Source: Bacteroidetes bacterium GWA2_40_15
GTDB taxonomy: Bacteria; Bacteroidota; Bacteroidia; Bacteroidales; VadinHA17
DNA length: 32,148 nucleotides
NCBI GenBank assembly: GCA_001768195.1
Contig: MENI01000070.1
Location: forward strand, 1-32,148
Reading direction: 5' to 3'
Shown: positions 1 through 32,148 of the stretch, one piece after another
Layout: every line of letters begins with the position of its first letter
Numbering within the stretch: position 1 is the stretch's first letter
The notes under the pieces: model-generated
Databases searched by the model: none
Told to the model about the DNA's origin: nothing
Seen by the model: the letters and a program-made list of their open reading frames with translations, nothing else
Made by a program: the position numbers and the translations under genes

Positions 1-143
1 CTATTTCGAAAGGCCGTTAATAATCCTTACTAATTTGTTAATAGGCTGTCAGTTTTATATTTCTTCGTGCGTTGCCCCTGGACGTTGTGGCTGTGTAACG
101 GCAATTTTACAACATAATAGTTATCTTTATACTTATTTCAAAT

Positions 144-1031
144 ATGGATTACCAGAAAGAACTCAGGGAATTTACTCCCACTAAAGATTACTTTATTGGA
201 ATAGACTCCGATGGCTGCGTATTTGATTCAATGGAGGTTAAGCAGAAGGAGTTCTTTATTCCAAATGCTCTTAAAATCTTTAATCTTTTCGCTGTTTCAA
301 AGGTAGTGAGGGAAACCTGGGAATTTGTGAATCTTTATTCCGTGCACCGGGGAGGCAACCGGTTCATATCATTATTAAAGGTTTTTGAATTTCTTGCCGG
401 CAGGAAAGAAATAGTCGAGTCAGGTTATCCTCTCCCCGATCTTACTCCTCTCAGGGTATGGGTTGAGAAAGAGACCAGCCTTGGCAATTCATCTCTCAGA
501 AACTATTATGAAAATATAAAGGATAAAAGGCTAGAGCCTGTTCTTAAATGGAGCGAAACAGTGAACAGGGAAATTGGCGAATGGCTTCATGACATCCCCC
601 CGTTCAGGCACGCAATAACTTCGATTGAAAAGATTTCAGCTTTTTCAGATATCATGGTCGTATCACAGACTCCGTTGGAAGCACTTGAGTATGAATGGCT
701 TGAGAATGACATTAAAAAATTTGTCAAAATGATAGCAGCCCAGGAGCATGGTACAAAAGCCGAACATCTGGCTCTTGCAGCAAAGTCAAAATATAACGAC
801 AGCAGGATCCTTCTGATAGGAGATGCAAGTGGAGATCTCGGTGCAGCCAAAAAAAATGGAGTATTGTTTTATCCAATTATTCCGGGTAACGAAAATAAAT
901 CATGGAAGAGATTCAACGAAGAAGGAATTGAAAGGTTTATAAGTAACAATTTCAAAGGCTCATTCGAAGATTCCTTAATAGACGAGTTCAGAAAGTCTCT
1001 TCCTGAAACTCCTCCCTGGAAAATAATCTAA
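144..1031 (+). CDS. HAD-superfamily hydrolase
   Basis: This is a cytoplasmic protein of 295 aa with the haloacid dehalogenase phosphohydrolase signatures in order. Motif I is D21-S-D23-G-C, with the nucleophile and acid/base aspartates. Motif II is the serine S174 in VVSQT. The motif III lysine is probably K205 in GTKAEH. Motif IV is IGDASGD with D227 and D231. The long segment between motif I and motif II (about 30-165) is a large helical cap domain. The family removes phosphate from small metabolites; I cannot name the substrate. There is no signal peptide. The ATG at 144 is the first in frame and has no Shine-Dalgarno sequence; TATCTTTA at 122-129 is only a near match to the Bacteroidota -7 box. 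The next gene follows after 105 bases. The HAD assignment is firm and the specific function is unknown. Confidence 0.85.
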   Translation: MDYQKELREFTPTKDYFIGIDSDGCVFDSMEVKQKEFFIPNALKIFNLFAVSKVVRETWEFVNLYSVHRGGNRFISLLKVFEFLAGRKEIVESGYPLPDLTPLRVWVEKETSLGNSSLRNYYENIKDKRLEPVLKWSETVNREIGEWLHDIPPFRHAITSIEKISAFSDIMVVSQTPLEALEYEWLENDIKKFVKMIAAQEHGTKAEHLALAAKSKYNDSRILLIGDASGDLGAAKKNGVLFYPIIPGNENKSWKRFNEEGIERFISNNFKGSFEDSLIDEFRKSLPETPPWKII

Positions 1032-1125
1032 ATTGATTTATTAATACATCGTCCTGATCGCCCATTAAGTTTTTTTTTGTAACTTTATGGAGGTTGATTC
1101 AGATGTGTAAAATTTAAACAGAAAA

Positions 1126-1131
1126 AGGAGG
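1126..1131 (+). promoter_or_regulatory. Perfect Shine-Dalgarno AGGAGG
   Basis: A perfect AGGAGG lies 5 nt before the ATG at 1137 and fixes that start. Strong Shine-Dalgarno sites are rare in Bacteroidota, and I see none in front of most other genes here, so this one stands out. Confidence 0.7.
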
Positions 1132-1136
1132 TAATT

Positions 1137-1544
1137 ATGGAATATTTATGCAAAGCATGCAGGGGACACCTGAAAGTCAAAACCTCAATTGTCCTCTCAG
1201 CACAGAAAAAGGGAAGCACTGAAAGAGGGCTTGTATTCCTGAATTCCGAGTTAGGCGATTATACTAAAACTACTCACCCTTCATTCCAGATTGCTAAAGG
1301 TGAGGAGTATATTTATACCTGTCCGATCTGTCACTCACTTTTGAATAGTGCCAAGTACGAGCATCTTGTAAGGATCATTATGGTTGATGAGGATAAAAAG
1401 GATTATGACATTTACTTCTCTGAGATTGCAGGTGAAAAATGTACCTATAAACTAGGGGAAGGAGAAGTGGAAGCAAAAGGCTCAGATTCTAAACTTTACG
1501 ATAAATATTTCGAAGTGCCTGAGGAGGACAGGAAATACCTGTAA
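1137..1544 (+). CDS. Small zinc-ribbon-like hypothetical protein
   Basis: This 135 aa protein has two Cys-x-x-Cys knuckles, C5/C8 at the N-terminus and C62/C65 in TCPICH, the arrangement of a four-cysteine zinc ribbon. A further single cysteine (C102) follows. The rest is a mixed, charged soluble domain with no signal peptide or membrane segment, ending in an acidic tail. I do not recognise the family. A structural or nucleic-acid/protein-binding zinc site is a reasonable inference, but no function can be assigned. The start is unusually well supported by a perfect AGGAGG 5 nt upstream. The gene lies 105 bases after the HAD gene on the same strand, and a run of nine T at 1070-1078 lies between them. 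Confidence 0.75.
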   Translation: MEYLCKACRGHLKVKTSIVLSAQKKGSTERGLVFLNSELGDYTKTTHPSFQIAKGEEYIYTCPICHSLLNSAKYEHLVRIIMVDEDKKDYDIYFSEIAGEKCTYKLGEGEVEAKGSDSKLYDKYFEVPEEDRKYL

Positions 1545-1570
1545 ATCTTGGTGCGGGTTGCGGGGTGGTT

Positions 1571-1600
1571 CAAGGTTCCATGTTCAAGGTTCCATGTTCA
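1571..1600. repeat. Tandem repeat, 14-bp unit x2
   Basis: The 14-mer CAAGGTTCCATGTT occurs twice head to tail (1571-1584 and 1585-1598), followed by CA, the start of a third copy. It lies in the spacer between the zinc-ribbon gene and the convergent truncated kinase gene. Confidence 0.85.
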
Positions 1601-1623
1601 AAAGGAGTAGGTATTTTTACCGC

Positions 1624-1658
1624 TTACCGATTACCGATTACCGATTACCGATTACCGA
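1624..1658. repeat. Heptanucleotide tandem repeat TTACCGA x5
   Basis: There are five perfect head-to-tail copies of TTACCGA. The last copy (1652-1658) enters the end of the minus-strand kinase gene: its TTA is the TAA stop codon of that gene when read on the minus strand. A unit of 7 bp is not a multiple of three, so a change in copy number reaching into the coding end would shift the frame of the last codons. Confidence 0.9.
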
Positions 1659-2608
1659 TCAACCGGCAACGATATCTCGACCCTGGTACCTGCTGCTCTG
1701 CCTGACTTGTCATAGAGATCAATTGTAGAATGTGTTATGGGCCTGTTATTGAGCTGATTGAGGATATCATAGAATTCCCCGGTAATTTTCAATCCTTTTC
1801 CTGTTGAAAGGCTGTGACCTGCTGCTTTTCGCCTTCCTATGCCATCGTCTTCCACTGAAATTTTCAGGTAATCAGCTTCCCTGTGAACGGAAATCTGCAG
1901 ATTTCCTCCTTCTTCACACGGGATGATTCCGTGAGTGATAGCATTCTCGGCAAAAGTATGGAGAACAAGCTTTGGAACTTTTTCATCTCCGCTGACGCCG
2001 TTTCCGATCTCAATATTGTAATTTAATTTGTCAAAGAAATAGCATAACCGGGGCTCCAGGCCGAAGCCTGTCTGTACAGAGAAATAGAATTCACTTATTC
2101 CATCTCCGTTAACATCATAAAAACCTGCAGGATAAACATTTGAAGTAATTGTATTATTGACAATACTTATTTTTGTAATAAATACTCTGTCAAGCTTTAT
2201 GCCATCAGGTTCAAAAAACTCATTTATATTAAGGAACAAGGAATCGCCCTTATATGTAAAGGCAAAGATTTCCATGTACATGTCATTATCAATATTCCCA
2301 AAAGACACTGCTTTCAGATCAGGATGCAGATCGTCCTTAAAATTCCACTGATCATACACCCGGAGATCACTATTCATTATCAGCAGATGATAATATGGTA
2401 GACCTTTACCCGAACGGATAGTTTCAGTAATGCCATCTGAATTCAGATCGGCATAAACATCAGTTGAATATTGTTTTCCGGTTTCCTCGACGATGAGTCT
2501 GTACTTTAAACCTAACGGGGGCAGCAGAAGGATTATAGCAGTTGCAGGAATAACAGCCAGAAGCCATGGAGAATATAGAATCCTCTTGATGAACGGGCTC
2601 CATTTCAT
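1652..2608 (-). CDS. Truncated LytS-type sensor histidine kinase without a histidine domain
   Basis: The 318 aa protein has one membrane segment (about 15-34), an exported domain with FG-GAP/VCBS-like Asp-rich calcium loops (DLNSDG 54-59, DIDN-like GNIDND 104-109, DVNGDG 165-170), and then an abrupt switch near 190-195 to a GHKL ATPase domain. The ATPase has an N box (ENAITHG 221-227), a G1 box (EDDGIG 253-258) and a G2 region (GKGLKI 270-275). In LytS-type kinases the ATPase follows a His_kinase segment with a phosphoacceptor His in a P-H-F-x-x-N-like motif. No such segment is present, nor are further membrane helices or a linker. I read this as an in-frame internal deletion of a much longer sensor kinase. 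It starts 3 nt after the LytTR gene, so the two form an operon. It could still bind ATP, but autophosphorylation looks impossible. Confidence 0.75.
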   Translation of the reverse strand: MKWSPFIKRILYSPWLLAVIPATAIILLLPPLGLKYRLIVEETGKQYSTDVYADLNSDGITETIRSGKGLPYYHLLIMNSDLRVYDQWNFKDDLHPDLKAVSFGNIDNDMYMEIFAFTYKGDSLFLNINEFFEPDGIKLDRVFITKISIVNNTITSNVYPAGFYDVNGDGISEFYFSVQTGFGLEPRLCYFFDKLNYNIEIGNGVSGDEKVPKLVLHTFAENAITHGIIPCEEGGNLQISVHREADYLKISVEDDGIGRRKAAGHSLSTGKGLKITGEFYDILNQLNNRPITHSTIDLYDKSGRAAGTRVEISLPVDR

Positions 2609-2611
2609 TCA

Positions 2612-2875
2612 TTAAATCATATCCAGCTCCCTCAGATGATTTCGAGGGATCTTAACAGTTACTGATTCACCCAGATACAGCATGGTTACAGTACTTTGTC
2701 TTCTGTCGAGCTGCCAGATATGCTCAAGGTTAAGTATTAATGAACGCCCGATTCTGATAAATCTTGATTCAGGAAGCATCTCTCTCCTTTTACCAATATT
2801 CATGGAACACAATAACTGCTTTTCTATTGTACATAATATTGTGTAATTGCCATTGACTTTACATGATAAATGCAC
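2612..2875 (-). CDS. LytTR DNA-binding domain protein without a receiver
   Basis: This 87 aa protein is almost entirely a LytTR domain: NGNYT near the N-terminus, then FIRIGRSLILNLEHI (usual family form F-I-R-I-H-R-S-x-I-I-N-x-x-x-I) and a C-terminal PRNHLREL helix. LytTR response regulators normally carry a phosphoreceiver of about 120 aa in front; here there is none, and only 93 bases separate the gene from the divergent transketolase. Even the first LytTR strand is missing. The only start that keeps most of the domain is a GTG at 2875, with an in-frame TAA three codons upstream (2884-2882). It may be a minimal regulator or, more likely, an eroded response regulator, as its partner kinase just downstream is also incomplete. 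Domain identity is firm and functionality is doubtful. Confidence 0.7.
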   Translation of the reverse strand: MHLSCKVNGNYTILCTIEKQLLCSMNIGKRREMLPESRFIRIGRSLILNLEHIWQLDRRQSTVTMLYLGESVTVKIPRNHLRELDMI

Positions 2876-2928
2876 AAAAAGTTAGAATAAGCAAAATATA
2901 ATTGTATTCTTTTCTCACTTAATAATCA

Positions 2929-2936
2929 TATTTTTG
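2929..2936 (+). promoter_or_regulatory. Putative Bacteroidota -7 promoter box for transketolase
   Basis: TATTTTTG is an exact match to TAnnTTTG, with 32 nt between it and the transketolase ATG. A -33 TTTG is not clear; the nearest candidate is ATTG at 2901-2904, spaced slightly too far. Confidence 0.45.
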
Positions 2937-2968
2937 CTGATCATAAAGAATTTCAAACAGACAATTAT

Positions 2969-5008
2969 ATGAAAACCGATGTAAACCACAGGGCTGCTGA
3001 TAATATCCGGATTCTATCGATGGCTATGGTAGAAAAAGCAAAATCAGGGCATCCCGGAGGTGCTATGGGAGGCGCGGACTTTATCCATATCCTCTTTTCA
3101 GAATTTCTGAATTTCGATCCCTCTGATCCGAAATGGATAAACCGCGACAGATTCTTTCTTGATCCGGGTCATATGTCACCAATGCTCTATTCGATCCTCA
3201 CACTTACCGGGCATTACAAAACTGATGAACTGAAAAGCTTCCGTCAGTGGGGAAGCCCCACCCCGGGACATCCCGAGCTCGATGTTATGAGGGGTGTTGA
3301 GAATACTTCAGGCCCTCTCGGTCAGGGACATACAATGGCTGTAGGTGCAGCCATTGCCGAGAGGTTCCTTGCAGAAAGGTTTGGTGACCTTTTCGAACAT
3401 AAAACATTTGCATTTATTTCCGACGGAGGAGTTCAGGAAGAGATATCCCAGGGAGCAGGCCGCATTGCAGGTTATCTTGGACTGAATAACCTTATAATGT
3501 TCTATGACTCAAACGACATACAGCTCTCAACTGAAACAAAAGCTGTTACAATTGAAGACACTGCTATGAAATATACTGCCTGGGGATGGAATGTCATAGC
3601 AATCGACGGTAATGATCATGAACAGATAAGGAAAGCATTGAAAGAAGCTAGCGATGAAAAGAAAAAACCCACTATAATAATAGGAAAAACCATTATGGGA
3701 AAGGGCCTCCTCGATAATGACGGGAAAAGCTTCGAAAGAAAAACATCCACTCATGGAATGCCTGTGGGCGAAGCCGGAGGATCATTCGAAAAGTCGGTTG
3801 AAAATCTGGGAGGAGTTGCCAGCGATCCATTTACTATATTCGAAGATGTAAAAGATCTTTACCGTAAAATAATACAAGCGAAAAAGGAGGCAGCAGCAGA
3901 ATGGAAAGAGAAAAAAAAGGTGTGGGCCACTACCAATCCTGAACCTGACGGAAAACTTAACGACTTTTATGCCGGCAAACTGCCTGAAATCGACTACAGT
4001 ACTTTAAAGCATAAGGAAGGCCTTGCAACCAGGGCTGCATCGGCTGCTATTCTTAGCATGTATGCAACAAAGATCGAAAACATGATAGTTGCATCGGCTG
4101 ATCTGGCAAATTCAGATAAAACAGACGGTTTCCTTAAAAACACACGCCCTTTCACAAAGGGTGATTTCAGCGGAGCCTTCCTTCATGCAGGAGTTTCAGA
4201 ACTCACCATGGCTGCCATTATGAACGGAATGGCTCTCCACGGAGGAGTAATACCTGCCTGCGGAACATTCTTTGTCTTTTCAGATTACATGAAACCGGCG
4301 GTAAGACTGGCATGCCTGATGGGATTGCCCGTAAAATACATATGGACGCATGATGCCTTCCGCGTTGGTGAAGATGGTCCTACGCACCAGCCTGTTGAAC
4401 AGGAGGCACAGATCAGGCTTATGGAACACCTTAAAAACCATCATGGAGAGAACAGTATGCTGGTGCTGAGACCGGCAGATTCAGATGAAACTTCCGTAGC
4501 CTGGAAAATGGCTCTTGAAAACATAAAAACGCCAACAGCACTTATTCTGTCAAGGCAAAATATCAGGGATCTTCCTTCAGATACCGGCAACAGGTTCGCA
4601 GATTCACTAAAATCGGGAAAAGGGGCATATATAGTCAGGGATTGCGCAGGGAAACCCGATATAATACTGATAGCCAGCGGCTCTGAGGTGTCAACTCTCG
4701 TAGAGGGAGCAGCTCTTCTCAGGAATGACAACCTTAAGGTACGGATAATATCCGCACCGTCTGAGGGCTTATTCAGAAATCAGCCTGAAAGCTACAGAAA
4801 ATCAATAATCCCTGATAACATTCCTGTTTTCGGACTCACGGCAGGACTATCGGTAACCTTGCAGGGACTGGTAGGACCAAATGGTTTCATATGGGGAATG
4901 AATAGCTTCGGTTATTCGGGACCGTATAAGGTACTGGATGAAAAATTCGGATTTACGGCTGAGAATATACACAAGCTTGTAACTGAATATCTCTCCAGAC
5001 AGAAATAG
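2969..5008 (+). CDS. tkt: Transketolase
   Basis: Transketolase is a thiamine-diphosphate enzyme that moves two-carbon units between sugar phosphates in the non-oxidative pentose phosphate pathway. The 679 aa length is normal for the full three-domain enzyme. Visible features are the substrate/cofactor histidines (KSGHPGG with H28; DPGHMS with H68), GPLGQG at 115-120, the TPP/metal motif SDGG at 151-154 followed by the metal-ligand region YDSND, the catalytic Glu in GVSELTMAAI, and GEDGPTHQPVEQ in the pyrimidine domain. The TPP motif has Ser where the textbook motif is GDG; from memory this is common in Bacteroidota transketolases. An exact -7 box sits just upstream. The gene is divergent from the LytTR/LytS pair, and its stop lies 13 bases from the end of the convergent kinase fragment. 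No sign of damage. Confidence 0.96.
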   Translation: MKTDVNHRAADNIRILSMAMVEKAKSGHPGGAMGGADFIHILFSEFLNFDPSDPKWINRDRFFLDPGHMSPMLYSILTLTGHYKTDELKSFRQWGSPTPGHPELDVMRGVENTSGPLGQGHTMAVGAAIAERFLAERFGDLFEHKTFAFISDGGVQEEISQGAGRIAGYLGLNNLIMFYDSNDIQLSTETKAVTIEDTAMKYTAWGWNVIAIDGNDHEQIRKALKEASDEKKKPTIIIGKTIMGKGLLDNDGKSFERKTSTHGMPVGEAGGSFEKSVENLGGVASDPFTIFEDVKDLYRKIIQAKKEAAAEWKEKKKVWATTNPEPDGKLNDFYAGKLPEIDYSTLKHKEGLATRAASAAILSMYATKIENMIVASADLANSDKTDGFLKNTRPFTKGDFSGAFLHAGVSELTMAAIMNGMALHGGVIPACGTFFVFSDYMKPAVRLACLMGLPVKYIWTHDAFRVGEDGPTHQPVEQEAQIRLMEHLKNHHGENSMLVLRPADSDETSVAWKMALENIKTPTALILSRQNIRDLPSDTGNRFADSLKSGKGAYIVRDCAGKPDIILIASGSEVSTLVEGAALLRNDNLKVRIISAPSEGLFRNQPESYRKSIIPDNIPVFGLTAGLSVTLQGLVGPNGFIWGMNSFGYSGPYKVLDEKFGFTAENIHKLVTEYLSRQK

Positions 5009-5021
5009 AACGGTCAACCTC

Positions 5022-5555
5022 TCATGTTTTTACGAATAATGCTATGGTTTCCAACAGGCTCTTCTTACTTATCGGTTTACTGAGATAGGCATTGCAGCCT
5101 GCTGAGATGATCCTCTCTTCATCACCAACCATCGCGTATGCCGTTATAGCAATAATAGGAACATTTTTGTTCATTTGTTTTATCTGTCTGGTGGCCTCAA
5201 TACCATCAAATACAGGCATTTTGATATCCATAAGTATCAGGGAGATGTCGGGATTTGATTTGTAGAGTTCAACAGAATCCCGTCCACTGGAAGCATGAAG
5301 GACCGTTTCAAAGCCTTCACGGGTAAGTATAACATTAAGATAGAAGAAATTTGCAGGATCATCCTCTGCTATCAATATTTTAAACTCCTTTCCCTTATGC
5401 TTTCTTTTACCGGAAGATTCAGATTTAAGTCTGGCAACGGGTTCAGATTTTAACGGAACGGAGAAATAAAAAGTGGAGCCTTTACCAGGCTCAGATTCAA
5501 CATGCACTATACCTCCCAGGACATCTGCCATACCTTTTACAATTAATAAACCCAA
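5022..5555 (-). CDS. C-terminal fragment of hybrid histidine kinase (ATPase end + receiver), probable remnant
   Basis: The open frame begins inside a HATPase domain: upstream of the nominal TTG start at 5555 the same frame reads IFERF...SEGSGLGL, the end of a kinase ATPase domain, from about 5615. After the G2 box and the final ATPase strands (to about residue 35) comes a linker and then a complete receiver domain with acidic pair D65/D66, phosphoacceptor D110 in LILMDIKMP, T138 and K160 in LSKP. The HisKA part and most of the ATPase are absent. The upstream gene, a receiver protein, is fused to it out of frame at about 5615, as expected if an internal deletion joined the two ends of a REC-kinase-REC protein. 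The receiver itself looks intact and could in principle be expressed, but no good start codon is present. Confidence 0.65.
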   Translation of the reverse strand: MGLLIVKGMADVLGGIVHVESEPGKGSTFYFSVPLKSEPVARLKSESSGKRKHKGKEFKILIAEDDPANFFYLNVILTREGFETVLHASSGRDSVELYKSNPDISLILMDIKMPVFDGIEATRQIKQMNKNVPIIAITAYAMVGDEERIISAGCNAYLSKPISKKSLLETIALFVKT

Positions 5556-5596
5556 ACCACTTCCTTCCGAAATTCTATCTTTAGTTTTATCTGCTT

Positions 5597-5992
5597 TTAC
5601 AAAACGCTCAAATATTGTTCCAGTGCCTCCCTTACAGTGAAAGGAAGTCTTGTCATATGCTCCTTAATAACATAGTCATCAGCACCTGATTTTATACATT
5701 GAACAGCAATCTCTTCATTAACTGACCCGGTACAAAGGATAAAAGGGATATCGCTATTGAATTCTTTTACTATTTTAAGAGTCTGTAATCCATTAAATGA
5801 AGGCATCATGTAATCTGAGATAATCAGATCAGGTTTGAACTCCGCCAAGGTCTTTAAGAGATCTTCCCCGGTAAATACTGTAATATGTTCAAAAACAATA
5901 TTTTCCTTTCTTAGTTCCATTACTTCGAGTTCCACATCCGATGAAAGGTCCTCAACAAAAAGAATCCTTAAAATACTGTCGTTTCCCTTCAT
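5597..5992 (-). CDS. Receiver-domain protein (N-terminal part of a broken hybrid kinase?)
   Basis: This 131 aa protein is a single phosphoreceiver domain: E14/D15 acidic pair, phosphoacceptor D60 in IISDYMMP, T88 in CTGS and K110 in VIKEH. The version ending ADDYVIKEHMTRL...REALEQ is typical of receivers at the N-terminus of Bacteroidota multi-domain kinases, where a PAS or kinase part follows. Here homology stops at Q126 and only five codons (YLSVL) precede TAA. At exactly that point the next frame begins the C-terminal ATPase sequence IFERF. It lies 31 bases downstream of the PAS-PAS-GAF kinase on the same strand, so it could still serve as that kinase's single-domain response regulator. 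The receiver is intact; status as an independent gene is uncertain. Confidence 0.75.
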   Translation of the reverse strand: MKGNDSILRILFVEDLSSDVELEVMELRKENIVFEHITVFTGEDLLKTLAEFKPDLIISDYMMPSFNGLQTLKIVKEFNSDIPFILCTGSVNEEIAVQCIKSGADDYVIKEHMTRLPFTVREALEQYLSVL

Positions 5993-6023
5993 ATAACAAT
6001 TTCAATTAATAGTCATCAAATAG

Positions 6024-8108
6024 TTAAGGTATCAATATCTTAAAGGAACTTCCTTTATCAACTTCACTTTCCACCAGAATTTTACCATTATGCTTCCCAA
6101 CAAATTCCTTGCACAATAATAAGCCCAGGCCACTGCTCGCCTCACCATCTGTTCCTTTCCGGCCTGTTTTTTCGTTCATATGAAATAGTTTATTCTTCAT
6201 ATCCTGTGTCATACCTATACCTGTATCTGTGACCGAGATCTCAATACTATTGTCCTTATTGGTTTTGGCTGAAACCATAACTTTACCACCGTGGGGAGTG
6301 AATTTAACAGCATTGGTAATAATGTTTCTGATAACTGTTGTAAGCATATGACTATCAGCAGTTATTTCAAGGTCATCATTAACTAAAACTTCAATTAAGA
6401 TCCCTTTTTTATTTGCTAAAGATGAAACAGACTCAAGGCTGGCATTTATTTCATTAAGAAGGGTAAGTTTAACAGGATTGAATTCCAACACACCGCGCTG
6501 GAGACGAGACCACTCCAGAAGGTTTTCGAGCAACCTGTAGACATTGACAGCATCAGTTTTCATACTAATTGTGATGTCCCGGATTTCTTCGAATGTCATA
6601 TTCTGAATATCTTCTTCAAGTATCTGGGTAGCTGCCACAAAGGCACTCAATGGTCCGCGGAGGTCATGAGCAATTATTGAAAAGAATTTGTCTTTTTCTT
6701 TATTTAGGGCTTCCAGAAGCTCATTCTTCAACTTAATCTCTTCTTCGGATTTTTTTCGTTCAATGGCAATTGCAATCTGGCGGCCAATTGTCATAAGTAT
6801 CTTTACATCCTTTTCAGAATAGACATTTTCCATTTTATAGTGCTGGAGGACAATAACACCGATAGTCTGAGAGGGTGTCTGAAGAGGAATACCTATCCAG
6901 GAAGGAGAAGCAGATCCCACTAATTCAACCTCATTCAATTCAACAAGATGGTCGAAATCATCCTGTGTAAACAGGAATGGCTTCCCTTTCCTGAAAACAT
7001 AAGCAGTGCAGCTTTTTAACATTGATGTCGGCAATGGGACAGTATCAAACTTGTCGACAAAATACGGAAAACTGAACAAACCTGTTTTTTGATCATATAG
7101 TGCCACAAAACAGTTCTCAGCATAAACAACTTTGGAAAGTGACCCATGTATCAGCGACAGAAAGTCCTGCAGGTTATCTGATGAAGTATATCCCTGTGAA
7201 ATCTCATAAAACACCTGGTTTTCAAGCTCAGTTCTCTTCCGTGCGGTTATATCCCGGTTAAATCCTGCAAGACCAATTATCTTTCCTTCAGAATCTCTGA
7301 CCGGTACTTTTGAAGTTAAGTTCCACTTCATCTCCCCGGTTTTCTTATCAACAACCTGTTCCTCGTGATTAAGTAAAGGTTCCCCTATTTTCATTATTTT
7401 CTGCTCATCGTTAAAGTATTGCCGGGCCATATGTTCAGGGTAAAAGTCAAAATCACTCTTCCCAATCATATCATCTTCCGATTCACATCCGGCTAATAAC
7501 GCCACCGGTTTGTTGCAAAATACAAATCTGCTGTCACTGTCTTTGTAAAAGATCTGATCGGGACTGTTATTAATTATCGCTTCCAGCAACATCTGTTTCA
7601 GACGCAGAGCCTCTTCAAGGTTTTTCTTTTCGGTAATATCTTTTGTGATGTTAAGAATATGAGGAACTCCATCAATGTCAATGAGTGAAGCAGACATTGA
7701 ACCATTTATGACACTGCCATCCTTACTCCGGAAATCAGCTTCAAAGTTTTCAACCTTTCCACTCTTTTCGAGTGCTGCGACAAGCTTGAATCGGTCCCCG
7801 GAGTTGACCCAGATATTAAGATCGAGAGAGGTCTTGCCGAGAACATCTTCTTCAGTGAATCCCATTATTTTTGTAAACCCTTCATTAACAGATACAAAAA
7901 ACCCATCAGAAAGTCTGTTAATATTTACAGAGTCGGGACTTACCAGAAAGGCTTTCCTGAATATCTCTTCACTTCTATTAGCTCTCGCTTCAGCCTGCCT
8001 GGCAAATAAAATTTCTTCCTCATACTTTTGCCTATTGACTTTGCTGAGGTTTGTAATTTCCTTCAGTTCAGAAATCAGTTCTTCTCTGGTTTTATCAGAA
8101 TGATCCAT
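6024..8108 (-). CDS. Soluble PAS-PAS-GAF sensor histidine kinase
   Basis: From the Met at 8108 (MDHSDKTREEL) the protein has 694 aa; a longer frame to 8186 adds 26 residues that look non-coding. Domains in order: a coiled-coil N-terminus (about 1-45), PAS (50-165), a second PAS (172-292) ending in the usual DIT-x-x-K/R linker, GAF (about 305-452), HisKA with phosphoacceptor H481 in FFSIIAHDLRGPLS, and HATPase with N box (N599 in NIITNAVKF), G1 DTGIGM (628-633) and G2 SGLGL (659-663). No membrane segment is present, so it senses a cytoplasmic signal through its PAS/GAF domains; the ligand is unknown. It autophosphorylates its histidine and passes the phosphate to a receiver, plausibly the one 31 bases downstream. 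It is divergent from the HAD gene across a 260-base spacer. Unlike the other two kinases nearby it appears complete. Confidence 0.9.
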   Translation of the reverse strand: MDHSDKTREELISELKEITNLSKVNRQKYEEEILFARQAEARANRSEEIFRKAFLVSPDSVNINRLSDGFFVSVNEGFTKIMGFTEEDVLGKTSLDLNIWVNSGDRFKLVAALEKSGKVENFEADFRSKDGSVINGSMSASLIDIDGVPHILNITKDITEKKNLEEALRLKQMLLEAIINNSPDQIFYKDSDSRFVFCNKPVALLAGCESEDDMIGKSDFDFYPEHMARQYFNDEQKIMKIGEPLLNHEEQVVDKKTGEMKWNLTSKVPVRDSEGKIIGLAGFNRDITARKRTELENQVFYEISQGYTSSDNLQDFLSLIHGSLSKVVYAENCFVALYDQKTGLFSFPYFVDKFDTVPLPTSMLKSCTAYVFRKGKPFLFTQDDFDHLVELNEVELVGSASPSWIGIPLQTPSQTIGVIVLQHYKMENVYSEKDVKILMTIGRQIAIAIERKKSEEEIKLKNELLEALNKEKDKFFSIIAHDLRGPLSAFVAATQILEEDIQNMTFEEIRDITISMKTDAVNVYRLLENLLEWSRLQRGVLEFNPVKLTLLNEINASLESVSSLANKKGILIEVLVNDDLEITADSHMLTTVIRNIITNAVKFTPHGGKVMVSAKTNKDNSIEISVTDTGIGMTQDMKNKLFHMNEKTGRKGTDGEASSGLGLLLCKEFVGKHNGKILVESEVDKGSSFKILIP

Positions 8109-8368
8109 ATTTCCAATATTAATTGTCTGCAATACAAAAAATCTCTTTATATGAAATCTTGTGGTTTCCGAGATCAGAATCGGCATATACAGAATGCTGT
8201 AAGATACAATTTTTTTCCTTATTAAGACTGATTTTCACCGAATAACAGTGTCTTCTCAGTGACATTCTGTTACCATTGCCTGACAAAAACAAGAGGTTGA
8301 TATTAAAGATTCCGGTATATAGTCATCTCTGCGATTTTTATTTTTACATTTGCGGCAAATTACATAGA
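8109..8368. other. Divergent intergenic region
   Basis: The 260-base AT-rich spacer separates the divergent kinase and HAD genes. It contains an exact -7 box for the rightward gene at 8345-8352. I found no clear -7 box for the leftward kinase gene and no convincing RNA gene. Confidence 0.5.
8345..8352 (+). promoter_or_regulatory. Putative -7 box upstream of the HAD gene
   Basis: TACATTTG is an exact TAnnTTTG match, with 16 nt between it and the ATG at 8369. It lies inside the longer open frame that could start at 8276, which argues that the true start is 8369. No -33 TTTG is evident. Confidence 0.45.
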
Positions 8369-8968
8369 ATGCAGTACGACATAAAACCAGGTGTCAGGGG
8401 ATTGATTTTTGATCTTGACGGAACCCTGGCTGATACAATGCCCTACCATTTCCATGGATGGCAAAAAGCCTGTCAGAAATTCGGAGCAACAATAAATCCC
8501 GCATTTCTCAGGAAACATACAGGCAGTCCGGGCTGGATCATAGCAAACGAAATAATAAATGACAATAAGCTTAACGGTAATGTATCTGTTGAAGAGATAC
8601 TGGAGGAAAAACTTAAATCGTTTTACGAGCAGCAGCAATATGTAAAACCTATTGAGGCCGTTGTAAACATCGTTAAAAAGTATTATGGCATTTTGCCCAT
8701 GGCAGTCGGAACAGGCGGACACAGGCTGGCAGTAGAAAGGACACTTGAGGTTACTTCCCTGAGGCAATACTTCGACATTATCATAACAGCCAACGACGTT
8801 AAAAATTTTAAGCCACATCCCGAGACCTTCCTTAAGTGTGCAGAACTGATGGGTGTTGAACCTAAGTATATTGAGGTGTTTGAAGATGGGGAACTCGGGT
8901 TTGAGGCTGCTATTGAAGCGGGAATGATGGTCACCGATGTAAGGTCGTGGTACGATTCTGGCTGGTAG
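8369..8968 (+). CDS. HAD phosphatase, YqaB/beta-phosphoglucomutase-like
   Basis: From the Met at 8369 the protein has 199 aa, close to E. coli YqaB (fructose-1-phosphatase). Motif I is DLDGTL (nucleophile D15, acid/base D17), motif II T115 in MAVGTGG, motif III K148 in FKPHPETF and motif IV FEDGELG with E172/D173. A small four-helix C1 cap lies at about 20-90 and includes TGSPGWIIA, much like the GSPTWRIA I recall from YqaB. The family acts on small sugar phosphates such as fructose 1-phosphate or removes phosphate from deoxyglucose 6-phosphate. A longer frame from 8276 would add 31 hydrophobic residues across a promoter box, so the internal start is preferred. The gene is convergent with hemH, with no operon partner. 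Family assignment is confident; the exact substrate is inferred. Confidence 0.85.
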   Translation: MQYDIKPGVRGLIFDLDGTLADTMPYHFHGWQKACQKFGATINPAFLRKHTGSPGWIIANEIINDNKLNGNVSVEEILEEKLKSFYEQQQYVKPIEAVVNIVKKYYGILPMAVGTGGHRLAVERTLEVTSLRQYFDIIITANDVKNFKPHPETFLKCAELMGVEPKYIEVFEDGELGFEAAIEAGMMVTDVRSWYDSGW

Positions 8969-9044
8969 GAACGCAGGCTGAGGAGCAGAGCGACGAAGTC
9001 CCGCATGGCGGGAGTGCAGGGCACAGGGCTCAGAGCAAAAGGAT
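8969..9044. other. GC-rich convergent spacer with hairpin
   Basis: The 76-base spacer between the convergent HAD and hemH genes is clearly richer in G and C than its surroundings. It contains the inverted repeat CCCGC-ATG-GCGGG (9000-9012) and repeated GCTCAGAGC/GCAGAGC-like words. It could end transcription from either side, but there is no T-run after the stem, so an intrinsic terminator is not demonstrated. Confidence 0.35.
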
Positions 9045-10052
9045 TTACAGATCGGAGATTTGGATAATAGCTTTAACCCATTCATCATTATCATTCATAC
9101 TCTTAACCATAACAAACTCTTCGCCACCCTCCTTTTTAAACAGGCTCCTGTATTCTTCGTCAATCTCAATGATAGTTTCAAGACAGTCAGCTACGAATGA
9201 AGGAGCAATAACCAGTACCTTCCTGGTTCCTCCCCTGGCAAGATTCTGAAGAACCACGTCAGTAAATGGTTTAAGCCAGCGCCGGGTTAACCTCGATTGA
9301 AATGAAGTAGAGAATTTCCCGGGAGAAAGGTTCAGTTTTTCAGCGAGCAAACGGGTTGTTGCGTAACATGTTGCTTTATAACACATTGAACATTCACAAG
9401 GGAATGCCTTTTCACAACTGCATTTTCTGCAATCTGATCCGGGATGAATTCTTTCTATATGACTTAGGGGTAGTCCGTGATATGAAAAAAGTACATGATC
9501 AAATTTTGAAGGGTCATAGCCACTTAAATGAATTGTCATGGCATTAATGTAAGCCGGGTGTGAATAGAATTGTCCAATCAGCCTGATCTCAGGGATAATA
9601 TCCCAATGCCTTACTTTGCTGAATATAAACTCATTTACAGAACCTGTTGTTGATGATGCATAATGAGGATATAAGGGGAAGATAATAATCTGTTCAGGCG
9701 ACTGGTTCCTGACATGCTCAAGAGTATTTTGTAATGAAGGATTCCCGTAGCGCATGGCACCAATAACTTCATATTCATCTTTCAGGCAGGACTTAACCTT
9801 GCCGACAAGATTTTCCAGATTAAATAATAATGGAGACCCCTCTTCAGTCCATAGTTTTAAGTACTTGCGGGTTGATACCGGTGCCCTGAAAGGCACTATA
9901 ATTATGTTCACCAGGAGCTTCCTTAGAAGCCAGGGGATATCTATTACTCTCCTGTCATTCAGAAATTCCGAAAGATACCTGCGTACCTCTCTGACTCCGG
10001 GTTTATCGGGAGTACCTGTGTTGATCAATATCAGAAACTTCCTGCTCATCAT
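9045..10052 (-). CDS. hemH: Ferrochelatase with a cysteine-rich insertion
   Basis: Ferrochelatase inserts Fe2+ into protoporphyrin IX, the last step of protoporphyrin-dependent heme synthesis. The 335 aa protein has the N-terminal signature LILINTGTPDKP, the catalytic histidine H192 in FSYHGLP, and the conserved acid E292 in DCLETIIEI. Between them lies an insertion with seven cysteines (C208, C211, C213, C219, C221, C224, C229), making the H-to-E distance about 30 residues longer than in E. coli. Several bacterial ferrochelatases bind a [2Fe-2S] cluster through cysteines in this general region, so a cluster is plausible but not proven. The gene is last in a five-gene minus-strand run, starting 4 nt after the oxidase gene. 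No signal peptide or membrane segment is present, consistent with a cytoplasmic or membrane-peripheral enzyme. Confidence 0.95.
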   Translation of the reverse strand: MMSRKFLILINTGTPDKPGVREVRRYLSEFLNDRRVIDIPWLLRKLLVNIIIVPFRAPVSTRKYLKLWTEEGSPLLFNLENLVGKVKSCLKDEYEVIGAMRYGNPSLQNTLEHVRNQSPEQIIIFPLYPHYASSTTGSVNEFIFSKVRHWDIIPEIRLIGQFYSHPAYINAMTIHLSGYDPSKFDHVLFSYHGLPLSHIERIHPGSDCRKCSCEKAFPCECSMCYKATCYATTRLLAEKLNLSPGKFSTSFQSRLTRRWLKPFTDVVLQNLARGGTRKVLVIAPSFVADCLETIIEIDEEYRSLFKKEGGEEFVMVKSMNDNDEWVKAIIQISDL

Positions 10053-10056
10053 AACT

Positions 10057-11424
10057 TTATTTCAGCATATCGGCAATCAGCTTTGCCTGTTTTACTCTGT
10101 CAGCCATCCCTATTCCATCCCTTATATTACCCGCCAGAATAAGTCCGGGATATTGTTCCTGGATTTTTCTGATACTGTCAAGCCGTTCACCTGAAGAGAT
10201 TCCGTACTGTGGAATAGCATGTGTATATCTGAAAATTTTCAGGAGATCAGGATGTTGTCCTGGGAAGAGAGTACTTTCTACCTCTCGCAGAACTATCTCT
10301 TCAATCTCTACATCCTGTTTATTTATCATTTCAGGTCTCTTCATTCCCCCCAGAAATGCTGATAACAAGGCACCTCCTTCAGGTGCTCTTCCGGAGAATA
10401 TGGCAGATGGAAATAAAATCCCAAGCACCTGGCGGTTTTCTTTTGATGGTATAAGTCCTCCGAATGCATCAAGCACATGACCTTCCCATTTATTGTAACC
10501 CAGTGCTACCTGTACAACTCCGGCATATTCCATATTTGTAATTGGAGATAATTTATATGGTGTAATAAAAGGCAAAAGATCAGGTAAATTATATGATCCT
10601 ATGGTTGAAACTATTACAGGCGCTGATAATTTAATACTATCGCCCCTCTTGTCGGAGAATATTACGGAGAAACCATTTCCTTCAGGTTCAACACAGGTGC
10701 CCGAAGCTTCGTAAAAGATATTTTTTTCACCTGTATTCTCAGCAAGTGGCATGATTAAATTTCCAAGACCACCTTTTACTGAGAATACCTCCTTTGTTGC
10801 TTTTTTTTCTGCCTCGCTCTTCATTTCCCTGCTTTTTTTTATTGCTCCCCTGATGAAGCTTCCATAGTTCTGTTCAAGTGCATAAAGTTTAGGCAATGCA
10901 TACCTGGTAACCAGTTTCTGAGGATCACCTGCATAAATACCTGATATAAAAGGATCAACTGCATAATCGAGATAGCTCTGACCTAACCTTCTGACTACCA
11001 TCATGCCAATTGATTCATCAGGATCGATTCCGGGTTTACGGAAAGGCTCGGCAAGAATTCCCATCTTGTCCTTAAAAGAGAACAGAGGTGTTCCTATAGC
11101 CGAAATAAGGCTGGAAGGCAGAGCATGCCATTTTCCATTTTTGAGTATATACCTTTTTTGCGCTTTCGGATCTGCAGTGGCAAGAGTACAACTATCACTT
11201 AAATCATCAAAGAGAGATGCTATTTCAGGAGTCCCCAGAACACCTGTATTAGGCCCTGTCTCATAAATAAATCCCCGATCTGAAACAGTGTTTATTACCC
11301 CTCCCGGCCTGTCGGATTTTTCAATAATGACAGGATATTTACCATTTCGTTTCAGATAGTAAGCCAGTGTCAGCCCCGTAAGACCAGCCCCGATAATGAC
11401 AACATCAGCATCTTTTCTATTCAT
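10057..11424 (-). CDS. hemY: Protoporphyrinogen oxidase, HemY-type (FAD)
   Basis: This flavoenzyme oxidises protoporphyrinogen IX to protoporphyrin IX, between HemN and HemH in the pathway. From the Met at 11424 (MNRKDADVVIIGAG) it has 455 aa, normal for HemY/PPOX. It shows the dinucleotide-binding motif GAGLTG (12-17), the ribose-binding acid E35 in VIIEKSDRPGG, the family's ETGPN substrate-side motif, and the C-terminal FAD motif AGNIRDGIGMADRV. It is often called hemG in Bacteroidota, but the sequence is HemY-like (amine-oxidase fold), not the flavodoxin-like E. coli HemG. A longer frame to 11490 would overlap hemN heavily; the chosen start leaves 4 nt to the hemN stop. HemY enzymes can also oxidise coproporphyrinogen, so a coproporphyrin branch is formally possible, but HemN next door favours the protoporphyrin route. 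Confidence 0.93.
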   Translation of the reverse strand: MNRKDADVVIIGAGLTGLTLAYYLKRNGKYPVIIEKSDRPGGVINTVSDRGFIYETGPNTGVLGTPEIASLFDDLSDSCTLATADPKAQKRYILKNGKWHALPSSLISAIGTPLFSFKDKMGILAEPFRKPGIDPDESIGMMVVRRLGQSYLDYAVDPFISGIYAGDPQKLVTRYALPKLYALEQNYGSFIRGAIKKSREMKSEAEKKATKEVFSVKGGLGNLIMPLAENTGEKNIFYEASGTCVEPEGNGFSVIFSDKRGDSIKLSAPVIVSTIGSYNLPDLLPFITPYKLSPITNMEYAGVVQVALGYNKWEGHVLDAFGGLIPSKENRQVLGILFPSAIFSGRAPEGGALLSAFLGGMKRPEMINKQDVEIEEIVLREVESTLFPGQHPDLLKIFRYTHAIPQYGISSGERLDSIRKIQEQYPGLILAGNIRDGIGMADRVKQAKLIADMLK

Positions 11425-11428
11425 TGTA

Positions 11429-12808
11429 CTATACTGGTTTAGAATATGTTTGTACTTTTTCCCTGTACGCTTTGTCGAGGGAAGCAGCAATATTGCGTAT
11501 AAAAAAAGAACCTGTTTCTGTCACCTCTATATTATCAGGGGTATAAGAAATGAGTCCGTCTCTTTCCATATCATGCATTTTAATTTCATCAAAATTTATT
11601 GACATTTTTATCATGTCGACAGACACTTTATGATTTGAAGCTACTTTTGAAAAACTGACCCGGTTATTGCACATAAGCTCAGTTATGACAGCTCTGGCCA
11701 GTATCTGTTCATCCGACAGGATATATCCCCTTTCCACGGGTAACTTCCCAAGGTTTATATCAGAAATATAATCCTTTATCTCCTTTCTGTTCTGGAAATA
11801 GCCCTCATCCATCTGGCTTATTGCAGTAACTCCGAATGCATAAACCTGACCGGTTGTCCTTCGCGTACAATATCCCTGAAAATTCCGGTGAAGATTTCCT
11901 TCCTTAAGTGCATTGTAAAGATCATCTGATGGCAAAACAAAATGGTCAAGTCCTATAGGTTCATATCCCGATTCCTTTAACAGGTCGTACGCTGAGAGAA
12001 ACATTTTTGTTTTTTCACCTGCAGAAGGCAAACCTCTTTTCTCAAGGATGAGCTGATGTTTTTTAATCCACGGAACATGGGCATACGAGAATGTAACCAG
12101 CCTGTCAGGTTTTATCTCAGCTGCCATTTGCATTGTCTCGGTAAAAGATGATACACTCTGCCCGGGCAGACCATATATAAAGTCAAAGTTCACGCCTGTA
12201 CCGGCGCCGGCCGACTTTATATAGTTGAACAGTTCTCCGGGAGGTATAGCTGAAGGCTGACGGTTTACCTTACTGAGAATTTCTGTATTAAAATCCTGAA
12301 TTCCAAGACTGAAACGATTAAATCCTGCCAACAACAGATCATCAATATATTTCAGATCGAGGTATGCAGGATTGCACTCAATTGCTATTTCAGGATTCTC
12401 GATTAAAGAAAACTCAGAAAAGAGGTAATCATTAAGGCTTCGAATAAAAGATATATCGATCGAATTTGGAGTACCGCCTCCATAATGTATTTGTGAAACG
12501 GGACGGTCTTTGTTAATATATTGAGAAACAAGTTCTATCTCCTTTTTCAGTGCTGCCACATAAGGCTTTACCATGTTTCCGTTACCTATCGAACAGGCGT
12601 TGCATCCGCAGTAGAAACATATTTTTTCACAGAATGGAATATGAAAATAGAGAGCTATATTTTCAGGTTTTCTTTCATTGGATCCTCTCAGCACTCTGAT
12701 GAAGTCATTCTCTGAGTAAGAATCCTTAAAGTGATTTGCCGGAGGATAACTGGTATACCGGGGTACAGGGACATTATATTTTAAAAGAAGCTCTTCAAAT
12801 ATCTTCAT
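11429..12808 (-). CDS. hemN: Oxygen-independent coproporphyrinogen III dehydrogenase (radical SAM)
   Basis: HemN decarboxylates two propionate side chains of coproporphyrinogen III to give protoporphyrinogen IX, using SAM and a [4Fe-4S] cluster. The 459 aa protein begins with the HemN-specific VPRYTSYPPANHF segment (15-27), which separates true HemN from the heme chaperone HemW. It has the cluster motif CEKICFYCGC (C60, C64, C67, then C69) and the SAM-binding YGGGTPN segment. The start at 12808 is preferred over an ATG at 12838 because family homology begins there; it overlaps the end of the permease gene by 14 bases, a sign of translational coupling. The oxygen-independent enzyme fits an anaerobic or facultative lifestyle. 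The protein lies between the permease and HemY in a run ordered as the reactions are. Confidence 0.95.
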   Translation of the reverse strand: MKIFEELLLKYNVPVPRYTSYPPANHFKDSYSENDFIRVLRGSNERKPENIALYFHIPFCEKICFYCGCNACSIGNGNMVKPYVAALKKEIELVSQYINKDRPVSQIHYGGGTPNSIDISFIRSLNDYLFSEFSLIENPEIAIECNPAYLDLKYIDDLLLAGFNRFSLGIQDFNTEILSKVNRQPSAIPPGELFNYIKSAGAGTGVNFDFIYGLPGQSVSSFTETMQMAAEIKPDRLVTFSYAHVPWIKKHQLILEKRGLPSAGEKTKMFLSAYDLLKESGYEPIGLDHFVLPSDDLYNALKEGNLHRNFQGYCTRRTTGQVYAFGVTAISQMDEGYFQNRKEIKDYISDINLGKLPVERGYILSDEQILARAVITELMCNNRVSFSKVASNHKVSVDMIKMSINFDEIKMHDMERDGLISYTPDNIEVTETGSFFIRNIAASLDKAYREKVQTYSKPV

Positions 12809-14003
12809 TTTTATAATCTTTTGGAAGTGAGTAAACAAGAATTCCCATTGTAATAAGACAAAGCATTATTTCAATCCCGAATAATCCGGTGTAGCCGACA
12901 AGATCACCAACCTTGCCGCTCATTACAGCTATGATAAGGCTGCTGAGGTGAGTTATTACAATCTGAATTGTAAAATCAGTGCCCTCACGCCCTTTACGGA
13001 CAATGTCCATAGAAGTGGTGTAAATGGCAACCGATAAAAGCCCGTAAGATCCCCATAGCAATCCTATCCCGGCATACAGAGCGTATACTGAAGGAACAGA
13101 GAGGCTTATGAACCAGAACCAGGAGGCTGCCATAAGTCCGGTCAATAAAAAGATATACATGGAGAGTTTTCTGCCGGCCTTCCTGATAATTAATCCTCCT
13201 GCCAGAGCTGAAAGGGCTCCTACGGATGTGCCGAATATGCCTGACATAAAGCCAATCTGCTTTACATTATATCCAAGGTCGACAAGAAATGGTTTAAGCA
13301 TCGTAAGAATCCCAATGATCCCGGAATAAGTGAACATAAGGATCAGAACCCGTTTATGTTTGCCTTTTTCAGCAAAAAAACGATATATATCGGAAAAACT
13401 GACACTTTTATGCAAATCTGCATCAAATTCAGCAGGTTTACGGTAAAGCAGCATTGGTATTATAGCAAATACTACAAAAGCGGCCAGCAGGATCAATAAA
13501 TTTGTCCATCCAAAATAATGATATGCGATAAGAAGTACTCCTGTGCCGAAAAGGCTTCCTACAAAACTTCCGGCTGACTGCATGCTGTTGCCCAGACTTC
13601 TTTCTGAAGGTTTCAACTGAAGTATCGCAAATATATCCACAGCAATATCCTGGGTTGCGGAGGCTATAAAAGCAAGTATCATTAGTATTACGATAAGCTT
13701 AAAATCAGTCTGAAGATCGAATAATCCTATACTCAGGATAACCAGAGCATAAAATATTTCAGAGATTACTATCATTGACCTGAGACGACCTGACGTTCTG
13801 GCATTATTATCAATAAGCGGCGCCCACAGAAACTTGAATATCCATGGCAGTTTTACCAGCTGAAGCAATCCGATTGATTCAAGTGAGTATTTCTCCTGTC
13901 TCATGATGACAGGTATCACAGTTGAAAAAAAGCTCATCGGTATTGACTGGGCAATATAAAGGCTGAATAATACAGGGAATTTGAACCAGGTCTTTTCCTT
14001 CAT
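12795..14003 (-). CDS. MFS permease, AmpG/RhtX/FptX-like
   Basis: The 402 aa protein is a polytopic membrane protein with about 12 hydrophobic segments split by a charged central loop (about 200-220, RKPAEFDADLHKSV). It resembles the AmpG/RhtX/FptX branch of the major facilitator superfamily: PWIFKFLWAPLIDN in helix 2/loop 2-3 and the ATQDIAVDIFAI signature in helix 4. AmpG imports muropeptides; RhtX and FptX import siderophores after a TonB-dependent receptor has carried them across the outer membrane. Here the receptor gene ends 3 nt upstream and hemN begins within the last 14 bases, so the natural inference is import of the receptor's ligand for use by the heme enzymes, most simply a porphyrin. 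Substrate assignment rests on context alone; the transporter class is well supported. Confidence 0.9.
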   Translation of the reverse strand: MKEKTWFKFPVLFSLYIAQSIPMSFFSTVIPVIMRQEKYSLESIGLLQLVKLPWIFKFLWAPLIDNNARTSGRLRSMIVISEIFYALVILSIGLFDLQTDFKLIVILMILAFIASATQDIAVDIFAILQLKPSERSLGNSMQSAGSFVGSLFGTGVLLIAYHYFGWTNLLILLAAFVVFAIIPMLLYRKPAEFDADLHKSVSFSDIYRFFAEKGKHKRVLILMFTYSGIIGILTMLKPFLVDLGYNVKQIGFMSGIFGTSVGALSALAGGLIIRKAGRKLSMYIFLLTGLMAASWFWFISLSVPSVYALYAGIGLLWGSYGLLSVAIYTTSMDIVRKGREGTDFTIQIVITHLSSLIIAVMSGKVGDLVGYTGLFGIEIMLCLITMGILVYSLPKDYKNEDI

Positions 14004-14006
14004 TTA

Positions 14007-16100
14007 CTAAAATTTTAATGATAAGTTCATCCCGATCTGGGCAGGTCTTCCTGTCTGAACATATTTATTACCCAATGCTTCAAAGTAGAAGGAATTATAA
14101 TCCTGATTGAACATGTTTTTTGTCCATATCTCTAGTTGAAGTGACTTTCTGGTGAAGGATAATTTTGCATCAAACAAGCCATAAAACGGTTGTTCAGTCA
14201 AATTCTCCTCATCCCAGAAGATAGGTCCTGCTCCCCGGTAGAGCGCGCTTGCTCTTATATTATCCAGAAAAGAGGAATTCCGGATCATGAACGTTTTTCC
14301 TGCCTGGAATGACAGAGTATGCCTGGGAACATATGGCAGATAGTTCCCGTTATAATCGGTTGATGAATTAACCACATAAGAGATAAATTGTGCATGAGTA
14401 TATCCGTAGGCTACCGTAAATTCATATCCTTTAAGGGGTATCGTTTTTATTGAAATTTCCCCTCCTTTGCTTACTGAATGGCCTGCATTTTTTAGCATAG
14501 ATCCTCTTCCGCTTGGCACGGTCTGATAGATCTGCTGGTTTTTCCAGTCAATGTAGTACAGAGCAAGGTCAGTATAGATTATTTTTTTAAACAAAGGCGT
14601 TTTGATACCAATTTCATAATTCCAGCTGAATTCCGGATCGAAAGTCAGATCTTCCGGACGTTCAAATGTCGAGTTGAATCCTCCGGTCTTATAACCTCTT
14701 GCAATAACTGCATATAAATTACTGTTCCGGATCTTATAGTTCAGTGCAAAACGCGGTATTACCTCAAGCGATTTCAGGGCAGGATATACAGTATCAGCCA
14801 GACTGGCCTCAATTCCCCTGAGGATACGATCATAAGTGTAATAAAGGAAATCCTTCTCGGTATCTATCCTTATTCCTCCTGTTATTGTCAGGTTCTTAGC
14901 GAGAAAATCATTAAGAGCTGACTGATGGAATAATGCAAATCCGTCAATCTTATGGTCATAAGTTTTTGTATAACTCAATTTCGAAGTAAAGGCATCCACA
15001 TCTACAATATTGTCGAAAGCCTGGTAAAAACCATAACCACCGAACAGCCAGTTATATCTCCTGTCAGGCTTTGATCTGGCAACAATCTCCTGTGAAATCA
15101 TATGCTGCTTCTGCTGCTGAACAATATAATAGAGAGAGTCGGGCGTAAAATCCTGATCAATGCCCTGAATATCATCCAGATATTGATAAGAAGTAGTTGC
15201 AATAAGATCAAAATTATTGCCTGAATACCGTACAAGAACTGCATCGGAAAACAGATTTCTGTCATATGAACTGTACTGGTTATAATTTATCTCTTCAGCA
15301 ACACTTAAAGAGTCGTTATAAATAGCATAAGGGTATCCGCCCTGCCTGCTTAATTCAAATCCTGCAATATTTTCTATTGTAAATCTTTTCGATATTTCAT
15401 AGATCATTCTGGTTCTGAAACCATAAGAATTCAACCTGTCAACCTGCGTACCGGTATAAACATTGGTATAGAAACCATCATTATAAATATAATTCAACGC
15501 TGCAGAAAAAGCGAATTTGTCGCTTAGTTTGTCGTAATGACCTGCGTTAAATGAATATGTACCATAATTTCCTGCCGATAGATTTATGTTTGTTCCGGTG
15601 TAGTCCATCGGTGAGGTTGTGACAATATTAATTATCCCACCCATTGTATTTCTTCCAAAGAGTGTTCCCTGGGGCCCCCTAAGGACCTCAATACGTCGTA
15701 TATCAAAAAAGTCGAAATCAAACGCTGCCTTTTCAAAATAGGGAACATAATCGACATACAATCCAACTGAAGGTGAATTTATCCTGGAACCAATGCCTCT
15801 TATATATACCGGAGATGTTAATTTTGAACCATAATCAGGCATATAAAAGTTTGGAGCCATGGCAGACATGTCACTAAGGGAGTTGATCTCATTTTCTCTG
15901 ACACTCACCGAAGAAATGACAGAAACTGAAGCCGGGATAGATTTATAAGTTACATTATCCTTTGAAGCTTTAATAACTATTTCTCCCAGCTCAATCATTT
16001 TCAGTATTGAACTGTCTGTTCCGACAGTAACCTCCTGGGAATTCAGTTTTGGAAAAACTGTCATACAAAATATTGCTATTATTATAATATATCTTTTCAT
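14007..16100 (-). CDS. TonB-dependent outer-membrane receptor (siderophore/porphyrin type)
   Basis: The 697 aa protein has a signal peptide (about 1-21), a TonB-box-like segment (LGEIVIKAS, about 39-47), a plug domain ending around EVLRGPQGTLFGRNTMGGIINIV, and a 22-strand-type barrel running to a terminal phenylalanine (NLSLKF), the outer-membrane insertion signal. It lacks the N-terminal carboxypeptidase-regulatory-like domain and the SusD partner seen with Bacteroidota glycan receptors, and looks more like siderophore receptors of the FyuA/FptA kind. It imports a scarce ligand with energy from TonB-ExbBD. It is first in the run receptor-permease-hemN-hemY-hemH, so a tetrapyrrole or iron complex is the likely cargo. 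No HasR/HmuR-type heme signature was identified by eye. A 161-base spacer separates it from the small membrane protein upstream; I see no exact -7 box there. Confidence 0.92.
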   Translation of the reverse strand: MKRYIIIIAIFCMTVFPKLNSQEVTVGTDSSILKMIELGEIVIKASKDNVTYKSIPASVSVISSVSVRENEINSLSDMSAMAPNFYMPDYGSKLTSPVYIRGIGSRINSPSVGLYVDYVPYFEKAAFDFDFFDIRRIEVLRGPQGTLFGRNTMGGIINIVTTSPMDYTGTNINLSAGNYGTYSFNAGHYDKLSDKFAFSAALNYIYNDGFYTNVYTGTQVDRLNSYGFRTRMIYEISKRFTIENIAGFELSRQGGYPYAIYNDSLSVAEEINYNQYSSYDRNLFSDAVLVRYSGNNFDLIATTSYQYLDDIQGIDQDFTPDSLYYIVQQQKQHMISQEIVARSKPDRRYNWLFGGYGFYQAFDNIVDVDAFTSKLSYTKTYDHKIDGFALFHQSALNDFLAKNLTITGGIRIDTEKDFLYYTYDRILRGIEASLADTVYPALKSLEVIPRFALNYKIRNSNLYAVIARGYKTGGFNSTFERPEDLTFDPEFSWNYEIGIKTPLFKKIIYTDLALYYIDWKNQQIYQTVPSGRGSMLKNAGHSVSKGGEISIKTIPLKGYEFTVAYGYTHAQFISYVVNSSTDYNGNYLPYVPRHTLSFQAGKTFMIRNSSFLDNIRASALYRGAGPIFWDEENLTEQPFYGLFDAKLSFTRKSLQLEIWTKNMFNQDYNSFYFEALGNKYVQTGRPAQIGMNLSLKF

Positions 16101-16261
16101 ACAGAATGTTTTTTAGTTTTCCATTGCAAAATTTCTTCACTTGCACCAGAAAACCTTATATCGTCACAGTAATATGCCGGATACAAACTGACATCACAAC
16201 AATATTCCTATGAAGAATTATAAAAAATTATTAAAAACCTGAGCCCGCGTTATACGTGATA

Positions 16262-16609
16262 TCACATTCCGGGAGGGGGACGGGAGAAAAGACAAAAGGT
16301 AAAAAAATGAGAGTAGATCTCACTATCCGGAATAATATCTGCTTTGTCGAAATATGATTCATAAAATCCAATCCATAAGGCTTTTTCATCAATAGCATCA
16401 TTCTTATCCCTGGAATAATCATTGATGAAGTAAAAACTATTTGAATTGTCAATTGAATCCCTGCTTTCAGTCTGTTCAACAACCCCTGAATCAGCTATGC
16501 AGGATCTCTCTTTTGATTTGTTTATAGCATACAATCCCAGGTAGAGCATGTATAAAGCTCCGATTATGATGAGGGGTACCTGTGTTAATAAAGAACCAAA
16601 AGGAAGCAT
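16262..16609 (-). CDS. Small single-span membrane protein, hypothetical
   Basis: This 115 aa protein begins with a short periplasmic start and one strong hydrophobic helix (about 8-29, PLIIIGALYMLYLGLYAI) followed by a basic turn (NKSKERS) and a polar, acidic, probably cytoplasmic domain. I do not recognise a family beyond a resemblance to small Bacteroidota membrane proteins. Its TGA stop lies in a perfect 10-bp palindrome GTGATATCAC (16256-16265). It sits 161 bases upstream of the TonB receptor on the same strand, so co-transcription with the heme/uptake run is possible but unproven. The start ATG has no Shine-Dalgarno. An overlapping frame (16231-16482) is judged a shadow because it lacks a natural beginning. 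Confidence 0.5.
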   Translation of the reverse strand: MLPFGSLLTQVPLIIIGALYMLYLGLYAINKSKERSCIADSGVVEQTESRDSIDNSNSFYFINDYSRDKNDAIDEKALWIGFYESYFDKADIIPDSEIYSHFFTFCLFSRPPPGM

Positions 16610-16881
16610 CTGTTAATTATTTCACGCAAATTAAAACATTATTAATTAACTGACGAAAATTTAATACTATTTAACATAAAATTAAATCAATGAATAAAAA
16701 TCATCTTAGTGTAAATCAAAATCCTTTTAAATTCATCCGCCAGTACACCATCCATATCTACACTAATCTTTCCATTATTTAATTCCGGATAGTCGACGAA
16801 TCTGAGTAAAGTGTTTTGTTTCTTTGTGTTACTTTGTGATGAACTTTGTGTACTTTGAGGTTAATTTAAAAGATAATCAAC
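16610..16881. other. Divergent AT-rich intergenic region with TTTG-rich block
   Basis: The 272-base spacer separates the divergent membrane-protein and phosphotriesterase genes. The first 190 bases are AT-rich without recognisable features. The last part (16815-16857) has five TTTG words, described separately. Confidence 0.5.
16822..16860 (+). repeat. Imperfect direct repeat, CTTTGTGT(T)ACTTTG
   Basis: CTTTGTGTTACTTTGTG (16822-16838) is nearly repeated at 16844-16860 as CTTTGTGTACTTTGAGG. With a further TTTG at 16815-16818, five TTTG words fall in 43 bases just upstream of the phosphotriesterase gene. TTTG is the -33 element and part of the -7 element in Bacteroidota, so this block may contain its promoter, although no exact TAnnTTTG with correct spacing is present. 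Confidence 0.45.
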
Positions 16882-17913
16882 ATGAAGAGTAAAATAGCTT
16901 TTTTGACATCATTGCTTCTGTTTTTATTTTCACAATGCGGAACCCGGAAGGATGGAATAATTATGACCGTAAATGGTCCGATACAGGCAGGTGAAATGGG
17001 CATTTCCCTGATACATGAACATATTCTTGTAGATTTTATCGGTTCCGATTCGATAAATGAAAACCGATGGGATAAATCTAAAGTGTATGAAAAATCGATG
17101 CCATATCTTCTTGCCATAAAAAGTCTTGGCTGCCGGACATTTGTAGAATGTACTCCCGAATATATTGGAAAAGATCCTGTTCTTCTTAAAACTTTGGCAG
17201 AGGCAACAGGTTTAAATATAATAACCAATACAGGTTATTACGGAGCTGCTAATGACAAATTTATACCGAAACATGCTTATAAAGAATCATCAGAACAGCT
17301 TTCAGCCAGATGGATAAACGATTGGAATAACGGCATCGGAACTACAGGAATAAAGCCGGGTTTTATTAAGATAGGAGTCGATAGTAAATCATTATCTGAA
17401 ATTGATAAAAAACTTGTTATTGCAGCAGCAAAAACTCATCTGAAGACCGGACTGATAATTGCATCTCATACTGGTCCGGCAATACCGGCATTTGAACAAC
17501 TGGAAATTCTACAGAAGGAGGGCGTGCCTCCTGAAGCATTTATCTGGGTTCATGCTCAGGGAGAAAAAGATCTCAATAATCATTTGAAAGCTTCACAAAT
17601 GGGAGCCTGGATCGGCCTGGACGGACTGAATGAGAATAATTTATATGAATATGTCAGAATGATTAAGAATCTGAGAGATAATAATTTACTCAATAAGATT
17701 CTTTTGTCTCATGATGCAGGCTGGTACGATCCTGCGAAGGAGAATGGGGGTGATTTCCGTGGGTATACAACATTGTTTGAAAAGCTTATTCCGATGCTCA
17801 AGAAAGATGGCTTTACTGAGAAAGAGGTGCATCAGATTCTGGTTACAAATCCGGCAGAGGCATTTACGATCAGGGTCCGTAAAAAAGGGGGCATTAGAAA
17901 ACGCCCCCTTTAA
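16882..17913 (+). CDS. Phosphotriesterase-family metallohydrolase, predicted lipoprotein
   Basis: The 343 aa protein is a TIM-barrel amidohydrolase of the phosphotriesterase (PHP/Php) family. All metal ligands are visible: H45 and H47 in HEHILVDF, the bridging lysine K163 in FIKIGVDS, H196 in ASHTG, H224 in WVHAQ and D278 in LSHDAGWY. The family includes lactonases and organophosphate hydrolases; the natural substrate here is unknown, and a lactone or sugar-lactone is as likely as a phosphotriester. The N-terminus is a hydrophobic signal ending FSQC (C19), a relaxed lipobox, suggesting a lipoprotein. The final residues (KKGGIRKRPL) are encoded by the stem of a terminator hairpin, an odd C-terminus beyond the usual family end near AFTIRVR. 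Convergent with the isomerase-like gene. Confidence 0.88.
   Translation: MKSKIAFLTSLLLFLFSQCGTRKDGIIMTVNGPIQAGEMGISLIHEHILVDFIGSDSINENRWDKSKVYEKSMPYLLAIKSLGCRTFVECTPEYIGKDPVLLKTLAEATGLNIITNTGYYGAANDKFIPKHAYKESSEQLSARWINDWNNGIGTTGIKPGFIKIGVDSKSLSEIDKKLVIAAAKTHLKTGLIIASHTGPAIPAFEQLEILQKEGVPPEAFIWVHAQGEKDLNNHLKASQMGAWIGLDGLNENNLYEYVRMIKNLRDNNLLNKILLSHDAGWYDPAKENGGDFRGYTTLFEKLIPMLKKDGFTEKEVHQILVTNPAEAFTIRVRKKGGIRKRPL
17884..17911 (-). terminator. Intrinsic terminator hairpin, overlapping the convergent gene
   Basis: There is a perfect 9-bp stem, AAAGGGGGC (17884-17892) and GCCCCCTTT (17903-17911), with a 10-base loop. On the minus strand the stem is followed by TTTTTT, a canonical terminator for the isomerase-like gene ending at 17932. 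On the plus strand it overlaps the last codons and stop of the phosphotriesterase gene, and only TTT follows, so it may act in both directions but less strongly there. Confidence 0.8.
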
Positions 17914-17931
17914 CTGACCTGTCAGGTTATA

Positions 17932-18876
17932 TTACACAAGTATCTTTGTTGTCAGGTTTGTAATGCTTTTCTGAATATCTCCAAACGGATCGCCGTCCCT
18001 CGACTGATCCTGCTCGACAATCATATATTTCATTCCGGCAATATCCTTAACTGCAAGGATATCTTTAAAATTGATAACACCCTCTCCCACCGGTGCAAAA
18101 TCCTTAACACCATCTGTAGTATAGAATGGAGCTTCATTGGTATACATATCTTTCATATGGAACAACTGGAACCAGCCCGGATATTTTTTAATAATTTCAA
18201 CAGGATTTTGTCCGGCCTTTGTTGTCCAGAACAAATCCAGCTCCATGGTTACCAGGTTTTTATCAAGCCCGGCAAGAAAAATGTCAAAATACGGGATCCT
18301 ACCTTCAACAGTGTCGAATTCAAAATTATGGTTGTGATAACCGAACATTATACCATGCTCCTTCATGATACCTCCTACCTGGTTCCAGTCAGCAACCATC
18401 TTCTGATAACTTGAAACTGTTTTTCTTGCCTCCTCAACAACCCAGGGCTGCATGCAGTACTTTACTCCAAGTTTGGCATGATCTTCCGCCATTTTCTTAG
18501 CATTGTCGAGGGTAATTCCCTGGGCTTCGACCTGGGTGTGGCTGCTGATTATCTCCATTCCCAGATCATTTACAAGCTTTTTAAACTCAACAGGATCCAT
18601 CCCATAGAATTTACCATCAGCATAGCCGGCCAGTTCAACAAACTTATAACCTGTATCCGAAACTCTTTTCAGCGAACCCGGAACATCAGCTGCCATTGCA
18701 TCGCGTATAGTGTAAAGCTGAAGACATATGCCAAATGATTTCGGATCAGTTGCAGTGGTTGCAGGAGCAGGTTTGCCTCCCGATTTGCAGGAAGTCTGTG
18801 TCAGTACAAATGCACCGAGGGCACCGGCTGCTGACACTCTCAGAAAATCTCTTCTTGAACGTGTTGTTTTCATCAT
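17932..18876 (-). CDS. Tat-exported sugar isomerase/epimerase-like TIM-barrel protein
   Basis: The 314 aa protein belongs to the xylose isomerase-like TIM-barrel (AP endonuclease 2) family that isomerises, epimerises or cleaves sugars and polyols with divalent metal. The N-terminus carries a twin-arginine signal (SRRDFLRVS, R8/R9), a hydrophobic stretch, and a lipobox-like LTQTSC with C30, so it is probably a folded, metal-loaded protein exported by Tat and lipid-anchored. Barrel motifs include FVELAGY, GYHNHNFEF, MELDLFW, FHMKDM and a C-terminal IVEQDQS, supplying the Glu/His metal ligands. Family members of this form are common near sugar-catabolism genes in Bacteroidota; none is adjacent here. 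ATG codons at 18876 and 18873 are equally possible starts. A strong terminator follows 20 bases after its stop. Substrate unknown. Confidence 0.87.
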   Translation of the reverse strand: MMKTTRSRRDFLRVSAAGALGAFVLTQTSCKSGGKPAPATTATDPKSFGICLQLYTIRDAMAADVPGSLKRVSDTGYKFVELAGYADGKFYGMDPVEFKKLVNDLGMEIISSHTQVEAQGITLDNAKKMAEDHAKLGVKYCMQPWVVEEARKTVSSYQKMVADWNQVGGIMKEHGIMFGYHNHNFEFDTVEGRIPYFDIFLAGLDKNLVTMELDLFWTTKAGQNPVEIIKKYPGWFQLFHMKDMYTNEAPFYTTDGVKDFAPVGEGVINFKDILAVKDIAGMKYMIVEQDQSRDGDPFGDIQKSITNLTTKILV

Positions 18877-19000
18877 CTAATCATTAAATTAATATTAATC
18901 ATATAATCTGTGTACATATTAAGCTCAATACAGGGCGACTAAAATTAGTACTTTACTCTCAATAAAGGAAGCCTGAAATTAATTTTCATTCAAATATCAG

Positions 19001-19008
19001 TAAATTTG
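19001..19008 (+). promoter_or_regulatory. Putative -7 box directly upstream of mnmD
   Basis: TAAATTTG matches TAnnTTTG exactly and leaves only 8 nt before the ATG at 19017. If used, the mRNA would have almost no leader. No clear -33 TTTG is seen. Confidence 0.4.
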
Positions 19009-19016
19009 CAAAACAG

Positions 19017-19679
19017 ATGAGAGAGTTAATTATAACAGCTGACGGATCGCATACGCTGTATGTACCGGAGATGGATGAACATTATCATTCAATTAACGGT
19101 GCAGTTCAGGAGTCTCTTCTGATATTTATAAAATATGGATTCGATACCTGCACTGCAAATCCGTTAAACATTCTGGAAATAGGTTTCGGCGCCGGGCTGA
19201 ATGCTTTTCTGACTGCCATGAAAAGCCTGGAGGGCAACAGAAGAGTGCACTATACCACTGTTGAGAAATATCCCCTTCCCGAAAACATCACTGATTCAAT
19301 GAATTACCATACTTATGCCGGTAAGGGAACAAGAGAGATGTTCAGGCTTATCCATAGTTCGCCCTGGAACTCTGATGTCAGAATCTGCAATAATTTTACA
19401 ATAAGGAAAATAGAATCCGATATAACTATTTGCATACCCGAAGGGACATACGATCTTATCTATTTTGATGCATTCGGTCCTGATAAGCAGCCTGAAATGT
19501 GGAGTGAAGATGTTTTTAAAAGAATTGCAGCTCTGACCCGTGAAAACGGGATATTTGTGACATACTCTGCAAAAGGCCAGGTAAAAAGAAATCTTATTGG
19601 ATGTGGATTTAATGTTTCACTCCTTCCGGGTCCTCCCGGGAAACGGCAGATAATCAGGGCTGATAAAAAAGCAAATTAA
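19017..19679 (+). CDS. mnmD: tRNA 5-(aminomethyl)-2-thiouridine methyltransferase, MnmD-type
   Basis: The 220 aa protein is a SAM-dependent methyltransferase that resembles the methyltransferase half of bifunctional MnmC. It completes the mnm5(s2)U modification at the wobble position 34 of several tRNAs. Diagnostic motifs are the SAM-binding LEIGFGAGLNA (53-63), the acid VEKYP at the end of the next strand, the catalytic-site YFDAFGPDKQPEMW (149-162), and the C-terminal YSAKGQVKR and PGPPGKRQI segments. The FAD oxidase domain of MnmC is absent, so it is the stand-alone form known from Gram-positive bacteria, plants and many Bacteroidota. The start at 19017 is supported by an exact -7 box just in front. 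The FKBP gene starts 66 bases later on the same strand. Confidence 0.9.
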   Translation: MRELIITADGSHTLYVPEMDEHYHSINGAVQESLLIFIKYGFDTCTANPLNILEIGFGAGLNAFLTAMKSLEGNRRVHYTTVEKYPLPENITDSMNYHTYAGKGTREMFRLIHSSPWNSDVRICNNFTIRKIESDITICIPEGTYDLIYFDAFGPDKQPEMWSEDVFKRIAALTRENGIFVTYSAKGQVKRNLIGCGFNVSLLPGPPGKRQIIRADKKAN

Positions 19680-19745
19680 ATTTTTACAGCATCTGTTTTG
19701 CGTCACCTAAAGTATTATCTTAGCGGAAATTTTAAAAAATTAAAA

Positions 19746-20468
19746 ATGAACAGTATGAAAATCAAGTTATTTGTATTAATCACAGTTGTAACAGCTTTAA
19801 TGTTTGGTTCTTGCGGAACTGGTTCAGTAAAGGGTCAGAAACTAAAAACTCAGGTAGATTCATTATCTTATGCATTCGGTATTGTAAATTATAATGCTCT
19901 CATAGCCGACAGTCTTGTACTTGAGCCTATGATAGTAGCAAAAGCGATGGTCGATGGGAAAGAGGGGAAACCTGTCATGTCAGATGAAGAAGCCCGGACA
20001 TTTATAATGACTTTCATAAACCAGCGCGAAAAGCTGAAAGCAGATAAACTGGCCGAAGATAATAAAGTTAATTTCAAGGAGTTTATCGACCAGAATGAGG
20101 CATTCCTTGCTGAGAATAAGAATAAGAGTGGTGTTATTGTAACATCAAGCGGCCTTCAGTATGAAGTTGTTAAGATGGGAACAGGTCAGAAACCAACAAC
20201 TGAAAGCATGGTTAAAGTACATTATACAGGTACACTTATCGACGGAACTGAATTTGATTCATCAGTAAAAAGAAATGAACCTGCCCAGTTCCCGGTATCA
20301 GGTGTCATAGCAGGATGGACAGAAGCTCTTCAGCTGATGCCTGTCGGTTCAAAATTCAGGCTTTATATTCCACAGGTGCTGGCATACGGTGCAAATGGGG
20401 CTGGTGATGTTATCAAACCATATTCAACACTTATTTTTGATGTTGAGCTTCTTGAAATTATGAAGTAA
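19746..20468 (+). CDS. FKBP-type peptidyl-prolyl isomerase lipoprotein
   Basis: From the Met at 19746 the protein has 240 aa. It has a lipoprotein signal ending FGSC with C23, then an FKBP_N-like helical dimerisation domain (about 32-125) and an FKBP domain (about 142-238: [18 protein letters not shown], then [22 protein letters not shown] and IPQVLAYG). This is the Mip/FkpA layout: a periplasmic or outer-membrane-anchored folding factor that isomerises Xaa-Pro bonds. A frame starting at 19698 would add 16 residues that do not look like a signal peptide; a third Met at 19755 is also possible. The cyclophilin gene begins 2 nt after its stop, so the two isomerases are almost certainly co-transcribed. 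The family is certain; the exact start is less so. Confidence 0.92.
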
Positions 20469-20470
20469 TT

Positions 20471-20932
20471 ATGGCTACTGCAGAAATTCACACTCCCAAA
20501 GGTGTTATGAAGGTCAGCTTTTATGAAGCTGATGCTCCTAAAACAGTTGAGAACTTTGTCACTCTGGCAAAAAAAGGTTATTATGACGGACTGGCATTTC
20601 ACAGAGTCATCCCCGACTTTGTCATCCAGGGCGGCTGTCCTTTATCAAAGAACATTAATGATCCCAGGGTTGGTACCGGAGGTCCGGGTTACACTATCAA
20701 TTGCGAACTTTCAGGCGGCAACCAGTACCACGACAGAGGTGTGCTTTCCATGGCTCATGCCGGAAGGAATACAGGCGGATCACAGTTTTTTATCTGCCAC
20801 AGCAGGAATAACACCAAGCACCTCGACAGTCAACATACATGTTTCGGAAAAGTTACTGAAGGTCTTGACATTATCGACAAGATCCGCCAGGGAGATAAAA
20901 TAGAAAAGATTATTATTTACGAACAAGAATAG
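20471..20932 (+). CDS. Cyclophilin-type peptidyl-prolyl cis-trans isomerase
   Basis: The 153 aa protein is a complete single-domain bacterial cyclophilin without signal peptide, so cytoplasmic. Active-site features are FHRVIPDFVIQGG (catalytic arginine R45, F50, Q53) and GGSQFFICHS. It accelerates proline isomerisation during protein folding. It follows the exported FKBP gene by 2 nt and precedes the DUF3127 gene by 6 nt, so the three form one operon serving different compartments. The length and motifs match PpiB-like proteins; no odd residues were noted apart from the extra cysteines C56 and those near the C-terminus. Confidence 0.94.
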   Translation: MATAEIHTPKGVMKVSFYEADAPKTVENFVTLAKKGYYDGLAFHRVIPDFVIQGGCPLSKNINDPRVGTGGPGYTINCELSGGNQYHDRGVLSMAHAGRNTGGSQFFICHSRNNTKHLDSQHTCFGKVTEGLDIIDKIRQGDKIEKIIIYEQE

Positions 20933-20938
20933 ACTAAA

Positions 20939-21319
20939 ATGGCTTTTGAAATCACAGGTAAGGTTATCGATATAGCTCCTGTAAACCAGGTTAGTGACAA
21001 ATTCAAAAAGAGAGAGTTTGTTATTGAGAAAAAAGAGACCGGTGGAGCAGCAGTATTTATAGACTACATAAAATTTCAGCTTGTGCAGGATAAATGCGAT
21101 CTGATAAATGAATCATACCTGAATGAAGAAATAAAGATATGGTTCAATCTGAAAGGAAATAAATGGGAACGCGATGGTAAAATAAACTATTTTACCAATC
21201 TCGACGCCTGGAAAATTGAAAAGGTCTCCGCACAAGGAAAGGATCAGTCACCGCAATCTCGTCCTGCCATGGATGATATTCCGCCGGAGAACGACGAATT
21301 AAGTGATCTTCCATTTTAA
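20939..21319 (+). CDS. DUF3127-family OB-fold-like protein with SSB-like tail
   Basis: The 126 aa protein matches the Bacteroidota DUF3127 family: FEITGKVIDIAPV at the start, KKREFVIEK, then FNLKGNKW and INYFTNLDAWKIEKV, in the order of an OB-fold. After about residue 98 the chain becomes a disordered, acidic tail ending DELSDLPF. Single-stranded-DNA-binding proteins end in a very similar acidic tip (DDDIPF type) that recruits replication and repair proteins; the likeness suggests a single-strand nucleic-acid-binding role, but this has not been shown for this protein. It is third in the operon with the FKBP and cyclophilin genes, and a strong terminator follows 12 bases after the stop. The domain identity is well supported and the function is inferred. 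Confidence 0.85.
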   Translation: MAFEITGKVIDIAPVNQVSDKFKKREFVIEKKETGGAAVFIDYIKFQLVQDKCDLINESYLNEEIKIWFNLKGNKWERDGKINYFTNLDAWKIEKVSAQGKDQSPQSRPAMDDIPPENDELSDLPF

Positions 21320-21331
21320 AACTAAAATAAC

Positions 21332-21362
21332 AAAGGCTGTCTTAATTTCGGACAGCCTTTTT
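21332..21362 (+). terminator. Intrinsic terminator
   Basis: A perfect 10-bp stem AAAGGCTGTC (21332-21341) and GACAGCCTTT (21351-21360) with a 9-base loop runs into further T residues. It ends the isomerase/DUF3127 operon. A long frame that reads through it from 21303 is therefore not the start of the next gene. Confidence 0.88.
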
Positions 21363-21374
21363 AAATTAAGACAT

Positions 21375-24020
21375 ATGAAATACCTGATTCATTCAGCTCT
21401 TTTCCTTTTGATATTTTCTTCTGTACATGCCCAGACAAACCCTTATCAGGGGCCGATGATCATCGGACAGGTGCAACTGCCGTATAACAGGCTGATCCAA
21501 CCTGCCGGTATTCAGATATTATTCGGTGATGAGTCACGTGAAAATCATGCTCTGGATGCAGCCATTTCACCAGATCGCAAATGGCTGGCCGTTGAGGAAC
21601 GTTATAGCATAGTATTCATCAGCACATCAGATAATAAAATTAAGTTTACCCTTAAGAATGATGATAATCCTGATTTTACAGGTGCGATGAACACCTATTC
21701 CGGAATTACCTGGTACAAGGGAAAAAACGGAACAGAAGTATTCTGGAGCATGTCAGGCAGAAATCGGCTCTCATACGTTGTATCTGCTCGATGGGATGGA
21801 AATAAGGCTGAATTCCAGAGAAAAATTCAATACAAGCCTGCACCACGGGCCAGTACAGCCCTGCCAAACGAATTTCTGATTACCGGAGATGCCGGCAGGG
21901 AACATATTTATGTTGTCCTTAATGGAAACAATAATGTAATCAAGCATGATCTTAATACCGGGGATACTATCTGGACTGCAAACCCCGGAGTTGCTCCATA
22001 TGGGATCACCCTGGCTGCCGGAAAACTTTATGTAACAAACTGGGCAGGCAGGCATCCCGCACCGGGCGACCTGGATATTGCAGGAGTACCATGGGGCATG
22101 GCCAGAGTCGATAACAAAAATGCAGGTGGTGCCACCAGGGAAGGAAGTGTAACTGTTATAGATCCTGTAACAGGAATAATACTGAAGGAGATTGTTGTCG
22201 GACTTCACCCCAATGAAATAACAGTCAGCCGTGATGGCAAATTTGTCTATGTAACAAATTCAAACAGTGATAATGTATCGGCAATAGAGACAAGCACAGA
22301 TGAGGTATCTGAAACAATAAGCGTAAGACTTCAGCCCGAAATCAATCCTTTCTTTGGCGACTCGCCTGTCGGGTTATCGCTCTCTCACGATGGAAAGACA
22401 CTTTACGTCGCAAACGGAATGGACAATGCTGTTGCTGTAATACAGCTTGGGAAAAAAGCAGCCTCAAAATCGAAGGAAGAGGTGAGCAGGGTTACAGGTT
22501 TTATACCTACCGGGGTATATCCATCCGCCATTACTTTGCTCAATCGTTCAGTGATGTATGTCTGTAATCTCGAAGGATCCGGAATAATGTATGGCTTCAT
22601 TGATGAAAACTCACTAAATACAGTATATAACACTCATCACATGCCTGCATCAGTTTCCGTAATACCTGTTCCGAAAAAGAAACAACTTAAAGCCTATACC
22701 GATACCGTAATAGCAGTAAATAACGTTTCGAGAGCTACGCAGGCCAGGGAAAAACCAAGGGAAGGAATTCAGCCTAAACCTGTACCGGAAAGAATTGGCG
22801 AACCATCTCTTTTCAAACATGTAGTATATATTATAAAAGAGAATCGCACATATGATCAGATACTTGGAGATATGAAGAAAGGAAAGGGAGATCCTGCACT
22901 TTGCATTTATGGCGAAGAAATTACACCCAATACACACAAACTGGCTGATGAGTTCATCCTTCTGGATAATTTCCATGCATCAGGTAAATGTTCTGCTGAT
23001 GGACATCAGTGGACCGATGCTTCAATTGTTACTGACTATGTTGAGAAAAACATGAGAGCTTGGTTCAGAAGCTATGCACATGTGCAGACTGATGCGCTTG
23101 TTTATGCACCTACCGGGTTCATATGGGATAACGCTTTAAAACATGACAAATCAGTAAAGATCTATGGTGAAGCTTCCATTCCGGTGGTTCAGAATAATCT
23201 TAAATGGCCGGAAATATACCAGAAATTTCTTAACGGGGAGAAGGTCGGTTTCTACAACCATACCACTATTGAACCGGTAAAGAAAATACTCAGTCAGACT
23301 TATCCATCATATGGGAACCATGAGTTCTCAGATGTCATGAGAGCTGATATTCTGATAAAGGAACTAAACGAGTATGAATCAATGGAGGGAGACCAGCTTC
23401 CTGAATTAATGATTGTAGCACTGCCCAATGATCATACTGCAGGAACAAGGCCCGGTTATCCAACTCCCAGAGCCATGGTGGCTGATAATGATCTGGCCCT
23501 GGGACGTATCGTTGAAGCATTTTCCGGAAGCAGATTCTGGAAAAACACTGTAATTTTTGTATTGGAAGACGACTCACAGGCCGGATGGGACCATGTTTCA
23601 CCCTACCGGACTGTGGGACTTGTCCTAAGTCCCTATTCAAGGTTAAAAAGTGTGTCGCACACCTATTATACACAGCCTTCGATGATCAGGACAATCGAAC
23701 AGATACTTGGTCTTCCCCCCATGAATATTCAGGATGCTATCGCAAATCCCATGACCGGCTGTTTCACTGAAGAACCTGACCTCAGCCCTTACATAGCGGT
23801 TCCTAACAACATTCCTATCGATGAGATGAATCCGGAGTTAAGTACTCTCTCAGGCAGGGAGCTCCATTTTGCAAAGAAGAGCATGCTTCCGGTATTCGAT
23901 ATTGTGGATTCCGGAGAAGATGACCTTCTTAACAGGATATTATGGTTTGCTGCAAAAGGACATGCAAGGTATCCTGCCGGATATGCAGGAGCAGAGCAGG
24001 ATATAGATGATAATGAATGA
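21375..24020 (+). CDS. Secreted YVTN beta-propeller / phosphoesterase bifunctional protein
   Basis: From the Met at 21375 the protein has 881 aa, beginning with a clean signal peptide (MKYLIHSALFLLIFSSVHA, then QT). Residues about 40-400 form a YncE/YVTN-type beta-propeller, with repeated units such as KFVYVTNSNSDNVSAI and KTLYVANGMDNAVAVI. After a linker, residues about 480-860 are a phosphoesterase domain of the alkaline-phosphatase superfamily (PF04185-type): HVVYIIKENRTYDQ, SADGHQWTDA, LPNDHTAG and VLEDDSQAGWDHV supply the metal and catalytic region. Family members cleave phosphoesters (phospholipase C, acid phosphatase); the substrate is unknown. The protein is probably periplasmic or surface exposed. 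The start is fixed by the terminator just upstream and by the signal peptide. The M3 peptidase gene overlaps its end. Confidence 0.9.
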   Translation: MKYLIHSALFLLIFSSVHAQTNPYQGPMIIGQVQLPYNRLIQPAGIQILFGDESRENHALDAAISPDRKWLAVEERYSIVFISTSDNKIKFTLKNDDNPDFTGAMNTYSGITWYKGKNGTEVFWSMSGRNRLSYVVSARWDGNKAEFQRKIQYKPAPRASTALPNEFLITGDAGREHIYVVLNGNNNVIKHDLNTGDTIWTANPGVAPYGITLAAGKLYVTNWAGRHPAPGDLDIAGVPWGMARVDNKNAGGATREGSVTVIDPVTGIILKEIVVGLHPNEITVSRDGKFVYVTNSNSDNVSAIETSTDEVSETISVRLQPEINPFFGDSPVGLSLSHDGKTLYVANGMDNAVAVIQLGKKAASKSKEEVSRVTGFIPTGVYPSAITLLNRSVMYVCNLEGSGIMYGFIDENSLNTVYNTHHMPASVSVIPVPKKKQLKAYTDTVIAVNNVSRATQAREKPREGIQPKPVPERIGEPSLFKHVVYIIKENRTYDQILGDMKKGKGDPALCIYGEEITPNTHKLADEFILLDNFHASGKCSADGHQWTDASIVTDYVEKNMRAWFRSYAHVQTDALVYAPTGFIWDNALKHDKSVKIYGEASIPVVQNNLKWPEIYQKFLNGEKVGFYNHTTIEPVKKILSQTYPSYGNHEFSDVMRADILIKELNEYESMEGDQLPELMIVALPNDHTAGTRPGYPTPRAMVADNDLALGRIVEAFSGSRFWKNTVIFVLEDDSQAGWDHVSPYRTVGLVLSPYSRLKSVSHTYYTQPSMIRTIEQILGLPPMNIQDAIANPMTGCFTEEPDLSPYIAVPNNIPIDEMNPELSTLSGRELHFAKKSMLPVFDIVDSGEDDLLNRILWFAAKGHARYPAGYAGAEQDIDDNE

Positions 24021-26061
24021 GCTTATTTATATAAAAAATCCTTTGTTGCAGCCGTGGGATACTCCTTTCGGAACTCCTCCGTTTCACTTAATCAGACCTG
24101 AACACTTTAAAGACGCCATTAATGAGGCTATAAGAATTGCTGAAGCTGAAATAAGTTCAATATCAGATAACAGAGAGCAGGCATCATTTGACAATACAAT
24201 TGTTCCGATTGAGAGGTCAGGAGAAACACTGGGAAGGATTACTTCTGTTCTCTTTAACCTTAACAGCGCTGAAACATCAAAAGAACTGCAGGCAGTTGCA
24301 CAGGAAGTCTCACCCCTGCTTACACGCTTCTCCAACGACATCACCCTTAATAAAAAACTTTTCGAACAAATTGACAAAATATTCGAAAACAGGGAATCCC
24401 TTAATCTGACAACGGAACAGATGATACTGCTTGAAAGGAAGTATCGTGATTTCCGGCTTGGAGGAGCAGGGCTCAGGGAAGAGGACAGACCAAGGTTCAG
24501 GGAAATATCAGAAGAGCTTTCTACCCTGTCACTTAAATTTGAAGAGAACCTTCTCGAAGAGACAAATTCGTGGGAATTGCACCTTACTGATAAGGCTGAA
24601 CTTGCAGGTCTTCCTGCACAGCTTATCGAAATGGCAGCCTCAGAGGCAAAAAATCGAAATAAGGAAGGCTGGATATTTACCCTGCATTATCCGGATTATA
24701 TGCCTTTCATGCAATATTCCGACCGAAGGGAGCTTCGTGAAAAATTGCTGAAAGCCTACTCATCGAGAGCATTCAGAAACAATAAGTATGATAACAGGGA
24801 GATTGTTCTCAAAATAGCCAATCTCAGGTTAGAACTTGCCAATATGCTTGGATTTCAGAATTATGCAGAGATGATTCTCGGTGACCGGATGGCCGGTACG
24901 CCGGAAAAAGTGAATAAGTTTCTTGAAAAACTTTACGAAGCCTCAAAACCTGCAGCCTTCAGGGATCTTGAAAACATAAGAATGCTGGCCGGTAAAACCG
25001 GACATAACGGACCTGTTGAAAAATGGGACTGGGCCTACTATTCTGAAAAGCTCAAGAAAGAATTGTATAATATAGATGATGAGATACTTAAACCCTATTT
25101 CCGGCTCGAAAATGTTGAAAAAGCAATATTTGATCTTGCTGCCTCTCTATATGGTATTTCTTTCCTGCAAAATTTTATAATTCCTTTATATCATCCTGAA
25201 TCAAAAACTTTTGAGGTTTACGACAGTGATGGCACATTATTGTCAATCCTCTACATTGATTATCATCCCAGAACCGGCAAGAACGGAGGTGCCTGGATGA
25301 CTAGCTACAGGGATCAGAAAATCACAAATGGAATCGATACAAGGCCATTGATTTCCATAGTTGCCAATTTCTCAAGATCCACCGGATCATCTCCTTCCCT
25401 GCTTTCGTTCAGTGAACTGACCACTTTTCTTCATGAGTTCGGACATGCTCTTCACTGCATGTTTTCGAAATGCACTTATGAAAGTCTGTCGGGCACAAAT
25501 GTAGCGCGCGATTTCGTCGAGCTTCCATCACAGTTTATGGAAAATTATGCTTACGAAAAAGAGTGGCTCGACAGCTGGGCAATGCATTATCAGACAGGAG
25601 AAAAGATTCCGGAAGAGATTATCAGGAAGATAAAAGAGGCTTCAGTATTCAACGAAGGCTATGCCTGCTACAGGCAGCTGGGATTCGGGTTCCTCGACAT
25701 GGAATGGCACTCAGTAACCTCTCCTGTAGAATCATCAGTCGGAGAGTTTGAAACATCTTCAGCCAGGAAAACAGAATTATTTCCTGAAGTTAAGGGTTCA
25801 AACATCAGTTGCTCATTCGCACATATTTTCGGAGGAGGCTATGCAGCAGGCTATTACGGATATAAGTGGGCAGAAGTCCTTGATGCCGATGCTTTCAGCT
25901 ACTTCACGGAAAAAGGCATACTGAACAGGAATGTTGCAGAGTCATTCAGAAAAAATATACTTGCGAAGGGAGGATCAGAAAAGCCGATTGACCTGTATGT
26001 CAGGTTCAGAGGTAAAGAACCTTCAATTGAACCGTTATTAAAAAGAAGTGGTCTGATCTGA
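24013..26061 (+). CDS. M3-family zinc oligopeptidase (Dcp/oligopeptidase A-like)
   Basis: The 682 aa protein is a complete M3 metallopeptidase that cleaves short peptides. The zinc site is HEFGH (H474, E475, H478) with the third ligand E503 in RDFVELPSQ, at the 29-residue spacing seen in thimet oligopeptidase. The N-terminal helical half (about 1-440) forms the channel wall and starts LLQPWDTPFGTPPFHLI, as in Dcp relatives. The C-terminal GGGYAAGYYGYKWAEV supplies the substrate-binding Tyr/His region. No signal peptide is present, so it should be cytoplasmic and recycle peptides. The start at 24013 overlaps the stop of the phosphoesterase gene (ATGAATGA); an ATG two codons earlier is also possible. 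This suggests coupled translation of the two genes. Confidence 0.94.
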   Translation: MNELIYIKNPLLQPWDTPFGTPPFHLIRPEHFKDAINEAIRIAEAEISSISDNREQASFDNTIVPIERSGETLGRITSVLFNLNSAETSKELQAVAQEVSPLLTRFSNDITLNKKLFEQIDKIFENRESLNLTTEQMILLERKYRDFRLGGAGLREEDRPRFREISEELSTLSLKFEENLLEETNSWELHLTDKAELAGLPAQLIEMAASEAKNRNKEGWIFTLHYPDYMPFMQYSDRRELREKLLKAYSSRAFRNNKYDNREIVLKIANLRLELANMLGFQNYAEMILGDRMAGTPEKVNKFLEKLYEASKPAAFRDLENIRMLAGKTGHNGPVEKWDWAYYSEKLKKELYNIDDEILKPYFRLENVEKAIFDLAASLYGISFLQNFIIPLYHPESKTFEVYDSDGTLLSILYIDYHPRTGKNGGAWMTSYRDQKITNGIDTRPLISIVANFSRSTGSSPSLLSFSELTTFLHEFGHALHCMFSKCTYESLSGTNVARDFVELPSQFMENYAYEKEWLDSWAMHYQTGEKIPEEIIRKIKEASVFNEGYACYRQLGFGFLDMEWHSVTSPVESSVGEFETSSARKTELFPEVKGSNISCSFAHIFGGGYAAGYYGYKWAEVLDADAFSYFTEKGILNRNVAESFRKNILAKGGSEKPIDLYVRFRGKEPSIEPLLKRSGLI

Positions 26062-26065
26062 AATT

Positions 26066-26124
26066 TAAATCTGCGCCTGTCAGCGTAATCTGCGGGACAA
26101 ATTATTTCCCGCTGATTTGCAGAT
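26066..26124. repeat. Imperfect inverted repeat / hairpin after the peptidase gene
   Basis: AATCTGCGGGA (26087-26097) is the inverted complement, with one mismatch, of TCCCGCTGATT (26107-26117), with a 9-base loop. AATCTGCG appears again at about 26067-26074 and its complement-like GCAGAT near 26119-26124, extending the palindrome. It may be a terminator or a dispersed intergenic palindrome; no T-run follows. Confidence 0.5.
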
Positions 26125-26241
26125 AAACCCGGAAAGCAGAAGTAGGATTTTCTTTAAACTTCAATTATATTTACAACTCTTCAGTATCTACACATTGTTA
26201 AAGATATTAATCTATATATCAACCTATTATACCCTGATAAT

Positions 26242-29200
26242 ATGATTCTTTTTTTCGAGTGCGACTCTAAAAATATTATTGCTGCCGGTACCTCCGGTAC
26301 TCTTCCTGAGAATGATATTGAGAAACTGATCTGGTTGTTTGGGAATGCTGCCCTTATAGAAAAAGAACAGATGGATGGCCTTTTCATTGGCCCCAGGAAA
26401 GAGATGATAACACCATGGAGCACTAATGCTGTTGAGATCACTCAGAACATGGGCATAGCCGGTATAACCCGGATTGAGGAGTTCCATGCATCTGTATCTA
26501 AAAAACCTCATTACGATCCAATGCTTCAGTCGCTGTATAAGTCGCTCGATCAGAAAATATTTTCTATAGATAAAAAACCTGATCCTGTTTTCTATATAGA
26601 TGACATTGCTGATTATAATCAAAAAGAGGGACTTGCACTCAACCCTGAAGAGGTCGATTATCTGAACAGGCTCAGCAGTTCACTTGGGAGGAAACTTACC
26701 GACAGTGAAGTTTTCGGATTCTCACAGGTTAACTCGGAACACTGCCGTCACAAAATATTCAATGGTAGTTTTATAATCGGAGGGAAAAAGATGGATTCAT
26801 CTCTTTTTCAGATGATCAGGAAAACTACAAATTCAAATCCTAATCATGTAGTTTCGGCATATAAGGATAATTGCGCATTCATTGATGGCCCCGTGGTGGA
26901 GCAATTTGCTCCGGCCACACAGGATAAACCTGATTTCTTCAGAATTACCGACTTCGAATCAGTCCTTTCATTAAAGGCAGAGACTCATAATTTTCCAACT
27001 ACAGTTGAACCGTTCAATGGCGCTTCTACAGGAACCGGAGGTGAGATCAGGGACAGGATTGCAGGAGGAAAAGGCGCTTTCCCGATAGCAGGGACTGCAG
27101 TTTATATGACATCATACCCCCGGCCTGATGGTGCAAGACCATGGGAAAAAGCTACAAAAGAGAGGAAATGGCTCTACCAGACACCTGAAGATATTCTGAT
27201 AAAAGCTTCAAACGGGGCCAGCGATTTTGGAAATAAGTTCGGGCAACCTCTTATATGCGGATCAGTTTTTACATTTGAACACTTTGAAAACCATAAGAAA
27301 TTCGGCTTTGACAAAGTGATAATGCTTGCAGGCGGGATTGGCATTGGAAAAAAGAAAGAGAGCGAAAAGGAGACGCCTGAGAAGGGAGACAAAATCATTC
27401 TTCTCGGAGGAGACAATTACAGGATAGGAATGGGTGGCGGTGCTGTTTCATCAGTTGATACAGGCAAATATGACAGCTCTATTGAGCTGAACGCAGTGCA
27501 AAGGGCTAATCCTGAGATGCAGAAAAGGGTCTATAATGCAATCCGCGCAATGAGTGAATCGGATAATAACCCTGTGGTTTCAATACACGACCATGGTGCA
27601 GGAGGACATCTTAACTGCCTCTCGGAGCTTGTTGAAGCAACCGGTGGTAAAATAGATATCAGCAAACTGCCTGTCGGCGATCCTACTCTGTCAGCCAAAG
27701 AGATAATAGGCAATGAATCGCAGGAAAGAATGGGACTGGTAATTAAAAAAGCAAATATTGATACACTCCGGAGAATTTCAGAAAGAGAAAGGGCTCCTTT
27801 CTATGTGATCGGAGAAGTGACCGGTGATATGCAGTTCACGCTAGAAAACCCCTTGACCGGAGAAAGACCCATTGACATTGCACTTGCTGCCCTTTTCGGC
27901 GAACCACCTAAAACAATCATGAAGGATGAGGTTGTTAATCAGGATTTTGCAGAACCCGAACATGATCAGAAAAAAATTCCGGAATACGCAGAGCAGGTAC
28001 TCCAGATAGAAGAGGTTGCCTGCAAGGACTGGCTTACCAACAAGGTTGACAGGTCGGTTACCGGACGTCTGGCCAAACAGCAATGTGCCGGACCTTTGCA
28101 GCTTCCGCTGAATAATCTTGGTGCTATAACTCTCGATTACAGAGGCATAAAAGGTATGGCTACATCGATTGGTCACGCTCCTGCTGCCGGTCTGATTGAT
28201 CCTGCAGCCGGATCAGTTCTGTCAATAGCAGAAGCCCTGACAAATATTATATGGGCGCCATTATCAGATAATCTCAGAAGTGTATCACTCTCTGCCAACT
28301 GGATGTGGCCATGTAAAAATCCGGGAGAAGACGCCAGACTGTATGAAGCTGTAAAGGCAGCCAGCGATTTTACAATAGAGCTGGGTATCAATATCCCAAC
28401 AGGAAAGGACAGTCTCTCAATGACCCAGAAATATAAGGATGAAGTGGTTTTCTCCCCCGGTACTGTAATTATTTCGGCTTCCGGTGAGATAAATGATATC
28501 AGGAAGATCGTAGAACCTGTAATAGTCAACGATCCTTATACTAGCCTTCTTTATATAGATATGAGTCGTGACGAGCTTAAAACCGGAGGAAGCAGTTTTG
28601 CCCAGATAATAAACAGGCTTGGCAATGAAGCTCCGACAGTAAAGGATCCTGTATATTTTGGTGAAGTATTTAACCTGATACAGGATCTTATTAAGAAAGG
28701 TAAAATTCTTGCAGGCCATGACATCTCAGCAGGAGGAATGCTGACAACATTGCTGGAGATGTGTTTCTCAAATACTGAAGGAGGAATAACTGTGAATCTT
28801 ACTGCTCTTGAAGAAGCGGATACTGTAAAGCTGCTTTTCAGCCAGAACCCCGGTGTAATTATACAGGTGAAGGATGAAGATGAGGTAGCAGAGATCCTTC
28901 TTGAAAATGGAATATCATATTTTTCGATAGGTCATCCGGTGAATGAAAGAACACTTTTTATTACCAACAATAAAAAGACCATAACGCTTGATATTGATAA
29001 TTTACGTGATAAATGGTTCACTACATCATATCTTCTCGACAGAAAACAATCGGGAACCAGGCTGGCCCGCGAACGTTTTGAGAATTATAAGAATCATGGA
29101 TTGAAATATAATCTGGGAGAGTTTGACGGATCATTCAAATCACTTGGAATTACTCCGGAAAGGAGAAGGAAAACTGGTACCAGGGCGGCTATCATACGTG

Positions 29201-29928
29201 AAAAGGGAGTCAATGGCGACAGGGAAATGGCTTATGCTCTCTATCTTGCAGGTTTTGACGTTAAGGATGTTCATATGACCGATCTGATATCGGGAAGGGA
29301 GACCCTTGAGGAGATCAGCATGATAGTATTTGTAGGTGGATTTTCAAATTCGGATGTACTCGGATCAGCAAAAGGGTGGGCCGGAGCTTTCATGTATAAT
29401 GAAAAGGCCCGTATTGCTCTCGACAAATTTTATAAAAGACCTGACACTCTTTCATTGGGCGTCTGTAACGGATGTCAGCTTATGGCCGAACTCGGACTTA
29501 TATATCCTGATCACGATGAAATGCCTAAGCTAAATCATAATAAGTCGCTTAAATTTGAATCCGGCTTTATTGGCGTAAGAATACTTCAGAATAATTCCGT
29601 TATGCTGGGTAATATGTCAGGAATGGAACTGGGCATCTGGGTAGCTCATGGGGAAGGAAGATTCAGTCTGCCTTATCCTGAGAACAGATACTGCATACCC
29701 TTAAAGTTCAGCAATCGCACATATCCGGCAAATCCTAACGGTTCTGATCATGATGTAGCAGCTCTTTGTTCTGAAGATGGCCGTCATCTTGTTATGATGC
29801 CGCACCTTGAACGGGCATTCTTTCCATGGCAATGCGGATATTATCCTTCGGACAGAAAAAATGATGAGGTGACACCATGGATTAAGGCATTTGTGAATGC
29901 CAGAAAATGGATCGAAGAGAGAGTATAA
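26242..29928 (+). CDS. purL: Phosphoribosylformylglycinamidine synthase (single-chain)
   Basis: FGAM synthase converts FGAR, ATP and glutamine to FGAM in the fourth step of purine synthesis. At 1228 aa this is the large one-chain form: an N-terminal PurS-like domain (about 1-130), a linker, two AIR-synthetase-like halves (QVNSEHCRHKIFNG, then LKAETHNFPTTVEPFNGASTG for the first ATP/metal site; the second includes GKDSLSMTQK and GHDISAGGM), and a C-terminal class I glutaminase. The triad is C1075 in GVCNGCQLM with H1188 and E1190 in MPHLERAF. All parts look intact, slightly shorter than the about 1295 aa of E. coli. The upstream 180 bases contain only a near match to the -7 box (TATATTTA, 26166-26173). 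No other pur gene is adjacent. Confidence 0.97.
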   Translation: MILFFECDSKNIIAAGTSGTLPENDIEKLIWLFGNAALIEKEQMDGLFIGPRKEMITPWSTNAVEITQNMGIAGITRIEEFHASVSKKPHYDPMLQSLYKSLDQKIFSIDKKPDPVFYIDDIADYNQKEGLALNPEEVDYLNRLSSSLGRKLTDSEVFGFSQVNSEHCRHKIFNGSFIIGGKKMDSSLFQMIRKTTNSNPNHVVSAYKDNCAFIDGPVVEQFAPATQDKPDFFRITDFESVLSLKAETHNFPTTVEPFNGASTGTGGEIRDRIAGGKGAFPIAGTAVYMTSYPRPDGARPWEKATKERKWLYQTPEDILIKASNGASDFGNKFGQPLICGSVFTFEHFENHKKFGFDKVIMLAGGIGIGKKKESEKETPEKGDKIILLGGDNYRIGMGGGAVSSVDTGKYDSSIELNAVQRANPEMQKRVYNAIRAMSESDNNPVVSIHDHGAGGHLNCLSELVEATGGKIDISKLPVGDPTLSAKEIIGNESQERMGLVIKKANIDTLRRISERERAPFYVIGEVTGDMQFTLENPLTGERPIDIALAALFGEPPKTIMKDEVVNQDFAEPEHDQKKIPEYAEQVLQIEEVACKDWLTNKVDRSVTGRLAKQQCAGPLQLPLNNLGAITLDYRGIKGMATSIGHAPAAGLIDPAAGSVLSIAEALTNIIWAPLSDNLRSVSLSANWMWPCKNPGEDARLYEAVKAASDFTIELGINIPTGKDSLSMTQKYKDEVVFSPGTVIISASGEINDIRKIVEPVIVNDPYTSLLYIDMSRDELKTGGSSFAQIINRLGNEAPTVKDPVYFGEVFNLIQDLIKKGKILAGHDISAGGMLTTLLEMCFSNTEGGITVNLTALEEADTVKLLFSQNPGVIIQVKDEDEVAEILLENGISYFSIGHPVNERTLFITNNKKTITLDIDNLRDKWFTTSYLLDRKQSGTRLARERFENYKNHGLKYNLGEFDGSFKSLGITPERRRKTGTRAAIIREKGVNGDREMAYALYLAGFDVKDVHMTDLISGRETLEEISMIVFVGGFSNSDVLGSAKGWAGAFMYNEKARIALDKFYKRPDTLSLGVCNGCQLMAELGLIYPDHDEMPKLNHNKSLKFESGFIGVRILQNNSVMLGNMSGMELGIWVAHGEGRFSLPYPENRYCIPLKFSNRTYPANPNGSDHDVAALCSEDGRHLVMMPHLERAFFPWQCGYYPSDRKNDEVTPWIKAFVNARKWIEERV

Positions 29929-29941
29929 ATGCCGGTTTCAA

Positions 29942-30493
29942 TTACCTGACCACAGGAGTGAGGAATACTGACAGAAGTTTTGTTTTTTGACTTGCAGGGC
30001 CTCTTTCATTTACATTTTCTTCCGGAAGGATCTTATCGCTGATAATCTGCACTGCGTAAAGCCCGGTATCCTGTATATATAATGACCCCATAAATGAATC
30101 AGCCCTGAAATAAGGGTAATTTACATCAGATGAATTCCTTACAACCTTATCAATACCAGGCTGTGCTTCAAGACGACTATCCTGAACACTTAACATTACA
30201 GTGTTCTTATACTCAAGGTTTATAGTATCGACAGTAGCGCTGGATAACCATACATTGAAACGGCCCGATTTAGATACAAACACATTCCACTCAGCAGTAT
30301 TTGTCGACGGATTCACCTTATCGCTGTAACACTCAGCTTTCTTTACATGCAGTGAGATGCTTCCGTCCGGTTGCTGCATAACCTTATTAACTGTAAGTGA
30401 ATTATTATCTACAATTTGTTTATCAGAATTATTGCAAGAGCACATAAAAATTATCCCGACAAATACCATCCACCCGATTGCTTCTCTTCTCAT
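29942..30493 (-). CDS. Predicted lipoprotein, unknown beta-rich domain
   Basis: From the Met at 30493 the protein has 183 aa with a basic start (MRREAIGW), a hydrophobic stretch and a cysteine pair in FMCSCNN (C18 or C20) consistent with a Bacteroidota lipoprotein signal. An ATG seven codons earlier (30514) is also possible. The mature part (about 30-180) alternates short strands, including AEWNVFVSKSGRFNVWLSS, TGLYAVQIISDKILP and a C-terminal LLSVFLTPVVR; the first of these resembles carbohydrate-binding-module-like beta-sandwiches in sugar hydrolases, but the match is too weak to name a family. It ends 13 bases from the convergent purL stop. Location at the periplasmic face or cell surface is likely; function unknown. 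Confidence 0.75.
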   Translation of the reverse strand: MRREAIGWMVFVGIIFMCSCNNSDKQIVDNNSLTVNKVMQQPDGSISLHVKKAECYSDKVNPSTNTAEWNVFVSKSGRFNVWLSSATVDTINLEYKNTVMLSVQDSRLEAQPGIDKVVRNSSDVNYPYFRADSFMGSLYIQDTGLYAVQIISDKILPEENVNERGPASQKTKLLSVFLTPVVR

Positions 30494-30641
30494 CTTCCAG
30501 GGATTTTGAATCATTTTGTTGTTAGTACTATGATAACGATTATACCAGGTATTTATTACTAAGGCTTAAAATTAAAGGCAAAATAAACTCAATTATTTGA
30601 TATTTATCCACATTGTAAGAACATTTTTCAACGTATTAAGT

Positions 30642-32147
30642 TCATACATTCATAAATTCCTTTTCGGATTCAGCTTTATTAAGAATGAATTTCTGATGTG
30701 TGGGTTTCGTAAGTGCCTCAGCTACAATTTCTGATATATCAGCCACCCTTGTATCTGTTGCGGATGAAAAAGTTTTCTTACATAAGGGGCAGGCAGTGGC
30801 AAGAATATCGGGTTTGCTGTATATTAATTCTTTTGCGGCATCTCTGGCAATTTTCATCCTCTCATCTGAACTGAGACTTAGATTTCCCAGACTTCCTCCG
30901 CAACAATGGGCATTGGAGTCTTCATATCTGCTTTTCTCCAGTTTCGAAACGTGGCTCAGTACTTCCCTGGGTTCATCATATACTCCGGAACCTCTTCCCA
31001 GATCACATGGAGTATGATAGACAACCTTATTCCTGATGTATCTCAAACTTATCCTGTTATCATCAATCAGACTCTTAATGAACTGTGTATGATGAACTAT
31101 TTCAGCATCCAGATGGTAACTTTCCCTGAATACCTTATAGCATATAGGACAAGATGTTACAAGCTTACGGGCGCCTGTTTTCCAGATCAGACGTGAATTG
31201 AAACTGATAAGTTCCCTTGCTTCCCTGTCATGTCCGGCCAGCATCAGAGGTCTGCCGCAGCAGGCTCCACCCTCTTCATCCATAAAGATGTAATTAAGAC
31301 CCGACGCATCAAGGATTTTTATCATTGAATTCTTAACTGAAGGTGTCAGATGTGTCATACATCCGGCAAAATATATTACATCAGCTTTTTCAGTTTCAAT
31401 CAAAGGCAGATAACTGTATGATTGTGATTCAGGTTCCTTTACAGGGGAAAGAGGTACTTTGTTTCGCATATACCCGCTGAAAGTATTTATGTATTTGTGG
31501 TCAGCAAATTCTTTCCTGCGCTGCATCATCCTTATGGGAGTCAGTTCAATGCCCACAGGACATATCTGGTCGCATCTTCCGCACATAAGACAGTTGTCGG
31601 CTATATCTCTGATATCAGAATTATTCCTTATACCCTTCATCAGGTAAGCCGACTGAATAGTTGTTATTCCCGCAGAAAAGTTAAGCTGACAGGTATCAAT
31701 ACACAATCCACAGGAAGAACATGATTGTACTTCAACTTCAGAATAAGTTCCCTCTTTATCGCCAGTTCTGATACCTGAGTTTCGCATAAATATCAGGAAG
31801 AGTTCTGCTGGTAAATGCATGTACCGCGTCACAGGTAAAAGAATGAAAAATGTTCCAAGCGAAAGTGAATAGAGCCACCAGAAAGGATAAGCCATCTCCT
31901 GGGCAGGAAGGTATGAGGCAAGAACCGAACCCAGTGAACCGGTAAGAAAGCTTCCGGTTCCGTAAGCACCGCTGGTAAAACTCTCTGCAATAAGACGACT
32001 TGGGAATATGAGCCACAAAGAAGTCAGGGCTATCTTGTCTGTGAGCCTGAGCTTTGTTGTTTTTTTCATACCTAAAGCCTTGGAATAAAAACGCTTCACA
32101 AATGCCAGTAAAAGCCCTGAAAGAATAAAGGCAAGAATAAGATCCAT
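30642..32147 (-). CDS. Membrane-anchored 4Fe-4S/CCG-domain oxidoreductase subunit (partial)
   Basis: The visible 501 residues begin with hydrophobic helices (about 1-20, 40-60, 85-105) like the last part of a nitrate-reductase-gamma-type membrane domain. Two 4Fe-4S motifs follow (CSSCGLCIDTC and CLMCGRCDQICP), then two cysteine-rich CCG domains (GGACCGRP with a nearby CPICYK; HCCGGSLG with CPLCKK). This is the layout of HdrD/GlpC-like proteins, which pass electrons between a membrane quinone or cytochrome and a soluble oxidoreductase. The frame reaches within one base of the window end and the Met at 32147 lies at a membrane helix, so the true start is probably outside. The redox partner cannot be identified from this window. 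A 127-base spacer separates it from the lipoprotein gene downstream. Confidence 0.88.
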   Translation of the reverse strand: MDLILAFILSGLLLAFVKRFYSKALGMKKTTKLRLTDKIALTSLWLIFPSRLIAESFTSGAYGTGSFLTGSLGSVLASYLPAQEMAYPFWWLYSLSLGTFFILLPVTRYMHLPAELFLIFMRNSGIRTGDKEGTYSEVEVQSCSSCGLCIDTCQLNFSAGITTIQSAYLMKGIRNNSDIRDIADNCLMCGRCDQICPVGIELTPIRMMQRRKEFADHKYINTFSGYMRNKVPLSPVKEPESQSYSYLPLIETEKADVIYFAGCMTHLTPSVKNSMIKILDASGLNYIFMDEEGGACCGRPLMLAGHDREARELISFNSRLIWKTGARKLVTSCPICYKVFRESYHLDAEIVHHTQFIKSLIDDNRISLRYIRNKVVYHTPCDLGRGSGVYDEPREVLSHVSKLEKSRYEDSNAHCCGGSLGNLSLSSDERMKIARDAAKELIYSKPDILATACPLCKKTFSSATDTRVADISEIVAEALTKPTHQKFILNKAESEKEFMNV

Positions 32148-32148
32148 C

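Follow-up and report, generated by a model that had tools for sequence, protein, structure and literature searches.

A receptor-permease-hemN operon of Bacteroidales proposed to import and finish a late heme precursor

Gut and oral Bacteroidota are heme auxotrophs, and some of them retain late enzymes of heme biosynthesis. The route by which heme precursors enter such Bacteroidota is not settled (PMC6173696, PMC6460266), and 60% of the environmental auxotroph genomes surveyed were reported to lack any known heme receptor (PMC11139205). A stretch of 32,148 nucleotides from Bacteroidetes bacterium GWA2_40_15 (contig MENI01000070.1, positions 1 to 32,148), referred to here as the window, carries the genes of an outer-membrane receptor and a permease directly ahead of three late heme genes, raising the question of what this pair imports. 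The best explanation, which we consider rather probable, is that the operon is a cassette which brings a late heme precursor into the cell and finishes it to heme, probably under the control of a leader. The genes of the run, from first to last, are the following:

16262..16609, minus strand: candidate leader ORF, 115 aa, first gene of the run, with the C-terminus ...FSRPPPGM
14007..16100, minus strand: TonB-dependent receptor, 697 aa, FyuA-like, with Plug and barrel domains; proposed outer-membrane porphyrin receptor
12795..14003, minus strand: MFS permease, 402 aa, AmpG/RhtX/FptX-like, MFS_1 above cut-off; proposed inner-membrane importer
11429..12808, minus strand: hemN, oxygen-independent coproporphyrinogen III dehydrogenase; TIGR00538 455.6 bits against a cut-off of 324.95 in family-profile scoring
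10057..11424, minus strand: hemY, protoporphyrinogen oxidase; TIGR00562 262.4 bits against a cut-off of 97.85, and 181 bits against protoporphyrinogen oxidase 2ivd
9045..10052, minus strand: hemH, ferrochelatase; PF00762 300.8 bits (cut-off 27), TIGR00109 216.9 bits (cut-off 124.6)

The initial annotation had described the five genes from the receptor to hemH as a tightly packed minus-strand run, and this description holds, with the coordinates above and spacings of 3, -14, 4 and 4 nt when ATG starts are used for HemN (12808) and HemY (11424), whose longest frames begin at 12838 and 11490, respectively. HemN additionally matches E. coli HemN (1olt) at 302 bits and, aligned with it, keeps the CxxxCxxC motif together with Y56, E145, Q172, R184, D209, Q311 and I329, which we take to be radical-SAM and substrate residues of the E. 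coli enzyme. Two other assignments of this protein were rejected, namely a heme-degrading radical SAM enzyme of the ChuW/HutW type (TIGR04107, 149.5 bits against a cut-off of 400) and HemW, the latter by its family-profile scores.

The absence of early-pathway genes, another claim of the initial annotation, is true for the window and false for the genome. Contig C5 of the searched genome carries hemA-C-D-B-L-E-N, including a second hemN, and the premise of early-pathway loss consequently fails for this organism, which is no simple heme auxotroph; with these genes present, salvage is not obligatory there. The operon on C5 lacks hemH and retains only half of hemY, leaving the window with the sole full-length hemY and the only hemH found in the genome, hemH giving a single match genome-wide; here, the cassette may both salvage a precursor and complete the home pathway. 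Contamination as the origin of C5 was weakly rejected, as the tetranucleotide distance of locus L003 to the genome's own DNA is 0.152, compared with 0.079 to 0.125 for chunks of the same genome, which formed part of the reference and are thereby favoured in this comparison; six stretches taken from other genomes gave 0.219 to 0.534.

Conservation of the arrangement was assessed in 99 distinct permease loci, comprising the window, 24 loci from a sample of the order and the best 80 of at least 563 relatives, with loci sharing an identical stretch removed from the linkage and leader counts; drawn in this way, the sample yields linkage rates that are valid for near relatives. In this sample, including the best 80 of at least 563 relatives, a receptor lies directly upstream of the permease in 91 of the 95 loci with enough flank (a count that takes in cut or partial receptors, such as that of L056, represented by its last 59 codons only), hemN lies directly downstream in 86 of 92, hemY is present in 70 of 82, and hemH is present in 29 of 68, with none within reach in the other 39. 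The receptor-permease-hemN order, for which the initial annotation had proposed a comparison of relatives, is therefore conserved, and the linkage of the pair to hem genes is no chance effect. Bacteroides fragilis is among the genomes with this arrangement, and in Maribellus maritimus a hemD-B-L-E block is followed, after a gap of about 1.9 kb and on the same strand, by receptor-permease-hemN-hemY-hemH. The cassette resembles the hem operon of Bacteroidota (hemA-C-D-B-L-E-N plus Y and H) in grouping HemN, HemY and often HemH, but it has the receptor and the permease before hemN instead of the early block, which precedes hemN in 11 of the 17 permease-free prototrophs examined. Among the matches listed in a literature search covering titles and the beginnings of abstracts, no paper describing a receptor-permease-hemN cassette was found.

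No other hem gene is as constant in the cassette as hemN (86/92, versus 70/82 for hemY), and the enzyme would be useless if the pair imported heme, protoporphyrin or porphyrins generally, with HemN as an optional partner. Such a broader importer is unlikely, and the receptor moreover scores far below both heme-receptor models (TIGR01785, 68.1 bits against a cut-off of 316.85; TIGR01786, 41 bits against 323.75). It would nevertheless accommodate the cassettes at L058 and L065, which lack HemN in genomes that have no HemN anywhere, the 39 of 68 loci without hemH within reach (in the sample with the best 80 of at least 563 relatives), and the heme formation from protoporphyrin and iron reported for B. 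fragilis, in which no HemH is known (PMC6460266).

The relation of the pair to the early pathway was followed in 198 genomes of the order, 25 of which carry the permease (match at E up to 1e-30). In a search covering HemB, HemC and HemE, the first two and any above-cut-off HemE are absent in 22 of the 25 carriers, and the 22 HemB-negative carriers are spread over 18 families. Together with the conserved linkage, this supports the salvage-to-heme reading of the initial annotation, against which stands the early pathway kept by the source genome. The permease alone has no significant link to HemB in this sample (HemB in 3 of 25 carriers versus 38 of 173 other genomes, p 0.30); the argument therefore rests on HemN in HemB-negative genomes. 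Among the 157 genomes of this kind, 19 have permease and HemN, three the permease only, one HemN only and 134 neither (Fisher p 2e-20), which means that the permease is present in 19 of the 20 HemB-negative genomes with HemN; in G055, the single exception, hemE and a HemA-like match lie less than 4 kb from hemN. Bacteroidales without the first heme steps often keep the last steps in an operon with an apparent two-membrane importer. As these are genes of one operon, their co-occurrence is partly built in.

Individual carriers depart from this pattern in several ways. No HemN match at 1e-70 is present in G032, G074 and G158, of which two retain receptor-permease-hemY and G074 has the permease without receptor or hem genes; these carriers argue for some breadth of cargo. 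HemH is absent in five carriers (G032, G059, G105, G117 and G130). Two HemB-positive carriers have their sole hemN in the cassette; the early block stops at hemE in one of them (G013), and in the other (G099) the contig ends about 200 bases past hemE. A split between hemE and hemN is also seen without the permease: of 17 permease-free HemB-positive genomes examined (out of 32 with HemN), 6 have hemN separated from the early block, which weakens the argument from gene place.

In gene trees, HemN of loci L077, L081 and L085 groups with prototroph HemN (support 100/99), and a test on 30 chosen rows gave an AU p of 8.7e-5 against placing it in the window's clade; the three loci were picked by their hemN-hemH-hemY order, but after the larger HemN tree had been seen. 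Their permeases group with that of the window (support 96 starred). The receptor-permease pair precedes two distinct hemN lineages, which constitutes recurrent recruitment. Mere hitchhiking, in which an old neighbourhood of functionally unrelated transport and hem genes is kept by descent, is highly improbable, given that HemN has been exchanged within the arrangement and that the HemN-permease pattern of HemB-negative genomes would be unexpected; it would fit the correlation, predicted by shared descent, among receptor, permease, HemN and HemY distances (0.71 to 0.84 across 55 loci, with duplicates kept and without species-tree control), and the hemN genes already apart from the early genes in 6 of the 17 prototrophs. 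Proteins interrupted by a stop codon, or aligned over less than 80% of the query, were excluded from trees and distances, and the trees also dropped identical sequences.

FRAP/NPNL is a motif of TonB-dependent heme receptors, and at the site where it is expected, the receptor alignment, judged by eye, reads GYKTGGFN...PE. Plug and barrel domains of the receptor exceed their Pfam cut-offs, its score against the siderophore receptors of TIGR01783 is below cut-off (129.7 against 223.5 bits), and a profile of 22 receptor orthologues gives 253 bits against 4epa, the pesticin receptor. The permease is below cut-off for RhtX/FptX, yet nearest to this model (TIGR02718, 164.2 against 356.15 bits), and likewise for AmpG (TIGR00901, 135.7 against 350 bits). 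Sequence similarity thus places the receptor closest to the pesticin receptor, and the permease closest to AmpG and the siderophore permeases, which is a point against a coproporphyrin cargo.

In siderophore uptake, FyuA/FptA-type receptors pair with RhtX/FptX-type permeases, which likewise amounts to a TonB-dependent receptor and a single MFS permease of related families; unlike in that pair, the receptor and permease of the window fall below the family cut-offs and their partners are late heme enzymes. Import of a siderophore or metallophore, with the hem genes in the operon only through iron-heme co-regulation, would agree with the pesticin receptor as the best solved relative (253 bits) and with RhtX/FptX as the permease's best NCBIfam model (164 bits, below cut-off). 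It is quite unlikely, however, leaving unexplained why HemN in HemB-negative genomes nearly always accompanies the pair (19/20), why two different hemN lineages follow the pair, and why HemN is kept in carriers without hemB, hemC and hemE.

The receptor-permease pair is likely to import a late tetrapyrrole precursor. We infer the direction of transport as well as the cargo, which is probably coproporphyrin(ogen) III in the main. The tetrapyrrole would cross the outer membrane through the receptor and the inner membrane through the permease, after which HemN would form protoporphyrinogen IX, HemY protoporphyrin IX and HemH heme, and in most carriers the cassette would replace the missing hemA-to-hemE block. 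A point against this scheme is that the substrate of HemN is the reduced porphyrinogen; a porphyrin imported in oxidised form would need reduction beforehand. A comparable case is Porphyromonas gingivalis (HusA/HusB, HmuY/HmuR), a heme auxotroph in which HemN, HemG and HemH are retained and coproporphyrin III supports growth (PMC13227078, PMC6173696); its hemophore HusA appears not to bind coproporphyrin III (PMC6173696), and the accounts of the Hus and Hmu systems in these sources, unlike the cassette, place no MFS permease or hem enzymes alongside. With a receptor-permease pair tied to HemN in genomes without the early pathway, coproporphyrin cross-feeding can be tested directly in relatives that grow in culture, and a growth factor could be supplied to uncultured relatives.

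The window's leader, which the initial annotation had missed, has one predicted N-terminal membrane helix. A C-terminal R[PAG]PP upstream of the receptor is found in 40 of 82 distinct loci of the cassette, with relatives drawn as the best 80 of at least 563, versus 1 of 1666 control ORFs; every frame with 80 to 170 codons served as a control, and the majority are probably not genes. The motif mostly reads RPPP (32 of 40 leaders) and lies 2 to 4 residues from the stop in 35; one hydrophobic helix is present in 38, the ends are conserved as the body drifts, synonymous codons are varied, and most bodies contain His or Cys. Neither Pfam nor NCBIfam gave a match to the leader at E up to 5, an Rfam scan of the window gave no matches at gathering score, and by folding the RNA of the leader-receptor gap is not unusually structured (z -1.0). 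The literature search described above found no paper on such a leader among the matches listed in titles and abstract beginnings.

From the excess of R[PAG]PP ends, the leader is probably a ribosome-arrest leader of the RAPP class, and it makes a good candidate on its sequence traits as a small upstream ORF with an N-terminal helix and a conserved R[A/G/P]PP near the C-terminus. With ApdA, ApdP, SecM and the RAPP/RGPP class, it shares an export signal or membrane helix, a drifting body and a motif near the stop (PMC12992588, PMC10987492); unlike in these, RPPP dominates, and the main text of the 2025 survey of the class counted RAPP and RGPP, with no RPPP. An ordinary small membrane protein without arrest, for instance a partner of the receptor, is possible though doubtful, its odds being separate from those of the cargo readings. 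The helix in 38 of 40 leaders and the His or Cys of most bodies suit such a protein, and RPPP was a weaker motif form in published mutagenesis (PMC12992588); against it speak conservation restricted to the two ends, a motif position in 35 of 40 leaders like that of the published class, and the partial arrest retained upon an Ala-to-Pro change in the RAPP of ApdA (PMC12992588).

If the leader is an arrest peptide, a ribosome stall at its C-terminal RPPP, at the head of the operon, would probably control the operon, making the leader a possible nascent-peptide switch on porphyrin uptake. A precedent is offered by copper-responsive CruR (DUF2946) of Bordetella pertussis, a small RAPP-type leader before the gene of the TonB-dependent receptor BfrG (PMC9426467). 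Tentatively, and with both stalling and signal inferred, the leader might be a tetrapyrrole-responsive counterpart controlling a dedicated coproporphyrin(ogen) III importer, that is, a nascent-chain sensor whose stall keeps the operon on until heme or a porphyrin, on meeting the nascent chain with the His and Cys of most bodies, releases it and turns the operon off, which we consider rather unlikely. Membership of the CruR family itself was rejected, the window leader and five relatives giving no match to DUF2946 (PF11162) in Pfam at E up to 5. Unlike CruR, these leaders end mostly in RPPP, contain CxxC in 1 of 40 cases and stand before porphyrin and heme genes.

The initial annotation had described five minus-strand genes, for a TonB-dependent receptor, an AmpG/RhtX-like permease, HemN, HemY and HemH, and both their positions and their spacings of 3, -14, 4 and 4 nt were confirmed, the latter given ATG starts for hemN (12808) and hemY (11424). 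HemN, HemY and HemH pass the curated cut-offs of their family models, and HemN keeps the cluster cysteines as well as the residues aligned to Y56, E145, Q172, R184, D209, Q311 and I329 of E. coli HemN, which we take to be functional positions. The receptor, with Plug and barrel domains present, scores below heme- and siderophore-receptor cut-offs, and the permease resembles RhtX/FptX and AmpG, below the cut-off of both models. The solved structures closest to the orthologue profiles are the pesticin receptor (22 receptor orthologues) and AmpG (24 permease orthologues).

The linkage of the receptor-permease pair to hem genes, together referred to as the cassette, is old and wide. A permease match at E up to 1e-30 was found in 25 of the 198 sampled genomes of the order; among the 24 carriers other than the window's genome, a receptor lies 5' of the permease in 23, including a 59-codon remnant (L056) and a gene cut by a contig end (L063), and hemN and/or hemY lies 3' of it in 23, with neither at L069. 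From a scan of named genomes, the best 80 of at least 563 confirmed relatives were kept, among them Bacteroides fragilis, B. pyogenes, Parabacteroides, Prevotella, Dysgonomonas, Mariniphaga and Maribellus. The gene-order comparison that the initial annotation had proposed upheld the linkage: across 99 distinct loci, the receptor precedes the permease in 91/95 and hemN follows it in 86/92, with hemY present downstream in 70/82 and hemH in 29/68, rates that describe near relatives of the permease, since only the best 80 of at least 563 relatives from the scan were kept.

Several loci vary in receptor content. At L056 (5914-6662), in the HemB-bearing genome G013, the last 59 receptor codons stand behind an intact leader, and G130, of the same genus, 78% complete and with HemB not found, keeps a full receptor (L057). 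Two tandem receptors precede the permease in the Parabacteroides-type loci L062, L114, L116 and L123, a second receptor (36% identical) lies 3' of the cassette hem genes at L075:13476-15713, and at L159, in the HemB-positive genome G082, a receptor 32% identical lies directly 5' of hemN-hemY, with no permease between.

The window's own genome, in which the window is contig C70, is 4.77 Mb and 99.98% complete. The idea that it is missing the early heme pathway was refuted, as a single run on contig C5 carries hemA, hemC, hemD, hemB, hemL, hemE and a second hemN; the genome is no simple auxotroph. On the 3' side of this hemN, the N-terminal half of hemY (profile positions 3 to 208 of 470) is followed by a small membrane protein.

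L003:3418-4089 (contig C5 of the window's genome), minus strand: half hemY, an intact 223-aa frame between the second hemN and the small membrane protein

No hemH was found in the C5 operon past the small membrane protein, where related operons have it, and among the matches found genome-wide the window is the sole place with full hemY and hemH, so that the cassette seems to complete the de novo pathway. In a tree of 30 chosen rows, the C5 hemN falls with operons of prototrophs (HemB-positive genomes) and the window's hemN in a cassette clade, so that the two are not a recent duplication. A 145-aa membrane protein (L003:2912-3349), conserved near hemY in the prototroph operons L158, L164, L165 and L172, has no Pfam match above cut-off. 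The C5 region further encodes a 390-aa fusion (L003:13897-15069, minus strand) whose N-terminal portion resembles HemC (HemC profile 1-143) and is joined to a uroporphyrinogen-III C-methyltransferase.

Of the 198 genomes, 41 have a HemB match, 55 a HemN match (E up to 1e-70) and 54 a HemH match above cut-off. Twenty-two of the 25 permease carriers, among them G130, only 78% complete, are without HemB; HemC is likewise absent from all 22, and HemE is above cut-off in none, with weak HemE-family matches in G019, G032 and G125. The 157 HemB-negative genomes comprise 19 with permease and HemN, three with permease alone, one with HemN alone and 134 with neither (Fisher p 2e-20, kinship ignored, the 22 carriers being spread over 18 families). 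In G055, the sole HemN-only genome, hemE and a HemA-like match occur less than 4 kb from hemN. Permease presence alone shows no significant tie to HemB absence (p 0.30, 198 genomes). Families f3 and f57 each include a HemB-positive genome lacking the permease and a HemB-negative one carrying it. The salvage interpretation is partly supported: it is favoured for the cassette by its linkage and by HemN co-occurrence in HemB-negative genomes, and weakened for the window's own genome by the early pathway present there. In G112, a 2.6-Mb genome of the window's genus, neither the permease nor HemB, HemN (at 1e-70) or HemH gave a match.

In the cassette, receptor and permease are placed 5' of hemN. 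Among the 17 genomes whose hemN neighbourhoods were examined, from 32 with HemB and HemN and without permease, the early block continues into hemN in 11, and hemN stands apart in six (L159, L162, L167, L169, L170, L171). As such a hemE/hemN split is thus seen in genomes lacking the pair as well, gene place carries less weight as an argument, and both the cargo and import are slightly less probable for it. The early block of G013 stops at hemE and its sole hemN is the cassette copy; the cassette copy is also the sole hemN of G099, where the early contig ends ~200 bases past hemE. In Maribellus maritimus (L097), hemD-B-L-E is followed after ~1.9 kb, on the same strand, by receptor-permease-hemN-hemY-hemH.

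Recruitment of the pair to two hemN lineages is a stronger argument than gene place. At L077, L081 and L085, the pair lies 5' of a hemN-hemH-hemY block of the type found in prototrophs (L156, L157, L161, L165); the HemN proteins of these three loci group with prototroph HemN (support 100/99, 30 chosen rows), and their permeases cluster with that of the window (support 96, starred), so that the same pair stands before at least two hemN lineages. Placing the three HemN proteins inside the window's HemN clade was rejected (AU p 8.7e-5, 30 chosen rows). On a larger HemN tree (78 rows from cassettes and 18 from elsewhere), the cassette label changes at least 10 times, six changes being forced by starred branches. 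At L077, L078, L081, L082, L085 and L113, hemN is followed by a divergent ferrochelatase (24-28% identity to that of the window), which at L130 comes after hemY; some prototroph operons show this arrangement too.

On the evidence of gene linkage and co-occurrence, the pair quite probably imports a late tetrapyrrole precursor, and coproporphyrin(ogen) III is the moderately favoured main cargo, which would enter through the pair and then be processed by HemN, HemY and HemH. The substrate of HemN is the reduced porphyrinogen. In two genomes, G158 and G032, the receptor, the permease and hemY are present and no HemN match occurs genome-wide; their cargo would have to enter the pathway later, which argues against a strict cargo. 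HemH was not found in five of the 25 carriers, and B. fragilis reportedly forms heme from protoporphyrin although no HemH is known in it (PMC6460266). Porphyromonas gingivalis, a heme auxotroph that retains HemN, HemG and HemH, is reported to grow on coproporphyrin III (PMC13227078, PMC6173696). By contrast, coproporphyrins reportedly did not remove the helper dependence of a Leucobacter strain carrying late heme genes (PMC6868719). In a survey of environmental heme auxotrophs, a heme receptor was not found in 60% of genomes (PMC11139205). Among the papers listed by the literature search, which mostly left subscription papers outside, none described the cassette or the leader below.

16262-16609, upstream of the receptor gene: leader ORF of 115 aa, one predicted membrane helix, ending FSRPPPGM

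Of the 82 distinct loci having enough upstream DNA, 46 contain a small ORF with PP close to its C-terminus, and 40 contain one that is 80-170 aa long and bears R[PAG]PP no more than 14 residues from its end (RPPP 32, RGPP 5, RAPP 3). In 35 of these 40, the motif is 2-4 residues from the stop. Only one of 1666 other same-size frames, from cassette loci and 20 more loci, has the motif, and this match is a second leader copy in L075, also RPPP. As six Arg and four Pro codons are used in the motifs, conservation acts on the peptide and not on the DNA. The 40 leaders have a variable body and constant ends, with a helix in 38, His in 37 and Cys in 34; the loci examined from Bacteroides, Parabacteroides, Prevotella and Dysgonomonas yielded no leader. 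The cassette leader shares features with published RAPP-type leaders. CruR is reported to provide copper-dependent control of a TonB-dependent transporter (PMC9426467); TonB-class RAPP/RGPP leaders reportedly occur across Gram-negatives, and an Ala-to-Pro change in the RAPP of ApdA partly kept arrest (PMC12992588). Judged from its sequence, the leader is likely to be a ribosome-arrest peptide. In the window's genome, such a leader occurs at two of the 30 receptor loci examined (34 matches); a second receptor, at L180 (G000:C123:40518), is preceded by a His/Cys-rich 120-aa leader ending LRAPPVCLA.
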